Assembly (NCBI RefSeq): GCF_000953015.1
Contig: NZ_LN794158.1
Span: 1,240,001-1,304,000, forward strand
Source of the DNA: Candidatus Methylopumilus turicensis
GTDB lineage: Bacteria > Pseudomonadota > Gammaproteobacteria > Burkholderiales > Methylophilaceae
Direction: 5' to 3'
Length of the DNA stretch: 64,000 nt
The notes beneath the pieces were generated by a model. That model did not search any database, was not told where the DNA came from, and saw nothing but the letters and a program-made list of their open reading frames with translations. This document shows, in pieces, positions 1-64,000 of this stretch (within the stretch, counting starts at the first letter, position 1; the number at the start of each line of letters is the position of its first letter). Position numbers and translations under genes: made by a program.

Positions 1-1
1 A

Positions 2-1126
2 GAACGCCGCCAATACGATAAAGCCATGGCTGATTTAGACAAAGCACTCAGCATTAATCCCCACTATATTCCAGCACTGATACATCGCGGAAATACAATA
101 AAAGACCTCAAGCCAATCAATTCAACTAGTGCCAAACAGGCAATGGCCAATTATGATAAAGCGATTAACATTGACCCTGAATTTGCTGACGCTTACTTTA
201 ATAAAGCCCTGCTTAAACTCTTATTAGGTGAATATGAAGAAGGCTGGGCACTTTATGAGTGGCGCTGGAAAGGAGGCGATTTAGCCTTGAGAAACTTTTC
301 ACAATCTTTATGGCTAGGTGACACAGCCATAAAGGATAAAATCATTCTGATCCATGTAGAACAGGGGCTTGGGGATGCCATACAATTCTGTCGCTACATC
401 GCCATGGTTGAAGGACTTGCGCCTAAGCAAATTATCTTAGAAGCACCTGAAGCGATTATTTCATTGTTATCCACGCTAAAAAACGAAGTGACACTGATTA
501 AGCAAGGTGATGCGATTCCAGAGTTTGATTTACATTGCCCAATGATGAGCTTGCCGCACGCTTTTAAGACGAATGTATCTAGTATCCCTGCAGAAATTCC
601 ATATGTATTTGCAGAAAAAAATAAAACCAAAGAATGGCGGGATAAATTAGGGCTTAAATCACCACTAAAAATAGGCCTTGTATGGTCAGGTTCTACCACA
701 CACAAAAATGACCACAATCGTAGCTTGCTGCTAAAGCAATTAACACCGCTCCTGGATCTTCCTTTTGAGTTTCATAGCTTACAAAAAGAAATCAGACCCA
801 ATGATTTAGATACATTAAATGCCTTAAAGCAAATACATCAACATCAAGATGCGCTGAATGATTTTTCTGATACTGCCGCACTAATTGAAAATATGGATTT
901 AGTCATTTCAGTGGATACTTCGGTGGCGCATCTGGCCGGTGTCTTGGGTAAGAAAGTGTTTATTTTATTACCGTTTGCACCTGATTACCGCTGGATGCTA
1001 GATAGAAGCGATAGCCCATGGTACCCAACTGCAACCTTGTTTAGGCAACCAGAAATTGACGACTGGAAAAGTGTGATCCATCAAGTAAGGTTAGCGTTAC
1101 ATGATTTTGAACAAACGGATGATTAA
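2..1126 (+). CDS. TPR protein with GT9-like C-terminal domain (5' partial)
   Basis: The reading frame is open from base 2 with no start, and residues before the first Met (base 26) continue a TPR helix, so the gene begins left of the window. The first roughly 75 visible residues form TPR repeats with 'KALSINP' and 'KAINIDP' signatures. The rest resembles the C-terminal half of glycosyltransferase family 9 (heptosyltransferase-like) folds: 'KIGLVWSGS' near residue 215 and 'VISVDTSVAHLAGVLGK' near residue 292, the usual nucleotide-sugar-binding end. TPR-GT9-like proteins are common in exopolysaccharide and flagellar glycosylation loci, but the substrate cannot be read from the sequence. Its neighbour is an EpsA-type regulator on the other strand, which fits an exopolysaccharide setting. 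Fold confidence is fair; function is open. Confidence 0.75.
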   Translation, partial: ERRQYDKAMADLDKALSINPHYIPALIHRGNTIKDLKPINSTSAKQAMANYDKAINIDPEFADAYFNKALLKLLLGEYEEGWALYEWRWKGGDLALRNFSQSLWLGDTAIKDKIILIHVEQGLGDAIQFCRYIAMVEGLAPKQIILEAPEAIISLLSTLKNEVTLIKQGDAIPEFDLHCPMMSLPHAFKTNVSSIPAEIPYVFAEKNKTKEWRDKLGLKSPLKIGLVWSGSTTHKNDHNRSLLLKQLTPLLDLPFEFHSLQKEIRPNDLDTLNALKQIHQHQDALNDFSDTAALIENMDLVISVDTSVAHLAGVLGKKVFILLPFAPDYRWMLDRSDSPWYPTATLFRQPEIDDWKSVIHQVRLALHDFEQTDD

Positions 1127-1186
1127 GTTTAGCTGGGCTTAAATAGAGGAATATGTCATCAATTTATCACTAAGAAAAAGTAGCTA

Positions 1187-1212
1187 AAAGCCGATATTGC
1201 TCAAATATCGCT
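1187..1212 (-). terminator. Weak terminator after the EpsA-type regulator gene
   Basis: Just past the TAG stop at 1211-1213 the minus strand can form a 7-bp stem (CGATATT/AATATCG, loop of five), followed by CTTTT and a later T-run. The stem is AT-rich, so termination would be modest. Confidence 0.4.
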
Positions 1213-2038
1213 ATTTAAGCAAGTTCATTTTATGCGCCAAGGTTGCAGCCTGTGCTCTATTCTCAACCCCTAGTTTAGAAATCGCATTATGCACATGGTT
1301 TTTAACCGTATTGATACTCACATAAAGGATTTCTCCAATTTCCGGGTTGGTTTTTCCTTTAAAAACCCAACGCAACACCTCAATTTCACGTGGTGATATT
1401 AGTTGCTTTTCGGTTTGAAACGTTTTTTCTATCAATTCTGATCGTTGTTCAATCTCGACAGGTTTATTCGCAGACTTACGTCTATCGTTCATCACCCTCA
1501 AAAATGCATGATGCATTTGCGGTACCAGCAATTGTAAAATATAAGCATGTCTAGGATTGGGCTCGCCGGCTATTCGAGAGAAACTAAAAAAGGTGATCAC
1601 ATCGCCTTCTTTATTGGAGAGGCCATGGGCAGCGATATTCCTAAGTTCCAATTGTTTTAGTACTTCTTCGCTCTCCACAAACGGCACCCGATAAGGGCCA
1701 TGGTCGACCTCATCAAGGGTGTGGGAAACTAGTATTGGTCGAAGATCTTTTTTCCAAGCATCAATGACACGATTAACGATACCATCCTCGTAACCCGTGA
1801 CAAGCCTTACATGCTGGTCATTCACATAACGGGTGCTCACAAAACTTTCAAAATGGAGCTGGGATTGACTTTTTAGACTGACGCCGCAAATCAATACTTC
1901 ATGAGGAATCAAGGATTGTAATGAACCTTGCAACCATGAGAAAAACTGCTCGCGCTTATACACTCGAAGCGACTCTTCAAAAACATCCAATAGCAGTACG
2001 GATTCTTCTTCAGTTAAAGCTGGTTGAACATTAGCCAT
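1211..2038 (-). CDS. epsA: LuxR-type transcriptional regulator, EpsA-like (exopolysaccharide/PEP-CTERM-associated)
   Basis: A 275-residue DNA-binding regulator. Residues 214-275 are a LuxR/FixJ-type helix-turn-helix ('SPREIEVLRWVFKGKTNPEIG' region, then 'SINTVKNHVHNAISKLG'). The N-terminal ~200 residues match what I recognise as the EpsA family, which lies beside exopolysaccharide/exosortase-B loci in Methylobacillus and relatives. It has no receiver Asp pattern and no obvious acyl-homoserine-lactone pocket residues. It probably controls exopolysaccharide synthesis genes, but only the sugar-nucleotide genes at 13.5-16.2 kb could be targets in this window. The ATG has no strong ribosome binding site. 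A 10-bp G-rich tandem repeat lies 113-162 bp upstream of the start. The family call is good; target genes are unknown. Confidence 0.8.
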   Translation of the reverse strand: MANVQPALTEEESVLLLDVFEESLRVYKREQFFSWLQGSLQSLIPHEVLICGVSLKSQSQLHFESFVSTRYVNDQHVRLVTGYEDGIVNRVIDAWKKDLRPILVSHTLDEVDHGPYRVPFVESEEVLKQLELRNIAAHGLSNKEGDVITFFSFSRIAGEPNPRHAYILQLLVPQMHHAFLRVMNDRRKSANKPVEIEQRSELIEKTFQTEKQLISPREIEVLRWVFKGKTNPEIGEILYVSINTVKNHVHNAISKLGVENRAQAATLAHKMNLLK

Positions 2039-2150
2039 GAATTTTTGACAAATTTAAAAATTATTACAAGAATATACAAATTTAATATGACCTAAGCATG
2101 ATGATTTTATTGCAGAAAAATTTCACTTTTGAGGTGACAGGGCTAGTTCT

Positions 2151-2200
2151 TATGGGGTGTTATGGGGTGTTATGGGGTGTTATGGGGTGTTATGGGGTGT
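2151..2200. repeat. Five perfect copies of the 10-bp repeat TATGGGGTGT
   Basis: Five identical head-to-tail copies at 2151, 2161, 2171, 2181 and 2191, with a sixth decaying at 2201 (TATG then divergence). Each unit holds GGGG, so the plus strand has five G-tracts separated by 6-nt TGTTAT loops, which meets the usual G-quadruplex pattern. The array lies between the epsA start (2038) and the 3' end of the PemK-like gene (2285). Confidence 0.97.
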
Positions 2201-2284
2201 TATGTTGTTCATGTTTCGACACGCGCACCACGAACGGAATATTCTCCAGAGAACTGAGTTTCTCTAGTCTGTTTTGGGCGCATA

Positions 2285-2701
2285 TTAGGACATTCTCAAT
2301 TTGCGACTGCAATCAAAAGCCTGCTTGGCACGAGCAACTAAATTGGGTGCAAGCACCCCAAGTTTTGGCTGATTGACGTATAACTGCCGAGGCGCTGTAA
2401 CAAACCAAGTCGTGCAGTAAGCCAAATTGACTTGATGATTGCAGTCAAGTTTAGTAGCGGCGGCTAAGCTAGATATATTAAAACTTGCCCCATCTGTTTT
2501 TTGAATCTTAAATTCTGATGGATACAATCGATTGAGCTTTTTGGTTGCTCCATACACAACAGTGACAACGGTCTTATTGTTCCCATCAACACCAACTTCA
2601 ATAACCAATGCGGGCCTTGGCTTGGGACCTCGTGCTCCTAATAAGTCGGGAAATAAACACCAAACAATGTCATCATTTGTTGGGACTGAACAATATCGCA
2701 T
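2285..2701 (-). CDS. PemK/MazF-like protein, unpaired toxin candidate
   Basis: About 138 residues when started at the ATG at 2701; a TTG at 2752 would add 17 residues. The N-terminal pattern 'DDIVWCLFPD...GPKPRPALVIEV' is the typical first strand and loop of PemK-like/MazF-like type II toxins (small SH3-like barrel RNases), and 'VTVVYGATKK' follows at the usual place. No antitoxin-like reading frame (AbrB, RHH or HTH) lies on either side: 2702-2839 holds no open frame of useful size, and downstream is the repeat region. It could be an orphan toxin, a domesticated remnant, or a PemK-fold protein without toxin activity. The Cys-rich C-terminal half is less typical. Family call is moderate. Confidence 0.6.
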   Translation of the reverse strand: MRYCSVPTNDDIVWCLFPDLLGARGPKPRPALVIEVGVDGNNKTVVTVVYGATKKLNRLYPSEFKIQKTDGASFNISSLAAATKLDCNHQVNLAYCTTWFVTAPRQLYVNQPKLGVLAPNLVARAKQAFDCSRKLRMS

Positions 2702-2839
2702 TGGTATTAAGCACAGCAAATATGTGCTAAAGCAGATTATTCGTCCGTACAACGGCGTGGTTTACGCGCTGATTGAAAAAACATATCTCTCGTAGCCATG
2801 TCATCCGCCTGTCATTTTAATCAGCTATGTTAACTTCTT

Positions 2840-3526
2840 ATGAAAATTACATATCAGCAAGCTATAAAATCAATTAAAGAATCGATTAGTGCCTTTTTGA
2901 TGATGGCGACGCTCATGCCATTTTTAGCGCCACCAATCGCACAGGCTGATATTTATATTCAGCAAGATACAAGTGAGCAGATTGTGCTGACCAATATACT
3001 CAGTGATTCAGAACAGACAAATCAGCGTGTTCGCTATGAGCTGCTGATTGAAAATGAAATACGCTCGCTAAGCAACACTGAACATAACATCGCGAGGAAT
3101 CCTCACAGTAATGAGGGTAATGATAGTTGGTCACGACAACAAATTAGCGATGCGGTAGCTAGCGCATCTGCTCAAACCGCTATTGATCCTGCTTTAATTC
3201 ATGCAGTCATCCGAGTAGAGTCAAATTACAACGCCAGGGCTGTATCACGGCGTGGCGCAAAAGGCTTGATGCAATTAATGCCCAGCACGGCAAGGCGCTT
3301 TAATGTGACCAATCCTTACGACCCCGCACAAAATGTGTTGGCTGGGGCACAATACTTGCGCGAGTTGCATACCTTATTTAACGGCAACCTGACGCTAATG
3401 TTAGCCGCTTACAATGCGGGCCCTAAGTCAGTGAGTAAGCACCACATGAAGATTCCACCATTTATGGAAACACGTTTGTATGTGCCTAAAGTATTGAGTG
3501 TGTATAGACAATTGCGTGCTGGTTAG
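2840..3526 (+). CDS. Lytic transglycosylase, SLT (family 1) domain
   Basis: A 228-residue periplasmic peptidoglycan-cleaving enzyme. Residues about 15-36 form a hydrophobic export segment ending 'PPIAQA'. Residues 112-225 are an SLT domain: catalytic Glu127 in 'RVESNY', 'GAKGLMQLMPSTA' at 139-151 and 'AYNAGP' at 190-195. Residues 37-110 are an unassigned polar linker. Such enzymes open the murein for trans-envelope machines, and the gene ends 17 bp from the last gene of the secretion/pilus block at 3.5-13.4 kb, convergent with it. A role in assembling that machine is inferred only. The ribosome binding site before the ATG is weak. Confidence 0.88.
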   Translation: MKITYQQAIKSIKESISAFLMMATLMPFLAPPIAQADIYIQQDTSEQIVLTNILSDSEQTNQRVRYELLIENEIRSLSNTEHNIARNPHSNEGNDSWSRQQISDAVASASAQTAIDPALIHAVIRVESNYNARAVSRRGAKGLMQLMPSTARRFNVTNPYDPAQNVLAGAQYLRELHTLFNGNLTLMLAAYNAGPKSVSKHHMKIPPFMETRLYVPKVLSVYRQLRAG

Positions 3527-3543
3527 ATCAACTTATTTGTACA

Positions 3544-4287
3544 TCACTGTGCATTATTTAAGTAATAGCTATCAGGGGGGACAACCCCATGTTTCTTATA
3601 ATAATCTAGCTTATCAAGACGACTAGATGAACTGTTTCCATCTGGGCTTACTTCTGCCGCTGGATTATTCGAATTGTTCTGCCTATCCAAGGCTTCTTGT
3701 TTAGCTCCGTTTTTTGAGTTATTTGCAAGATTAGATTCTGAACTGGTGATGGGACTAGGCGCGACTGGATTCGATAAACTTGATGAATCAACCGAAGTTT
3801 TTTGCTCAACACTTCCATTGCGCCCAAATATCCAATCCTTGTAGGTTTTTGCACCAACTAGTGAATCCTCTGCCACATTAAAGCCTTTCTGCTTATATGG
3901 TGCTAGCGTTGAGCGGCTATAAATCCCCACGATACGTCCCTGCTGAGTCACAAAGCCCCAGTCTGCTTTGCCTGTCATGGGGTCTAGATATATTTTACGC
4001 AAATGCCGTTTGATATTAGGCATGCGTTTGTCAAGCAACAAGTCATTGAGGCTTGCAGGATAAACCTTGGCGACGGTTGGCGAGCTTGCATAGTAGCTAT
4101 TGATGGCGTTTCTAAATTCTGCACCCACAAATAGCAATTGCTTTTCTTTTTCAGCGCGCACTTGATATTGCCAGCTCATGCCTGCCACTGATAAGCCTAA
4201 GCCAGTGATGGCGATAAATAAAAGCAGGCCAATATAAGTGAAGCCATGCTGAAAATTGCTACTGAGTTGAGCTCGCATGATGTTCAT
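3544..4287 (-). CDS. Pilin-like minor (pseudo)pilin lacking Glu5
   Basis: A 247-residue protein, last gene of the secretion/pilus operon. The ATG at 4287 shares a base with the TGA of the previous gene (TGATG), suggesting coupled translation. Near residue 15 it has a prepilin cleavage-like sequence, 'HGFTYIGLLLF', with cleavage expected after Gly and a hydrophobic helix behind it. Position 5 of the mature protein is Gly, not the Glu conserved in most pilins; loss of Glu5 is known for the tip pseudopilin GspK. A pilin-like globular part follows ('YPASLNDLLLDKR', 'YLDPMTGK.DWGFV'), and the last ~100 residues are Ser/Asn-rich and low in complexity. A tip position in the pseudopilus is inferred. 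Confidence 0.75.
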   Translation of the reverse strand: MNIMRAQLSSNFQHGFTYIGLLLFIAITGLGLSVAGMSWQYQVRAEKEKQLLFVGAEFRNAINSYYASSPTVAKVYPASLNDLLLDKRMPNIKRHLRKIYLDPMTGKADWGFVTQQGRIVGIYSRSTLAPYKQKGFNVAEDSLVGAKTYKDWIFGRNGSVEQKTSVDSSSLSNPVAPSPITSSESNLANNSKNGAKQEALDRQNNSNNPAAEVSPDGNSSSSRLDKLDYYKKHGVVPPDSYYLNNAQ

Positions 4288-4733
4288 CACCAATCGGCAT
4301 AAGCTGTACCATCTTTAGCGTTACCTGTTGCGCCACTTTTAATATCAACAACAGAACCTGTCGTATCCAAACTTGGAGATTGCGTCACCCAGGTTTCAGT
4401 GCTTTCTGTGATGGGATCTATCGGTACCGCACGGATATACTTTTTAGTGACTAGCTCTTTAATTGATGCCGGATAACGGTCGTTATCCCCATAAAATTTA
4501 TCGATCGCCACCCGCATGACGCTGAGCGACTGCTTCAATGTTGCCTCTTTCGCTTGTTCTACACTATGAAAATAGCGTGGCACGGCAATTGCAATCAATA
4601 AGGCGATGACGGTCATCACCACCATCAATTCAATTAGCGTAAATCCACGGCTTGTTTTTTTGGATGAGTAAGATACCCGCTGAGATTGAGACAAACCCTT
4701 GCATTTGATCAGTAACTTATTAATTGCTTTCAT
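4287..4733 (-). CDS. Type II secretion-like pseudopilin (GspG-like)
   Basis: About 148 residues from the ATG at 4733, which lies 4 bp after the stop of the preceding gene; a longer frame to 4832 would overlap that gene and is rejected. A canonical class III signal 'RGFTLIELMVVMTVIA' with Glu5 lies about 30 residues in, so the leader is long and basic. The C-terminal part has the GspG-like elements 'YGDNDRYPASIKELVTKKYI' and 'PIDPITESTETW'. It is expected to be cut by a prepilin peptidase, which is not encoded in this window, and to form part of a periplasmic pseudopilus. It is the second of three pilin-like genes downstream of the secretin. Confidence 0.85.
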   Translation of the reverse strand: MKAINKLLIKCKGLSQSQRVSYSSKKTSRGFTLIELMVVMTVIALLIAIAVPRYFHSVEQAKEATLKQSLSVMRVAIDKFYGDNDRYPASIKELVTKKYIRAVPIDPITESTETWVTQSPSLDTTGSVVDIKSGATGNAKDGTAYADW

Positions 4734-4737
4734 AGGC

Positions 4738-5208
4738 TCACCAAGTGTTATAGATCGTGCCATCAATGGCTTTTTTGGGACTACGGGAATACACATCGTA
4801 GACATCCGCCCCTTCTGCTGGTGCGTTAACATCGCTGGCGTAGCTTCGCTTGGCCCATGTTTCTGCTGGTTTTAAGTCGGCGTCATTATTCATGGGGTCT
4901 CTTGGTATTTTGCGAATAAACTTGATTACCTTACCTTTGGTATCTTTTTGGTTGATTACGCCTTGCTCCAACACTTCTAAACTTGGCGGATAGCCTGTTT
5001 GATCTAGTGTTCTTTTAACCATTCCTTCATCAGCCGCTTTTTTATATAAATCTATTGACTCTCTGATCTGCCTTAGTGCCTGCTTAAGTTCCGTTTCTTT
5101 GTTACGCTGTATAGTTAACTGCGCGATTGGCACGGCGCCCGCTGCCAGAATAGCCACAATCATCACCGTGACCACAAGCTCAATTAATGTAAACCCAGCT
5201 GTTTTCAT
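4738..5208 (-). CDS. Type II secretion-like pseudopilin (GspG-like)
   Basis: 156 residues with an unusually short leader: 'MKTAGFTLIELVVTVMIVA', cleavage expected after Gly5, Glu5 of the mature protein present. The globular part has 'TGYPPSLEVLEQGV' and 'IPRDPMN', a layout shared with GspG-like major pseudopilins. The ATG directly follows the secretin stop (TAA then ATG on the minus strand). It sits between the secretin and two more pilin-like genes, so it is probably a filament or tip subunit of the same machine. Confidence 0.85.
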   Translation of the reverse strand: MKTAGFTLIELVVTVMIVAILAAGAVPIAQLTIQRNKETELKQALRQIRESIDLYKKAADEGMVKRTLDQTGYPPSLEVLEQGVINQKDTKGKVIKFIRKIPRDPMNNDADLKPAETWAKRSYASDVNAPAEGADVYDVYSRSPKKAIDGTIYNTW

Positions 5209-7239
5209 TTATTGCGCAGGCGTTGCTTGATCAATAGGTGTTGGAGCCTTTGGATCAGAGGGAACAACCGCCTTCAGATCTTGAGTCACTGGAGGAGAAG
5301 TTGGAGGGGTGGGGATTGGTAATGGGTCTAGGACAGCCTCTTGTGATACAACTGACTCTGCAGTCGCTGGTTCGGCCACTTGCAATTCACGCACCAATTT
5401 TAAGCCACTGCTCATTGGCACACTAATCTGTGGTCTATCATTAATCTGCACATCCGTACCTGACCAATACTCGGAAATTTCAGCATTAGGACGACTAATA
5501 TTGCCGAGAATGCGCGGGGTAATTGCGAGCACAATTTCGGTCTTAGACTTTTTATTTGCTTGGTTAGCAAACAAACGACCCAAGAACGGAAGATCGCCCA
5601 GCCCTGGCAGCTTGCTGGCATTTTTACGTTCATCATCTAAAATTAAGCCAGCTAGTACCTGTGTTTCACCATCTTTTAAACGAAGTTGAGTGCTGGCGGA
5701 GCGCGTTCCTATGGTGTACACCGTCGCGCCATTTTTAGTGGTAGTAGCCCCTCCTAAAGAACTAACCTCTAGCTCTATCTTAATATTCACAAAATCATCC
5801 AAGGTAATGCGTGGCTGAACATCAAGCTTCATGCCTACATCTAAATAAGCAACGCTCTCAGAGATCCCTACATTTGCTGTGGAAGTGGTGGTGATGACTG
5901 GCACTTTGTCGCCCACCAAGACTTTAGCTTTTTCATTGTTCCGCACCCGGATTCTTGGATTGGAGATTAAATTTACATCATCTGTAGTTTTTCTAAAGTT
6001 AAATGCAGGGTTTGGGGAAACACTGAGCGACCTACTGGTTAACTTATTGAGACTATCAACCGTAAGCTGTTGCGATGTTTGAGTCGTTGTTTTTGCAACG
6101 GTTGCTGCAGACGTCCCTGATAAAATTGCAGTATCCAGTGATACAAGATTGTTAATAGAAATCTGATTGGGGTAAGCTATACCCAACTCTTGGAACCTGC
6201 TTCGACTTATTTCTAGCACTTCAATTTCTAGCATCACTTCTGGGTCAGCTAAATCATTAGCTGCTACTAATTTCTCAGCTATACGGATCACCTCAGGGGT
6301 GTCACGCATCACGATCATATTTAGCCTATCGTCCACCACCACATCTTTAGACTTCAAGACCGTTTTGAGGGTGCTTGCAACTTGCTTAGCTGAAGCATTA
6401 GTGAGATAGAAACTTCTAATCATGAGCTCCTTATAGTCTTTATTTTTTTGGGCAGTATTCGGAAAAATCAAGGCACTGGTTTCGGTGAGGGCTTTTTTAT
6501 CCAGTCCATTAGTCGCCAGCACCATTTCGATGGCTTCTTCTATTGGGGCATTTTTAATAAACGCTGTGGCTTTGGTTTCACTTTTAATATCTTTATCCAA
6601 AATAAAGTTAATCCCTGTTGCGCGTGATAAAGCCTCGAACATCATCTTAACGGTCACATCTCTAAACTCCAGCGTCACTGGCTTTTGGAATGGCGGCTTA
6701 AGTTTGGGTGGCTCGATGCGGGCCAATGGCTTTTGGCTGCGAATTTCAGTTTGCAAAGCGAGTGCTTCACTATTTTCTGGGGTTTCCATGAGCACCCCGC
6801 GCAAAATTGCTAGCGCTGCATCGCTATTTTTATTGGTATTTAGTTTGCTTGCTTCTTCAATGCGCACTCGTTGCTTTTGCTTACGCTCAATACCAGCTTT
6901 GCCAGAAATAGCGCGCACATTATTAGGCGCTAAAGTAATCACACGTTCATATAGGGCACTGGCTTCATCCAATCGACTACTGTTGCGAGCTTTTTCTGCT
7001 TCGGTGAGTAGCTCAGTAATTGCTTGATCTTGCGTAACTAATAAATCTTTACGCGGAATGGCGGCTTCGGGTTTTTCAGTGACTTGCTTTTGAGCGCTAG
7101 CGCTGCGCTCTTCGGGAGTTTTACCTTTAACAGCTGATTTTTCCCAGGGTGCAAACGCACAACTACTTAATAACGAGGTAATTAGGCACAGCGATATTGC
7201 ACGCTGAAAGGATGGACTGAATTGAAAGCTAAACATCAT
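5209..7239 (-). CDS. Secretin (GspD/PilQ/MshL family) lipoprotein with N-terminal TPRs
   Basis: Forms the outer-membrane ring of a secretion/pilus machine. I start it at 7239 because AAGGAA lies about 7 bp upstream; an ATG at 7263 is possible. From 7239 the protein is 676 residues, with a lipoprotein signal ending 'LLSSC' (Cys27). TPR-like helices follow at about 75-165 ('ASALYERVITLAPNNVRAISG'). A secretin N0/STN domain begins near 187 ('VTLEFRDVTVKMMFEALS'). An N1-like domain has 'DDRLNMIVMRDTP', and the secretin channel domain lies at about 320-580 ('VPVITTT', 'VAYLDVGMKLDVQP', 'DGETQVLAGLI', 'PGLGDLPFLGRLF'). The tail is Pro/Thr-rich. The TPR insertion is not part of classical GspD, which argues for a non-classical branch. 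Confidence 0.9.
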   Translation of the reverse strand: MMFSFQFSPSFQRAISLCLITSLLSSCAFAPWEKSAVKGKTPEERSASAQKQVTEKPEAAIPRKDLLVTQDQAITELLTEAEKARNSSRLDEASALYERVITLAPNNVRAISGKAGIERKQKQRVRIEEASKLNTNKNSDAALAILRGVLMETPENSEALALQTEIRSQKPLARIEPPKLKPPFQKPVTLEFRDVTVKMMFEALSRATGINFILDKDIKSETKATAFIKNAPIEEAIEMVLATNGLDKKALTETSALIFPNTAQKNKDYKELMIRSFYLTNASAKQVASTLKTVLKSKDVVVDDRLNMIVMRDTPEVIRIAEKLVAANDLADPEVMLEIEVLEISRSRFQELGIAYPNQISINNLVSLDTAILSGTSAATVAKTTTQTSQQLTVDSLNKLTSRSLSVSPNPAFNFRKTTDDVNLISNPRIRVRNNEKAKVLVGDKVPVITTTSTANVGISESVAYLDVGMKLDVQPRITLDDFVNIKIELEVSSLGGATTTKNGATVYTIGTRSASTQLRLKDGETQVLAGLILDDERKNASKLPGLGDLPFLGRLFANQANKKSKTEIVLAITPRILGNISRPNAEISEYWSGTDVQINDRPQISVPMSSGLKLVRELQVAEPATAESVVSQEAVLDPLPIPTPPTSPPVTQDLKAVVPSDPKAPTPIDQATPAQ

Positions 7240-7320
7240 GCAAATTTCCTTGTATGGTTGCATCTTTACTGAACTGCTGTGTACTAAAAAACTGGTTACT
7301 GCATTGATTTAGAAAAGACA

Positions 7321-7959
7321 TTAAATTGCCCCATCCGGATTATTTTGTTCTGCTGTTTTTTCCCCTGCGGGAGCACGCAAGGCTTTTGACAGTGTTTTGG
7401 TCAGCCCTAAAGGTAAATAAGTGAAGGTGAGCGTATTCGCCTCTTCTTTATCTAAGCGCCAAAGCGTATCCACATTTTTACCCACAGTGACTGACAACAC
7501 TTTGTTATTAGCGGTTAAAAACACTTGCGTCGCTTGTGGCGCTTGCTCTAATTTGCCCATGTAGAAAAATGGCACTGGCGGCGCTGCGGGAGGTGGTGGT
7601 GGCTCTACTTTTACCGGCACAGGCTTGGGTGGTGGCGGTGGCACATACCAAGCGTGACCCTTAAATAAATCCTGCGTTTTTTTACTTTTATCTTCCACAA
7701 ACAGATGCTTTTGCGTGAGATCTGGCAATACCGATACAGCTTCTTCAGCCACTTTGATGGCAGATTGAGACGATGTATTATTTGCAAAAGAAGCGGATTC
7801 TGGTCGCTGTTCTTGCGATGTTTTTGTTGTTTGGCTGTCTTTTGTTGAGCTTTCTTGTGGCAAACTTTCTTCAACAGGTTCTTGAACCAGATAAATAGCG
7901 AGCAAGGTTAAGGCAAGCAAACCACCAAGCATCATCCATCTTTGCTTTGGGCTCAACAT
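7321..7959 (-). CDS. Proline-rich inner-membrane protein, PilP/GspC-like
   Basis: 212 residues with an N-terminal membrane helix (about 10-26, 'MLGGLLALTLLAIYLV'). A long polar linker follows, then polyproline runs ('VPPPPPKPVPV', 'PPPPPAAPPVPFFYMGKL') and a small C-terminal beta domain. The last part ('FYMGKLEQ...FLTANNKVLSVTVGKNVD') is like the homology region shared by PilP and GspC, which links inner-membrane components to the secretin. It overlaps the PilO-like gene by 7 bp and precedes the secretin gene, as PilP precedes PilQ in type IV pilus operons. The consecutive prolines imply dependence on elongation factor P. The call is by position and architecture as much as by sequence. Confidence 0.7.
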   Translation of the reverse strand: MLSPKQRWMMLGGLLALTLLAIYLVQEPVEESLPQESSTKDSQTTKTSQEQRPESASFANNTSSQSAIKVAEEAVSVLPDLTQKHLFVEDKSKKTQDLFKGHAWYVPPPPPKPVPVKVEPPPPPAAPPVPFFYMGKLEQAPQATQVFLTANNKVLSVTVGKNVDTLWRLDKEEANTLTFTYLPLGLTKTLSKALRAPAGEKTAEQNNPDGAI

Positions 7960-8573
7960 GGTTCACGCCTTAACAGTAATGCGTAACTGAGTTTTATTTG
8001 CACGGCAGTATCTTTGACTGTTTCACGTTTGATATTCACTTCAGCTAGACCCAGGGAAGGAAATTGCTCGCTGGCACCAGCAATAAATGCTTTGAGGTTT
8101 TTATAACTACCCTGCACCGGAAAAATAATCTCATAGCGCATGAGGCGCGGATTATTGGCATCGGGTGCTAGCTTATATTCGCCCACCACTAGGCTAATGC
8201 CTTTTTCTTGCGCTAACTGATGAATTCCGGCTAAGACTTTGGACACCTCGCCGACTGGCGGAAATTGCGCATAAAACTTTTGCAGGGCTTGTTCATCATT
8301 GAGTTTAGGCAATTTAGCTTGCTGCTCGCCAGATGCAATAGGTTGCTGACTTATCCAAGCCAGCGCTTGGGTTTTTTGTTGTAAAGCCTGCTCACCTGGC
8401 AACAATGAAGTCAGTCCCATCGCTAGAGAAACGACCAAACCTAACAGGCCAAGCATACCGAGCAGCCCAAGCTGATGGCGTAAAACTTCCAAATAACTTA
8501 GCAGGCTACTGATGTTAACCTTATTGATATCAACAGCATTCATCTTGAATTTGCTCACATTAGGCTTGCTCAT
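7953..8573 (-). CDS. PilO/GspM-like inner-membrane protein
   Basis: 206 residues from the ATG at 8573, which overlaps the TGA of the upstream gene in an ATGA junction. One transmembrane helix at about 33-55 ('LLGMLGLLGLVVSLAMGLTSLL') is followed by a coiled-coil stretch and a ferredoxin-like periplasmic domain ('LRYEIIFPVQGSYKNLKAFIAGASEQFP' region), the hallmark of PilO. It probably pairs with the PilN-like product of the preceding gene to form the inner-membrane alignment complex. Gene order M-N-O-P-secretin is that of type IV pilus operons, although the rest of the block is type II-like. Confidence 0.75.
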   Translation of the reverse strand: MSKPNVSKFKMNAVDINKVNISSLLSYLEVLRHQLGLLGMLGLLGLVVSLAMGLTSLLPGEQALQQKTQALAWISQQPIASGEQQAKLPKLNDEQALQKFYAQFPPVGEVSKVLAGIHQLAQEKGISLVVGEYKLAPDANNPRLMRYEIIFPVQGSYKNLKAFIAGASEQFPSLGLAEVNIKRETVKDTAVQIKLSYALLLRREPC

Positions 8574-9103
8574 TGGTGATCTTTCCAAGTTGCCACTGCG
8601 ACAAAGCGGATGGGATGCTGATCGACATCTTCGACGACTTCATGCTTGAGCAGGTAAACGTTGGCAAGCTCGCCACTGGCCTCGAGCTTTTCTAGGTAGC
8701 TAAACATGATGTCTTTATTCTTCGCCTCGGCTGTGATTTTGAGTTGGCGCTTCTTCGCATCTGGCTCTATCGCTAGCAGCGCAAGGCCATCTAAGGCTGA
8801 AGATTCAAGTGCATTCAAGACATCGCCCCATGGAATCATCAAGAAACTCGCGAGTTTTTTGGCCTCTTCAATTTTAGCGAGAAGATCAGCCGATGATTTT
8901 GCTTGTAGCTGCGGCTCGGCTGGTTTGAGACCTTTACGTTCTTTTAATTGCAAGATGGATTGATCTAACGTTAACAGTTGTTGATTGATATGAGTATGTC
9001 GCTGCCAAACAGTCATGAGCACAATCAGCCCGAGTGTGAACATTGCAAGTCCTAGCAAGGATGGCTTGCGACTTGAGGCAAAATCGAGATGGAGGGCGCG
9101 CAT
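8570..9103 (-). CDS. PilN-like / GspL C-terminal-like inner-membrane protein
   Basis: 177 residues: a short cytoplasmic N-terminus ('MRALHLDFASSRK', comparable to the PilN motif that binds PilM), one transmembrane helix at about 17-35, a coiled coil, and a small ferredoxin-like periplasmic domain ('LNALESSALDGLALLAIEPDAKKRQLKITAEAKN' region). It starts 3 bp from the stop of the PilM-like gene and overlaps the PilO-like gene. It probably bridges the cytoplasmic PilM-like protein to the periplasmic complex. Confidence 0.72.
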   Translation of the reverse strand: MRALHLDFASSRKPSLLGLAMFTLGLIVLMTVWQRHTHINQQLLTLDQSILQLKERKGLKPAEPQLQAKSSADLLAKIEEAKKLASFLMIPWGDVLNALESSALDGLALLAIEPDAKKRQLKITAEAKNKDIMFSYLEKLEASGELANVYLLKHEVVEDVDQHPIRFVAVATWKDHQ

Positions 9104-9105
9104 GA

Positions 9106-10026
9106 TTAAAACACCGCACTTAATGCCATGGTGTATGGCTGATCTTTGCTAGGCATATAGCCAGTAATGGCTTTTTGATTAGCGGGTAGCACTTGCCAAG
9201 CGGGATTGTTTTGCTTAAAGCCTTGCTTGATTTTTTCATCCTGAAGTGTGGGCAGCGCGGAAAAATAGATACTTGCCTGCGTATTCTGCAAGCCAGCTAT
9301 TTGAAGGCCAGACAAGAGCAACTCGCGTGAAATAAGCGCGGCTAAATCATCCGACCAATCCTCAGAGGTTTTGGTCGCCGTGATACTTTGCCAATTGCCG
9401 TCGCGCATTAAAGCAATCGTTAAGCGGCCTGCTTCCACCTGAACCAAACAGCTCACACCAGTGCCTATCTGACGACGCATACTATTAAATCCACTCATCA
9501 AATAGGGCTGCAATGAATTAAGCTTAGACTGATGCTTTTGACAGAGCGCTTCGATTGCCGTGACCAATTCGGTATCTATAGCGCTGATCAAAAGGCTATC
9601 ACCATGCGGAAGCGGATTCGCGCGTATCGTCCAATGATCCACACTGTCGCCATAGCTTTCTCTAAAACAATGCGTGGCGACGGCCATCACTTTGTCAGCA
9701 GGGCTGAAAGCTGGCATAGCCGGAATGATTTTGTAACGGACGAATTGATTGGATAACACCAGCGTTAATGGCAGACCATTCCCTGAAGGCTTGCTTTGTG
9801 TCTGAGCGTTTGCATTTGATAGTAAGTTTTCTAAGGCAATGATCGCGCTTGCCCAAGACTGTGCCTGATGGGCAACCTGATGATTGGCAGCCATCGGCGC
9901 AAGATTTTTTTCGAGTAATCGTTTAGCCATGCCATTTTCTAGGCGCAGCAGTGCCACAGCATCCGCGCCTAGACTGGCGACTTGCTGGGTCAATAACTGA
10001 TTTTTAAAGCGCAATAAAAGTGACAC
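9106..10026 (-). CDS. PilM/GspL-N-like cytoplasmic actin-fold protein
   Basis: 306 residues, GTG start at 10026 with AGAAGAGA upstream, overlapping the end of the ATPase gene by 23 bp. No transmembrane segment. Weak actin-like ATPase-fold signs, such as 'LTLVLSNQFVRYKIIPAM' and 'VSCLVQVEAGRLTIALMRDGNW', resemble MshI/PilM-like proteins. Its position between the E-type ATPase and a PilN-like gene supports a PilM/GspL cytoplasmic-domain role. Sequence similarity to classical PilM is low, so the call rests on context. Confidence 0.62.
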   Translation of the reverse strand: MSLLLRFKNQLLTQQVASLGADAVALLRLENGMAKRLLEKNLAPMAANHQVAHQAQSWASAIIALENLLSNANAQTQSKPSGNGLPLTLVLSNQFVRYKIIPAMPAFSPADKVMAVATHCFRESYGDSVDHWTIRANPLPHGDSLLISAIDTELVTAIEALCQKHQSKLNSLQPYLMSGFNSMRRQIGTGVSCLVQVEAGRLTIALMRDGNWQSITATKTSEDWSDDLAALISRELLLSGLQIAGLQNTQASIYFSALPTLQDEKIKQGFKQNNPAWQVLPANQKAITGYMPSKDQPYTMALSAVF

Positions 10027-11716
10027 GGTTAATCTCTTCTAAAGTTGTCTTACCGTTGGCAACTGCTTCAACTGCAGTTTCACGGAGAAGTCGCAAGCCT
10101 TTGCGGCGAGCGGTTTCTTTGAGTTGTCTAATGGGATCACGAGCTATGATCATTTCGCGAATTTCGTCATCTAAAATGAGTAACTCAGCGACGGCCATAC
10201 GCCCTTTATACCCGGTACCGCGGCATTGACCGCAACCTTGGCCTTTTAAGAAAGTCATGCCGGCAGCAGCTTCTTGAGTCACTGCAGATTTTGCCAATAG
10301 CTCATCCGATGGCTGGTAGCTCACCGCACAATTGGTGCAATTTAAGCGCACCAGTCGCTGTGCCAAAATGCCATTGAGTGCAGAGACAAAACTATAGGTA
10401 TCGACTTCCATGTTAATAAAACGGCCAATCACATCAAACACATTATTAGCGTGGACCGTAGTAAAAACTAAGTGACCGGTAAGCGCTGCTTGCACGGCAA
10501 TTTGCGCGGTTTCTGAGTCGCGAATTTCGCCCACCATAATTTTGTCAGGGTCGTGACGCAAGATAGAACGCAGTCCACGCGCAAAGGTGAGGCCTTTTTT
10601 CTCATTCACGGGAATTTGTAGCACGCCAGATAAGTTGTATTCAACCGGATCTTCAATGGTGATAATCTTGTCTTTGCCCGTATTGACCTCTGAGATAGCC
10701 GCATACAAAGTAGTGGTTTTACCGCTACCGGTGGGGCCTGTGACTAGCACCATGCCGTAAGGCTCTTGCGCTAGCGCACGAAATTGATTGCGAGTGAGTT
10801 CGTCAATCCCAATGTGTTCAAGGGTCAGGCCCTTAGATTGCTCGGTCAAGGCCTTGCGATCCAAAATACGCAAGACGGCATCTTCGCCATACACGCTAGG
10901 CATGATAGACACACGCAAATCGACTTCGCGATTTTGGATATTGACTTTAAAGCGCCCATCTTGCGGGACTCTACGTTCCGCAATATCGAGTTCCGCCATC
11001 ACTTTAATCCGCGAAATCACTTGCTCTGCCATCTCGGCACCTTGAATCGCACCGACGGTATCTAGCACGCCGTCGATTCGATATTTAAGCGCTAAGCCTA
11101 AACCTGTCGTTTCTAGGTGAATATCACTCGCGCCAATTTTCATGGCATCGTACAAGGTGGAATTCACTAAGCGAATGACTGGACTGGCATCTGCTGAAAT
11201 ACTACTTAAGGATAGTTGCTCCACTCCTTCAATTTGATGCAGGGCTGACTGGCCTGATTCCTCTTCGTTTGCCATGACTTTGTCCATGGCTTTAAGCGTT
11301 TCTTCAAAACGCGATAAGTAAGCAGACACGTCGGCATAATGCGATAAGCGCAAGGCAAATGGCTCGCGTACCTTTTCCATGAGCCAATTAGCAAGGCCTT
11401 CCGCAAATGGGTCGGCGATGGCAACCAATAAATCGCCTTGCTGATTTCTAAGCGGAATACATTCATGCTGATAGGCTTCAGCAAACGCTAACACATCAAA
11501 ATCCGTGCTAAGTTCATGTAAGGCTTTGTTATCAAGGGTCACGTACTGAAACGCCGCCCCTAGTGCCGCAAGAAATGCCTCTTGCGAGAGCTCGCTTTGG
11601 TCTGCCAATACCTCAATCAAAAGGCGACGAGATTGCTGGGCAATTTGTTTTGCCTGTTGAATTGCCTCCGCACTAATAAGCTTAGGCGCTGCTTGGTGGA
11701 TGATAGGCTGGTTCAT
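10004..11716 (-). CDS. Type II secretion/type IV pilus assembly ATPase (GspE/PilB family)
   Basis: A 570-residue hexameric motor ATPase for pseudopilin polymerisation. An N-terminal GspE/PilB domain (about 1-140) is followed by the catalytic core: Walker A 'GPTGSGKTT' at 327-335, Asp box 'ITIEDPVE' at 352-359, Walker B around 'IMVGEIRD' at 393-400 and His box 'TGHLVFTTVH' at 413-422. A zinc tetracysteine motif is complete at C460, C463, C495 and C498. This pattern marks an assembly ATPase rather than a PilT retraction ATPase, and no retraction ATPase is in the block. Its ATG overlaps the stop of the platform gene's neighbour in an ATGA junction at 11713-11716. Confidence 0.95.
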   Translation of the reverse strand: MNQPIIHQAAPKLISAEAIQQAKQIAQQSRRLLIEVLADQSELSQEAFLAALGAAFQYVTLDNKALHELSTDFDVLAFAEAYQHECIPLRNQQGDLLVAIADPFAEGLANWLMEKVREPFALRLSHYADVSAYLSRFEETLKAMDKVMANEEESGQSALHQIEGVEQLSLSSISADASPVIRLVNSTLYDAMKIGASDIHLETTGLGLALKYRIDGVLDTVGAIQGAEMAEQVISRIKVMAELDIAERRVPQDGRFKVNIQNREVDLRVSIMPSVYGEDAVLRILDRKALTEQSKGLTLEHIGIDELTRNQFRALAQEPYGMVLVTGPTGSGKTTTLYAAISEVNTGKDKIITIEDPVEYNLSGVLQIPVNEKKGLTFARGLRSILRHDPDKIMVGEIRDSETAQIAVQAALTGHLVFTTVHANNVFDVIGRFINMEVDTYSFVSALNGILAQRLVRLNCTNCAVSYQPSDELLAKSAVTQEAAAGMTFLKGQGCGQCRGTGYKGRMAVAELLILDDEIREMIIARDPIRQLKETARRKGLRLLRETAVEAVANGKTTLEEINRVTFIAL

Positions 11717-12900
11717 TGGATGCTTCCCGCCAAATCAAAAATGGGCATATACAGCATGAGCACCACAAACCCAATCACAAAGCCGATGAACAGCATGAGT
11801 AAGGGTTCAAATAGTTTGGTAAACCAATCAATCCAGCGCGCGGTTTCTTCATCATAAAAACTAGAAATACGCTCCATCATTTCGCCCATCATGCCGCTCC
11901 GTTCCCCCACCCTCAGCATTCGCAGTGCAACAGGCGTTGAAAGATCATTGAGCTCCATGGCCATGGAGATGGCTTGGCCTTGACGAATTTGTTCGGAAGC
12001 CGCCAGCATGCGCACTCTTAAGGCGGGGGCGAGCAGACCTGAAACCATCTTGAGCGCATTAAGAATCGGAATACCGGCAATCAGCAGCATGCCCAAAGAA
12101 CGATAGAAGCGTGAGAGTTGATAGATTTTCATACGCTCACCAATGGCTGGAATTTTCCATACCATCTCCATTAACTTGGTACGCACAGATTTTAGACTTA
12201 ATAAATAGGCGGCTAAAGCCATTAATCCAAGCAATGACATCATCAAGCTAAATCCATGTTGCTCAATAAACGTTCCCAATGAAAGTAATACTTGTGATAA
12301 AAATGGCAGGTCACTACCCATGTCTTCGTATATATGGGCAAACTTAGGCACGACATACGCCACTAAAAACAGCACCACCAAGCTGCCAACCGACAGCAAC
12401 ATCGCTGGGTAAATAGACGCTGAGATGACTTTCTTTTTCACTTGATCGATTTGACTTTGATAAGCGATATACCGCTTGAGTGAATCAGCCATTCCGCCTG
12501 TTTTTTCACTCGCTCTCAAGGCTGCCACATACAATGGCGGAAACGCTTGTGGAAAAGACTGCATGGCGGTGGACAATGGCTGACCTTCACTTAATAGCCT
12601 CAGTATGCCTTGAAGTGTTTGTCTGACCTCTGGACGCGTTTCTTTTTCTGCAAGCGCTTCAATGGCTTCCATCAAGTTAAGTCCGGCTTCCAACAAGGCC
12701 AGCATTTCTTGACTAAACAGCATGATCGGAAAGCGCTCACGCTTGGTGAAGTGTTTTTGCCATCCACTGCCCGCTGGTTTAGCTGAAAATACGGTGTAGC
12801 CTAAAGACTTAGCACTGCCAATAGCCATCTGCTCGCTGACGGCATCTAGTCGTAGCGATGAATATTCTTTGCCGCGTAATACACTGAGGTCATAAAGCAT
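11713..12900 (-). CDS. Inner-membrane platform protein (GspF/PilC family)
   Basis: 395 residues with two GspF repeats, each ending in membrane helices: 'YPAMLLSVGSLVVLFLVAYVV' near 165, 'LMMSLLGLMALAAYLL' near 220 and a C-terminal helix 'LLMLFIGFVIGFVVLMLY' near 370. The repeat signatures 'QEMLALLEAGLNLMEAIEALA' and 'FYRSLGMLLIAGIPILNALK' are clear. It couples the ATPase to pseudopilin extraction from the membrane. The start lies 2 bp after the pseudopilin G stop. Residues 1-60 carry a short cytoplasmic N-terminal extension typical of GspF. Confidence 0.95.
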   Translation of the reverse strand: MLYDLSVLRGKEYSSLRLDAVSEQMAIGSAKSLGYTVFSAKPAGSGWQKHFTKRERFPIMLFSQEMLALLEAGLNLMEAIEALAEKETRPEVRQTLQGILRLLSEGQPLSTAMQSFPQAFPPLYVAALRASEKTGGMADSLKRYIAYQSQIDQVKKKVISASIYPAMLLSVGSLVVLFLVAYVVPKFAHIYEDMGSDLPFLSQVLLSLGTFIEQHGFSLMMSLLGLMALAAYLLSLKSVRTKLMEMVWKIPAIGERMKIYQLSRFYRSLGMLLIAGIPILNALKMVSGLLAPALRVRMLAASEQIRQGQAISMAMELNDLSTPVALRMLRVGERSGMMGEMMERISSFYDEETARWIDWFTKLFEPLLMLFIGFVIGFVVLMLYMPIFDLAGSIQ

Positions 12901-12902
12901 AA

Positions 12903-13355
12903 CTACCAGCTGACAATGTCCGCCATCTCATCTACCCCGCCTGGTTGACCGTCTTTACCTAAAGAAGATAAATCGTATTCGCCGTGTTCGCCAGGGGATT
13001 TGTATTGGTAAGGGTTGCCCCAAGGATCTGCAGGCACGCTTTTCTTAAGATAAGGACCTGACCAACGTGCCTCACTTGCTGGTTTCACCATCAGCGCTGC
13101 CAAGCCTTGCTCGGTGGCGGGATAGTGGCCGGTATCTAAACGATATTGGTCTAATGATTTTTCTAAAGCATCGATTTGCGCGCGCGCCGCTTTGACTTCT
13201 GATTTGCCGATTTGGGCGAAATATTTAGGGCCGACATAACCAACGAGCAGGCCAATAATGACCATCACCACCAATAGCTCCAACAAAGTAAAGCCACGTT
13301 GGCTTAAATTTGATCGTTTATTGCTTAATGGTCTTTTACTCAATGGGTTGGTCAT
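12903..13355 (-). CDS. gspG: Major pseudopilin GspG
   Basis: About 150 residues from the ATG at 13355, chosen because GAAGGG lies about 8 bp upstream; an ATG at 13373 has no site. The prepilin signal 'RGFTLLELLVVMVIIGLLVG' includes Glu5. The globular domain is classical GspG: 'LDTGHYPATEQGLAALM', 'PYLKKSVPADPWGNPYQY' and a C-terminal 'YDLSSLGKDGQPGG', where Asp and backbone groups bind calcium in known GspG structures. It is the first gene of the 11-gene block and the main filament subunit. Calcium-site residues and the PxDPWG motif place it with type II secretion rather than with type IV pilins. Confidence 0.95.
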   Translation of the reverse strand: MTNPLSKRPLSNKRSNLSQRGFTLLELLVVMVIIGLLVGYVGPKYFAQIGKSEVKAARAQIDALEKSLDQYRLDTGHYPATEQGLAALMVKPASEARWSGPYLKKSVPADPWGNPYQYKSPGEHGEYDLSSLGKDGQPGGVDEMADIVSW

Positions 13356-13497
13356 TAGATTGCCCTTCAACATAGCAAAATCAGTTTTATTACAAGACTG
13401 ATGATTCTATCTGAAGAATTTGACAGATTTGTTTCAATTAAATGACATTTTTAACTAGTTACCTGTCCTGTCGCCGCAAAAATAATTGGCTAGATTG

Positions 13498-13535
13498 CGC
13501 AAAAACTAGATTGCGCGATAAAGATATCGCGCCAA
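13498..13535 (-). terminator. Terminator after the NDP-sugar pyrophosphorylase gene
   Basis: Directly past the TAA at 13536-13538, the minus strand forms a perfect 8-bp stem GCGCGATA/TATCGCGC with a 4-nt loop (13513-13532), followed by a short spacer and TTTTT (13501-13505). The 11-mer CTAGATTGCGC also occurs twice here, at about 13490 and 13506. Confidence 0.6.
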
Positions 13536-14648
13536 TTATGAACGCGCATCACCCCAGCGCAAAATACAGTCGTCATCGCCGATGTAGTAGGTTCTGCCGC
13601 TGCGATCCACGCAGTAGTTGGGTGACACAATCATTTCATAAAAGGTCTCCCCTTCACTAATGCGTGTGTAATCAAACAATACCGACCGGATGACTTTGGC
13701 ATTTTTACGAATATGCGAACCATGTGAAATCCAGCATGGGCCAACGATCTCAGCACCTGCATCAATACGGGCGCCTGAGGCAATATACACTGGGCCTTCA
13801 ATTTTGACATTATCCCAATCGACCGAGGTATTTAAGCCCACCCAAACGCCTGGCTTGACTTCCTTACCTGGGATTTTCATAAAACTAATTTCGCCACGTA
13901 AAACGCGCTGTAATACTTCCCAGTAGTCCGAGATACGGCCAATATCAATCCAGTTATAACTGCGATTTTGCGCGTAAAAGGGCAGGCCTTTTTCGACCAG
14001 CAATGGGAATAATTGACTGCCAATATCAAACACCACGCCAGGTGGAATGAGCGCAATCGCTTCTGGCTCAAAGAAATAAATGCCCGTGCTGGCTAGGTTG
14101 GAGCGGGCTTCTTCTGGCTTAGGCTTTTCCTGAAAAGACAGCACGCGCCCTTCCTCATCGGTCTCCACAACGCCGTAGTTCACGACCTCGCTGTCAGGCA
14201 CCGCCATGGTCACAATGCTCACCATGGCCTTTTTTGCTTTGTGCTCTTTTAGCGCTGCGCCGATATCCAAATCAATCAACGCGTCACCACACAACACAAT
14301 CGTTGTTTGGTCAAAAAACCCACCAAAGTCTTGAATGCGGCGCATACCCCCAGCGGAGCCTAAAGGTGATGGCTTGATCTCGCCATGGTCATAAACACCT
14401 TCGAAGGAATAGCCGATATCCACACCCCAGCGACTACCATTACTAAAGTAGTGCTCAATTTTTCGGTAGGAGTGTGCGACGTTGACCATGATTTCATGTA
14501 CGCCATGACGTGCCAGATGCTCGATTAAGTACTCCATCACGGGCTTACCTAAAATAGGAATCATAGGCTTAGGCATGTCTTTCGTCAGTGGGCGCACTCG
14601 TGTGCCTTGTCCAGCGGCAAGAATCATCCCTTTTAGTTGCTGTGTCAT
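13536..14648 (-). CDS. NDP-sugar pyrophosphorylase (mannose-1-phosphate guanylyltransferase-like)
   Basis: About 370 residues from the ATG at 14648 (GGAA about 9 bp upstream); upstream Met codons at 14663 and 14696 are less likely. The N-terminal Rossmann nucleotidyltransferase has 'LAAGQGTRVRPLTKDMPKPM', 'VLCGDALIDLDI' and 'FQEKPKPEEARS'. The C-terminal third is a left-handed beta-helix with hexapeptide-like repeats ('GARIDAGAEIVGPCWISHGSHI'). It converts a sugar 1-phosphate plus NTP to NDP-sugar. The exact sugar is unclear: both GDP-mannose and glucose-1-phosphate enzymes look like this. It follows the ManC gene on the same strand, which favours a mannose or exopolysaccharide precursor role. 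Confidence 0.82.
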   Translation of the reverse strand: MTQQLKGMILAAGQGTRVRPLTKDMPKPMIPILGKPVMEYLIEHLARHGVHEIMVNVAHSYRKIEHYFSNGSRWGVDIGYSFEGVYDHGEIKPSPLGSAGGMRRIQDFGGFFDQTTIVLCGDALIDLDIGAALKEHKAKKAMVSIVTMAVPDSEVVNYGVVETDEEGRVLSFQEKPKPEEARSNLASTGIYFFEPEAIALIPPGVVFDIGSQLFPLLVEKGLPFYAQNRSYNWIDIGRISDYWEVLQRVLRGEISFMKIPGKEVKPGVWVGLNTSVDWDNVKIEGPVYIASGARIDAGAEIVGPCWISHGSHIRKNAKVIRSVLFDYTRISEGETFYEMIVSPNYCVDRSGRTYYIGDDDCILRWGDARS

Positions 14649-14731
14649 TTTGTTTGTTTCCATTACATTTTGGTAGTGTTGTGTGGTGATTTGCATCGAT
14701 CAAAATGCGTTTTTTAAAAGCCGTGTAAGCC

Positions 14732-16192
14732 TTATGCTCTTCCATAAGCGTCTTCAAAACGCTCAATATCATCTTCCCCTAAATAGCTGCCAGATTGTAC
14801 CTCGATGATTTCGAGCGGGATTTTTCCGGTATTTTCTAGCCTATGCTTAATGCCAAGCGGTATATAGGTAGATTCATTTTCTGTGACGATGTAACTGGTT
14901 TCGTCACGGGTGACCTTGGCTGTACCTTTCACCACGATCCAATGTTCAGCGCGATGATGATGCAATTGTAATGAGAGCCTCGCTCCTGGCTTGACCATAA
15001 TGCGCTTGACCTGAAAGCGATCTGAGGCATCAATACTGTCGTACCAGCCCCATGGACGATAAACTTTACGATGCAACGATCCTTCTACTCGGCCCTGCTG
15101 TTTTAACTGATCAACAATTTTTTTCACATCTTGCGTCTTACTCTTGTGGGCAACAAGCACGGCATCTGCAGTTTCTACGACGACTAAATCACTCACCCCA
15201 ACGCAGGCCACTAATCGGCTCGCAGAAAATGCTAATGTATCTTTGCAATCTGTTAATAACACATCCCCTTGCACCGCATTGCCGACATTATCTTTATCTA
15301 ACGCTTGCCATAAGGAATCCCATGCGCCCACATCAGACCAACCCGCGGCCAGAGGGATCACGGCAGCTGAGGGTAAATTCGCTTGACCAGCAGCGATACG
15401 CTCCATCACGGCATAGTCAATCGAGTCGCTAGGACAGCTGGCAAATTCAGCCTTACCCACGCGAACGAAATTTCCATCTAGCTGTTCACCCTGCCAAGCG
15501 GCTTTGCATGCGGCTAAAATATCTGGTCGACAACTTTCCATGGCAGATAACCACACTGAGGCACGCACCATAAATAAGCCGCTATTCCATAAGTAGTTAC
15601 CGTCATCCACATAGGTTTGCGCTATCTCGCGATTAGGCTTTTCCACAAAACGTGTTAACTCAAAAGCACTTGATTGGGGCAAGGACTGACCCGTTTGAAT
15701 ATAACCATAGCCAGTTTCTGGGCAATCCGGTGTAATGCCGAAGGTAACGATCATGCCCGCTGCCGCTAAACTTGCCCCCTGACGAACGGCTAATTGAAAG
15801 GCGGCATTATCAAGAATAATATGATCGGCAGGCATCACTAAAAGCACAGGATCGCCATTTACACCATCAGCTTCAAGCGCGGCTAAGGTCAGCGCTGGGG
15901 CGGTATTTCTGCCCGTTGGCTCTAAAACAATCACGCCCTCTTTGCCCATTAAACGCAATTGCTCAGCAATCACAAAGCGGTACTCTTCATTGCAGACCAC
16001 CATGGTTGGTGCCAATGTTAAGCCAGCGATGCCATCTAATCTGCGAACCGTGCCTTGCAACAAGGAGTCTTCACCAAACAAAGGGAGCAACTGCTTGGGA
16101 TACTTTTCTCGCGACATGGGCCAGAGCCGTGTGCCTGATCCGCCAGACAAGATGACAGGTTGGACTTTTAAATCTGCAGCGATGTTGGACAT
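14732..16192 (-). CDS. manC: Bifunctional mannose-1-phosphate guanylyltransferase / mannose-6-phosphate isomerase (ManC/CpsB/XanB type)
   Basis: About 486 residues from the ATG at 16192, preceded by AAGAGAA; a TTG six codons earlier overlaps that site. The N-terminal GDP-mannose pyrophosphorylase domain has 'ILSGGSGTRLWPMSREKYPK', 'VMPADHII' and 'RFVEKPNRE'. The C-terminal type II phosphomannose isomerase cupin has 'QLHHHRAEHWIVVKGTAKV' with metal-binding His and Glu. It makes GDP-mannose from fructose-6-phosphate-derived mannose phosphates, for exopolysaccharide or LPS. The phosphomannomutase step is not encoded nearby. Its partner is the pyrophosphorylase gene 83 bp downstream. Confidence 0.95.
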   Translation of the reverse strand: MSNIAADLKVQPVILSGGSGTRLWPMSREKYPKQLLPLFGEDSLLQGTVRRLDGIAGLTLAPTMVVCNEEYRFVIAEQLRLMGKEGVIVLEPTGRNTAPALTLAALEADGVNGDPVLLVMPADHIILDNAAFQLAVRQGASLAAAGMIVTFGITPDCPETGYGYIQTGQSLPQSSAFELTRFVEKPNREIAQTYVDDGNYLWNSGLFMVRASVWLSAMESCRPDILAACKAAWQGEQLDGNFVRVGKAEFASCPSDSIDYAVMERIAAGQANLPSAAVIPLAAGWSDVGAWDSLWQALDKDNVGNAVQGDVLLTDCKDTLAFSASRLVACVGVSDLVVVETADAVLVAHKSKTQDVKKIVDQLKQQGRVEGSLHRKVYRPWGWYDSIDASDRFQVKRIMVKPGARLSLQLHHHRAEHWIVVKGTAKVTRDETSYIVTENESTYIPLGIKHRLENTGKIPLEIIEVQSGSYLGEDDIERFEDAYGRA

Positions 16193-16513
16193 ATCAATCG
16201 TTCTCTTCAATATTGAATCAGTAAGGGCGCATCATTACCGTCACGTCATTGCATTTAGTGACATCAGGGTAGGCAAGAATAAATTGACTGGCCTTGGATA
16301 GTCAAATCAAATATATGTGTCAGCGATGATCTTGTTGGGATGATTGGACGCAATAAGTCTCATATTAAAGGACTTCTCAAAATATCGCCAAAATCCAAGA
16401 CTGAAATTTAATTCTAGCCGCCAAGCCAAAAGTAGATCTACTCATAAAATATGTTTTTGCCATAAAATACTTTGATATTAGGATAGTCACTTTGCGACCG
16501 AGTAAGGCTTACC
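16193..16513. other. AT-rich intergenic region without a recognised gene
   Basis: Separates ManC (minus) from the broken lipoprotein (plus). It must hold the manC promoter. I see no long open frame, no RNA gene and no strong hairpin. Confidence 0.6.
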
Positions 16514-17442
16514 ATGAAAAAAACTTGTTCTGGATTATTGTTCTATTAACGCTGAGCGGTTGTTTTGAGATCAATCAACCAATTGAAATCCTACCAGGTG
16601 AATTTAAAAGCATCCAAAAATGGCTTACGAATGAAGACAAGGTCACATAGACTAAGCCCATTGAGGAAACTAGAAGAAAAACTGGCGATGAAAGCGCTGA
16701 GCAATCGCCCCAAAAGTTAGATACATACCTCAATCAAGCTCCGACTGAGCCAGCTAAGCAATCAAGTGCGCTCAACATTTCAATGCCTAAAAAGATCATC
16801 GTCCAAGAAGTCGCCGCCGAAGATATCACCTTAAAGGTAAATCATGATAAAGAACTAAAAGCAAAACTGGCTCAGATCGCTCAAGCTGAGCCATCAAAAA
16901 CTGCTGTTGTAAAAGAATTGAAACCCACCACCGCCACAGAACGTACTTCACTTTCAGAGCTTTATAATCAAAATTGGCAAATGAGCAGGATTTTGATCTC
17001 GAACAACTTTATCGCGCATGAAAACCACTGGCAATTTGGGTTTAACAAGAATGGGAAATATAAAGCCTTTGGCGCTTGCAACTACCTGACAGGGAAATTC
17101 AACGCTTCAGACGACGGGGCATTTAGATTAGGAAAACTTGAAACCTCACTTAACGACTGTCCTGAAAGCAAAGACGAAGAAGTGATGGTATTTAACATGC
17201 TACTCATGGCCGATAGCTTTGCCATCCAAGGGGAAAGGCTAGTACTCAAAAGTGGCGGCAGGGTAATGATGGAGCTCAGAGTTTATGATCAAGAGATTAA
17301 TGTGCAGATGGCAAAAAGATCACATAGTAAAAAAGACAAGAAATCTTTAAAAGATAGAAAGACTTCAAAAGCCAAATCCCCAAAAGCTAAAGCATCAAAG
17401 AAAAAAACAAAAAAATCACAATCAAGCCAAAAGAAAACATAA
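16514..17442 (+). pseudogene. Broken META-domain lipoprotein with Lys-rich tail
   Basis: An ATG at 16514 starts 'MKKTCSGLLFY' and stops at once. One extra A in the 7-A run at 16517-16523 would instead give a lipoprotein leader, read from 16525 as 'LFWIIVLLTLSGC', with a lipobox and onward reading. That frame then meets TAG at 16648-16650 and continues open, in the same frame, through the ATG at 16783 to the stop at 17442. The intact 3' part (219 residues from 16783) has a META/HslJ-like domain at about 60-165 ('NWQMSRI', 'GACNYLTGKF', 'LETSLNDCPESKDEEVMVFNMLL') and a C-terminal tail that is nearly half Lys. No ribosome binding site precedes 16783. The gene is probably inactive; sequencing error at the A-run could explain one lesion but not both. 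Confidence 0.75.
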
Positions 17443-17561
17443 AGATGTATGCTCTAAGTAAGGAATGACAGGATGGGATGGTAGGCGAAGCAAGGTGGGC
17501 AGCAAGAGAGTTACTTGCATCAAAAAACCCGCATTGTGAACACAATTCGGGGTTTAGTTGT

Positions 17562-17646
17562 TGGTGCGGCTGGAGAGACTCGAACTCTCACGACTTTCGT
17601 CACCACCCCCTCAAGATGGCGTGTCTACCAATTCCACCACAGCCGC
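17562..17646 (-). tRNA. tRNA-Leu (anticodon GAG)
   Basis: On the minus strand the gene starts GCGGCTGTGG (17646) and ends CCAGCCGC-A with CCA encoded (17562-17564). The acceptor stem GCGGCTG pairs with CAGCCGC. The D-arm has the TGGTAGACAC of bacterial tRNA-Leu. The anticodon stem is CCATC/GGTGG with loop TTGAGGG, giving GAG. A long variable arm (GTGACGAAAGTCGT) marks a class II tRNA, and the T-loop GTTCGAGTC is present. It lies just upstream of secG in position but downstream of it in transcription (secG, then tRNA), a common betaproteobacterial neighbour. Confidence 0.96.
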
Positions 17647-17652
17647 TTAATT

Positions 17653-18009
17653 TTACTGAGGCACTTCCTTATTCGCTGGCGCTGGCTTATTTGCTGGGGC
17701 CGGCACTGCAGCAGGTGCTGCTGATTTTGGCGCAGCTTGTTCCGTGGTGATTGATTTAACAACACTCACGCGGTCAGCACGGTGGCCCGACATGTAAGCT
17801 AAGGTTAAGCTGGTGGTAAAAAACACAGCGACACAAATCGCTGTGGCACGGCTCATAAAGTTAGAAGAGCCACTTACCCCAAATAAACTGCCTGATGCAC
17901 CGCTACCGAAGGCAGCACCCATATCAGCACCTTTGCCGTGCTGCAGAAGGACTAAACCAATGACTGCGGCGGATGCTAATACGTGAATAACTGTAATTAA
18001 ATTTTCCAT
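17653..18009 (-). CDS. secG: Preprotein translocase subunit SecG
   Basis: 118 residues. Two transmembrane helices ('LITVIHVLASAAVIGLVLLQ' and 'ATAICVAVFFTTSLTLAY') flank the conserved cytoplasmic loop 'QHGKGADMGAAFGSGASGSLFG', which identifies SecG. The C-terminal Ala/Pro/Lys tail is common in betaproteobacteria. SecG assists SecYE-SecA protein export at the inner membrane. It lies 49 bp downstream of tpiA on the same strand and 6 bp before tRNA-Leu, so the three may be co-transcribed. Confidence 0.95.
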   Translation of the reverse strand: MENLITVIHVLASAAVIGLVLLQHGKGADMGAAFGSGASGSLFGVSGSSNFMSRATAICVAVFFTTSLTLAYMSGHRADRVSVVKSITTEQAAPKSAAPAAVPAPANKPAPANKEVPQ

Positions 18010-18058
18010 AATTTCTTTTGTTTCTTCCGAAAATGCTTGCGTGTGACAGCGGTGCTAA

Positions 18059-18820
18059 CTATCGAACGGCCGCTGCAGCAAGACAAATTTTTTCAAAATC
18101 GTTCGCATCTAATGAACAACGCCCAATCAGGCCGCCATCAATATCCTGCATAACTAGCAATTGTGACGCATTTACAGGATTTACGCTACCCCCATAGAGG
18201 ATGCGTAAGCTATTTGCGGCATCAGCATCGTAACCCGCAATACGCGCACGGATGAACTCATGCATGGCCTGGGCTTGGTCTGGAGTGGCACTTAAACCAG
18301 TGCCAATCGCCCAAATCGGCTCATAAGAAACGACCGCATGTTCAAATACTGCACCCCCTTGGCTGAGCAATAAGGCATCTAACTGCTCTGCCACCACTTG
18401 CTGCTCCATGCCTGCCTCACGCTCTTGCAAGGTCTCGCCCACACACAATACTGGCGTTAGTCCTGCATTTTTGGCCGTCACAAACTTGGCCGCAATATTC
18501 TCACCACTTTCACAATAAGCGGTGCTACGCTCAGAATGCCCAAGAATCACATAGGTCGCATCAAAGTCTTTTAGCATGCTTGCCGCGACCTCGCCCGTAT
18601 AAGCGCCAACCGGATATTTGCCAACGTTTTGAGCGCCCCAAGCAATGTTAGTGCCGGACAGCACTACTTGCGCTTGGAATAAGTAGGGGTAAGGCACACA
18701 GACCGCGAAATCGACATTGTCGATAGGCGCTAATTTTTGTTTGAATGCGTCGAACAATTGCTGATTCTGGGCAATCGACCCATGCATTTTCCAATTTGCT
18801 ACCACCAGCTTACGACGCAT
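18059..18820 (-). CDS. tpiA: Triose-phosphate isomerase
   Basis: 253 residues, usual TIM length. It interconverts dihydroxyacetone phosphate and glyceraldehyde-3-phosphate. Catalytic elements are present: Lys11 in 'NWKMHG', the His of 'ILGHSERS', the Glu of '[11 protein letters not shown]' and the phosphate loop 'LYGGSVNP'. 'HSERS' replaces the more usual 'HSERR', a mild variation outside the catalytic residues. The neighbours secG and tRNA-Leu downstream form a typical tpiA-secG arrangement. Confidence 0.97.
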
Positions 18821-18909
18821 ATTTGAACCTTATAAATTTGACGCGAATTTTACGCTTGCAGACCCTATTACTCAAGGCTCATGACGCTAGGCGTATGACT
18901 GAATATGGA

Positions 18910-20616
18910 TTACCCAACTGGAATACAATGCCGGACGTTAAGCTGCACACGCTGGCGACCGTTAAATTCATTGGTTTGCAACTCATACACCACATGCACT
19001 TTAGTTGGCAAAAAGTCTTGCTGCTGAAAATAAATCGCATCGATTATGCGGCCGGTCTGATCGTCTGCTTTTTGCAACGAAAGCTTAAGATGTCGCTCAC
19101 CCACCACTTTTTGCTGATTGACAATAAACACATCACTAAATAATGGCGCAGGAAAGCCTTGCCCCCACACTTGTTTATCTAATGCCACAGCCACATCCCA
19201 ATCGACTTCATGCGCCGACAGTGATCCATCGGTTTCGATCACGGCATCTAAATCTGCAGGCGTGAGTAAACTGGCAGCAACGTCTTCGAAGGCTTGCTTA
19301 AAAGCATTAAATCCATCATGCGGGATCGTTAAGCCCGCTGCCATGGCGTGTCCGCCAAATTTAAAAATCAAATCTGGATGACGTTTTGAAACGAGATCTA
19401 ATGCATCCCGCAAATGTAAGCCTTTGATAGATCGACCAGAGCCTTTCAAGTTGCCATCAGCACCCAAGGCAAACGCAATAACGGGCCGATGATATTGCTC
19501 TTTCACCTGAGAGGCCAAAATACCAATCACACCTTGATGCCAATCTGGCTCGAAAATACTTAAACTAAACTGCCCGCTGACATCCACTTCATCCAAAGAA
19601 ATATTAGCCGCCTCCTGCATATCCGCTTCAATGGCGCGACGCTCTAAATTCATGGTGTGCAAGCGTTGCGCCATGACGGTGGCTTCGATTTCATCATCCG
19701 AGATCAAACAGGCAATGCCAAGCGCCATATCATCAAGTCGCCCTGCCGCATTGAGGCGCGGGCCCACGCTAAAGCCTAAATCCTGTGCATTCACTTTTGA
19801 CGCTTCTCGCCCGGCTATCTTTAATAATGCACGAATCGCCACACAGCCCTTGCCCGCCCGAATGCGGCGTAAACCTTGCTCGACTAAAATGCGATTATTA
19901 TCGTCTAGCTTCACCAAGTCAGCCACAGTGCCCAAAGCCACAATGTCGAGTAATTCAGTTAAATTAGGCTCAGGCTTTTCTGAAAATACGCCACGATTTC
20001 TGAGTTCAGCGCGCAAGGCCAGCATCACATAAAAAATCACCCCAACACCCGCTAGGTTTTTACTGGGGAAATCACACCCGTGTTGATTTGGATTCACCAT
20101 GCAAGCCGCCTCTGGGGTTAAGTCGCCTGGCAAATGGTGGTCCGTGACCAGCACTTTAATCCCTAGGCTATTGGCCCTAGCAACACCATCCACACTCGCG
20201 ATGCCGTTATCCACAGTCATGATGATGTCTGGCTTGCGTTCAGCAGCCAGCTCAACAATTTCGGGCGTTAAGCCATAGCCATATTCAAATCGATTGGGCA
20301 CCAGATAATCTACTTGGGCACCCATACTGCGCAAGCCTCTGACCGCCACTGCCGTTGCTGTCGCACCATCACAATCATAATCTCCGACCACCAGCAATGA
20401 TTGCTTTTGTGCAATGGCATCTGCCAGCAAAACGGCCATTTGCGACGCGTTGGTGAGCTGCTCAGGTGGGATTAATTGCGCCAGGGAGACATCTAGTTGC
20501 TTCATTTGCGCAATACCGCGCGCAGCAAGCACTCTGGCTAGGATTGGCATCAAACCCGCTTGACTGAGCGCATCCGCTGCCACGGCATTAAAAGAACGTT
20601 GAATAATGTTTGCCAT
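18910..20616 (-). CDS. recJ: Single-stranded-DNA-specific 5'-3' exonuclease RecJ
   Basis: About 568 residues from the ATG at 20616 ('MANIIQRSF'); an upstream extension would overlap the preceding gene and is rejected. DHH-family motifs are present: 'VGDYDCDGATATAV', 'MTVDNGIAS', 'VLVTDHHLPGD', and the DHHA1 'GGHAMAAGL'. The C-terminal OB domain is present. RecJ resects DNA in RecFOR recombination and mismatch repair. It starts 2 bp after the stop of the RpfE-type gene, so the two are co-transcribed. Confidence 0.95.
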   Translation of the reverse strand: MANIIQRSFNAVAADALSQAGLMPILARVLAARGIAQMKQLDVSLAQLIPPEQLTNASQMAVLLADAIAQKQSLLVVGDYDCDGATATAVAVRGLRSMGAQVDYLVPNRFEYGYGLTPEIVELAAERKPDIIMTVDNGIASVDGVARANSLGIKVLVTDHHLPGDLTPEAACMVNPNQHGCDFPSKNLAGVGVIFYVMLALRAELRNRGVFSEKPEPNLTELLDIVALGTVADLVKLDDNNRILVEQGLRRIRAGKGCVAIRALLKIAGREASKVNAQDLGFSVGPRLNAAGRLDDMALGIACLISDDEIEATVMAQRLHTMNLERRAIEADMQEAANISLDEVDVSGQFSLSIFEPDWHQGVIGILASQVKEQYHRPVIAFALGADGNLKGSGRSIKGLHLRDALDLVSKRHPDLIFKFGGHAMAAGLTIPHDGFNAFKQAFEDVAASLLTPADLDAVIETDGSLSAHEVDWDVAVALDKQVWGQGFPAPLFSDVFIVNQQKVVGERHLKLSLQKADDQTGRIIDAIYFQQQDFLPTKVHVVYELQTNEFNGRQRVQLNVRHCIPVG

Positions 20617-20618
20617 AC

Positions 20619-21638
20619 TTACGCGTCTGCCAATTGAAAATAGGAAGTCACTGAAGCGGCTTTTTGCCAAAATTTCCAGCGCCAAAAGCGCCATGTATCG
20701 GTCGATTTGACTGTGAGTGTAAATGTCATGCCATGGACATCAAAATGACAACGCAAGGTATCAATCTCTTTGCGCTTTAATGCCTGCAACAATGGCGCAA
20801 ACCAATCCGCTTCAAGTTTCTCAACGGCATGCGTTTGAACCTCATTCAATACAACCACCGCATCCCCTTGCCTCTTTTTATCGCAGAAAGACTGATAGTG
20901 CGATGGCAAGTCTTGCGGAGTAATGCCAGTGAAACTCGCCAAGCCAGCACTCAACATGTCATTCGCGAATAAATTAAAAGCCGGCGGTTTAGCTGCATGA
21001 TGCATTGCTTGAAAGCTTCCGCCGCCTGAAAGCCAAAGACTATTCATCACAGGCAAGCCCTGTTGTTCACGCGCAGCATTCACTGCATGGTCATGCAGAA
21101 GCATTTGCACCTCATTGAGTAAAGCCTGAAATTGCATGCCTTGTTTGCCATTTGGCAAATGTTTACCCACATCTCGCCCAAGAGATTCAGCAAGCAAATA
21201 CGTTGAAACCTCTACGTGCGCGTCAATATGGAGATACCACCAATGACCTGATTGACTTGGCACAAAGCGTAAACCATCCTCAGCAAAGTGATGGTTGAAA
21301 TCTGCCAAGAGGGAAGCGGCTTCTGAAGGAGATAAATGGAGGGACTCTCCAAGACTAAAGAAATCACGCTGCAACACAAAATTCACTGGATGGACTAAAA
21401 GCCAATAACCCGTCGCTTGTATATGAGACTCACCTAGAAGCATGATCGGGGCGAGTGGCCAATCTGCCTGTTTTTGAACTTCAAATTGTCGGCATAAGCT
21501 TGCCTCAAGCGCGTACTCAGTATCACGCTGCCAAGCACCGATCGTGCTGAGTTTAGAAAATGCCGTGCAATTGTTGCTTGCCAGCAAGAACTTTGCAAAT
21601 TGGGGAAAATAAACATCCAGATTCAAATCATCACTCAT
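20619..21638 (-). CDS. RpfE-type / phosphoglycerate-mutase-like conserved protein
   Basis: 339 residues. It resembles a betaproteobacterial family often labelled 'regulatory protein, RpfE type' or 'cofactor-independent phosphoglycerate mutase-like' and usually found beside recJ. Visible signatures are 'HLSPSEAASLLADFNHHF', 'LRFVPSQSGHWWYL' and 'MNSLWLSGGGSF'. No alkaline-phosphatase-superfamily metal ligands are obvious, so a mutase activity is doubtful, and the RpfE name comes from a Xanthomonas cluster without proven biochemistry. Function is unknown. It is co-transcribed with recJ (2-bp gap). Confidence 0.65.
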   Translation of the reverse strand: MSDDLNLDVYFPQFAKFLLASNNCTAFSKLSTIGAWQRDTEYALEASLCRQFEVQKQADWPLAPIMLLGESHIQATGYWLLVHPVNFVLQRDFFSLGESLHLSPSEAASLLADFNHHFAEDGLRFVPSQSGHWWYLHIDAHVEVSTYLLAESLGRDVGKHLPNGKQGMQFQALLNEVQMLLHDHAVNAAREQQGLPVMNSLWLSGGGSFQAMHHAAKPPAFNLFANDMLSAGLASFTGITPQDLPSHYQSFCDKKRQGDAVVVLNEVQTHAVEKLEADWFAPLLQALKRKEIDTLRCHFDVHGMTFTLTVKSTDTWRFWRWKFWQKAASVTSYFQLADA

Positions 21639-21763
21639 TTCTAAAACACCCAGCCAAGAAACAAACCAAGCATGATGGCGCCTGGCAGGTCATAAATTAC
21701 TTTGAATAAATTTCATTTCACTATACTATTTTCACATACATTTGACTGAAATCTATCCAAGCT

Positions 21764-22216
21764 ATGGAACTAATTTTATGGCGTCATGCTGAGGCTGAAG
21801 ATGGCTACCCGGATGACGAACGCGCACTGACTTCAACGGGTCTTGAACAAGCAAAAAAAATGGCGGCTTGGCTTAAAGCGCGCATGCCCAAAGAGACCCG
21901 CATTTTAGTGAGTCCAGCCAAACGTGCCCAACAAACAGCCAGTGCTTTAGATTTGCCATTTACGACGCTGCATGAATTAGCGCCAAGTGCATCACCGCAT
22001 GATTTGTTGAAAGTAGCCAACTGGGATACCAGTAAAGGCGCCGTATTAATCGTTGGCCACCAACCGACACTTGGTATGGCGGCCGCCATCGCGATGACAC
22101 ATAAAACCCATTATTGGTGTGTGAAAAAAGGGGCGGTTTGGTGGATTGCAAGTCGGATACGTGCAGAGGAAGAACAGGCGATCATTCGCGCTGTGATTTC
22201 TCCTGACATGCTTTAG
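21764..22216 (+). CDS. sixA: Phosphohistidine phosphatase SixA
   Basis: 150 residues, usual SixA length. The RHG-type histidine phosphatase motif 'LILWRHAEAEDG' starts the protein, with the second catalytic His in 'VGHQPTLG'. SixA removes phosphate from phosphohistidine, on ArcB Hpt or the nitrogen PTS in E. coli; the target here is unknown. It is followed 38 bp later by a CYTH-domain gene on the same strand, a pairing that recurs in betaproteobacteria and hints at a shared phosphate-related role. Confidence 0.9.
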   Translation: MELILWRHAEAEDGYPDDERALTSTGLEQAKKMAAWLKARMPKETRILVSPAKRAQQTASALDLPFTTLHELAPSASPHDLLKVANWDTSKGAVLIVGHQPTLGMAAAIAMTHKTHYWCVKKGAVWWIASRIRAEEEQAIIRAVISPDML

Positions 22217-22254
22217 CGCTTTTTTACTCTCCCCTTTAAGCAAAACAGTTAGCC

Positions 22255-23253
22255 ATGGCCAACGAAATCGAACTCAAGCTTCGTATTGCTGAGTCATGCG
22301 CACACCTGCTCAACCAACACGCCGCGATTACGGAACGATTAGTTGAAGCGCCATGGACCCGCAAACTCGTCAGCATTTATTACGACACGCCAGATTTAGC
22401 CTTGTTAGATGCAGGTTTAAATTTGCGTGTACGCAGTATGTCAGGCGGTTGGTTTCAAGCCATCAAAAGTACAGGGCAATCAATAGGCGGCTTGCATCAG
22501 CGCCTGGAGTGGGAAGATTTGCTCACTAACAATGCGCCCGATTTTAATAAAATTACTGAGCCGCATTTAGCCAATATTTTTGCTGACCAGAAGCTGAGAG
22601 CAGCGCTGAAACCTGTGTTTATTGTCGATGTGGTGCGCACTGATTGGCTACTCAACTACCCAGATGGGTCAGTGATTGAAGTGTCTGCGGATATTGGCGA
22701 CCTCAAAAGCTCAACCGATCATGCTTGCGAGCATATCTGCCCGATTCAGGAATTAGAAATCGAACTCAAGCAAGGCAACACTTATCACTTATTTGAGCTG
22801 GCCTTAGCGTTGCAACAAGACATTCCCATGAGTATTGAGAATGGCAGTAAAGCACAAATGGGCTATCGTTATTTGCGGCCACAGCCTTTGATTAAGACTC
22901 ATGCGCAAGCCATGAATATCAAGCGCTTTAAGTCGCCGCCAACCACCAAGCAAATCATGCAAGAGGCGCTGACTAGCATGCAGGATAATCAAGAAATCTT
23001 GAAAAAAGTAAATCATACTCCAGCGGTTTATCACATGAAGCTTGCTAATAATCGTCTCGCTAGCGCTTTAGCCTATAGCGGCTACCGTGCCACCGATAGA
23101 GATACGCTCAGCATCATTCAAGACTTAGAATGGTTGGCACAATTCTTAATCTCGCCCTGCGACAACTTTGCTTATCAAAACCTCAATGCTATTTTGAATG
23201 GTCAGCGCTATCAACGAATATTACTTCGCCTGGGGGCTTGGTTACATCAATAA
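22255..23253 (+). CDS. CYTH-domain protein (triphosphatase-like) with short CHAD-like C-terminus
   Basis: 332 residues. The N-terminal ~200 residues form a CYTH tunnel-fold domain: ExExK signature 'NEIELKL' (Glu4, Glu6, Lys8), 'SIYYDTPDLALLDAGLNLRVR', 'QRLEWEDLL' and 'ELEIELKQG'. E. coli YgiF, with this domain, hydrolyses inorganic triphosphate. The remaining ~110 residues look like the first helices of a CHAD domain ('VYHMKLANNRLASALAYSG') but are far shorter than the usual ~280, and few His residues remain. It is downstream of sixA. Triphosphatase activity is likely from the motif; polyphosphate binding is doubtful. Confidence 0.8.
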   Translation: MANEIELKLRIAESCAHLLNQHAAITERLVEAPWTRKLVSIYYDTPDLALLDAGLNLRVRSMSGGWFQAIKSTGQSIGGLHQRLEWEDLLTNNAPDFNKITEPHLANIFADQKLRAALKPVFIVDVVRTDWLLNYPDGSVIEVSADIGDLKSSTDHACEHICPIQELEIELKQGNTYHLFELALALQQDIPMSIENGSKAQMGYRYLRPQPLIKTHAQAMNIKRFKSPPTTKQIMQEALTSMQDNQEILKKVNHTPAVYHMKLANNRLASALAYSGYRATDRDTLSIIQDLEWLAQFLISPCDNFAYQNLNAILNGQRYQRILLRLGAWLHQ

Positions 23254-23277
23254 AAAAGCCGCAGTTAAGCGGCTTTA
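23250..23277 (-). terminator. Terminator for the M17 aminopeptidase gene, inverted repeat shared with the CYTH end
   Basis: A perfect 8-bp stem AAAGCCGC/GCGGCTTT with loop AGTTAA (23255-23276). Read on the minus strand it is followed by TTTTTTA. It overlaps the TAA of the CYTH gene and lies about 100 bp past the aminopeptidase stop. Confidence 0.75.
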
Positions 23278-23374
23278 GGTTAATCAATCATCATGACGTT
23301 GATGAATGCGATGCCCATTATCTGAATAAAAGACAGTTTCATTCACCCAGTGATCAATTTTCGAGTAAAACGCA

Positions 23375-24838
23375 TCAATACTGCTTAAGCAATTCAAACG
23401 TCAGCGCAACGCCAAAACCGTTAACATCACTCGCTACAGCACCTAAACCACCCTTACGGTTGTATGAGGATAAATCTACATGCAACCATGGCACATCATG
23501 TTCAATGAATTTAGATAAAAATCTAGTGGCATGTACATGGTCAGCGCCACCATCCAACGTACATTGCTTGATGTCAGCAATGCTACTTTCAATGTCTTCA
23601 TCGTAATCATCATCAAACGGGAATGCGCAAACACGCTCACCCACCGCGGCACCAAGGCCAACCGCCTTACAAAGTAGCGCAGGATGATTACCTAGCACGC
23701 CGCTGTAACGATCGCCCAAAGCACTCATCATGCTGCCAGTCAGTGTGGCAAAATCTACCATCCAATCTGGCTTTTCACGAGACGCTAAAGTTAAGGTATC
23801 CGCCAGGACCATGCGGCCTTCTGCATCGGTATGCACAATTTCAATCGTGGTACCGTTAAGCGCAGTCACCACATCATTTTGTTTGTATGCAAGCGGCCCA
23901 ATATGATTTTGAGCAATGGCTAGCCAGCAATCAATCTTCATTGGCAGTTTAGCCTTTGTTGCCGCAAGCAAGACACCCAAAGCAACCGCTGAACCATTCA
24001 TGTCTTCATGCATGCCGTTCATATATTTAGCCGGCTTAAGGTTATGTCCGCCCGTATCAAAACAAATGCCCTTGCCCACCAGCGCGATATGTTTCTTCGC
24101 ATCGTTTGGTGAATAAGTCAGATGGACTATTGCAGCATCTTGCGGGTCTGATCCTTGGCCTACAGCGACGAAAGCACCAGCCCCCATTTGAGTGAGTTGT
24201 TGCATATCAAATTCTTGATATTGCCAGCCCTTAGATTTTGCAAGTTCAGCGATTTTAGTACGATATTGCGTAGGATTAAGCTCATTTGGCGGCGTCATCG
24301 TGAGTGTTCGCGTCAAAACATTACCTGCAATCATGGCTTGAATCTCAGCAAATTCAGTCGAATCTTGCCAGCCAAAAATAGACACTTCTCTCAAAACCTC
24401 AGACTTCGTTTCTTTTTGCGCCACTTTGCCTTTACGCTCGGGCAATTCAGCGGCATTCACACTCACCACATAGAAGGCATCTTTCGCAGCTTGCTGACGC
24501 GCACCTTCTGAGCCGTAAACGGCAATAGCCAATGCAGCTGGCTTTTCATCGAGCAAAGGTTTAATTGCTTTCCGCAATTGCGTTTGGCGCTTAAACGCTG
24601 ACAAGCCTTCATCCAACACCACCCAGCTTGCTAAAGCCCCATTCGGCAAATCTGCAACCACCGCTCCTTTTTGCAAATCCGCATATTTTTTATTAGTACG
24701 CGTTAACTTGGCATTTAATACGCTTAAAAATGGCAACGTATCTGGACAATCTGCTGACAAAACAAATAAAAGGTGTGTTTGCGCCGATAAAGCATTTTCA
24801 TCTGCAGGCATTAAATTTTGTTTAAGGGTGATGGACAT
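23375..24838 (-). CDS. Leucyl aminopeptidase family protein (M17)
   Basis: 487 residues. The C-terminal catalytic domain carries the M17 signature 'VHTDAEGRMVLADTL' (metal ligands Asp and Glu, catalytic Arg). It also has 'GKGICFDTGGHNLKPAKYM', with catalytic Lys and a ligand Asp, and 'HEDMNGSAVALGV'. It removes N-terminal amino acids with two divalent metals, in the cytoplasm, as a hexamer in the known family. 'GGHNLKP' replaces the 'GGISLKP' of E. coli PepA, placing it in the PepB-like or 'leucyl aminopeptidase family' branch, so I give no symbol. GAGG precedes the ATG. Confidence 0.92.
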   Translation of the reverse strand: MSITLKQNLMPADENALSAQTHLLFVLSADCPDTLPFLSVLNAKLTRTNKKYADLQKGAVVADLPNGALASWVVLDEGLSAFKRQTQLRKAIKPLLDEKPAALAIAVYGSEGARQQAAKDAFYVVSVNAAELPERKGKVAQKETKSEVLREVSIFGWQDSTEFAEIQAMIAGNVLTRTLTMTPPNELNPTQYRTKIAELAKSKGWQYQEFDMQQLTQMGAGAFVAVGQGSDPQDAAIVHLTYSPNDAKKHIALVGKGICFDTGGHNLKPAKYMNGMHEDMNGSAVALGVLLAATKAKLPMKIDCWLAIAQNHIGPLAYKQNDVVTALNGTTIEIVHTDAEGRMVLADTLTLASREKPDWMVDFATLTGSMMSALGDRYSGVLGNHPALLCKAVGLGAAVGERVCAFPFDDDYDEDIESSIADIKQCTLDGGADHVHATRFLSKFIEHDVPWLHVDLSSYNRKGGLGAVASDVNGFGVALTFELLKQY

Positions 24839-25053
24839 ACAAAAACCTCACTAATTTCGTTTAAATGTCGTTAAATTTCATTATATTCTTCAATTACGCT
24901 AGATTTATGTAATTGATTAAGCTCGCAAAACCCCGCTAAAACTTGACCAATTTAGTCAATAAAGGGAAAATGTGGGTTAACCAAACAATCACTTATTATT
25001 TTTACTAACAAATGATAACGACCTAGAGATGTAATATTTCTAGTTGATTATAC

Positions 25054-25073
25054 CTTTTAGATCATTCTAAAAG
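25054..25073. promoter_or_regulatory. Perfect inverted repeat just upstream of aceE
   Basis: CTTTTAGA-TCAT-TCTAAAAG, 8-bp perfect arms, 19 bp before the aceE ATG and next to its ribosome binding site (CTGGAGAA, about 25078-25085). It could be an operator or a 5'-UTR hairpin. It does not match the E. coli PdhR site. A looser CTAGA...TCTAG pair lies 15 bp upstream. Confidence 0.5.
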
Positions 25074-25092
25074 CTTTCTGGAGAACCACCCC

Positions 25093-27747
25093 ATGGCATT
25101 TACCCCCGATATTGACCCACAAGAAACCCAAGAATGGCTTGAAGCCATTGATGCGGTATTGGCCAACGAGGGAACCGAGCGTGCGCATTTCTTATTAGAA
25201 ACACTGATTGATAAAGCCCGCCGCTCAGGCGCTTACCTACCTTACAACGCAACGACTGCGTATGTGAATAGTATCCCTACGCATTTGCAACAAAGATTAC
25301 CTGGCAATCCCGATATGGAGCGCCGCATTCGTGCGCTGATTCGTTGGAATGCCATCATGACCGTACTTCGCGCCAACGAGAAATCACCTGGCGTGGGCGG
25401 GCACATTGCCAGCTTCCAATCAGCGGCGACTTTATATGACGTTGGCTTTAACCACTTCTTCCGTGCGGCGAATGACAAATTCGGCGGCGACTTGATATTC
25501 TTCCAAGGCCACTCATCCCCTGGCGTTTATGCGCGTGCATTTTTAGAAGGTCGCTTAACCGAAGACCAAATGGATAACTTCCGTCAAGAAACGGGCGGCA
25601 ATGGTTTATCAAGCTACCCACATCCTTGGTTGATGCCTGACTTCTGGCAATTCCCAACCGTTTCTATGGGCCTTGGTCCATTGCAAGGGATTTACCAAGC
25701 ACGCTTCTTAAAATACCTTCATGACCGCGGCATTGCGGATACTTCAGACCGTAAAGTTTGGGTATTCTGCGGCGACGGCGAAATGGATGAGCCTGAGTCA
25801 TTAGGCGCGATTTCATTGGCCTCACGCGAAAAATTAGACAATCTCATTTTCGTGATTAACTGCAACTTACAACGCCTTGACGGCCCTGTGCGTGGCAACG
25901 GCAAAATCATTCAAGAGTTGGAATCTGATTTCCGTGGCTCTGGCTGGAACGTATTGAAAGTGATTTGGGGTTCGTATTGGGACCCACTACTTGCAATGGA
26001 CAAAGATGGCTTGCTCAAAAAACGCATGGAAGAGTGCGTGGATGGCGAATACCAAAACTTTAAAGCTAAGGGTGGCGCATACACACGTGAACACTTTTTT
26101 GGCAAGTATCCTCAATTGAAGGAAATGGTCGCAGCGATGTCTGACCAAGACATCTGGCGCTTAAACCGTGGCGGTCACGACCCTCACAAAGTTTATGCAG
26201 CCTACGCAGCAGCAACACAGCACAAAGGTCAACCAACCGTTATCTTAGCGAAGACCGTTAAAGGTTACGGCATGGGCGATGCGGGTGAAGCACAAAACAC
26301 AACGCACCAACAAAAGAGCATGGACATCGATTCATTGAAAGCCTTCCGTGATCGTTTCGATTTACCGCTCACAGACGAACAAGTAGAGAGCTTATCTTTC
26401 TACAGACCACCTGCAGACTCTCCAGAAATGGTTTACATGGCTGAGCGTCGCGCAGCGATGGGTGGCTCTGTGCCAGCACGTCGCCGTAAAGGTAACGAGC
26501 TTGTTGTGCCTGAACTGTCAGCGTTCGAGAATATGCTCACCGCAACTGGCGACCGTGAAATTTCAACCACCATGGCGTTTGTGCGTATTCTTTCAATATT
26601 AGTACGTGACAAACAAATCGGTAAATACATTGTGCCTATCGTGCCTGACGAAGCCCGTACCTTTGGGATGGAAGGTATGTTCCGTCAATTGGGTATTTAC
26701 TCTTCTGCTGGCCAGTTGTATGAACCGCAAGATAACGACCAAGTGATGTACTACAAAGAGTCTAAAGACGGTCAGATTCTAGAAGAAGGCATCAACGAAG
26801 CTGGCGCGTTCTCATCATGGATTGCTGCGGCGACTGCTTACAGCGTCACCGGCACACAAATGATTCCGTTCTATATCTTCTACTCAATGTTTGGTTTCCA
26901 ACGTATTGGTGACTTGGCTTGGGCTGCCGGCGACTCACGTGCACGAGGCTTTGTATTGGGCGCAACCGCTGGCCGTACCACCTTGAACGGCGAAGGCTTA
27001 CAACATGAAGATGGCCACAGCCATTTAATGTCTGCGACGATTCCAAACTGCGTGTCATATGACCCAACCTTTAGTTACGAGCTTGCCGTGATTATTCAAG
27101 AAGGCATGCGCCGCATGGTGCAAAACCAAGAGGATGTGTATTACTACATCACCTTGATGAATGAAAACTACAGCCATCCAGAAATGCCGAAAGGCGCTGA
27201 GGCTGGCATTCTTAAAGGGATGTACGCATTTAGCAAATCCAAAGCAAAAGGCCCTAAAGTTCAATTAATGGGCAGTGGCGTCATCTTGCGTGAAGTCATC
27301 GCAGCGGCCGAAATGCTTGAAAAAGACTGGGGCGTATCACCAGACGTGTGGAGCGTCACAAGCTTCACAGAACTTCGCCGCGAAGGCCTTGATGCTGACC
27401 GTTGGAATATGCTCAACCCAGAGAAGAAACCAAGACTCAGCTATGTGGCTGAATGCTTGAGCGGCGCTGAAGGCCCTGTGATTTCATCAACCGATTACAT
27501 GAAGTCATTTGCAGACCAAATCCGTAACTTTGTGCCACAACGTTTTGTGTCTTTAGGTACTGATGGTTATGGCCGCAGTGATAGCCGTGAAGCGCTCCGC
27601 AGCTTCTTCGAAGTGGATAGATATTATGTGGTGCTTGCCGCGCTTAAAGCATTAGCGGACGAAGGCAAAGTGCCTGCAAGCAAAGCCGTTGAAGTGATTA
27701 AGAAATATAAAATCGACGCAAGCCGCCCTAATCCAACAACAGTTTAA
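25093..27747 (+). CDS. aceE: Pyruvate dehydrogenase E1 component, homodimeric
   Basis: 884 residues, the length of AceE-type homodimeric E1. It decarboxylates pyruvate with thiamine diphosphate and acetylates the E2 lipoyl group. The ThDP motif starts 'GDGEMDEPES' and ends about 28 residues later in 'VINCNLQRLDG'. 'HFFRAANDKFGGDLIFFQGHSSPG' and 'EGLQHEDGHSH' are also typical. First gene of aceE-aceF-lpdA. Ribosome binding site GGAGA precedes the ATG. A palindrome at 25054 may control it. Confidence 0.98.
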   Translation: MAFTPDIDPQETQEWLEAIDAVLANEGTERAHFLLETLIDKARRSGAYLPYNATTAYVNSIPTHLQQRLPGNPDMERRIRALIRWNAIMTVLRANEKSPGVGGHIASFQSAATLYDVGFNHFFRAANDKFGGDLIFFQGHSSPGVYARAFLEGRLTEDQMDNFRQETGGNGLSSYPHPWLMPDFWQFPTVSMGLGPLQGIYQARFLKYLHDRGIADTSDRKVWVFCGDGEMDEPESLGAISLASREKLDNLIFVINCNLQRLDGPVRGNGKIIQELESDFRGSGWNVLKVIWGSYWDPLLAMDKDGLLKKRMEECVDGEYQNFKAKGGAYTREHFFGKYPQLKEMVAAMSDQDIWRLNRGGHDPHKVYAAYAAATQHKGQPTVILAKTVKGYGMGDAGEAQNTTHQQKSMDIDSLKAFRDRFDLPLTDEQVESLSFYRPPADSPEMVYMAERRAAMGGSVPARRRKGNELVVPELSAFENMLTATGDREISTTMAFVRILSILVRDKQIGKYIVPIVPDEARTFGMEGMFRQLGIYSSAGQLYEPQDNDQVMYYKESKDGQILEEGINEAGAFSSWIAAATAYSVTGTQMIPFYIFYSMFGFQRIGDLAWAAGDSRARGFVLGATAGRTTLNGEGLQHEDGHSHLMSATIPNCVSYDPTFSYELAVIIQEGMRRMVQNQEDVYYYITLMNENYSHPEMPKGAEAGILKGMYAFSKSKAKGPKVQLMGSGVILREVIAAAEMLEKDWGVSPDVWSVTSFTELRREGLDADRWNMLNPEKKPRLSYVAECLSGAEGPVISSTDYMKSFADQIRNFVPQRFVSLGTDGYGRSDSREALRSFFEVDRYYVVLAALKALADEGKVPASKAVEVIKKYKIDASRPNPTTV

Positions 27748-27809
27748 GCAGCAACCGTTTAAACAAACAATAGGCTTACACAGAGAAGACTCTCTTAAGG
27801 AATAACAGC

Positions 27810-29144
27810 ATGGCAATTAAAGAAGTTCTTGTCCCGGATATTGGTAACTTTGATAGCGTTGACGTCATCGAATTACTTGTCAAAGAAGGCGATACTGTTG
27901 CAAAAGATGACTCGCTTATCACTTTAGAATCTGACAAAGCGTCGATGGACATTCCTGCGCCATTTGGTGGTGTAGTGAAAAGCATCAGCATGAAGGTCGG
28001 CGACAAAGCCGCTCAAGGTGGTTTGATTTTGACGCTAGACGCTTCTGAAGATGCGCCTGCAGAAAAACCTGCCGCCCAGCCAAGTGCAACCCCAGTGGTA
28101 GCGACTGTCACGGTTGACGAAAAACCAGTCGCCATTCCTGAGCCATCACGCCCGGTGCCTGAAGTGCCGAAAGTCATTCAACCACAAGCTACACCTAATC
28201 CAATTGGTGCCAGCGCGGTGGCAGCAGATGGCAAATTAGCGCACGCAAGTCCATCGGTACGAAAATTCGCACGTGAGCTTGGTGTGAATATCAGCTTGGT
28301 GCGTGGCACCGGCCCTAAAAACCGGATTAGCCAAGAAGACGTGCAAGCCTTTGTCAAAGGCGAACTTGCAAAACCTCGCTCTGAAAACATGGGTTCTGGT
28401 TTAACGACATTAGCAATGCCTGTGATTGACTTCAGCCAATTCGGCGAAATTGAACACAAACCGCTTTCACGTATCAAAAAATTATCTGGTGCAAATCTTC
28501 ACCGAAACTGGGTGACTGCGCCTCACGTCACGCAGTTCGATGAAGCAGATATTACTGACCTAGAAGATTTCCGCAAGTCAATGCTGGCTGATGCTGAAAA
28601 ACGCGGCGCAAAATTAACACTACTCGCTTTCTTAATGAAAGCTGTCGTGAATGCGCTTCGCACTTATCCGAACTTCAACGCATCGCTTTCTGCTGATGGC
28701 GATAGCTTGATTATGAAAAACTACTTCAATGTCGGCTTCGCATGCGACACACCAGATGGCTTGGTGGTGCCGGTGGTACGTGATGTGGATAAAAAAGATG
28801 TGCTCGATATTGCCCGCGATTTGGCAGACTTGTCTGGCAAAGCCCGTGAACGCAAATTGAAGATTGAAGAAATGCAAGGCGGTTGCTTCACCATCTCTAG
28901 CCTAGGCGGGATTGGTGGCACGATGTTTACCCCCATTATCAATTGCCCTGAAGTGGCGATTTTGGGTGTATCTCGCTCTTCATTCCAACCTGTTTACAAC
29001 AAGGAAACAGGCGGCTTTGAGCCACGCCTCATCTTGCCAATGTCCCTTTCATACGACCACCGCGTGATTGACGGTGCAGATGGCGCGCGTTTCACTAGCC
29101 ACTTGCGCATGATGTTATCCGACGTTCGTCGTTTGTTACTTTAA
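27810..29144 (+). CDS. aceF: Dihydrolipoamide acetyltransferase (pyruvate dehydrogenase E2), one lipoyl domain
   Basis: 444 residues. One N-terminal lipoyl domain with the target Lys43 in '[10 protein letters not shown]', a Pro/Ala/Val linker to about 140, a peripheral subunit-binding domain at about 146-186 ('SPSVRKFARELGV'), and the catalytic acetyltransferase domain ending with 'YDHRVIDGADGARF', which contains the active-site His. Many proteobacterial AceF proteins have two or three lipoyl domains; here a second lipoyl domain is on the E3 protein. Ribosome binding site AAGGAA precedes the ATG. Confidence 0.97.
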   Translation: MAIKEVLVPDIGNFDSVDVIELLVKEGDTVAKDDSLITLESDKASMDIPAPFGGVVKSISMKVGDKAAQGGLILTLDASEDAPAEKPAAQPSATPVVATVTVDEKPVAIPEPSRPVPEVPKVIQPQATPNPIGASAVAADGKLAHASPSVRKFARELGVNISLVRGTGPKNRISQEDVQAFVKGELAKPRSENMGSGLTTLAMPVIDFSQFGEIEHKPLSRIKKLSGANLHRNWVTAPHVTQFDEADITDLEDFRKSMLADAEKRGAKLTLLAFLMKAVVNALRTYPNFNASLSADGDSLIMKNYFNVGFACDTPDGLVVPVVRDVDKKDVLDIARDLADLSGKARERKLKIEEMQGGCFTISSLGGIGGTMFTPIINCPEVAILGVSRSSFQPVYNKETGGFEPRLILPMSLSYDHRVIDGADGARFTSHLRMMLSDVRRLLL

Positions 29145-29153
29145 GGGGTTGGC

Positions 29154-30935
29154 ATGAGCAATTTAATAGAAGTCATCGTCCCTGATATTGGCAACTTCGA
29201 TAGCGTTGATGTGATTGAGGTATTGGTCAAAGTAGGCGACATCGTTGCAAAAGAAGATTCTTTAATCACGCTTGAATCAGACAAAGCATCCATGGATATT
29301 CCATCTTCAGATGCTGGCGTAGTCAAAGAAATCAAAGTTAAAGTAGGCGATAAGATTGCAAAAGGCTCGCCCATTTTGGTGCTTGAAGCTGAAGCTGCTA
29401 GCGCAACTCAAACAGAAGCGCCTAAAGCGGAAACACCGAAAACTGAAGCTGCGCCTGCGACACCTGTGAGCAACCAAGCGCCAACACCAGCCGCAACACA
29501 AGGCGACAATGATGTGTCTTGTGAAGTTTTGGTATTGGGCTCTGGCCCTGGTGGCTACACTGCCGCTTTCCGCGCCGCTGACTTAGGTAAAAAAGTGGTG
29601 CTCATTGAACGCTACTCAACACTAGGCGGTGTTTGTTTAAACGTGGGTTGTATTCCATCTAAAGCGCTATTACACACAGCCAAAGTAATTACTGAAGCCG
29701 AAGAAACAGCGCATCACGGTGTATCTTTTGGTCAACCAAATGTTGACCTTGAGCAACTCCGCACATGGAAAGCCAACGACGTGGTGGGCAAGCTTACTGG
29801 TGGTTTATCCGCCATGGCAAAACAACGTGAAGTGACCGTGGTGCAAGGCTTAGGTAAATTCACCAGCCCTAAGCAAATCGCTGTCACAGGCGCGGATGGC
29901 AAAGTTACCAAAGTAGGCTTTGAAAACGCAATTATTGCAGCCGGCTCACAAGCGACGAAATTCCCTGGCGCACCAGATGACGAACGTATCATGGACTCAA
30001 CAGGCGCTCTAGCCTTGGCTGATATACCAAAACGCATGCTGGTGATTGGCGGTGGCATTATTGGTCTTGAAATGGGTACGGTTTACGATGCGCTTGGCTC
30101 AAAAGTCAGCGTGGTGGAATTTACTGATGGTCTTATTCAAGGCTGCGACCGTGACTTAGTGCGTCCATTGCAAAAACGTATGGAAAAGCGTTTTGAAGCG
30201 ATTATGCTCAACACCAAAGTAGCGAATATTGAAGCCAAAACAGACGGCATCCATGTGAGCTTTGAAGGTGTCAACGGCAATACCGATGCACCGAAAGGTG
30301 TGGAAGTATACGACCGCGTCTTGGTTTCCATTGGTCGCCGTCCAAACGGCCTCAATATTGACGCCCAGAATGCAGGCGTGGCTGTAGATGAGCGTGGCTT
30401 TATCAATGTCGATAAACAAATGCGCACCAACGTGCCACATGTCTTCGCCATTGGCGATATTGTCGGTCAGCCAATGTTGGCGCACAAAGCCACACACGAA
30501 GGCAAAGTTGCCGCTGAAGTCATTGCAGGCCATAAGGTCGAATTCCAAGCCATGGTGATTCCATCCGTCGCTTATACCGACCCGGAAATCGCTTGGGCTG
30601 GCATAACAGAAACGGAAGCAAAAGCCAAAGGCATTGCCATCGAAAAAGCAAGCTTCCCTTGGGCGGCGAGCGGACGCGCAATCTCTGTGGGGCGCACTGA
30701 AGGCACGACCAAGCTCATTTTTGATAAAGACACACACCGCGTGATTGGCGCTGGGATCGTTGGGGTCAATGCGGGTGAATTACTTGCAGAGGCTGTTTTA
30801 GCGATTGAAATGGGTGCGGATGCACATGACTTAGGCTTGACGATTCATGCGCACCCAACACTTTCAGAAACAGTGTGCTTCGCAGCTGAAATGAAAGAAG
30901 GCACGATCACCGATTTATATATTAAGAAACGGTAA
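29154..30935 (+). CDS. lpdA: Dihydrolipoamide dehydrogenase (E3) with N-terminal lipoyl domain
   Basis: 593 residues. Residues 1-80 are a lipoyl domain (Lys44 in '[10 protein letters not shown]') nearly identical over its core to that of AceF, which suggests duplication. A Thr/Ala/Pro linker leads to a full E3: FAD site '[19 protein letters not shown]', redox disulfide '[13 protein letters not shown]', NAD site '[15 protein letters not shown]' and C-terminal catalytic 'IHAHPTLSE'. It reoxidises the dihydrolipoyl groups of the complex. Lipoyl-E3 fusions are known in betaproteobacteria and Neisseria. The gene starts 9 bp after aceF with AAGGGG as binding site. Confidence 0.97.
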
Positions 30936-30947
30936 TCAACTGAATTA

Positions 30948-30976
30948 AAAAAGGAGGCTTAAGCCTCCTTTTTTAT
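30948..30976 (+). terminator. Terminator of the aceE-aceF-lpdA operon
   Basis: AAAAAGGAGGCTT/AAGCCTCCTTTTTT is a fully self-complementary stem followed by a T-run, 13 bp after the lpdA stop. Confidence 0.92.
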
Positions 30977-30977
30977 T

Positions 30978-30992
30978 GCATAAATTTTATGC
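30978..30992. promoter_or_regulatory. Palindrome GCATAAA-T-TTTATGC
   Basis: A perfect 7-bp inverted repeat with one central base, directly behind the lpdA terminator and upstream of the small membrane protein gene. Possible operator or extension of the terminator region. Confidence 0.35.
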
Positions 30993-31001
30993 TCGGCCCA
31001 A

Positions 31002-31019
31002 ATGTTAAATATTTAACAT
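31002..31019. promoter_or_regulatory. 18-bp perfect palindrome ATGTTAAATATTTAACAT
   Basis: Full twofold symmetry without spacer. TTGATT at 31021 with TATTCT 16 bp later could be a promoter for the gene at 31093, which would place the palindrome immediately upstream of its -35. Operator role is inferred. Confidence 0.45.
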
Positions 31020-31092
31020 ATTGATTTTTAATGTAAATTGAATATTCTCCATGCTAAAATCAGCTAACTCAACTCAACAGGGAAATTAGCAA

Positions 31093-31440
31093 ATGGCGAT
31101 TCTTAACGAACATCAACAAGCGCAACGCGGACGAACATTATTTACCTTTTTAATCGCTGCCGTCATGTCTCCATTATTCGCAGGACAAATTGTTGGGGCT
31201 ATTTTTGCATTCTCTATATTCATTGCGATTATCGGCAAGTCTGCGACTATATTTACAGACTTAATGATTTTGCTGGCGGGTATCCTAGCTCACATGAGCG
31301 TGTTGGGATTTTTCTTCTTTGTGTTAACTGACTTTCAATTCGACACAGCAGGGTTTTGGAAGATAGGGATCGCGCTATTTATTCCTAACTATATTTTCGT
31401 TAGCACATTTGCAAAACGTGGTTTTCTTTTTGAAAGTTAA
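31093..31440 (+). CDS. Small membrane protein of unknown function
   Basis: 115 residues, not recognised. Three or four hydrophobic segments (about 15-30, 33-53, 58-80 and 88-105) point to an inner-membrane protein. A good ribosome binding site, AGGGAAA, lies before the ATG. It is alone on the plus strand between the pdh operon terminator and the minus-strand DUF1348 gene, which ends 1 bp away. Two palindromes upstream suggest specific regulation. Coding status is supported by the binding site and membrane periodicity. Confidence 0.7.
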   Translation: MAILNEHQQAQRGRTLFTFLIAAVMSPLFAGQIVGAIFAFSIFIAIIGKSATIFTDLMILLAGILAHMSVLGFFFFVLTDFQFDTAGFWKIGIALFIPNYIFVSTFAKRGFLFES

Positions 31441-31441
31441 A

Positions 31442-31921
31442 CTACAAACCTAACGCACTCAACCCTTGATGCGCATCGGGCCTTCTTCCTTGCGGCCAAT
31501 AGAACAAACGGTCTGATTCATTAATCGCTAAATCATTAATGCTCGCATAGCGTTTTTGCATGAGGCCATTTTCGTCGAACGCCCAATTCTCGTTACCGTA
31601 TGATCGCCACCATTGGCCTGCGTCATCATGCCACTCATAAGCAAAACGAACCGCAATTCTGTTGCCATCAAACGCCCATAACTCTTTAATCAAACGGTAT
31701 TCGTGCTCTTTAGCCCATTTGCGCGTTAAAAACTCAACAATCTCCGCACGGCCATTTATAAACGCATTGCGATTACGCCACTCACTATCCACGGTATAAG
31801 CCAAAGCCACTTTTTCTGGGTCGCAATTATTCCAGCCATCTTCAGCCATGCGTACTTTTTGAATAGCGGTTTCGCGAGTGAATGGCGGAAAAGGCGGACG
31901 TGTTTCAATAGCGATCGTCAT
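31442..31921 (-). CDS. DUF1348 family NTF2-like protein
   Basis: 159 residues, compact NTF2/SnoaL-like fold with family-typical segments: '[24 protein letters not shown]', '[17 protein letters not shown]', '[21 protein letters not shown]' and '[13 protein letters not shown]'. The family is widespread and without established biochemistry; members are cytosolic and sometimes stress-linked. It follows the small SPOR-like gene and coaX on the minus strand, with a 5-bp gap. Confidence 0.88.
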
Positions 31922-31926
31922 CTTGT

Positions 31927-32115
31927 CTACTCTGTGGCGGAGGGTGCTGAAACTGTTGGCAAGGCCTGAACTTGTGCATCGCTCAGCAATTGGACTTTTT
32001 CAGGATGAATTTCTGGTAATGCTTTATGCCCAGTAGTTGCAGACAAATTCGCCAATTGAAAGTAGGCAAAAATAATCATGTTGAACAAAACCAAAAGAAT
32101 CATACTGCGCTTCAT
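31927..32115 (-). CDS. Small membrane-anchored protein, possible remnant of a SPOR-domain protein
   Basis: 62 residues: one N-terminal helix ('[17 protein letters not shown]') and a polar tail with '[15 protein letters not shown]'. In betaproteobacteria, the gene after coaX often encodes a SPOR-domain protein whose N-terminus has the same helix plus 'HPEKI.LL' pattern; here the SPOR domain is absent and the frame ends soon after. The ATG overlaps the coaX stop (ATGA), so it is translated with coaX. Either a short member of that family or a 3'-truncated one. Confidence 0.6.
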
Positions 32116-32852
32116 GATTTTGCACGCTCCATCAAATACAAACCTTCTAATACTAAATTATCAGCCAGCACAGGCTTGGCACCAAACACTTGCGTCAAAA
32201 TAGGCATCAGCATGGCTGCATCGCCACCTGTGATCACAACAGTCGGCACATCTTGGCAGTGTGACTCTAACTTATCTGCCTGCATCACAATGGCACCGAC
32301 AATCGCGCTTAAAACGCCGCTGTAACTTGCATCAGCCGTGTTGAGCGGAAAGGTTTTAGCTTGACCGCTTTGTGGATTAACCGCAGACGTATTTTGCAAT
32401 AATGCGTTTTGCATCATGCTAAAACCGGGCACGATCAAGCCTCCAATAAAAGCGTTCTGATAGATGGCATCAATGGTGAGCGCAGTTCCTGCATTGACGA
32501 CCAAACAAGCGGGTTGATTGAGATAGCGCTTAAATGCAGCCAACAGCGCGGCCCAGCGGTCGACACCTAAACTTTCTGGCACCTCATATTTGTTTTTTAG
32601 GCCTAGTGTTTCAGCTTCGGCTTTTGCCCAAACGTAAGATAAGCCTGCTTTTTTTAATAATGCTGTCATGCTTGCAGCCACACGCTCACCCGCCACATTA
32701 GCAACAATGGCATGTTTGCAAAGTTGCCAGCTTGGAGGAATGACGAACGCTGCAAGCTCGGCGTTTAAGCAAACGCCAGCCTCTTGAATACGACCATCAT
32801 CGGCAAATACCGCCCACTTGGTGCGTGTATTACCAGAGTCTATTGCTAACAT
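32112..32852 (-). CDS. coaX: Type III pantothenate kinase
   Basis: 246 residues, ASKHA fold. 'LAIDSGNTRTKWAVF' holds the phosphate-1 loop with its catalytic Asp, 'GVDRWAALLAAF' and 'VVNAGTALTIDAI' complete the active site, and 'GGLIVPGFSMM' is typical. It phosphorylates pantothenate, the first step of coenzyme A synthesis. It follows birA on the minus strand (16-bp gap), the standard birA-coaX pair. Overlaps the downstream small gene by 4 bp. Confidence 0.95.
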   Translation of the reverse strand: MLAIDSGNTRTKWAVFADDGRIQEAGVCLNAELAAFVIPPSWQLCKHAIVANVAGERVAASMTALLKKAGLSYVWAKAEAETLGLKNKYEVPESLGVDRWAALLAAFKRYLNQPACLVVNAGTALTIDAIYQNAFIGGLIVPGFSMMQNALLQNTSAVNPQSGQAKTFPLNTADASYSGVLSAIVGAIVMQADKLESHCQDVPTVVITGGDAAMLMPILTQVFGAKPVLADNLVLEGLYLMERAKS

Positions 32853-32868
32853 TACGCCTTACCTCTTT

Positions 32869-33888
32869 TCAAACCAGACCTCTCAAACTAATTTCACCCG
32901 CTGAAAAACGCTGCTCACCTTGTGGCGTATTCACCAGCAAAATACCATCACTAGCAACGCCAATCACTTCACCCAACACTTCACGGCCATCCGGCATCAA
33001 CATTCTTACGGGCTGTTGATGATAGGCGTGATATTGCATCCATTCTTCACGCAAAGCTTCAAACCCACTTTGCTCAAAAGCACTTAACACATCAGCCATG
33101 TGTTTTAGCACATTACCAAGCAAGAGGTTTGGGTTTGCCGCCTCAGGTTGAATATTATAAATATCAGTAAATGGCTGGTCGATATTCCGTGCGACGTTTT
33201 CAGGCAAGCGAAGATTAATGCCCACCCCAATCACCGCCGCGCTTGGGCCATCCATATCGCCCTGTAGCTCAATTAAGATACCCGCTAATTTTTGCTTACC
33301 TGCCGGTGTTTCAATCAGTACATCATTGGGCCATTTGAGTTTTGCGTTTGAAATACCTAATGTTCGAAACGCGCGGATTAAAGCCACACCTACAGCCAAG
33401 CTCAAACCAGAAAGCGCTGATGCACCCATTTGAAAACGCCAAAGCAATGAGAACGTTAAGCTTGCCCCTAAGCCTGCCTGCCAAGCACGTCCACGGCGGC
33501 CTTTGCCTGCCGTTTGCAACTCTGTCACCACACAAGTTGCGTGGGCAGCAACTTGGCCACCCAGCATTTGTGATTGGCTTTGGTTGGCTTTTTTCATCAA
33601 ATAGGTATTGGTGGACTCCAGCGTGTCATGCAGCTCCAGCTTGAACCAAGCTCGCTCTGGTCCAATTGCATTGAGAATTTCTTCTTGATTGAGCATGGTA
33701 ATAGGATCGGGCAATTTGTAGCCACGACCGCGGACTGAGAACACCTCAACACCCATTGCTTGCGCTTCTTGAATCGCACTCCAAACAGTCGTCCGCGTCA
33801 CATTAAAGTGCTTGGCAATATCTTCGCCCGAGTGAAATCGACCATCGACTAGCAAGCGTAAAATTGGGAATGTTAGTGCGTTTATCAT
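32869..33888 (-). CDS. birA: Biotin--[acetyl-CoA-carboxylase] ligase / biotin operon repressor
   Basis: About 339 residues from the ATG at 33888; a longer frame to 34149 runs into the divergent glnS and is rejected. An N-terminal winged helix (about 1-65, '[20 protein letters not shown]') is followed by the ligase domain with '[12 protein letters not shown]', 'KWPNDVL' and 'LAGILIEL', and a C-terminal SH3-like cap ('[19 protein letters not shown]'). It biotinylates the acetyl-CoA carboxylase carrier protein and, given the DNA-binding domain, may repress biotin genes. Pairs with coaX. Confidence 0.95.
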
Positions 33889-33994
33889 ATTGAACGAGAG
33901 TTTAGCATGGCTGATCGCTGGCATCATGAAGGAACACGCCACGCAAAGGCGCTCACAGTGTAAAATGATGGTTAATCTATTTAATGTATTTGAT

Positions 33995-35776
33995 ATGTCA
34001 TCAGAAAAAACACCCATCGCACCTGCTTCTAACTTTATTCGCGGCATTATTGACCGTGATTTAGCACAGGGGACTAATGCCAACCGCCACTGGGCAGGCA
34101 CGCCAGGAGACGCTGCGCACCATGCAGCAGGCCAACCTGATCCAGCCAAAATTCGTACACGCTTTCCACCAGAACCAAATGGCTATTTGCATATTGGTCA
34201 CGCCAAAAGTATTTGCTTAAATTTCGGATTAGCGCGCGATTATGAAGGCGTGTGCCACATGCGCTTTGATGACACCAACCCAGAAAAAGAAGAACAAGAA
34301 TATGTGGATAGCATCACTGAAATGGTGCAATGGCTAGGCTTCGGCTGGGAGGCTTTTGGCAAGTCGCATTTATATTATGCGAGCAATTATTTTGAAATGA
34401 TGTATCAAGCAGCTGAAGCTTTAATCAGCGCAGGTAAAGCTTATGTGGATGAGCAATCTGCGGAAGAAATGCGCATTAATCGCGGCACCCTCACTGAGGC
34501 TGGTAAAAATTCGCCATGGCGTGACAGATCTATCGAAGAAAATTTAAGCAAGTTCCGCGAAATGCGCGATGGCAAACATGCGGATGGCAGCATGGTATTG
34601 CGCGCCAAAATTGACATGGCCTCACCTAACATCAATCTTCGTGACCCAGCGATTTACCGTATTAAACGTGCGCATCACCACAATACGGGCGACCAATGGT
34701 GCATCTACCCAATGTATACATTTGCACATCCGCTTGAAGATGCATTTGAAGGCATTACCCATTCGATTTGTACGCTTGAGTTTGAAGACCAACGCCCATT
34801 CTACGATTGGGTGTTAGAGCGATTAGCTGAAGCTGGCATGCTCGCGCATCCACTGCCAAAACAATATGAGTTTGCCCGTCTAAATCTCACTTACGTGGTG
34901 CTGTCAAAACGTAAGCTCATTGATTTGGTTGAAAATAAACATGTATCAGGCTGGGACGATCCACGCTTGCCAACATTAGCTGGCGCACGACGTCGCGGCT
35001 ACACCCCTGAAGGTTTCCGTTTATTTGCTGACCGGATTGGCGTTTCAAAATCAGACTCTTGGATTGAATACACCATTCTTGAAGATTGCATGCGCGAAAC
35101 GCTCAACCTTTCTGCGGAACGTCGTATCGCGGTACTCGACCCAATTAAACTGGTGATTGATAACTACCCAGTCGACTCTAATGGAAAATCACAATCGGAA
35201 GATTGCTTTGCGCCTAACCACCCGCTTAAACCAGAGCTAGGCAAACGCACTGTTCAACTCACCAAAGAATTGTGGATTGAACGTGAAGACTTTATGGAAG
35301 AACCAAGCAAAGGCTTCTTCCGTTTAGTGCCAGATGGTTTAGTGCGTTTACGCTATGGTTATGTGGTGAAATGCACAGGTTTTGATAAAGACGCCAACGG
35401 CAATGTGACAACAGTGCACTGCGAATACCTCCCAGACACCAAATCAGGCACGCCAGGCTCCGATAGCGTGAAAGTTAAGGGCAACATCCACTGGGTATCG
35501 GCTAATCACGCCTACGAGGCTGAAATTCGCATGTATGACCGATTGTTCAAAGAGGCACACCCAGGTGCTGGCGACCGCGACTACTTGGATGACATTAATC
35601 CAAATTCTGTCACCACTATTACTGCACAATTAGAATTAAGCCTAAAAGACGCACAACCAGCTGAAAGCTTCCAGTTTGAACGTCACGGCTATTTTGTAGC
35701 GGATAGAAAAGATAGCGTAGCTGGCAAGCCAGTGTTTAACAGAACGGTGACACTGAAAGATACTTGGCAGAAGTAA
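33995..35776 (+). CDS. glnS: Glutaminyl-tRNA synthetase
   Basis: 593 residues from the ATG at 33995 ('MSSEKTP'); earlier Met codons lack support. Class I synthetase: HIGH-type '[15 protein letters not shown]', KMSKS-type 'VLSKRKL', and 'RFPPEPNGY' as in GlnS rather than GltX. It charges tRNA-Gln directly. It is divergent from birA with 106 bp between them and ends at a strong bidirectional terminator. Slightly longer than the E. coli enzyme (554). Confidence 0.97.
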
Positions 35777-35792
35777 GATGAACTAGTCAAAC

Positions 35793-35820
35793 AAAAAGCC
35801 CGCACTAGCGGGCTTTTTTT
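35793..35820. terminator. Bidirectional terminator between glnS and the outer-membrane barrel gene
   Basis: Stem AAAAAGCCCGC/GCGGGCTTTTT with loop ACTA and T-runs on both strands. Confidence 0.93.
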
Positions 35821-35837
35821 ATGGGCATTTTAATTTA

Positions 35838-36506
35838 TTAGAATTGATAACCCACTAGCGCTTTCACTGTATAAGCATCAACATTTTCATACTCTAGGCC
35901 AAGATCATCTTTGGGACCATTTACGCGATAGTAAGTCGCTTTAGCACCTAGATACAAATTCTTATCGAAGCTATATTTAAGACCCCCAGTTGCAGATAAA
36001 GCCAACTCACTTCCTGCATGGTCAAGACTAGCCACACCAACACCTGCACCAATAAACGGTGTCAATTGTGAACCAGTTGGAATGTCATAATAAGCGTTTA
36101 CCATGTATAGCTTCATGTCAGAATCAAAGCTAATTCCACGATTTGCAAACGTCTGCTTCAAATTGCCTGTACTCCCAGTATAGTTCGTGCCGTTATAGGA
36201 AAGCGTCCCCGACGCGGCTACGCTATCAATATCCAAAGTCATTTTGGTAAAAGACAATCCAACACGGAAGTTAGAATCCGCAATGTTGGCCAAACCAAGC
36301 TCACCACCCCATGCTAAGTTAGAGCCGTAATCTAGATTTACTTGACCGTTATAAGCTACACCACCAACTGTGCCTACATAAGTTTTAGTTGAAACATCAC
36401 CGACGCTACCCCAACCAAGCTGACCTTCAACATAAGGTTTCAAATCCGCTGCAGAAGCGCTCGCTGACGCTGCCAATAAAACAGAAACCAATAAAATCTT
36501 TTTCAT
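35838..36506 (-). CDS. Outer-membrane beta-barrel protein (OmpA-like/opacity-type porin fold)
   Basis: 222 residues: signal peptide 'MKKILLVSVLLAASASASAA', then alternating amphipathic strands with Gly/Tyr/Asn-rich turns, ending 'TVKALVGYQF' with the C-terminal Phe recognised by the BAM complex. About eight strands are expected. Segments such as 'LTPFIGAGVGVASLDHAG' and 'NLYLGAKATYYRVNG' fit opacity-type surface proteins. Function may be structural or adhesive. AGGAAAA precedes the ATG. It faces the XRE regulator across a 118-bp gap with two operators, so it may be a target of that regulator. Confidence 0.85.
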   Translation of the reverse strand: MKKILLVSVLLAASASASAADLKPYVEGQLGWGSVGDVSTKTYVGTVGGVAYNGQVNLDYGSNLAWGGELGLANIADSNFRVGLSFTKMTLDIDSVAASGTLSYNGTNYTGSTGNLKQTFANRGISFDSDMKLYMVNAYYDIPTGSQLTPFIGAGVGVASLDHAGSELALSATGGLKYSFDKNLYLGAKATYYRVNGPKDDLGLEYENVDAYTVKALVGYQF

Positions 36507-36574
36507 CTATTTTCCTAACTTTTATTAAAAATAAAATAACAACCATTGCCAAATTGAAAACTCATTAAATTAAC

Positions 36575-36591
36575 ACTAAGGATTCCTTAGT
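36575..36591. promoter_or_regulatory. Operator-like palindrome 1, CTAAG-N5-CTTAG
   Basis: ACTAAGGA-T-TCCTTAGT, perfect twofold symmetry around 36583, between the divergent barrel and XRE genes. Shares CTAAG-N5-CTTAG with the second site 33 bp away. Confidence 0.6.
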
Positions 36592-36608
36592 TTAATGTCA
36601 AGCAAAAA

Positions 36609-36623
36609 CTAAGACTATCTTAG
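36609..36623. promoter_or_regulatory. Operator-like palindrome 2, CTAAG-N5-CTTAG
   Basis: CTAAGA-CTA-TCTTAG, centred at 36616 and ending 1 bp before the ATG of the XRE gene. Its centre is 33 bp, about three helical turns, from the first site. Autoregulation of the XRE gene is the natural reading. Confidence 0.6.
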
Positions 36624-36624
36624 A

Positions 36625-36900
36625 ATGGAAACAAAAGATGACATCTCTAATATTGTTGCTAAAAGACTTAGACAGGCGAGAAAGAGAGCAGAAATATCTC
36701 AAGAAAAATTAGGCATACTAGCTGGAATAGATGAGTTTTCTGCAAGCGCAAGAATTAACCAGTACGAACGAGGAAAACATGTGCCTGATTTAAAAACATT
36801 GGAGCGATTAGCTGACGTACTAGGCACACCAGCCCCTTACTTTTATGCGACTGATGATGACCTAGCAGAATACATTCTAAAATTTAAGCGTCAGAATTAA
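36625..36900 (+). CDS. XRE-family helix-turn-helix regulator
   Basis: 91 residues, nearly all one lambda-repressor-like HTH (about 10-68): 'VAKRLRQARKRAEISQEKLGILAGI', then 'ARINQYERGKHVPDLKTLERLADVLGTPAPYFY'. No second domain. There is no ribosome binding site before the ATG, and a palindrome ends 1 bp before it, so the message may be leaderless or the site may double as an operator blocking initiation. It is divergent from the outer-membrane barrel gene and likely regulates itself and perhaps that gene. Confidence 0.88.
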   Translation: METKDDISNIVAKRLRQARKRAEISQEKLGILAGIDEFSASARINQYERGKHVPDLKTLERLADVLGTPAPYFYATDDDLAEYILKFKRQN

Positions 36901-36925
36901 AAAGGCAGCCTAGGCTGCCTTTTTA
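36898..36925. terminator. Bidirectional terminator between the XRE gene and glmM
   Basis: AAAAAGGCAGCC/GGCTGCCTTTTT with a TA turn, T-runs on both strands. It starts within the XRE stop codon. Confidence 0.9.
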
Positions 36926-36944
36926 TTTACTATCACAACAAGAT

Positions 36945-38303
36945 CTATTTCGCTTGTTCCGCCACCACTTCGGCAATTTCTTTCGCTAATTCATTCACCA
37001 AGTTACCATCCACGCCTTCAACCATCACGCGGAATTTTAATTCGGTGCCTGAAGCTCTTAATAAGATCCGGCCGTTGCCATTTAAGACTTGCTCTGCCTT
37101 TTTAACAGCGGCTTGCACCGCAGGATTCGCTTCCATATCAATTCGGCGTTTTACAGGTACATTAATTAACACTTGTGGATATAAAGTCAAAGTCTTGCCA
37201 ACTTCAAGCAGCGTTTTGTTTCGCGCGTTAAGCGCGGCTAATACTTGTAGTGCTGCAATAATGCCATCACCACTAGTATGTTTATCTAGGCAAAGAATGT
37301 GGCCCGAGTTCTCGCCACCCAGTTGCCAATCGTTTTTCACCAGCATCTCACGCACATGCCTATCGCCAACTTTGGCACGCGTAAATGCAATATTTGATTT
37401 TTGGAAGTGATGCTCTAACGCAAGATTAGTCATTAAAGTGCCGACCACTCCTCCGCCAAGCTCGCCTTGCTGATGTCTGTGCTGGGCAATAATATAAAGC
37501 AGTTGGTCGCCATCGAGCAGATTCCCTGCTGAGTCCACCATCATCACGCGGTCGCCATCGCCATCAAATGCAATGCCCAAATCTGCTTTGTGCTCAACCA
37601 CCGCTTTGCATAGCGCTTGCGGATGGGTTGTGCCTGAGTCGGCATTAATGTTTAAGCCATTGGGCTGATTGGCAATCGCAATCACTTCGGCACCCAGCTC
37701 ATGGAACACGGGCGGTGCAACATGGTAAGTGGCGCCATTAGCGCAATCGAGGACGATCTTTAAGCCCCGTAAATCTAAATCATTTGGGAAGGTGCTTTTG
37801 CAAAACTCCACATAGCGACCTGCAGCATCATCAATCCGCTTAACGCGACCTAAAGCCGCTGATGGCATCACTTCCATCGGCTTATCAAGCTCAGCTTCTA
37901 TTTGATGCTCAATATCATCGGGCAATTTGGTGCCTAAGCTTGAGAAAAACTTAATGCCATTATCTTCAAAAGGATTGTGCGAGGCTGAAATCACAATACC
38001 CGCTTGCGCTCTTAACGCACGTGTTAAATAGGCGATAGCTGGTGTTGACATTGGGCCTGTGAGGCGCACATTCACGCCCGCCGCACATAGGCCTGCTTGT
38101 AAGGCGGATTCAAGCATATAGCCTGAAATACGGGTATCTTTACCAATCAATACTGTTGGGCGTGCATCTTTGGCCAAATGAAGATCTGCATTGGCCAACA
38201 CACGGCCAGCGGCATAGCCTAATCGCATGACGAACTCAGGTGTAATTGGGCTAGTGCCAACACGACCACGAATACCATCTGTACCAAAATATTTTTTACC
38301 CAT
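36945..38303 (-). CDS. glmM: Phosphoglucosamine mutase
   Basis: 452 residues. It converts glucosamine-6-phosphate to glucosamine-1-phosphate for peptidoglycan and LPS. The phosphoserine loop '[19 protein letters not shown]' region, metal loop '[11 protein letters not shown]', sugar loop 'GGENSGHI' and phosphate loop '[15 protein letters not shown]' are intact. It lies 54 bp downstream of folP; the order ftsH-folP-glmM is a standard proteobacterial set. Confidence 0.97.
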
Positions 38304-38357
38304 TATGTTTTTCTTTTCAATGCCTATTTTTCAAGGTCTATTTTTTAAGGCTTATTT

Positions 38358-39182
38358 TTAATTTTTCATCACAGCAGAAACGATTTTTAAAGCGTCCACT
38401 GTAGGCTTCACATCGTGCACACGCACAATGTTAGCACCCTTCATTACCGAAACCACTGAGGCGGCAATGCTGGCATGGATGCGCTCATCTATACTTAAGC
38501 CGACCACCTGCCCCAACACTGATTTACGTGAAAGCCCAATCAATAAAGGCAAGCCTAACGATTGTAGACTTGATAAGTGGTTAAGCAAAGTCAGATTATG
38601 CTCGGTGCGTTTACCAAAGCCAAAACCCGGATCTAAAACAATGCGCTCGCGAGCGATACCGGCCTGCTCTGCGGCTTTTAATCTTGCGGCTAAAAAGCCA
38701 CTCACTTCAGCAACGACATCTTGATATTGTGGATCGGCTTGCATGGTTTGTGGGCGGCCTTGCATGTGCATTAAACATACCCCTACTTGGCTAGCCGCAA
38801 CAATTTCAAGCGCACCAGTCTCTTGCAAAGCACAAACGTCATTCACAATATCCACGCCCGCATCAATCGCGGCGCGCATCACTTCCGGTTTATAAGTATC
38901 AATCGAAAGTGGAACGCCCGCTTTTGCTAAAGCATTAATCACAGGAATGACACGCTTAAGCTCTTCCTCGAGCGGCACGGGAGTTGCGCCAGGACGCGTA
39001 GATTCACCACCAATATCTAAAATATCAGCGCCCTGCTCAACCAACTGCATGGCGTGTGCCACGGCTTTATCTGTGGTGTTGAATTGTCCGCCATCAGAAA
39101 ATGAATCAGGGGTGACATTCACAATGCCCATGATACGTGGCGTGGAGAGATCAAGTTGGAATTTACCGCAGGAAAAATGCAT
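38358..39182 (-). CDS. folP: Dihydropteroate synthase
   Basis: 274 residues, TIM barrel. It joins p-aminobenzoate to 6-hydroxymethyl-dihydropterin diphosphate in folate synthesis and is the sulfonamide target. Signatures: 'IMGIVNVTPDSFSDGG', 'GESTRPGATPV', 'DPGFGFGKR' and a C-terminal 'VRVHDV'. Between ftsH and glmM, 69 bp after ftsH. Confidence 0.97.
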   Translation of the reverse strand: MHFSCGKFQLDLSTPRIMGIVNVTPDSFSDGGQFNTTDKAVAHAMQLVEQGADILDIGGESTRPGATPVPLEEELKRVIPVINALAKAGVPLSIDTYKPEVMRAAIDAGVDIVNDVCALQETGALEIVAASQVGVCLMHMQGRPQTMQADPQYQDVVAEVSGFLAARLKAAEQAGIARERIVLDPGFGFGKRTEHNLTLLNHLSSLQSLGLPLLIGLSRKSVLGQVVGLSIDERIHASIAASVVSVMKGANIVRVHDVKPTVDALKIVSAVMKN

Positions 39183-39251
39183 ATTAATTAAGCCATGTAA
39201 CGGACTGGTGTTAAGTCCAATACATCACATGGCTTGCCATGATGAAGAGTT

Positions 39252-41144
39252 TTAGTTTTTAGCTGCAGGTTGTGGCGCGACAGTTGGCTGACTGCCTGTT
39301 GTGCCGCTATCGCTCTTAGCCGCCTTGTTGCTTGATTGGCTAGGCTTAGGTGCTCTTGGTGGCAGGCCTGCCATGATGTCGCCAATTTGATCTGCATCGA
39401 TGGTTTCCCATTCAAGTAGCGCGGCAGCCATTGCTTCAACCTTGTCTCGATTGGACTCTAGCAATTGTCTCGCAATCGCATACTGCTCATCTAGAATGCG
39501 ACGAATTTCAGCGTCCACTTTTTGTTGCGTCGCTTCAGAAACGGTTTTAGATGACATGCTACCGAACATTGAATCTTGTTCACTCCCTGCATACACCATG
39601 GTACCAAGTGCATCCGACATGCCGTAACGCGTGACCATGTCACGTGCTAACTTAGTTGCACGTTCAAAGTCGTTTGAAGCGCCGGTTGACATTTGATGCA
39701 TGAAAATCTCTTCAGCGATACGACCACCAAACAAAATCGAAATCTCTTCTAGCATTTTGTCGCGATAGTTACTGATGCGGTCAAACTCGGGTAATTGCCA
39801 AGTTAAACCAAGCGCCCAACCACGCGGCATGATGGTGACTTTATGCACCGGGTCAGCCTTGGGTAGCAACTCGGCCACAACAGCATGACCTGACTCGTGA
39901 TAAGCGGTATTACGACGCTCTTCTTCACGCATCACCATAGAGGTACGCTCTGGACCCATGAAGATTTTATCTTTGGCATCTTCGAAATCAGACATATCGA
40001 CGGTGCGTTTATTACGTCGTGCAGCAAAAAGCGCCGCCTCATTCACTAAGTTAGCTAAATCAGCACCTGAAAAGCCAGGTGTGCCACGCGCAAGAATATC
40101 CGCCTTAACATCGGCATCAATCGGCACTTTACGCATGTGCACTAACAGAATTTGTTCGCGACCACGGATGTCCGGCAAACCGACCATGACTTGACGGTCA
40201 AAACGACCTGGACGTAGAAGCGCTTTATCCAATACGTCAGCTCGGTTAGTTGCGGCGATGACAATCACGCCTGAATTAGGCTCAAAGCCATCCATCTCGA
40301 CGAGCATTTGGTTAAGCGTTTGCTCGCGCTCATCATTACCACCACCTGTACCTGCACCGCGATGGCGACCGACGGCATCGATTTCATCAATGAAGATAAT
40401 GCATGGCGCCGCTTTTTTAGCTTGTTCAAACATATCTCGCACACGCGCAGCACCCACACCCACAAACATTTCAACAAAATCAGAACCAGAGATGGTGAAA
40501 AAAGGCACTTTAGCTTCACCTGCAATTGCTTTAGCAAGCAAGGTTTTACCAGTGCCCGGAGGGCCAACCATCAACACACCACGCGGAATACGACCACCTA
40601 GTTTTTGAAATTTACCTGGATCGCGCAAAAACTCGACCAATTCAAATACTTCTTCTTTGGCTTCATCACAGCCTGCCACGTCGGCAAAAGTGGTTTGATT
40701 AGAAGCTTCATCTAACTGACGGGCTTTGCTCTTACCAAACGAAAATGCGCCACCCTTACCACCGCCTTGCATTTGGCGCATGAAGAATATCCAAACAGCA
40801 ATCAACAGCAACATCGGGCCCCAATTGAGCAAGATGCTCATTAATAATGATTGCTCTTGCTCTGGCTTCGCTTCAACTCTGATGTTGTTACTGAGCAAAT
40901 CACCCATCATGCCCGGGTCATAAGGCGCATATGAGTTGAATTTTTTACCATCATTCATTTCACCTCGTAAAACGCGACCTTCAATCGTCACTTTAGCGAC
41001 GTGACCTTGCTTCACTTCATTAATGAACTGTGAGTAAACAATCTGATTATCTGCACCATTTTTGTTAGCAAATTGGTTAAATACAGACATCATGATGATG
41101 GCAATAATCACCCATATCGCGATTTGTTTGACTGTGTTATTCAA
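39252..41144 (-). CDS. ftsH: ATP-dependent zinc metalloprotease FtsH
   Basis: About 630 residues. I favour a TTG start at 41144 because AAGGA lies 7 bp upstream; the GTG at 41150 is only 1-2 bp from that site. Two membrane helices bracket a periplasmic domain (about 4-25 and 103-122). AAA+ module: Walker A '[13 protein letters not shown]', Walker B '[11 protein letters not shown]' and second region of homology 'RPGRFDRQV'. Protease: zinc motif 'HESGHA'. It degrades membrane and regulatory proteins such as LpxC and sigma-32 in E. coli. The tail is Ser/Ala/Pro-rich. 91 bp downstream of rlmE. Confidence 0.97.
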
Positions 41145-41235
41145 AATCACATCCTTTTAAAAACTGCTATTGGTTAATTAAAATCTTACCACTAAATCAA
41201 GACAGTATTAGCGGAATACCGAGCAATTAAATAGC

Positions 41236-41868
41236 TTATTCAATATTGTTAGCTTTTCGTTTCAAACCCAGCAAGTAAACCTCTGTACTTCGATCACGTG
41301 AGGCCTTAGGTTTTCTTGTGACAACCTTTTCAAAGTTCTCGCGCATAATTTTTACAATTTCTTCAAAACCTGAGCCTACGAACACCTTGACTAAAAAATT
41401 GCCTTCCGGTTTCAACCATTTAAGACTGAACTCCACGGCTAATTCGGTTAAATAAACAGCGTTCGGTTGGTCCACCGAACTAATGCCACTTATATTGGGG
41501 GCCATATCAGAAATTACAAGGTCAATTTGTTGACCATTCAATTTTTCCTCTAACTGCTCAAGGATTTCGTCCTCACGAAAATCCCCTTGAATAAACTCAA
41601 CGCAAGGAATCCCCACCATGGGCAACAAATCCAAAGCAATGACACGTCCATTGTTTTTCAGACGCTGAATCGCAACCTGAGACCAACTCCCTGGTGTTGA
41701 ACCCAAATCAACAACGACCATGCCAGGCTTAATCAACCTATCTTTATCATCTATCTCTATCAACTTGTATGCTGCTCGCGCACGATAGCCATCTTTTTGT
41801 GCAAGCTTCACGTAAGGGTCATTCACATGCTCTTGCATCCAAGCTTTACTGGTTTTGGTTCTTTTCAT
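41236..41868 (-). CDS. rlmE: 23S rRNA 2'-O-ribose U2552 methyltransferase (RlmE/FtsJ)
   Basis: 210 residues. The SAM-binding motif '[15 protein letters not shown]' and '[11 protein letters not shown]' are present; the K-D-K-E tetrad positions appear intact (Lys in 'YKLIEID', Asp in 'SDMAPN', Lys in 'FLVKVF', Glu in 'STEVYLLG'). It methylates the A-loop of 23S rRNA late in 50S assembly. The rlmE-ftsH pair and the divergent yhbY are conserved across proteobacteria. Confidence 0.96.
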
Positions 41869-41931
41869 GGCCTATGCTTCATGTGATAAAATGACTTTTT
41901 TAATGAATTAACAAGATAAGATAAATACTGC

Positions 41932-42219
41932 GTGAATACTAAACAAATCAGCCACCTTCGCGGCTTGGCACACAAATTAAATCCTGTTGTCATGGTTGGC
42001 AATAATGGCCTGACAGACAGCGTTTTGCAAGAAATTGAAAACAGCCTAAATGCCCACGAGCTGATCAAAATCAAAGTATTTGGTGATGACAGAGAAGCAC
42101 GTGTTGCCATGCTAGAAGAAATCTGTGAAAAGACTGGCGCCGTTAAAGTCCATCATATCGGCAAACAATTGGTTATTTACCGCCAAGGTGAACCTGCAAA
42201 AATCGTTATTCCTAAGTAA
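41932..42219 (+). CDS. yhbY: YhbY-type ribosome assembly RNA-binding protein
   Basis: 95 residues, GTG start at 41932. A single CRS1/YhbY domain with 'LRGLAHKLNPVVMVGNNGLTDSV' and a GxxG-type loop near 'GDDREAR', ending 'GKQLVIYRQGEP'. It binds pre-50S particles in E. coli. It is divergent from rlmE with 63 bp between, the usual arrangement. Confidence 0.94.
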   Translation: MNTKQISHLRGLAHKLNPVVMVGNNGLTDSVLQEIENSLNAHELIKIKVFGDDREARVAMLEEICEKTGAVKVHHIGKQLVIYRQGEPAKIVIPK

Positions 42220-42229
42220 AATGTCAACT

Positions 42230-42260
42230 TAAAGCGACTCGAGATTACCGGGTCGCTTTT
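42230..42260 (+). terminator. Terminator of yhbY, overlapping the end of the DUF4149 gene
   Basis: AAAGCGAC/GTCGCTTT with a 13-nt loop and TTTT on the plus strand. The right arm is made of the last codons of the convergent DUF4149 gene. Confidence 0.7.
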
Positions 42261-42697
42261 AATACCAACACCAAACCCAAAAAGCTTTGAATCGCATAAG
42301 CAATACTGGCAATGCCATGCCAAGCTTCAAAGCGATTAGCAAACACACTGTGCATCACATCCGATGGCAATGCATCAGCTTTTAACTGAGCAATAATTGG
42401 TGCGATACCAAAATGTCCTGCCAACGTGAGCAAGAGCATAAAGAACACGGCCCAAAAGAAACCCTGTTTAAAGGCGAGGCCACCGAACTTAGTCAATCGA
42501 TTCAGTAATAAATAAGCACCACAAGCCATGCCAATAAAGGCAACAATCGTAAACATTTCCGCAGCTAAACTACCTGCCACTAGGCGATCAGGCAGATGAT
42601 AAAACAATGTTGGCGCTGCAATATAACCAATAGCCCACAATGAGCCCACCCAAAGGGTAATTGAAATTAATGCTAACTTGTCTGCAAATTGTTTCAT
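42245..42697 (-). CDS. DUF4149 family membrane protein
   Basis: 150 residues with four hydrophobic helices: about 7-29, 45-63, 80-98 and 125-146. The start 'ALISITLWVGSLWAIGYIAAPTLF' and internal 'GHFGIAPIIAQLK' and 'FEAWHGIAS' are typical of DUF4149. Function is unknown. It follows greA (32-bp gap) in the carA-carB-greA-DUF4149 order known from betaproteobacteria and is convergent with yhbY. Confidence 0.9.
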   Translation of the reverse strand: MKQFADKLALISITLWVGSLWAIGYIAAPTLFYHLPDRLVAGSLAAEMFTIVAFIGMACGAYLLLNRLTKFGGLAFKQGFFWAVFFMLLLTLAGHFGIAPIIAQLKADALPSDVMHSVFANRFEAWHGIASIAYAIQSFLGLVLVLKATR

Positions 42698-42729
42698 TGG
42701 TCGCCTTAGGTGATTAAGTCCTCATTAAA

Positions 42730-43206
42730 CTAAATATATTGCACATTCAACACTTCATAAGATCGGATGCCGTTAGGGGCAACGACTTCTGCAACATCAC
42801 CTGCTGACTTGCCTATTAACGCACGTGAAATTGGTGAGCTAATCGAAATTTTGCCAGACTTAATATCCGCTTCGTCATCCCCTACAATTTGGTAGGTTGC
42901 GGTATCACCAGTATCCAAATCCTCTACATCAATTGTTGCACCAAACACACAGCGTCCTTCTGCGTTGAGCGTTTTAGGATCAATCACCATTGCATTTGAA
43001 AGTTTTGCTTCAATTTCAGCAAGTCGACCTTCAATAAAACTTTGTTTTTCTTTGGCAGCTTCGTATTCTGCATTCTCAGACAAGTCACCTTGAGCGCGTG
43101 CTTCGGCAATGGCCTCAATCACGGCAGGGCGATCGACACTTCTTAAGCGTTGAAGCTCAGCCTTTAAGAGTTCTGCGCCTTTGACTGTGACTGGAATTTG
43201 ATTCAT
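42730..43206 (-). CDS. greA: Transcription elongation factor GreA
   Basis: 158 residues from the ATG at 43206 ('MNQIPVTVKGAELL', AAGGTAG upstream); a frame reaching 43278 would start inside the carAB terminator. The N-terminal coiled coil has 'RSVDRPAVIEAIAEARAQGDLSENAEYEAAKEKQ' features, with the acidic tip Asp/Glu that stimulate transcript cleavage. The C-terminal globular domain has 'GKSAGDVAEVVAP'. It rescues backtracked RNA polymerase. Downstream of carB but separated by a terminator. Confidence 0.96.
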   Translation of the reverse strand: MNQIPVTVKGAELLKAELQRLRSVDRPAVIEAIAEARAQGDLSENAEYEAAKEKQSFIEGRLAEIEAKLSNAMVIDPKTLNAEGRCVFGATIDVEDLDTGDTATYQIVGDDEADIKSGKISISSPISRALIGKSAGDVAEVVAPNGIRSYEVLNVQYI

Positions 43207-43254
43207 GTTATCTACCTTGTTTCTTGTTCGTTGTGTCGCTAATTGCGGTCTATA

Positions 43255-43291
43255 TAAAATAAAAACCACACCTAACAAACTAGGCGTGGTT
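43255..43291 (-). terminator. Terminator after carAB, upstream of greA
   Basis: On the minus strand AACCACGCCTA/TAGGTGTGGTT pairs with one mismatch (loop of six) and is followed by TTTATTTT, 21 bp after the carB stop. Confidence 0.85.
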
Positions 43292-43311
43292 AATGATTTG
43301 TTATCTTATTA

Positions 43312-46300
43312 CTATGTGAGTGTTTTATGCAACTCTTGCAATGACTGAACTTCCAGCTCTTGCATATACCCCATGCCCATGCACGCAGCTTTGGCACCAG
43401 CCAATGTTGTATAGTAAGTCACTTTTTGTTGTAGGGCATTGCGACGAATAGCGTAGGAGTCATGCACTGCACGCTTGTCTTCTGTCACGTTAACAATAAA
43501 GTTAATTTCATTGTTTTTGATCATGTCTACAATATGTGGACGGCCTTCCGCTACTTTATTCACTGGCGTTACATGTAAGCCAGCCTCAACCAGCGCACCG
43601 GCTGTACCGCGTGTTGCGAGCAATTGAAAACCCAAATTCGCTAAAGCTTGTGCAATTTCTACTACGCGCTCACGGTCTTCACGACGCACACTGATAAAGG
43701 CTTTTCCACCTTTAGGTAATACATCGCCTGAACCTAGTTGTGACTTCACAAACGCTTCAGCGAAGGTACTGCCAATTCCCATGACCTCACCGGTTGATTT
43801 CATTTCCGGGCCAAGAATCGTATCCACGCCTGGGAATTTAATAAATGGGAATACGGCCTCTTTGACAGAATAATAAGGCGGTACGATTTCTTTGGTGACG
43901 CCTTGATCTTTTAGTTTTACGCCTGTCATACAACGTGCTGCGATTTTGGCTAATTGCAAGCCACATGCTTTGGAAACGAAAGGCACTGTACGTGATGCAC
44001 GAGGGTTCACTTCGAGCACATAAACCGTTTCACCTTGAATCGCGAACTGGACGTTCATCAGGCCAACTACGCCCAGCGCTTTGGCCATTTGTACTGTTTG
44101 CACACGCAATTCGTCTTGAAGCTTTGTAGATAAACTGTAAGGAGGCAATGAACATGCGGAGTCACCAGAGTGAACGCCGGCTTGTTCAACGTGCTCCATG
44201 ATGCCGCCGATAATCACATCATCGCCATCACACAAGGCATCAACGTCTACTTCAAGCGCATCGTTTAAGAAACGGTCTAACAGCACGGGCGATTCATTTG
44301 ATACTTTTACCGCTTCGCGCATGTAGCGCTCAAGTTGCGCTTGCTCATGCACGATTTCCATCGCACGACCACCAAGCACATACGAAGGCCGTACCACTAA
44401 TGGATAGCCAATTTCTTGTGCTGATCGCAATGCTTCGTCTGGCGTTCTGGCTGTGCGGTTAGGTGGCTGTTTCAGGCCTAACGCTTGCAACATTTGTTGG
44501 AACCGTTCACGGTCTTCGGCACGGTCAATCGCATCTGGTGAGGTACCAATGATCGGCACACCCGCTTTTTCTAAATCGCGCGCCAATTTAAGTGGTGTTT
44601 GACCGCCATATTGCACAATCACACCAACTGGCTTTTCAATGGCTACGACTTCAAGCACATCTTCCAATGTAAGCGGCTCAAAATAAAGGCGGTCAGAAGT
44701 ATCGTAATCTGTTGAAACAGTTTCAGGATTACAGTTCACCATAATGGTTTCATAACCATCTTCGCGCATCGCGAATGCTGCATGTACGCAGCAATAGTCG
44801 AACTCAATCCCTTGACCGATACGGTTTGGACCACCGCCCAATACCATGATTTTCTTTTTATCGTTAGGCTTTGCTTCGCACTCTTCTTCATAAGTGGAGT
44901 ACATGTAAGCAGTATTGGTCGCAAATTCAGCCGCGCAAGTATCCACGCGCTTGTAAACAGGACGCACATTGAGTGCTTGGCGGTATGCACGCACTGCATG
45001 TTGATCCGTACCCAATAGATAAGCTAAACGACGGTCTGAAAAACCACGACGTTTTAATTGGAACAACGCATCTTTGTCCAAATCTGCTAAGTGACGGCCT
45101 TTTAATGCCATTTCACGTTTGATGATGTCTTCGATTTGCACCAAGAACCAATGATCAATTTTAGAATGGTCATGTACTTGCGCTACGGTCATGCCAGCAC
45201 GGAAAGCGTCGCCCACATACCAAATACGCTCAGGGCCAGGCTCACCAAGTTCTTTTTGAATTTGGTCAATATCTAAAGTTTTTTCATCTAAGCCATCTAC
45301 GCCGACTTCTAAGCCGCGCAATGCTTTTTGGAATGACTCTTGGAAAGTACGGCCAATGGCCATGACTTCACCTACAGATTTCATTTGTGTCGTTAAGCGT
45401 GAATCGGCTTGCGGGAATTTTTCGAATGCAAAACGTGGGATTTTAGTGACGACATAGTCAATTGATGGCTCAAATGATGCTGGGGTTGCACCACCAGTAA
45501 TTTCATTCTTAAGTTCATCCAATGTAAAGCCCACAGCTAATTTCGCCGCTACTTTTGCAATTGGGAAACCAGTCGCTTTTGAAGCCAATGCTGATGAACG
45601 TGATACACGTGGGTTCATCTCAATGACAATCATACGACCATCTTCTGGATTAATCGCAAACTGTACGTTTGAACCACCAGTGTCCACGCCGATTTCACGC
45701 AGCACCGCAAGCGATGCATTACGCATGATTTGATACTCTTTATCCGTCAACGTTTGTGCTGGTGCAACAGTGATAGAGTCGCCAGTATGAACACCCATTG
45801 GATCTAAGTTTTCGATTGAGCAGATAATGATGCAATTATCTTTGGTGTCACGCACCACTTCCATTTCATACTCTTTCCAACCTAGTAGAGACTCTTCAAT
45901 CAGCAACTCTTTAGTTGGCGAAGCTTCGAGACCACGCTCGCAAATTGTCACAAACTCTTCACGGTTATAAGCAATACCACCACCGCTACCACCCATAGTG
46001 AATGATGGACGAATAATTGCCGGATAACCAACGCTAGCTTGCACTTGCAATGCTTCTTCTAGGCTATGCGCCATTGAAGAACGTGCTGAACCAAGACCAA
46101 TCTTGGTCATCGCTTCTTTAAATTTTTGTCTATCTTCTGCTTTATCAATCGCGTGCTTGCTCGCACCAATCAACTCAACATTATATTTTTTCAGAACGCC
46201 ATGCTTGTCCAAGTCCAAAGCACAGTTCAAAGCCGTTTGACCACCCATCGTTGGCAACAAAGCATCTGGACGCTCTTTAGCGATAATTTTCTCAACCACT

Positions 46301-46515
46301 TGCCAAGTCACTGGCTCGATATAGGTTGCATCCGCCATTTCAGGGTCAGTCATGATGGTCGCTGGATTAGAATTTACCAAAATAACGCGGTAACCTTCTT
46401 CACGCAGCGCCTTACATGCTTGCGCACCTGAATAATCGAACTCGCACGCCTGACCAATTACAATCGGGCCAGCGCCAATAATCAAAATACTTTTAATGTC
46501 TGTACGTTTTGCCAT
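43312..46515 (-). CDS. carB: Carbamoyl-phosphate synthase large subunit
   Basis: 1067 residues, full length. Two homologous ATP-grasp halves ('[19 protein letters not shown]' and '[19 protein letters not shown]'), an oligomerisation segment between, and a C-terminal MGS-like allosteric domain ('[21 protein letters not shown]'). It makes carbamoyl phosphate from bicarbonate, ammonia and two ATP for pyrimidines and arginine. Starts 7 bp after carA. Confidence 0.98.
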
Positions 46516-46522
46516 AGTTTTC

Positions 46523-47656
46523 TTATTGCTTGTGCTGTTTCATGGATTCGACAAATCGATCGAACAAATAACTCATTTCAGTTGGGCCAGGGTTCGCTTC
46601 AGGGTGACCTTGGAAACTAAACGCAGGCTTATCAGTGCGAGCAATGCCTTGCAAACTACCGTCAAAAAGCGACACATGCGTTGTGCGCAAATTAGCTGGC
46701 AAACTGTCAGCGTCGACCGCAAAACCGTGGTTTTGACTGGTAATAAATACGCGCTTGTCATCAACATCTTGGACAGGATGATTGGCGCCGTGATGTCCGA
46801 ATTTCATTTTGAGTGTTTTTGCGCCAGAAGCTAAGGCTAACAATTGATGACCTAGACAAATACCAAATGTTGGCACGCCTTTATCAACAATGGTTTTAAT
46901 CGCGGAAATTGCATAGTCACATGGTTGTGGGTCGCCAGGACCATTTGATAAAAACACACCGTCCGGCTTCAATGCCAAAGCTTGCTCAGCGGTTGCTTGC
47001 GCTGGCAATACAGTCACTTTACAACCGCGCGAAGTCAACATGCGAAGAATGTTGCGTTTAACGCCGTAATCAAATGCGACTACATGAAAAGCTGGATTGC
47101 TTGGTTTTGCATAGCCAGAAACCAAATCCCATTCACCTTCAGCAAACGCATAAGACTCTTTAACGCTCACCACTTTCGCCAAGTCCATGCCTGACAAACC
47201 GGGGAAAGCTTTTGCTTGCGCCAAAGCTTCAGCCTCACTGACCGCGCCAGCGATAATGCAGCCAGCTTGCGCGCCTTTTTCCCTAAGGATGCGAGTAAGT
47301 TTACGCGTGTCGATATCTGCAATTGCCACCACATTGTTGGCAACCAAATAATCAGAAAGAGATTGTTCGCTACGCCAATTGCTATGCACTAATGGCAAAT
47401 CACGAATAATTAAACCGCTTGCATAAACCTGACCTGATTCAACGTCTTCAGAGTTCACACCTGTGTTGCCGATGTGCGGGTAAGTCAAGGTAACGATTTG
47501 TTTGGTATAAGATGGGTCTGTGAGGATTTCTTGATAACCAGTCATTGAGGTATTGAACACCACCTCACCAACGGTTTGGCCGGGAGCGCCAATTGAAATA
47601 CCACGAAACACTGTCCCATCAGCAAGTACTAACATGGCTGGTGTGTGTTGCGGCAC
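46523..47656 (-). CDS. carA: Carbamoyl-phosphate synthase small subunit (glutaminase)
   Basis: 377 residues, GTG start at 47656 with AAGGGG about 8 bp upstream. The C-terminal class I amidotransferase has the nucleophile in 'GICLGHQ' and the His-Glu pair in '[11 protein letters not shown]'. It supplies ammonia to CarB. A strong hairpin (47710-47738) lies in the 158-bp gap between dapB and carA and may separate or regulate transcription. Confidence 0.97.
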
Positions 47657-47709
47657 TTGTAACCCCTTGTTTTTAAATAGTTATCGCTCGAAGAGAAGCG
47701 GATGTGCAA

Positions 47710-47738
47710 AGCGGGATGAGTGTTGTGCTCGTCCCGCT
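47710..47738 (-). other. Strong hairpin between dapB and carA
   Basis: AGCGGGATGAG/CTCGTCCCGCT, 11 bp with one G-T pair and a 7-nt loop. On the minus strand only TTT follows. It lies 77 bp after the dapB stop and 54 bp before the carA start: dapB terminator, or carA leader structure. Confidence 0.7.
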
Positions 47739-47814
47739 AAATAATGTTTCAATTATAGCTGAATTAGGCGAGGCCATCAATCAGCTTTATTGCAAAGTTA
47801 CTTCACTTCAAAGA

Positions 47815-48615
47815 TCACTTCAAACCCAAGACATCTTGCATATCAAACAGGCCTGATTTTTTACCTTGTATAAATTTGCCGGCGCGCAAAGCCCCAAGGG
47901 CAAACGTTGCTCGGCTACTTGCCTTGTGCGTCAACTCCACACGCTCACCAATACCAGCAAATAGCACCGTATGATCACCCACCACATCGCCGCCACGCAC
48001 CGTTGCAAAACCAATCGTACTTGGGTCGCGCTCACCCGTCACGCCCTCTCGGCCATAAATCACACACTCTTCTAAATTGCGACCCAAAGCACTTGCCGCC
48101 GCCTCACCCAATCGTAGGGCCGTGCCAGATGGCGCATCCACTTTATGGCGATGATGCGCTTCAATCACTTCAATATCGTAGCCTTCACTAAGCACTTTTG
48201 CCGCAGCCTGCACAAGATTAATCAACAAGGTCACGCCAACACTCATGTTCGGCGCAAAAACTACCGAAATATCTTTAGCCGCATTCGCAATCAACGCTTT
48301 CTGTTCAGAAGTAAAACCCGTTGTGCCAATCACCATATTGACGCCTGATTTTTGGCAAGCAGCCAAATAAACCAAGCTAGGCTCTGGGCGGGTAAAGTCC
48401 ACCAGCACATCAGCATCTTTTAGGGCCGCATCGACATCATGACTAATCAATACCCCTGTTTTTTTGCCAAACTGCTCGCCCGCATCGCGGCCGATTTGAG
48501 GGCTATCTGCGCGATCTAAAGCGCCATGCAACACCAACTCATTATCCGCGAAAACGCCTTCTAAAAGTGCATAACCCATGCGGCCAGAACAACCTGCAAT
48601 CACTACTTTTAACAT
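47815..48615 (-). CDS. dapB: 4-hydroxy-tetrahydrodipicolinate reductase
   Basis: 266 residues from the ATG at 48615 ('[14 protein letters not shown]'); the open frame extends to 48660 but those residues are not family-like. NAD(P)H loop '[13 protein letters not shown]', catalytic '[16 protein letters not shown]' and 'FAPNMSVGV' are intact. It works in lysine and meso-diaminopimelate synthesis. It lies 57 bp downstream of the bamE-like gene on the same strand. Confidence 0.97.
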
Positions 48616-48672
48616 TTCAATCCATTTCTTTTTTGTTTTCATTTCAACCCTGACCAACATCTTAATTTAGGC

Positions 48673-50103
48673 TTAGAACCCAATTTTTTCGAGCATGCGC
48701 TCAAAATAACCTGGCGCATCTTCTGGCGGCAGAGCCTTCGATTTGTTCAACTCAGCTTTAGCAGCTTCTGATTTAGCTGGCGCCAAGTCAGTCGTAACAG
48801 GCTTAACTTCTTTGGGCGCTGGCACAATGGCTGGCGCTGCTTTCACGGGCTCAGGCTTCGCTGGGACTGCCGGCTCAAGCGCCTTTCTCGCCGACTCCTG
48901 CATCATCTTCTCTGGCATCGCTTCTGATTTTTCATCAGCCGTTACATCTCGCAACTTAAATACCTCTACCACTTGCGCTCCATCATTCGCTTCGACTTTT
49001 GAAGCCTTAGCTGCGAGAGATTCTCTAACAATCAGCCATTGATTTTGCTCTCGGCTCAAACTCAATACTTTGGTCACATGATCGGCAAACTTTCCACTCG
49101 AATAGTGTTGCAAAAACTCAACACGCGCAGAGTTGGCATTCAGATCAACCTTAATATTTTCAAGTGTTAATTGAATGACACCAGACTGCCCAGCAATGCG
49201 TTGCTTGCGCTGAGCCAACCATGTTTTACGGCTAGCCCCCTCGGGCACAAATCGATCTGAATAAAATGCCAAATAAGCACCCACATTTTTAGTGCGCCAG
49301 GCTTGCGCCCAAGCATTCACCATTATGGTGATCTCTGCTTTCGCATCGACAGGCATCGCCTCATTCATTGCACCTTGAGGTGGCGCTTTATCGCCTAGCG
49401 TTGGTGAGGTTTCAGTCAATCGCTGCTGAGGAGTAGCTTCAACAATCGCCACCTGACCAAGCGATGAATCCTTTGCTTCAGGCTGTTGCGCTTGAGTAGG
49501 CTTGACGATTTCAGGTGCATGACTCACAACAGCATCCGCCTTAGCAACCGATTCGAGTGTTGGTGTCACTGGTTTTTGCTTAACCACTGAGCCTTCTGTT
49601 TTGACTACTTCTGTTTTGACTGCTTCTGTCTTTACCACTTCTGTTTTTTCGTCATCTTTCCAGAACTTGAAGCGATCAATCCAACTCGATTTAGCATCTT
49701 CGGCTAAGAGCGTTTTATCACTTTTCGCCGTTTTCACCTCATCAATCGTCGCCATAGGTGCATTTTCTGCGCCTGGTGAACCAGCCGCGATGACATCACC
49801 ACGCACTGCCGCTAAGCCGTCATTCTTAAATTCCAAAATCACACGACGACGCTCAATGACGTTACCACCCTTATTCATTTGATAAAGGTAATCCCAGCGA
49901 TCTTGATGAAAACTATCTTGCAGTAGGGGGGTGCCCATCACATAGCGCACCTGCGATTTCGTCATACCAGGTTTAAGTTGTAACATCATTTTTGAGGTCA
50001 CCACATTTCCTTGCTGAACATCTAAATGATAGGGCTTTAACGATGGTAAGGTAGATGTGCAAGAAGCACTCAGAACAGCAAGCAGTAAAACTAAGTAACG
50101 CAT
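48673..50103 (-). CDS. bamE: BamE-like outer-membrane assembly lipoprotein fused to an NTF2-like domain
   Basis: 476 residues from the ATG at 50103 ('MRYLVLLLAVLSASC', lipobox Cys15); BamE is normally about 110-180. Residues 16-105 are the SmpA/OmlA fold: 'PYHLDVQQGNVVT', 'LKPGMTKSQVRYVMGTPLL', 'RWDYLY', 'RRRVILEF'. A Lys/Val/Ala/Pro-rich linker of about 150 residues includes the repeat 'TEVVKTEAVKTEVVKTE'. Then comes an NTF2/Cds6-like domain (about 255-370: 'VNAWAQAWRTKNVGAYLAFYSDRFVP', 'FLQHYSSGKFADHVTKVLSL', 'WLIVRES'), a second Ala/Pro/Lys linker and a terminal 'GYFERMLEKIGF'. BamE stabilises the BAM complex in the outer membrane. It is divergent from fur, the conserved bamE-fur pair. Confidence 0.85.
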   Translation of the reverse strand: MRYLVLLLAVLSASCTSTLPSLKPYHLDVQQGNVVTSKMMLQLKPGMTKSQVRYVMGTPLLQDSFHQDRWDYLYQMNKGGNVIERRRVILEFKNDGLAAVRGDVIAAGSPGAENAPMATIDEVKTAKSDKTLLAEDAKSSWIDRFKFWKDDEKTEVVKTEAVKTEVVKTEGSVVKQKPVTPTLESVAKADAVVSHAPEIVKPTQAQQPEAKDSSLGQVAIVEATPQQRLTETSPTLGDKAPPQGAMNEAMPVDAKAEITIMVNAWAQAWRTKNVGAYLAFYSDRFVPEGASRKTWLAQRKQRIAGQSGVIQLTLENIKVDLNANSARVEFLQHYSSGKFADHVTKVLSLSREQNQWLIVRESLAAKASKVEANDGAQVVEVFKLRDVTADEKSEAMPEKMMQESARKALEPAVPAKPEPVKAAPAIVPAPKEVKPVTTDLAPAKSEAAKAELNKSKALPPEDAPGYFERMLEKIGF

Positions 50104-50195
50104 CGCAATGACTTTCATAAGAATTAGCGATAATATACCACGACTTAAGGTCCCATAAGTAGCAACAAAGGGGCGCACCCCTTTAAACAAAAGCC

Positions 50196-50636
50196 ATGCG
50201 AGCAATGATGAATACACGTGAACCTGATGAACTAAAAAATGCCGGATTGAAAGCTACGTTGCCAAGATTAAAAGTCTTGAGTTTGTTTGAAAAAAGCAAA
50301 GAGCGGCATATGTCGGCCGAGGATGTATACAAAATTTTACTAAGCACAGGTGACGACGTTGGCTTAGCTACGGTCTACCGCGTGCTGACACAATTTGAAC
50401 AAGCAGGCTTACTAGTGCGGCACCATTTTGAAGGCGGTAAAGCCGTTTTTGAACTTAATCACGGCGAGCATCACGACCATATTGTGTGTATGCAATGCGG
50501 TCGGGTTGAAGAATTTTGTGATGAAAATATCGAAGCCTTACAACACAAAGCCGCTGAAGAGCGCGGCTTTAAGATTAACGAACATTCACTTTATATCTAC
50601 GCAGATTGCACCAAAAACCCTTGTCCGCATCAATAA
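50196..50636 (+). CDS. fur: Ferric uptake regulator Fur
   Basis: 146 residues if started at 50196; ATGs at 50205 and 50208 are alternatives. Winged helix at about 10-85 ('LKATLPRLKVLSLFEKSKERHMSAEDVYK', 'GLATVYRVLTQFEQAGLL'), then the dimerisation domain with metal ligands 'HHDHIVCMQCGRVEEF' and a C-terminal 'CTKNPCPH' zinc site. It represses iron uptake genes when bound to Fe(II). Shares its upstream region with the bamE-like gene. Confidence 0.96.
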   Translation: MRAMMNTREPDELKNAGLKATLPRLKVLSLFEKSKERHMSAEDVYKILLSTGDDVGLATVYRVLTQFEQAGLLVRHHFEGGKAVFELNHGEHHDHIVCMQCGRVEEFCDENIEALQHKAAEERGFKINEHSLYIYADCTKNPCPHQ

Positions 50637-50645
50637 TTTTTAACA

Positions 50646-50675
50646 ACAAAAAAGGGGCTCACGCCCCTTTTTCTT
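50646..50675. terminator. Bidirectional terminator between fur and the TPR membrane protein
   Basis: AAAAAGGGGC/GCCCCTTTTT with loop TCAC, T-runs on both strands. Confidence 0.92.
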
Positions 50676-50683
50676 TCTACCGC

Positions 50684-51481
50684 TTAAGTCCAATCACCGC
50701 CACCGCTATCATCCCATGAGCCGCTGTCAGTCACACCAAAGTCATTACCGCCCATGTCGTTGGTATTTGTCCAGGAATCACCTGCGTTGGCATCACTCAC
50801 CATGCCGTTATTACCCTTGTCGCCATCAGTGAAGTGGTGCATGAGTTCTTGTCCTGCCACCATCCCAGCACCAAGTGCTGCACCCGTGGCCAATCCACCT
50901 AAAATACCTGAACCCATGCCACCGCCCATTCCGCCTACTGGGCCACCCATTGGCATGCCCGCGCCATTCGCTTGTTGGCCATAAGGACCACTGTTGTTAT
51001 TCGCAGGATAGACAACTGGATTGCTTCGACGTCCCATAGCACGGCCAACAAAGAAGATAAATACGATTAAAGCTAACACTAGCAATATTGAGCCCATGCC
51101 GAATCCGCTTTGCGCTTCTTGTGGACGTGCATTACCCGCATTAGCTGCTTGTCCAGCAATCACTGCTTTAAGTGCTTGCACGGCTTGTGGCTTTTCATCT
51201 GGCAAGCCTGGTTTTAAGCGTTCTGCAGTGCTAAGCTCGGCAGCAGCGGCAGCTAACTTGCCTTGTTTAGCCAACAACTGCGCTTCCACATAATGGGCTT
51301 TTGCGCTATCAGGATGGTCACGTAACACTTGCTCCATCATGGCTTGCGCCTTGGCCATATTGCCCGTTTCCGCTGCTTGATAAACATCATGAAGCGAAAA
51401 TTGATCTGCCGCATAAGTCGGCAATGTCATATTAAAAGCCAGCGCCAAAGCACAAACGCTTAGTAAGGATTTCATTCGCAT
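50684..51481 (-). CDS. TPR-containing membrane protein with Gly-rich C-terminus
   Basis: 265 residues. Signal peptide ending 'LPTYAA' (about 25), periplasmic TPR pair at about 26-105 ('GNMAKAQAMMEQVLRDHPDSAKAHYVEAQLLAKQGK'), one membrane helix at about 128-147 ('MGSILLVLALIVFIFFVGRAMG'), then a Gly/Met/Asn-rich region with 'GILGGLATGAALGAGMVAGQELMHHF' and an acidic Asp/Gly/Trp tail. Similar proteins of unknown function occur in betaproteobacteria. The start at 51481 has AGAGGAAA upstream. Transcribed alone between recN and fur. Confidence 0.8.
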   Translation of the reverse strand: MRMKSLLSVCALALAFNMTLPTYAADQFSLHDVYQAAETGNMAKAQAMMEQVLRDHPDSAKAHYVEAQLLAKQGKLAAAAAELSTAERLKPGLPDEKPQAVQALKAVIAGQAANAGNARPQEAQSGFGMGSILLVLALIVFIFFVGRAMGRRSNPVVYPANNNSGPYGQQANGAGMPMGGPVGGMGGGMGSGILGGLATGAALGAGMVAGQELMHHFTDGDKGNNGMVSDANAGDSWTNTNDMGGNDFGVTDSGSWDDSGGGDWT

Positions 51482-51623
51482 GCTGTTTCCTCTTGTAAAG
51501 ATTGTTAGTTTAAATAATGCCAGTTAAGAAAACGCTTTTTAGAGCAAACTGGTTTTGATAAACTTTAATATGAAGATTGGGGTTGGCCAAACTTAATTCA
51601 AGGGAAAGATTGAGGAATATTTT

Positions 51624-53279
51624 TTATTCGCTAGCCAACATTTCTCTGGCATGCTGACGTGTAGTTTCGGTGATTTCCACACCACCCAGCATACGGGCAA
51701 TTTCTTCAACTCGCGCGCTTTCATCCAAAGGCTCAATAGCGCTAAGCGTCACGTTGTCGCGCTGGATTTTCTTGACATTAAGATGCTGAGCGCCTTGCGA
51801 AGCCACTTGTGGCAAATGGGTTATCACCAACACTTGGCGCCCTGCGCCGAGCTGATTTAAAAGTTGCCCAACGACTTCAGCCACCCCGCCGCCTATGCCA
51901 ACATCTACCTCATCAAAAATCATAGTAGGCACACTGCCTTGCTGAGCAGTCACGACGCGGATTGCTAAACTCACCCGAGAAAGCTCGCCCCCTGAGGCCA
52001 CTTTATTGAGCGGCCTTGCTTCCACCCCCACATGGCCTGCCACCAAAAATTCAACTTGCTCCAAGCCTGTACTTGCTGGCGTTTGTGGGCTTAAAGCAAC
52101 ATCAAATCGCCCGCCAGCTAATGATAAGCGCTGCATTTCGCCTGTGATTTTGTGGCTCAATTCAGGCGCTTTTTGATGGCGACCTTCGCTGAGTTTTTCG
52201 GCTAAAGCATCATAAGCCAACTTTGCAGCAGCTTCTTGTCGGGCAAGTTCGCCATCCGCTTGCACGCTTTCAAGTTCAGCCATGCGGGCTTGCCATTGAA
52301 GCAACAATTCAGATAATTCTTCAGGGCGCACGCGATACTTGCGTGAGGCCGCATGAATGGTTTGGATGCGCAGTTCTATTTCTGCAAGCCTTTCAGGATC
52401 CAACTCAGCGCGCTGAAGATAGCGATTTAAAAATCGGTCAGTTTCATCCAGCTGAATCATTGCAGAATCTAAACTCCCAAGTGCCTCATCCAAATTTGCG
52501 TCGTAATCACGCAAGGCCTGCAATTTGGTTTGCGCAGTACTCAATTGACGCAATGCTGAAATCTCACCCTCCGATAACAATTCACGACATTGCTCACAAC
52601 CCGCAAGCAAACTCGCGCCATGCGAAAGACGGCTGTGCTCTTGTTGCAAGTTTTCCCATTCATCGACCGCAAAGGCTAACTGTACTAATTCACGCACTTT
52701 ATCGCGCAGTTCTGCTAATTCATCCGCGTATTTGCTGGCATTTTGTTCCATCTCCATGCGGCGCTGATAAAGCGTTTGCCATTGCTTAAAAGCAGATGAT
52801 GTTTGAGCCGCAAGCGAACTCAAGCCACAATAATCATCAAAAATTTCACGCTGAGTGGAGAGTTTGAGCAGGGAGTGGTGGGCATTTTGACTGTAAATAT
52901 CCACCAAAAACTCACCCGCATCTTTAAGCTGTTGAATCGTCGCGGGTTGTCCGTTGATAAAAGCCCGTGAACGACCATCTGCATAAATCACACGACGGCA
53001 GAGCAATTGGTCGTCATCGTTAGGAATTTCGTTTTCTTGCATCCAAGCTTTGAGGCCTTCTAGCTTGGCGATATAAAAACTCGCGCTGATTTCGGCCTTT
53101 TCACAACCAGCACGTGTGATGCCACCCTCGCCTCTCGCGCCCATCGCTAACGACAGTGCGTCAATCAGAATGGATTTGCCAGCGCCGGTTTCGCCCGTCA
53201 GCACAGTAAAGCCTGTTGAGAACTCTATATTGAGAGCATCAACAATGACAAAATCTCGAATGGAAAGCGTTTGCAACAT
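51624..53279 (-). CDS. recN: DNA repair protein RecN
   Basis: 551 residues, SMC-like. N-terminal Walker A 'LTGETGAGKSILIDALSLA', a long central coiled coil, and C-terminal ABC signature 'GGELSRVSLAIRVV', Walker B 'TMIFDEVDVGIGG' and 'VITHLPQVAS'. It acts in double-strand-break repair in the cytoplasm. It starts 7 bp after nadK, a common pair. No LexA box is obvious at the nadK promoter. Confidence 0.96.
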   Translation of the reverse strand: MLQTLSIRDFVIVDALNIEFSTGFTVLTGETGAGKSILIDALSLAMGARGEGGITRAGCEKAEISASFYIAKLEGLKAWMQENEIPNDDDQLLCRRVIYADGRSRAFINGQPATIQQLKDAGEFLVDIYSQNAHHSLLKLSTQREIFDDYCGLSSLAAQTSSAFKQWQTLYQRRMEMEQNASKYADELAELRDKVRELVQLAFAVDEWENLQQEHSRLSHGASLLAGCEQCRELLSEGEISALRQLSTAQTKLQALRDYDANLDEALGSLDSAMIQLDETDRFLNRYLQRAELDPERLAEIELRIQTIHAASRKYRVRPEELSELLLQWQARMAELESVQADGELARQEAAAKLAYDALAEKLSEGRHQKAPELSHKITGEMQRLSLAGGRFDVALSPQTPASTGLEQVEFLVAGHVGVEARPLNKVASGGELSRVSLAIRVVTAQQGSVPTMIFDEVDVGIGGGVAEVVGQLLNQLGAGRQVLVITHLPQVASQGAQHLNVKKIQRDNVTLSAIEPLDESARVEEIARMLGGVEITETTRQHAREMLASE

Positions 53280-53286
53280 GCTTAGA

Positions 53287-54159
53287 TTAGCCCCAGTTCA
53301 GCTTCTGTCTGAGCATGTCGTAATGACTATGGCCGATTGGATGTAGTAGTGAGACAGTTTTCTCGTCTCGCTGCACTAGCAATTGATCACCCGCTAACAA
53401 TGCCAACTGCAAGTGCCCATCTAAATGCACGCCCGCATCATCGCCATGCACTAAAGTAATTTCAACTTTGCTGTTGCTATGGATTGCGATCGGACGATTG
53501 CTGAGTGTGTGCGGACAAATGGGCACTAAAGTAATCGCATCGAGCGTAGGGTGCAAAATCGGACCACCTGCTGAAAGCGCATACGCCGTTGTGCCGGTTG
53601 GCGTAGCTAAAATCAAACCATCCGAGCGTTGTCTGTGCACGAACTGGCCATCGATATTCACTTCCAGCTCAATCAGGCGTGACATGCCTGCTTTGTTGAT
53701 CACCACATCGTTCATCGCACGACCGGTCATGATCTGTTGACCATCTCGAAATACGGTCGCATTGAGTAAAATTCGTTCTTCGGTAGTGTAATCGCCCGCG
53801 AGGAGATGACGCATATCATCGAGCATGTTAGCGGAGTTAATGTCAGTTAAAAAACCTACGCGCCCCTGATTCACGCCAATTAGCGGAATATGGCTGTCGG
53901 CCAGCTTACGTGCAACGCTCAGCATCGTACCATCACCGCCCAGCACCACCGCCAAATCGACCTTTTCGCCAATCTCATCCATCCCCAGCGTCGCAAAACC
54001 TGAGAGATTGCAATGACTAGCCGTGGCCGTTTCTAAAAAGACGGTCACTTGCTCAGAGGCTAAAAACGTACACATCTCAAGGATGCTGTCGCGCATTTCA
54101 GAGGCATTATATTTGCCAATAATGGCCACATTTTTGAAGGCTTTTTTCATCTCATACAT
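53287..54159 (-). CDS. nadK: NAD kinase
   Basis: 290 residues. 'VVLGGDGTMLSVAR' (ATP/NAD site with catalytic Asp), 'GVNQGRVGFLTDI', 'AMNDVVINK' and 'TPTGTTAYALSAGGPI' are diagnostic. It phosphorylates NAD to NADP. The start is 54159 or the Met three codons on (54150). Divergent from hrcA, the usual nadK-recN / hrcA layout of betaproteobacteria. Confidence 0.96.
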   Translation of the reverse strand: MYEMKKAFKNVAIIGKYNASEMRDSILEMCTFLASEQVTVFLETATASHCNLSGFATLGMDEIGEKVDLAVVLGGDGTMLSVARKLADSHIPLIGVNQGRVGFLTDINSANMLDDMRHLLAGDYTTEERILLNATVFRDGQQIMTGRAMNDVVINKAGMSRLIELEVNIDGQFVHRQRSDGLILATPTGTTAYALSAGGPILHPTLDAITLVPICPHTLSNRPIAIHSNSKVEITLVHGDDAGVHLDGHLQLALLAGDQLLVQRDEKTVSLLHPIGHSHYDMLRQKLNWG

Positions 54160-54270
54160 TTAATCATATTCAAGCCTGACATAGAAGTCTGTTGCGTAAA
54201 AGCTTTTGAATTAAGAGTAGGCTTGCTATGATACAAAAATGCATTTTTTGACCTCATTTCAGCCACAAGC

Positions 54271-55290
54271 ATGTTAGACAAACGCGCACAAATTCTACTC
54301 AAAACCTTGGTTGAACATTACATTAATGATGGACAGCCTGTGGGTTCGCGTACGCTTTCACAATGCTCAGGGTTGGATTTAAGTCCTGCGACCATCCGTA
54401 ATGTAATGTCGGACTTAGAGGCTTTAGGCTTTATCACCAGTCCGCACACGTCAGCGGGTCGCATTCCAACACAGCGCGGCTATCGTTTCTTTGTGGATAC
54501 TTTGCTCACAGTTCAACCAATGCACAGCCAAGAAATTCAGCGCCTCAAACATGAGCTTCGCTCTCCAGACCCACAAGAGTTGATCTCTTCTGCGGCAGGC
54601 ATGCTTTCAGAGCTTACGCAATTTGCTGGCTTGGTGATGATTCCAAAACGCAAAAGGATTGCGTTTAAGCATTTGGAATTTTTGCCTTTGTCTGAGAAGC
54701 GTATTTTAGTGATTATCGTGACCACCGATGGCAATGTGCAAAACCGCATTATTTTGACCGAGAAGCCCTACTCAGCATCCGAGTTGGTGCAAGCGACGAA
54801 CTTCTTTAATCAGCACTACACCGGGTTTACGTTTGAGCAGGCACAGCAAAAACTGCATGAAGAGCTCAAGCAAATGCAATCTGACATGACGCGCCTTATG
54901 GCCGCCGCACTTGATGCCAGCGGCAAAGCACTGGATGAAGACAAGGACAATGTGGTGATTTCAGGCGAGCGGAATTTACTTCAGGTGGACGATTTATCAA
55001 CTAACGTGACTTCGCTACGCAAGCTGTTTGAGATATTTGAGCGCCGCACTTCGCTGATGCAATTGCTAGACAACAGTCAGCGCGCTGAAGGCATCCAGAT
55101 TTTTATTGGCGGCGAAAGCGGATACTTGCCACTGGATGAGTGCAGCATGGTCACCGCCCCTTACGAAGCCGATGGTCAAGTGGTCGGCACCCTTGGCGTC
55201 ATTGGTCCAACCCGTATGGCCTACGAACGCGTCATTCCAATTGTGGATATTACGGCGAAACTTCTTTCAAACGCGCTATCAAATACTTAA
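54271..55290 (+). CDS. hrcA: Heat-inducible transcription repressor HrcA
   Basis: 339 residues. N-terminal winged helix '[22 protein letters not shown]' and '[31 protein letters not shown]', GAF-like dimerisation core, and C-terminal '[21 protein letters not shown]'. It represses chaperonin operons through CIRCE elements. No CIRCE lies in its own promoter here, so targets must be elsewhere. hemH follows after 25 bp. Confidence 0.96.
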
Positions 55291-55315
55291 CGATAACTTT
55301 AATAAAGACCGAAAA

Positions 55316-56422
55316 ATGGCTTACTACAAAGTAGAACCCCCTTATCAACATGGCGACCAGGCAAAAGTCGGCATTTTACTCGCCAACCTTGGGACGCCTG
55401 ATGCCCCGGATGCAAAAGCCTTAAAAAGATACTTAGGCCAGTTTCTGATGGATAGACGCATCGTCGAAATCCCGCGCTTTATTTGGTGCTGGATTTTACA
55501 TTGCATTATTTTGGTTATTCGTCCAAAAAAATCCGCTGAAAAATACGCCATGGTATGGACCAGCGAAGGCTCGCCTTTGATGGTTAATGCGCAAAAACAA
55601 AAAACACTGCTCTCAAGCTTTTTAAGCAAACGTATTGCATCGCCTTATGTGGTTGAGCTTGGCATGAGCTACGGCAACCCAAGCATGGCTTCTGCAATTG
55701 AGCGACTCAAAGCGCAACATTGCAATAAAATATTAGTGTTTCCACTTTATCCGCAATATGCGTCAAGTAGCACAGCGGCTTCATTAGATGCAATTTGGAA
55801 AGTCTTACTCAAAACACGCAATGTACCAGCGATTCGCACCATTCGTAATTACCACGACCATCCTGCTTACATTCAAGCATTGGCCAGCAGCGTTCAAGAA
55901 CATTGGGCGACTAACGGCAAGCCAAGCAAGCTAGTCATGAGTTTTCATGGCGTGCCGAAATTCCACTTACTCAAAGGCGACCCTTACCACTGTGAATGTA
56001 TGAAAACAGGTCGCTTATTGGCAGAAGCACTCAACCTCAGCAAACAAGAATATCAAATCGCGTTCCAATCTCGCTTTGGCAAACAAGAGTGGCTAAAGCC
56101 TTATTTGGCGAGCACGTTAGAAGATTTAGGCAAGGCCAAAACTGAACGTATTGATGTGATTTGTCCAGGGTTCAGCAGTGACTGTTTAGAAACGCTGGAA
56201 GAAATCGCCATGGAAGGCAAACATATCTTCCAAAGCCATGGTGGCGGTGAATACCATTACATTCCATGCCTGAATGGGCGTGAAGCTTGGATTAACGCGA
56301 TGTGCGATATCGCCATGGAAAACCTGCAGGGCTGGGTATCGAGCGAATGGAATGCACAAGAGGCCGAAAAACAAGCCAAGCTGACTGCACAACGCGCTCA
56401 GGCATTAAGCGAAAAGGCCTAA
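55316..56422 (+). CDS. hemH: Ferrochelatase
   Basis: 368 residues from the ATG at 55316 ('MAYYKVEPPYQHG'); a longer frame inside hrcA is rejected. 'VGILLANLGTPDAPDAKALKRYL', 'FSFHGVP'-type 'VMSFHGVPKFHLLKGDPY' with the catalytic His, 'FQSRFGKQEWLKPYL' and 'CPGFSSDCLETLEEI' are family hallmarks. It inserts Fe(II) into protoporphyrin IX at the membrane. The C-terminus is Gln/Ala-rich. Downstream of hrcA on the same strand. Confidence 0.97.
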   Translation: MAYYKVEPPYQHGDQAKVGILLANLGTPDAPDAKALKRYLGQFLMDRRIVEIPRFIWCWILHCIILVIRPKKSAEKYAMVWTSEGSPLMVNAQKQKTLLSSFLSKRIASPYVVELGMSYGNPSMASAIERLKAQHCNKILVFPLYPQYASSSTAASLDAIWKVLLKTRNVPAIRTIRNYHDHPAYIQALASSVQEHWATNGKPSKLVMSFHGVPKFHLLKGDPYHCECMKTGRLLAEALNLSKQEYQIAFQSRFGKQEWLKPYLASTLEDLGKAKTERIDVICPGFSSDCLETLEEIAMEGKHIFQSHGGGEYHYIPCLNGREAWINAMCDIAMENLQGWVSSEWNAQEAEKQAKLTAQRAQALSEKA

Positions 56423-56498
56423 ATCTAGACTAAGCGTTTATAATGTTTGAATTCGTTTGCTTTAAGCAAAACAGGCAACCAAAAATAGGTAAGCAAAG

Positions 56499-57467
56499 AT
56501 GATAGTAATAACTGGTGGCGCAGGCATGATCGGCAGCATGATTGCATGGCATCTCAACCATTCAGGCCGAGATGACTTGGTGATTGTGGACGACATTCAG
56601 CACCCTGAACAGTGGCAAAACCTTGTGAAACGCCGCTACGCCAATTATCTAGACAAAAGCGAGCTTGCTTGCTTTTTAGCGGGTAAGCCTAAAATCGACG
56701 CCATCATCCACATGGGTGCGATTAGCGCGACGACCGAGCGCGACTTCAATAAATTAGTCCAAAACAATATTCGCTACAGCCAGTTTTTATGGAATTGGTG
56801 TACTGAAAACAAAGTGCCATTTTTGTACGCCAGTTCTGCCGCCACTTATGGTGCCGGCGAGCAAGGCTACGATGATGCTTGCGACATTAATACGCTTCGC
56901 CCACTCAATGGCTATGGCTATTCAAAACAATACTTTGACCAATGGGCCCTGCAACAAGGCGCGCACAAAAGCCCTCCTCAATGGCAAGGCTTTAAGTTTT
57001 TTAATGTGTATGGCCCTAACGAATACCACAAAGAGCGTATGGCCAGTGTCTCGTTCCATACGTTTAATCAGTTCAAAGCTGAAGGCAACGTGAAGTTATT
57101 CAAGAGCCATTTAGCGGGCTATGAAGATGGCATGCAGTTGCGTGATTTTGTGTATGTCAAAGATGCGGCTGCGGCGGTTGTGCATTTTATAAATAACCTG
57201 TGTGAATCTGGTATCTACAATATCGGTACAGGCCAAGCAAGGGCATTTAAAGACCTTGCAAGTGCAGTGATGACCAGCATGGGAAAAGCACCGAACATTA
57301 CTTATATCGACATGCCAGAAGACCTACGCGGCAAGTACCAATACTTCACCGAAGCGAAGATGCTCAAACTCGCAGACGCTGGCTACACAGCAAAATTTCA
57401 TACCCTAGAAGACGGTGTGCGTGACTACGTGCAAAACTATCTCTTGCAAGCTGACCCTTATTGCTAA
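56499..57467 (+). CDS. hldD: ADP-L-glycero-D-manno-heptose 6-epimerase
   Basis: 322 residues, short-chain dehydrogenase fold: NADP site 'ITGGAGMIGSMIAW', active-site Tyr-Lys in 'YGYSKQYFD', and 'FFNVYGPNEYHKERMASV'. It makes ADP-L-glycero-D-manno-heptose for the LPS inner core. First gene of hldD-gmhA-hldE-waaF. AGGTAA before the ATG. Confidence 0.97.
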   Translation: MIVITGGAGMIGSMIAWHLNHSGRDDLVIVDDIQHPEQWQNLVKRRYANYLDKSELACFLAGKPKIDAIIHMGAISATTERDFNKLVQNNIRYSQFLWNWCTENKVPFLYASSAATYGAGEQGYDDACDINTLRPLNGYGYSKQYFDQWALQQGAHKSPPQWQGFKFFNVYGPNEYHKERMASVSFHTFNQFKAEGNVKLFKSHLAGYEDGMQLRDFVYVKDAAAAVVHFINNLCESGIYNIGTGQARAFKDLASAVMTSMGKAPNITYIDMPEDLRGKYQYFTEAKMLKLADAGYTAKFHTLEDGVRDYVQNYLLQADPYC

Positions 57468-57480
57468 CAATATAAAAACC

Positions 57481-58044
57481 ATGACCTCATCAGAAAACTT
57501 ACAAAACGCCATTGCCGAACACCAAGCGATGTTTGCCAAACTAGGCGATTTAATTCCGCAAATTAGCCTTGTTGCTGAAGAGCTTAAAGCCTGCATCAAG
57601 CGTGGCGGTAAAATCTTAATCATGGGTAACGGCGGTAGCGCAGCTGATAGCCAACATATCGCGGCTGAAATTGTGGGGCGTTTTAAAAAAGAGCGTCGCG
57701 GCTTGGCAGCCATTGCACTCACAACTGACACATCCATCATTACCTCTGTGGGTAATGATTATGGCTACGATTATATTTTCGCGCGCCAAATCGAAGCCCT
57801 TTGCCGCCCAGAAGATGTGGTAATTGGCATCACCACTTCAGGCAACAGCAAAAACGTGGTTGCAGCGATTGAAGAAGCAAATAAATTAGGTGCAACGACG
57901 ATTGGTCTGACTGGCGGCACTGGAGGCAAGATGAATGCATTATGCAAATACAACCTAGTCATGCCTTCAAGCGAAACCGCCCGTGTTCAAGAAGCGCATA
58001 TTTTTGTTGGCCATTGCTTGTGCGACTTGCTTGAGTCAGAATAA
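57481..58044 (+). CDS. gmhA: Sedoheptulose-7-phosphate isomerase
   Basis: 187 residues from the ATG at 57481, 13 bp after hldD; an earlier start inside hldD is unlikely. SIS domain with 'ILIMGNGGSAADSQHIAAE' and 'GITTSGNSKNVV', catalytic Glu in 'AAEIVGRF' and His in 'AHIFVGHCLCDLLE'. First step of heptose synthesis. Confidence 0.97.
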   Translation: MTSSENLQNAIAEHQAMFAKLGDLIPQISLVAEELKACIKRGGKILIMGNGGSAADSQHIAAEIVGRFKKERRGLAAIALTTDTSIITSVGNDYGYDYIFARQIEALCRPEDVVIGITTSGNSKNVVAAIEEANKLGATTIGLTGGTGGKMNALCKYNLVMPSSETARVQEAHIFVGHCLCDLLESE

Positions 58045-58048
58045 AACC

Positions 58049-59512
58049 ATGAACCAAGACCTCATTAATACCGTCAAGTTATTCAACGAATCTCATAAAT
58101 GGGTGCTGGTCATTGGCGATCTCATGCTAGACCGCTATTTAATTGGCGATGTACAGCGTATATCTCCTGAAGCGCCGGTGCCAGTGGTGCTTCTCAAACA
58201 ACAAAATGACCGCGCAGGCGGCGCAGCCAATGTGGCGGCTAACTTAGCCAACTTAGGCATCAGTACGCGCATTGCAGGCTGTGTGGGCGAAGATGCAGAA
58301 GCAACAACATTGCTGGCGTTGATTAATCATCTAGGCATCAAATCTGAAGCGGTGATTCAATCATCCACAAGACCAACGATCGGTAAAACACGCGTCATGA
58401 GCTCGCACCAGCAAATTGTTCGCATCGACCAAGAAAGCCAAACGAAATTTAGCGCTGAAGAAAATGCGGAATTGCATGTATTGATTACGCGTGCACTTCA
58501 CGAAAAACCATCCATCGTGATTTTGTCAGACTACGCTAAAGGCGTTCTGAGTGACGATGTGTGCCAGTCCATCATTCAAGCATGTAAAGAAGCGAACATT
58601 CCCGTTCTTGCCGACCCTAAAGGCCAGGACTACAGCAAATATAAAGGCGCAACCGCACTCACCCCAAATAAGAAAGAAACCGCTGAGGCGTGTGGTGTGA
58701 ATATGAACGACACAGCGGCTTTATTAGCTGGCGCAAAGAAACTGAAATTGAATTTAGGCCTTGAGTTTTTAGCCGTCACGCGCGGCGAAGAAGGTATTAC
58801 CTTATTTGATCAAACTAATGAACACCACTTAGCCGCAACTGCTAAGCAGGTGTTTGATGTCTCTGGCGCTGGCGACACAGTGATTGCAACGCTAGCGGCA
58901 GGTTTAATTCATGGCCTAAGCCCACAAGATGCACTTAGTTTAGCGAATACCGCTGCGGGAATTGTCGTTGGAAAAGTGGGCACCGTGCCTATTCAGCTGG
59001 ATGAACTCCTTCATGAGTTAACTGCAAAAAATACCAGCGAGCAAGCCGATAAAATTACGGATTTAGCAGGCTTGAAATTAAAGGTAGACGCTTGGCGCGC
59101 CGCTAAACAAAAAATCGTCTTTACCAATGGATGCTTCGACTTACTTCACGCTGGGCATGTGACTTATTTGGAAGCCGCTAAAAAGACCGGTGACAAGCTT
59201 ATCCTTGGCTTAAATACCGATAGATCAGTGAGCGCTTTAAAAGGGCCAACGAGACCAGTCATCCATGAGAACGACAGAGCACGCGTATTGGCCGCATTAG
59301 AAGCCATTGATGCCGTGATTTTGTTTGATGAAGACACTCCGCTTAATCTTATCCATGCAGTGAAGCCTGATGTGATTGTCAAAGGTGATGACTATACGGA
59401 GGAGCAAGTAGTGGGCGGCGTGGAAGTCAAATCATGGGGCGGGCAAGTGAAGCTTATCCCATTGGTGCAAGGCCGCAGCACGAGCAAAATCATAGCAAAA
59501 ATGGCGCAATAA
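58049..59512 (+). CDS. hldE: Bifunctional heptose kinase / heptose-1-phosphate adenylyltransferase
   Basis: 487 residues from the ATG at 58049, 4 bp after gmhA. The N-terminal ribokinase-fold kinase has 'GDLMLDRYL', 'GGAANVAANLANLG' and 'DVSGAGDTVIATLAAGL' (catalytic Asp). The C-terminal nucleotidyltransferase has 'FTNGCFDLLHAGHVTYLEAA' (HxGH) and 'GRSTSKII'. It makes ADP-D-glycero-D-manno-heptose, the substrate of HldD. The fused form is as in E. coli. Confidence 0.97.
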   Translation: MNQDLINTVKLFNESHKWVLVIGDLMLDRYLIGDVQRISPEAPVPVVLLKQQNDRAGGAANVAANLANLGISTRIAGCVGEDAEATTLLALINHLGIKSEAVIQSSTRPTIGKTRVMSSHQQIVRIDQESQTKFSAEENAELHVLITRALHEKPSIVILSDYAKGVLSDDVCQSIIQACKEANIPVLADPKGQDYSKYKGATALTPNKKETAEACGVNMNDTAALLAGAKKLKLNLGLEFLAVTRGEEGITLFDQTNEHHLAATAKQVFDVSGAGDTVIATLAAGLIHGLSPQDALSLANTAAGIVVGKVGTVPIQLDELLHELTAKNTSEQADKITDLAGLKLKVDAWRAAKQKIVFTNGCFDLLHAGHVTYLEAAKKTGDKLILGLNTDRSVSALKGPTRPVIHENDRARVLAALEAIDAVILFDEDTPLNLIHAVKPDVIVKGDDYTEEQVVGGVEVKSWGGQVKLIPLVQGRSTSKIIAKMAQ

Positions 59513-59536
59513 TCCATTTCACATTCAATCAATTCT

Positions 59537-60571
59537 GTGCAAAACGCTCACTCAGCATCTGAAAAAATCCTCGTATTAGGCCCAGCTTGGGTCGGTGACA
59601 TGGTCTTAGCACAAAGCCTATTCATCACGCTCAAACAACAAAACCCACAATGCCAAATTGACGTTGCAGCCCCCGCTTGGACATCACCGCTTTTAGCGCG
59701 CATGCCCGAAGTAACAAACGCAATTGCCCTCCCTTTCAAGCACGGGGAGTTTGCGTTTTGGGAACGCATCCGCTTTGGCAAGCGCTTACGCAAAGAGGCT
59801 TATACGCAAGCCATTGTTCTGACCAACTCCCTTAAATCAGCCATTTTGCCTTTTGCAGCAAATATTCCGCGGCGGACTAGTTTTTTAGGAGAAATGCGTT
59901 ATGGTTTAATTAACGATATTCGTCCGTTAAATAGAGCCAAACTACCAAAAACAGTGGATCGTTTTGTCACATTGGGATTAGCTAAAAATGTCGATTTGCC
60001 CAATAAGCTCCCCAACCCAAAACTGATTGCTAATCATACCAATGCCTTGGTCACATTAACTAAAATTGGTCATCAAAAACCATCTCACAAAGTCCTTGGC
60101 TTATGCCCTGGCGCTGAATATGGCGAAGCTAAACGCTGGCCAATTGAATACTATGCCGAAGCTGCGAAAGCCGCGCTGGCTAAAGGCTGGGAAGTTTGGA
60201 TTTTTGGCTCTGAAAAAGACATGCCTTACACTAAGCAAATCAATCAACTCACGAAAAATGGTTGTTTAGATTTAGGCGGAAAAACCAAGCTAGGCGAAGC
60301 CATCGACTTAATGGCTCTATGCGACACCGTGATCAGCAATGACTCAGGCCTGATGCATGTTGCCGCGGCTTTAGACAAAAACCTTATCGCGATTTTTGGC
60401 TCAAGCACCCCGCACCACACACCACCAATGAGCGATAAGTCTCACATTCAATATCTGGGCCTGCCTTGCAGCCCATGTTTTGAGCGGACCTGCCCCCTGA
60501 CAAACCCCGTTGAACATATGCAATGCTTAAAAAAAATCACGCCCGAAAGCGTGATGCATTTATTCCAATAA
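59537..60571 (+). CDS. waaF: LPS heptosyltransferase II
   Basis: 344 residues, GTG start at 59537. GT9 family: 'ILVLGPAWVGDMVLAQSLF', 'GLCPGAEYGEAKRWP' and 'VISNDSGLMHVAAAL'. It adds the second heptose to the LPS inner core. 'PCSPCFERTCPL' is typical of WaaF/WaaC. The gene ends the heptose operon. Its last codons contain, on the opposite strand, a strong terminator for the convergent epimerase operon. Confidence 0.95.
   Translation: MQNAHSASEKILVLGPAWVGDMVLAQSLFITLKQQNPQCQIDVAAPAWTSPLLARMPEVTNAIALPFKHGEFAFWERIRFGKRLRKEAYTQAIVLTNSLKSAILPFAANIPRRTSFLGEMRYGLINDIRPLNRAKLPKTVDRFVTLGLAKNVDLPNKLPNPKLIANHTNALVTLTKIGHQKPSHKVLGLCPGAEYGEAKRWPIEYYAEAAKAALAKGWEVWIFGSEKDMPYTKQINQLTKNGCLDLGGKTKLGEAIDLMALCDTVISNDSGLMHVAAALDKNLIAIFGSSTPHHTPPMSDKSHIQYLGLPCSPCFERTCPLTNPVEHMQCLKKITPESVMHLFQ
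60528..60555 (-). terminator. Terminator of the epimerase operon, embedded in the waaF coding end
   Basis: On the minus strand ATCACGC/GCGTGAT with loop TTTCGG is followed by eight T residues. It lies 31-58 bp past the epimerase stop and wholly within waaF codons. Confidence 0.9.
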
Positions 60572-60585
60572 ACTTTTTTATCAGC

Positions 60586-61569
60586 CTATTTATAAAAAGC
60601 TTTATACCAAGTCGCAAACTTCGCAATACCCTCGTTTAATGGCGTGTAAGGCTTAAATCCGACCCAAGCTTCCAAAGCCTGAGTATCTGCATAGGTGGCT
60701 TTGACATCACCGTCTTGCATCGGTAAAAATTCTTTCTCAGCAACTTTACCAAAAGCATCTTCAAGCATGCCAATAAAATCCATGAGCTTTTCAGGCTGAT
60801 TATTGCCAATATTAAACACACGATAAGGCACACTGCTATTGGGCTCTGGCGTTGCAGGCTTATCCGCCACACGGACCACGCCTTCAACAATATCGTCGAT
60901 ATAAGTAAAGTCACGCATCATATCGCCGTGATTAAACACCTTGATAGTCTTGTGATTCAAAATCGCATCAGCAAACAAGAATGGCGACATATCAGGACGT
61001 CCCCAAGGGCCATAGACCGTAAAGAAACGAAGACCTGTGGTTGGGATACCATACAAATGACTATAAGTATGTGCCATCAGCTCATTGGCTTTTTTGGTGG
61101 CCGCATACAAGCTAACAGGATGATCCACCGTATCTTGCTCGCTAAATGGCAACTTGGTATTGCCGCCATAAACACTTGACGAGCTGGCATAGACTAAATG
61201 CGCTACTTTGTTGTGACGACAGCCTTCTAGGACATTAGTGAAAGCCACTAAATTACTTTGCACATAGGCGTGCGGATTTTGCAGTGAATACCTCACCCCT
61301 GCTTGTGCCGCGAGGTGAATGACACGCTCTGGTTGCTCTGCTTTGAACAAGGCTTCAGTTGCTGAGGTATCAGCCAAATCGAGCTTAATAAATTTGAAGT
61401 TGCCTGCATGTGGATGTTTGGCAATATCATTTAGACGTGCTTCTTTAAGGCTGACATCGTAATAATCATTGAGATTATCAACACCAATCACGATATCGCC
61501 TCGGGCTAATAATCTAAGTGTGGTTTGGTGGCCGATAAAACCAGCAGCACCTGTCACTAAAATTTTCAC
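60586..61569 (-). CDS. UDP-glucuronate 4-epimerase-like NAD-dependent epimerase
   Basis: 327 residues, GTG start at 61569 (AAGGA upstream) overlapping the previous stop. NAD site '[20 protein letters not shown]', then '[15 protein letters not shown]' as in UDP-glucuronate epimerases (CapI/LpsL), active site 'SSSVYGG' and 'YAATKKANE', '[16 protein letters not shown]'. It probably makes UDP-galacturonate from UDP-glucuronate. UDP-glucose dehydrogenase is not in the window. It is the last gene of a three-gene minus-strand operon with a GT2 and an LpxB-N-like protein. Confidence 0.9.
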
Positions 61570-61928
61570 GCCACATCCTTTTGCAATTCACGCTGAGTCT
61601 TCTCATGGCGTTTAATTAAGATTAAGTTTCTTGCATAAACAAAGGTGCCTGGAATTTGGCCAAAAATAATCACCGGCTCTAATTTATGAATACCGTAAAG
61701 TAGAACTGTTATGCCCCCAATTAAACTGAAATACCAAAAGCTCACAGGAATAATGCTTTTTTGATGACGCTCACTATGAAGCCATTGGACGATAAAGCGC
61801 ATCATAAACAAAACTTGACCAAACAAACCCACACAAAGCCAAATCAGATCTCCTTGCGAGGTGCTACTAAAATAATGATGCGCGGAATCAACGATGTGAT
61901 GAAAAAAAGAAGTAATACCGTATTCCAT
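61566..61928 (-). CDS. Membrane protein of the lipid-A-disaccharide-synthase N-terminal (LAB_N) family
   Basis: 120 residues with three membrane helices (about 28-45, 58-80 and 86-102). '[45 protein letters not shown]' features and '[16 protein letters not shown]' match the LAB_N domain sometimes fused to LpxB. Stand-alone forms beside GT2 enzymes are thought to help place or move lipid-linked sugars, but this is not established. Good AGGAAA site; overlaps the epimerase start. Confidence 0.88.
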
Positions 61929-61954
61929 ACTTTTCCTATTTGGACTTTTTCTTA

Positions 61955-62686
61955 TTAAGTTTCGTCAACAACAATGACAGGTAATTTAGCGCGACGTTGT
62001 AACCATGCCACACCAAACAAATCCACAATCCCTACCATTAATCGATCCAATGTTCCGTAATTGGATTGACCAAACTCGCGGTTACGGTGACTCACGTGCA
62101 CAGAACGAATCTGTCCACCAGCACGCTTAATCAAGGCAGGCAAAAAGCGATGCATGTGATCAAAATAAGGCAAATCTAGAAAGGCAGCTTTATTGAACAG
62201 TTTTAAACCACAACCTGTGTCTGGCGTATCGTCACGCAACATTTTTGAGCGGACTGTGTTAGCAATTACCGAAGATATACGCTTAATCCAAGTATCACGA
62301 CGACTTAGTCTTCTGTTACCACCCACCAGCCAAACGCCCTCTTCCAGCGCAGCAATCAGTTTGGGAATATCGGCAGGATCGTTTTGCCCATCACCATCTA
62401 GCGTAGCGACCCAATCATACTTAGCAGCCTTAACACCCGAACGCACAGCTGTGCTTTGACCGCAGCTATTCGCATGGCGAACAATGCGTAATTGTGGATA
62501 CTGCGTTTGTAATTGTTGCAAGCGCGCATGCGTTGCATCGGTGCTGCCATCATTGACGTACACAATCTCATGCGTAAAGCCATGGAGCGCCGCATTAATT
62601 TCAGCAATTAAAGGCGCAACGTTATCTTGCTCGTTACGCACGGGCACGACCACGGAGAGTTTTTTGGGAGGGGTGAATTTCGCCAT
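61955..62686 (-). CDS. Glycosyltransferase family 2, polyprenyl-phosphate sugar transferase-like
   Basis: 243 residues, GT-A fold: 'LSVVVPVRNEQDNVAPLIAEI', 'VYVNDGSTDATHARL', 'ATLDGDGQNDPADIPKL' (DxD) and 'GNRRLSRRDTWIKRISSVIANTVRSK'. It resembles dolichol-phosphate mannosyltransferase/ArnC enzymes without the C-terminal membrane helices of ArnC. It likely moves a sugar, perhaps hexuronic acid from the neighbouring epimerase, onto polyprenyl phosphate at the inner membrane. First gene of the three-gene operon. Confidence 0.88.
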   Translation of the reverse strand: MAKFTPPKKLSVVVPVRNEQDNVAPLIAEINAALHGFTHEIVYVNDGSTDATHARLQQLQTQYPQLRIVRHANSCGQSTAVRSGVKAAKYDWVATLDGDGQNDPADIPKLIAALEEGVWLVGGNRRLSRRDTWIKRISSVIANTVRSKMLRDDTPDTGCGLKLFNKAAFLDLPYFDHMHRFLPALIKRAGGQIRSVHVSHRNREFGQSNYGTLDRLMVGIVDLFGVAWLQRRAKLPVIVVDET

Positions 62687-62720
62687 GAAATTAGCTTAAC
62701 CTTTTCAAATCAGATCACCC

Positions 62721-63377
62721 TCAACTAAGATCGCCAAGGTGATTAAAAACCGTTATTTGGTGGTTGGCACAATAATCTTGCCAACCTTCAACATCTGTCC
62801 AAGCACTCAAAAACACAAAATCTAACCCCGCATTGGTGGAAGCTTGATGGTCATATCGACTATCCCCAATAAACAACGCGGGTTTAACAATGCTGCCTGC
62901 ATCGAGTTCACGCGCCAGAATGGTATCTTTATTATCTGGGCTACCGTAAATACCAGCATCAAACATTCTATCAATACCACGTTGCTTAAATATGTCACGC
63001 AACTCCGCTTGGTCGCCACCTGAAACAATCATCCATTTTGCATGCTTGTTTTCATTTCGAACATGGTGAAGGTAAGGCGAAATTTCGCAATCGGTCAGCA
63101 GTCTTTTTACTTCTGCAGTAAAGCTATCAAGCAAGTCATGCATGGCTTGCTCTGTGACTGTCAGCTGCATAATCTCACGCAAAAAATACTCAAACTTTGG
63201 ATAGCGCGAAATACCGCCAAACTTCACATGATGATCAACCAAGGCCTGAGCTTGTGTTTTATTCGCCCCGAACTTAATCGCCACATCATAATAAGCCTGT
63301 ATCTTAAGCTGATTGGAATTGAGCACTACCCCATCACAATCAAAGACTAGCGTTTTGTATTCAGCGAGTGGTCGCAT
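62721..63377 (-). CDS. HAD-superfamily hydrolase
   Basis: About 218 residues from the ATG at 63377; a TTG at 63392 would lie in the T-run of the preceding terminator. HAD motifs: 'LVFDCDGVVLNSNQLK' (nucleophile Asp), 'WMIVSGGDQAELRDIF' (motif II), Lys in 'YGSPDNKDTI' and 'ALFIGDSRYDHQAS' (motif IV). Cap domain of phosphoglycolate phosphatase/beta-phosphoglucomutase type. Substrate is unknown. A Ser-Gly-Gly after motif II is unusual but in place. It is flanked by GT2 and KDPG aldolase genes. Confidence 0.85.
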   Translation of the reverse strand: MRPLAEYKTLVFDCDGVVLNSNQLKIQAYYDVAIKFGANKTQAQALVDHHVKFGGISRYPKFEYFLREIMQLTVTEQAMHDLLDSFTAEVKRLLTDCEISPYLHHVRNENKHAKWMIVSGGDQAELRDIFKQRGIDRMFDAGIYGSPDNKDTILARELDAGSIVKPALFIGDSRYDHQASTNAGLDFVFLSAWTDVEGWQDYCANHQITVFNHLGDLS

Positions 63378-63390
63378 CCCCTGAATACTC

Positions 63391-63427
63391 AAAAACCTAT
63401 ATCCAGCGACTTCGCTGAATATAGGTT
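63391..63427 (-). terminator. Terminator after the KDPG aldolase gene
   Basis: On the minus strand AACCTATAT-CAGCG/CGCTG-ATATAGGTT pairs over 15 positions with one mismatch and a 4-nt loop, followed by TTTTT. It ends 14 bp before the HAD ATG. Confidence 0.8.
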
Positions 63428-63467
63428 CGGACTTGAATAAATAAATAACAAACTAAAATGATCTAAA

Positions 63468-64000
63468 TTAGGCAGGCTTAATCGCGCTAGCTTCTTTTGC
63501 TAATTTTGTAATGTGCGCCCAATCACCACGCGCCACAGCATCCGCAGGTGTTAGCCATGTGCCACCACAAACCACCACGTTAGGTAATGATAAAAATTGT
63601 GGCGCTGATTCAACCGTCACACCACCGGTTGGGCAAAACTTCACATCGCCAAATGGACCCGCAAAGCCTTTTAGTAAATTAATGCCGCCAACTGCAACTG
63701 CAGGGAATAGCTTCAAGAAATAATAATCATCCGCATTCGCCATCATGATTTCAGAGCCTGTTGAAACGCCTGGTAACAATGGCAAACCAATTTGACGTGC
63801 AAACTGACCTAGCTCGCTTGTGTAGCCTGGACTTACAGCGAATTTGCAACCTGCGTCTTTAGAAGCTTGTGCATCTTTGTTGTTACGCACAGTGCCAGAA
63901 CCCAAAATCGCTTCAGGCACCGCCTTCGCAATCGCTTCCATACCAGCTAATGCACATGAAGTACGCAAAGTCACCTCAAGCACCTTAATGCCACCTTCAA
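63468..64000 (-). CDS. eda: KDPG/KHG aldolase (5' part beyond window)
   Basis: About 177 residues visible; the frame runs off the right edge and residues at the edge ('EGGIKVLEVTLRTS') are internal, so the GTG at 63983 is not a start. 2-dehydro-3-deoxy-phosphogluconate aldolase: catalytic Glu in 'LEVTLRT', 'LGSGTVRN', 'FAVSPGYT', the Schiff-base Lys in 'LKLFPAVAVGG' and 'KFCPTGGVT'. It splits KDPG to pyruvate and glyceraldehyde-3-phosphate in the Entner-Doudoroff pathway, which also closes one form of the ribulose monophosphate cycle in methylotrophs. The dehydratase gene edd is not in view. Confidence 0.93.
   Translation of the reverse strand, partial: EGGIKVLEVTLRTSCALAGMEAIAKAVPEAILGSGTVRNNKDAQASKDAGCKFAVSPGYTSELGQFARQIGLPLLPGVSTGSEIMMANADDYYFLKLFPAVAVGGINLLKGFAGPFGDVKFCPTGGVTVESAPQFLSLPNVVVCGGTWLTPADAVARGDWAHITKLAKEASAIKPA

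Follow-up and report, generated by a model that had tools for sequence, protein, structure and literature searches.

A conserved eleven-gene locus of Candidatus Methylopumilus turicensis combining type II secretion and type IV pilus parts, with an ATPase and a secretin in clades of their own

The Geobacter Pul/OxpG system, a likely relative of the machine described here, has reportedly been in the literature since 2006. It was described as an 'atypical type II secretion system' with the pseudopilins PulG, OxpG and TklG and the genes pulG/P/Q/F, and it is required for the secretion of OmpB (PMC3543383, PMC10599522). In Table 2 of PMC1569441, the Nitrosomonas T2SS-E protein NE1609 matches GSU1783 (3e-132) and Pcar_0131 (1e-128), and the next genomes fall to 1e-91. 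On the literature descriptions, with NE1609 only presumed to be an ATPase of the hybrid type, the Geobacter/Pelobacter Pul (OxpG) systems are taken as a lead to kin of the hybrid machine. GspC is mandatory in the T2SS model (PMC6668835), and C-terminally sorted surface proteins of the GlyGly-CTERM/rhombosortase and MYXO-CTERM/myxosortase systems cross the outer membrane via T2SS (PMC11980579, PMC3237569). Secretons of unknown function, very similar in neighbourhood by their description, were noted in 2009 and were not treated there as a family.

In the window (the whole 64-kb stretch of DNA that was analysed), 11 minus-strand ORFs extend from 13355 to 3544 in the order G-F-E-M-N-O-P-D-p1-p2-p3 (Table 1), in agreement with the preliminary description of a contiguous block with coupled starts and a convergent lytic transglycosylase (LTG) at its end. 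Coupled junctions were found at F/E and N/O (ATGA), p2/p3 (TGATG) and D/p1 (abutting), and E/M and O/P overlap by 23 bp and 7 bp, respectively. The start positions of p2, p3 and gspG were corrected to 4733, 4287 and 13355, respectively. The terminator-like hairpin lies between gspG and the sugar-nucleotide genes upstream of it. Neither sigma-54 sites nor long shared motifs were found upstream of the gspG, EpsA, LTG, PEP-CTERM and TpsB genes, and a repeat preceding the PEP-CTERM gene was absent from the window. The same gene order recurs in the fetched relatives across the family and the order, and therefore the block is not a chance arrangement.

Table 1. Coordinates of the features of the hybrid locus and its flanks (positions in the window)
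Feature	Position	Strand	Evidence
gspG, major pseudopilin (G)	12903..13355	-	TIGR01710
F, inner-membrane platform protein	11713..12900	-	PF00482
E, extension ATPase with CxxC...CxxC	10004..11716	-	PF00437
M, actin-like cytoplasmic platform protein, GTG start	9106..10026	-	PilM-like fold
N, PilN-like	8570..9103	-	PF05137 (marginal), hhalign
O, PilO-like	7953..8573	-	PF04350, hhalign
P, TM helix, Pro-rich linker and GspC-HR/PilP beta-domain	7321..7959	-	AlphaFold, Foldseek, hhalign
D, lipoprotein secretin with N-terminal TPR, self-piloting candidate	5209..7263	-	PF00263, PF03958, STN
p1, minor pseudopilin	4738..5208	-	PF07963
p2, minor pseudopilin	4287..4733	-	PF07963
p3, minor pseudopilin without Glu5, GspK-like tip candidate	3544..4287	-	+5 alignment column
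Lytic transglycosylase, convergent conserved partner	2840..3526	+	PF01464 SLT (E 1e-28)
EpsA, XrtB/PEP-CTERM-associated LuxR-type regulator	1211..2038	-	TIGR03020
Terminator-like hairpin upstream of gspG	13513..13532	-	8-bp stem, then T-rich tail; consensus match only

The calcium-type GspG and the four-Cys ATPase, with which the block had been said to open, were both recovered. GspG passed the curated model TIGR01710 (179.5 bits, cut-off 88.85), its C-terminal calcium-type loop (DPWG...DGxxGG...DI) is conserved, and Glu5 was present in 96/96 aligned residues, the Glu5 counts of all pilin-like proteins being taken from alignment columns. The E ATPase matched PF00437 with 424 bits, and the Walker A/B motifs and the two CxxC pairs were retained across the 35 aligned members; E scored under both the TIGR02533 and TIGR02538 cut-offs (GspE equivalog, 506 bits with a cut-off of 630; PilB equivalog, 500 bits with a cut-off of 676). 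F showed PF00482 in two stretches and did not reach the curated cut-off for either GspF (equivalog, 274 bits vs 424) or PilC.

Fold prediction was applied to M and P because neither had a usable family match: M had none in Pfam or NCBIfam and none in PDB by profile search, and nothing useful was returned for P from Pfam or NCBIfam. The AlphaFold model of M (pLDDT 88, pTM 0.87) was closest by Foldseek to Pseudomonas aeruginosa PilM (E 8e-16), followed by FtsA and then by GspL cytoplasmic domains. N was slightly below the cut-off of PF05137 (E 8e-4) and matched the MshI2/PilN-type set by hhalign (prob 95, E 5e-8), and O was slightly above the cut-off of PF04350 and matched the MshJ/PilO-type set (prob 73, E 3e-5). 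A type IVa-type PilM-N-O platform is present, M being recognized by fold and N and O by profiles. The model of P comprised a helix at residues 4-25 and, at residues 132-191, a domain of six strands (pLDDT over 90); all of the top 8 Foldseek hits were PilP, GspC or GspB domains, with a target TM of up to 0.78 (GspC), and GspC was also the best match of P by hhalign (prob 42). As for a PilP-type lipoprotein, no lipobox was found in P, the N-terminus of which is a TM helix by both model and sequence. The previously proposed PilM/N/O/P-like run holds, chiefly through fold and profile and less through Pfam. The reported absence of GspC is correct in that P has no classical GspC family match, but it has to be qualified by the GspC/PilP domain that P carries on a GspC-like TM anchor.

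Secretin D contains TPR (weak matches), STN, Secretin_N and Secretin domains (PF00263, PF03958), and its lipobox Cys35 is invariant in A1 (13 aligned members). The cut-offs of the GspD equivalog (178 bits, cut-off 351), the PilQ equivalog (171 bits, cut-off 284) and MshL (113 bits, cut-off 250) were not reached. Among the minor pseudopilins, p1 and p2 matched PF07963 and had Glu5 in 119/119 and 120/120 members, respectively; at position +5 of p3, Gly was found in 76/111 and Glu in 0/111. None of the GspH, I, J and K cut-offs was reached by p1 or p3, p2 being scanned with Pfam only. As p1, p2 and p3 had no match with the GspK set by hhalign, the missing Glu5 is the sole feature by which p3 is compared with GspK; to this extent the reported absence of GspK, correct for p1 and p3 at the GspK cut-off, is tempered.

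In the ATPase tree, hybrid E formed its own clade outside GspE, PilB and MshE (UFBoot/SH-aLRT 100/100), and in the secretin tree hybrid D formed its own clade outside GspD, PilQ and MshL (SH-aLRT 100), with GspD nearest at weak support (83). Deeper in the ATPase tree, MshE as the sister of hybrid E had support of 75/51, and a sister relation to GspE was not rejected (p-AU 0.38); separation was poorer in the F tree (76), which has long branches. The suggested hybrid composition and separate branch are thereby upheld. The outcome that would have contradicted them, ATPase and secretin nested among canonical T2SS or T4P sequences and another complete set encoded elsewhere, was not observed. The branch is nevertheless common: the TPR-secretin occurred in 78/200 sampled Burkholderiales genomes (about two fifths), the hybrid branch was found in 45/109 sampled genera of this order, and Methylophilaceae have two paralogous versions of the machine, A and B, the present locus being version A. 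Plasmid searches with p1 and the secretin returned Betaproteobacteria and Aliiroseovarius only. In the own-genome survey, PilQ and GspD were not found, nor was any extension ATPase besides hybrid E except that of a Tad system. The prepilin peptidase, correctly reported as missing from the block, is encoded once elsewhere in the genome; no retraction ATPase is present in the conserved operon, as had been stated, and one orphan PilT-like gene lies outside it.

The hybrid machine shares with canonical T2SS (Gsp/Xcp) GspG, the GspF/E-type motor, a secretin, a GspC-like linker domain and a Glu5-less minor pilin. It differs in that PilN- and PilO-type proteins and a soluble protein like PilM take the place of GspL/GspM, in its lipidated TPR-containing secretin, in missing the GspE, GspF and GspD cut-offs, and in that neither its ATPase nor its secretin falls within the canonical clades. 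With the MSH pilus it shares an I-J-K-L-like run (actin-like protein, PilN, PilO, linker, secretin) adjoining E and F, whereas neither MshM nor MshN genes were found in the hybrid operon, the TPR is fused to the secretin instead of forming a separate MshN, the main subunit is GspG and the MshL cut-off is missed. The machine is not categorically new, in that Geobacter Pul/OxpG looks, by description, like kin; the publications on it give two or three pseudopilins, against four here, and the Pul cargo is OmpB whereas the predicted version A cargo is neighbouring surface proteins.

What is new is that version A loci lie beside EpsA, PEP-CTERM, 480-residue secreted protein and FhaC(TpsB)/FHA genes, and that version A co-occurs with exosortase. 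EpsA exceeded the TIGR03020 cut-off (233.9 bits, cut-off 170), and its homologues adjoin 26 loci; LTG homologues adjoin 42 analysed loci, mostly convergently after p3. The PEP-CTERM neighbour was above the PF07589 cut-off, and the exosortase of the same genome was detected by PF09721 at G000:C1:1200009. PEP-CTERM-like ORFs per 100 kb numbered 4.96 in version A loci, 0.31 in version B loci and 0 in Gsp and Msh control loci. Exosortase was present in 18/20 version A genomes vs 7/40 others (Fisher p 7e-8), and in 16/18 vs 7/19 among genomes from about 2 Mb upwards (p 0.002); the co-occurrence is partly shared ancestry. Genome G029 has version A and lacks exosortase. Given this neighbourhood and co-occurrence, the version A cargo is likely an exosortase-sorted surface protein, and for the substrate, previously called unknown, the secreted proteins encoded nearby are the candidates. 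The FHA protein has TpsB as its own exporter, which is a point against this reading. We tentatively suggest, as something short of probable, that version A is a dedicated outer-membrane exporter of exosortase-sorted PEP-CTERM surface proteins and the last step of the PEP-CTERM pathway. In comparison with GlyGly-CTERM and MYXO-CTERM export, the sorting enzyme differs and the PEP-CTERM/exosortase link is a genomic one.

A general exporter of many enzymes, with the PEP-CTERM and FHA genes as coincidental passengers of an island, is a rather doubtful alternative. It would fit the differing neighbours of version B and other Burkholderiales copies (cl8, HbpS-like, M4 peptidase, RHS); however, the EpsA, PEP-CTERM, 480-residue and TpsB set recurs in Nitrosospira and other non-Methylophilaceae loci, and version A and exosortase were mostly gained or lost jointly within the variable genera g1, g7, g11 and g12. 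The PEP-CTERM neighbourhood is absent from version B, and the genomes of the likely kin from Pseudomonas and Ralstonia in Table 2 of PMC1569441 scored PEP-CTERM-negative, so that the cargo link cannot hold universally.

The locus probably encodes a piston resembling that of type II secretion and belonging to a separate evolutionary branch, and the PEP-CTERM and 480-residue proteins are the likely cargo of version A. Secretion is also favoured by other copies lying next to an M4 metallopeptidase or near RHS and IPT/TIG proteins, and by the requirement of Geobacter Pul for OmpB export (PMC3543383). GspG and the minor pilins would be matured by the PilD-type peptidase encoded elsewhere, and the E ATPase would power the assembly of a short GspG pseudopilus via F and the PilMNO/MSH-type M-N-O platform, with p1, p2 and Glu5-less p3 as the putative tip. 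P may connect the platform with D as a GspC-like TM linker, and D may pilot itself via its lipid anchor and TPR module, which would replace a separate pilotin or a TadD/MshN-type assembly factor. The adjacent transglycosylase would open the peptidoglycan, and D would be the exit through which folded periplasmic cargo is pushed outward. For version A, this cargo would be the PEP-CTERM protein encoded next door and its partner of 480 residues, which, along with the genes for EpsA/exosortase and the two-partner adhesin, would serve to make a surface matrix. Observed gene content, conserved order, folds, clade status, neighbourhood and co-occurrence form the basis of this model, in which we infer a pseudopilus instead of a long pilus, self-piloting, the transglycosylase role and the cargo.

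Overproduced GspG can form long fibres, so that a surface filament is conceivable, and the orphan PilT could retract a GspG filament. That the operon builds an adhesive MSH-like surface pilus without a secretion piston, the nearby adhesins merely sharing its regulon, is nevertheless unlikely. M, N and O do resemble PilM/MSH parts, the M-N-O-P-secretin order is that of T4aP and MSH clusters, PilT is retained and the locus sits within an adhesion island; against this, the main subunit is an authentic GspG by the curated cut-off, Glu5 is never found in p3 (as in GspK) vs always in G, p1 and p2, the conserved operon has no retraction motor and no PilY1- or MshQ-type tip adhesin, and the published role of the apparent Geobacter relative is secretion (PMC3543383). 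That the locus is what remains of a T4aP or T2SS decaying in a streamlined genome, as the small genome and the undetected T4aP extension motor and PilQ could suggest, is scarcely credible and already contradicted by conservation, since 11/11 ORFs are intact with complete catalytic motifs, D is 86 percent identical to the secretin of a congener and the same gene set is present in large genomes.

Within the reference set used, the ATPase and secretin of the hybrid machine form a well-supported branch that stands as the fourth next to those of T2SS, T4aP and MSH, and its genes have so far carried only dispersed 'GspE/PulE family' and 'hypothetical' annotations. D matters for how secretins are piloted because a lipid anchor and a TPR assembly module seem to be built into it. 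If version A is indeed a PEP-CTERM exporter, it would supply the missing final step of the PEP-CTERM pathway, and a C-terminal sorting enzyme would, for the third time, be found paired with a machine of T2SS type. A freshwater bacterium with no detected T4P engine or classic T2SS retains one eleven-gene machine drawn from both sets of parts.

The continuous one-strand block with coupled starts claimed in the preliminary description was confirmed as eleven minus-strand ORFs with coupled junctions, in a window of ~46 percent GC. The curated GspG model was matched by the gspG product, and superfamily matches were obtained for the F, E (ATPase) and D (secretin) proteins, all below every scanned T2SS, T4aP and MSH equivalog cut-off. 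Walker A, Asp/Glu box, Walker B and His box of the ATPase were kept in 35 aligned members, with variation at few positions, as were both CxxC pairs, in agreement with the four-Cys GspE type described earlier. The PilM/N/O/P-like run was likewise recovered: the predicted structure of M was confident (pLDDT 88), with PilM and then FtsA and the GspL cytoplasmic domain as the best PDB matches; N and O matched the MSH PilN-type and PilO-type profiles, respectively; and P comprised a TM helix, a disordered Pro-rich linker and a six-strand domain matching PilP and GspC HR, with GspC preferred by hhalign. ATP binding by M is doubtful, because its phosphate-1 hairpin is poorly conserved. Lipobox, TPR, N0-like, STN, Secretin_N and Secretin domains were found in D, which bears out its description as a TPR-bearing lipoprotein secretin. 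Glu5 was always present in aligned G, p1 and p2 and occurred in 0/111 aligned p3 sequences. A missing Glu5 typifies the tip pseudopilin GspK, and p1-p2-p3 are proposed to form the tip because p3 shares this feature.

For the trees, GspE, PilB, PilQ and MshL references were selected by curated cut-off, and GspD and MshE ones by adjacency. Against these T2SS, T4aP and MSH references, the hybrid ATPase and the hybrid secretin each formed one clade (SH-aLRT 100 for both); in a smaller and careful tree the ATPase clade had UFBoot/SH-aLRT support of 100/100, and the secretin clade was placed beside GspD with weak support (83).

The order G-F-E-M-N-O-P-D-p1-p2-p3 was common to the two paralogous versions in Methylophilaceae, A (the locus here) and B, whose secretin matches in the family showed ~46-86 and ~40-45 percent identity, respectively, and often occurred together in one genome. 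The nearest named relatives were in Methylophilaceae; others included Gallionella, Sulfuricella, Thiobacillus, Massilia, Collimonas, Undibacterium, Nitrosospira, Rhodoferax, Noviherbaspirillum and Vogesella; the same order was found wherever the contig was long enough, in loci that are not all independent, several genomes being present in both collections. With the secretin profile, 78/200 sampled genomes of the order Burkholderiales (45/109 genera) matched at E below 1e-120, and only 3/200 genomes of the phylum sample, all three Burkholderiales, at 1e-80. Plasmid and chromid copies kept the operon with small changes: gspG was relocated to the operon end in Janthinobacterium, gspG together with the transglycosylase was convergent in Paraburkholderia, and the transglycosylase lay directly before gspG in Burkholderia ambifaria. 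A divergent copy, on alphaproteobacterial plasmids of Aliiroseovarius crassostreae (L277), began with its own A24 prepilin peptidase and lies near LanC-like and HopA1-like genes.

The source genome is a single contig of 1.755 Mb, with the window at 1240001-1304000, and encodes two secretins: hybrid D and a second of 462 residues close to a TadA-type ATPase. Its clear T2SSE-family ATPases number three, namely hybrid E, that of Tad and a PilT-like protein whose gene lies beside yggS/proC. A further pilin-like gene was present; PilB and PilQ models gave no match there at the limits used. Within the reach of these searches, this inventory makes the hybrid machine the sole GspE/PilB-class secretin system in the cell besides Tad. 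The prepilin peptidase, described as absent at the locus, is indeed absent there; the genome has one, an A24 gene of PilD type adjoining coaE. The kept PilT-like ATPase could serve the hybrid machine. Planktonic Methylophilaceae strains are reported to have lost mobility (PMC6794327).

Features in and around the locus, with those on other fetched stretches (L numbers)
Feature	Location	Strand	Remark
Eleven-gene operon	window 13355-3544	minus	
ORF between EpsA and transglycosylase	window 2285-2752	minus	looks PemK/MazF-like by eye
Perfect 10-bp tandem repeat	window 2150-2204		TTATGGGGTG, 5.5 copies, just upstream of EpsA
ATAGTCCGAAAGCACTA	L305, within ~300 bp upstream of 15792	minus	twice, before PEP-CTERM gene
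Giant FHA-type TpsA	L305:1620-7805 and 7759-11658 (genome ~1223.6-1233.7 kb)		outside the window; two overlapping ORFs, different frames, 1299 and 2061 residues
PilT-like ATPase	L080:5211-6257 (genome ~429 kb)		intact, despite no PilB or PilQ found
Lone pilin-like gene	L307:4389-5051		220 aa, immediately after cytochrome c biogenesis genes, distant from any pilus operon
Cohesin domain, C-terminal, after secretin domain	L275:13824-16208; L280:14890-17259		some relatives; unusual for a secretin

Neighbour families were obtained by clustering of flanking ORFs: the transglycosylase was found in 42 loci, the EpsA-type regulator in 26, a PEP-CTERM-type protein in 21, a 480-500-residue secreted protein in 20, FhaC-type TpsB in 17 and FHA-type TpsA in 16. 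EpsA lies within the window in this genome, and immediately beyond the window (~1223.6-1237.8 kb) are TpsB, FHA, the PEP-CTERM gene and, 29 bp behind the last of these, the 478-residue gene. The TpsA looks frameshifted in the genome or its assembly, the tandem repeat is a possible expression switch, and ATAGTCCGAAAGCACTA, with no occurrence in the window, is a candidate regulator site. Version B loci carried another secreted family, cl8, before gspG. PEP-CTERM-like ORFs, counted crudely by regular expression, had densities per 100 kb of 4.96 for version A loci, 0.31 for version B loci, 1.30 in the wider set and 0 at control loci (12 Gsp and 12 Msh). An exosortase (PF09721 over cut-off) was present in 18/20 version A genomes versus 7/40 others, the genomes sharing ancestry; comparisons within variable genera nonetheless show the same trend, with agreement in g1, g11 and g12 and for the most part in g7, disagreement in g10 and no information from g22.

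Among known systems, the Geobacter Pul system, with pseudopilins PulG, OxpG and TklG, is described as an atypical T2SS required for OmpB secretion (PMC3543383, PMC10599522), and GlyGly-CTERM and MYXO-CTERM proteins use T2SS (PMC11980579). The hybrid machine is best read as a type II-like secretion piston on its own branch, whose secretin D would pilot itself. The intact ORFs, their composition and folds, the conservation, the separate clades and the gene neighbourhood are established by the data; the piloting and the pseudopilus length are what we infer. The substrate, called unknown in the preliminary description, is narrowed for version A by the neighbourhood: the exported cargo is probably matrix or adhesion proteins, as we infer.
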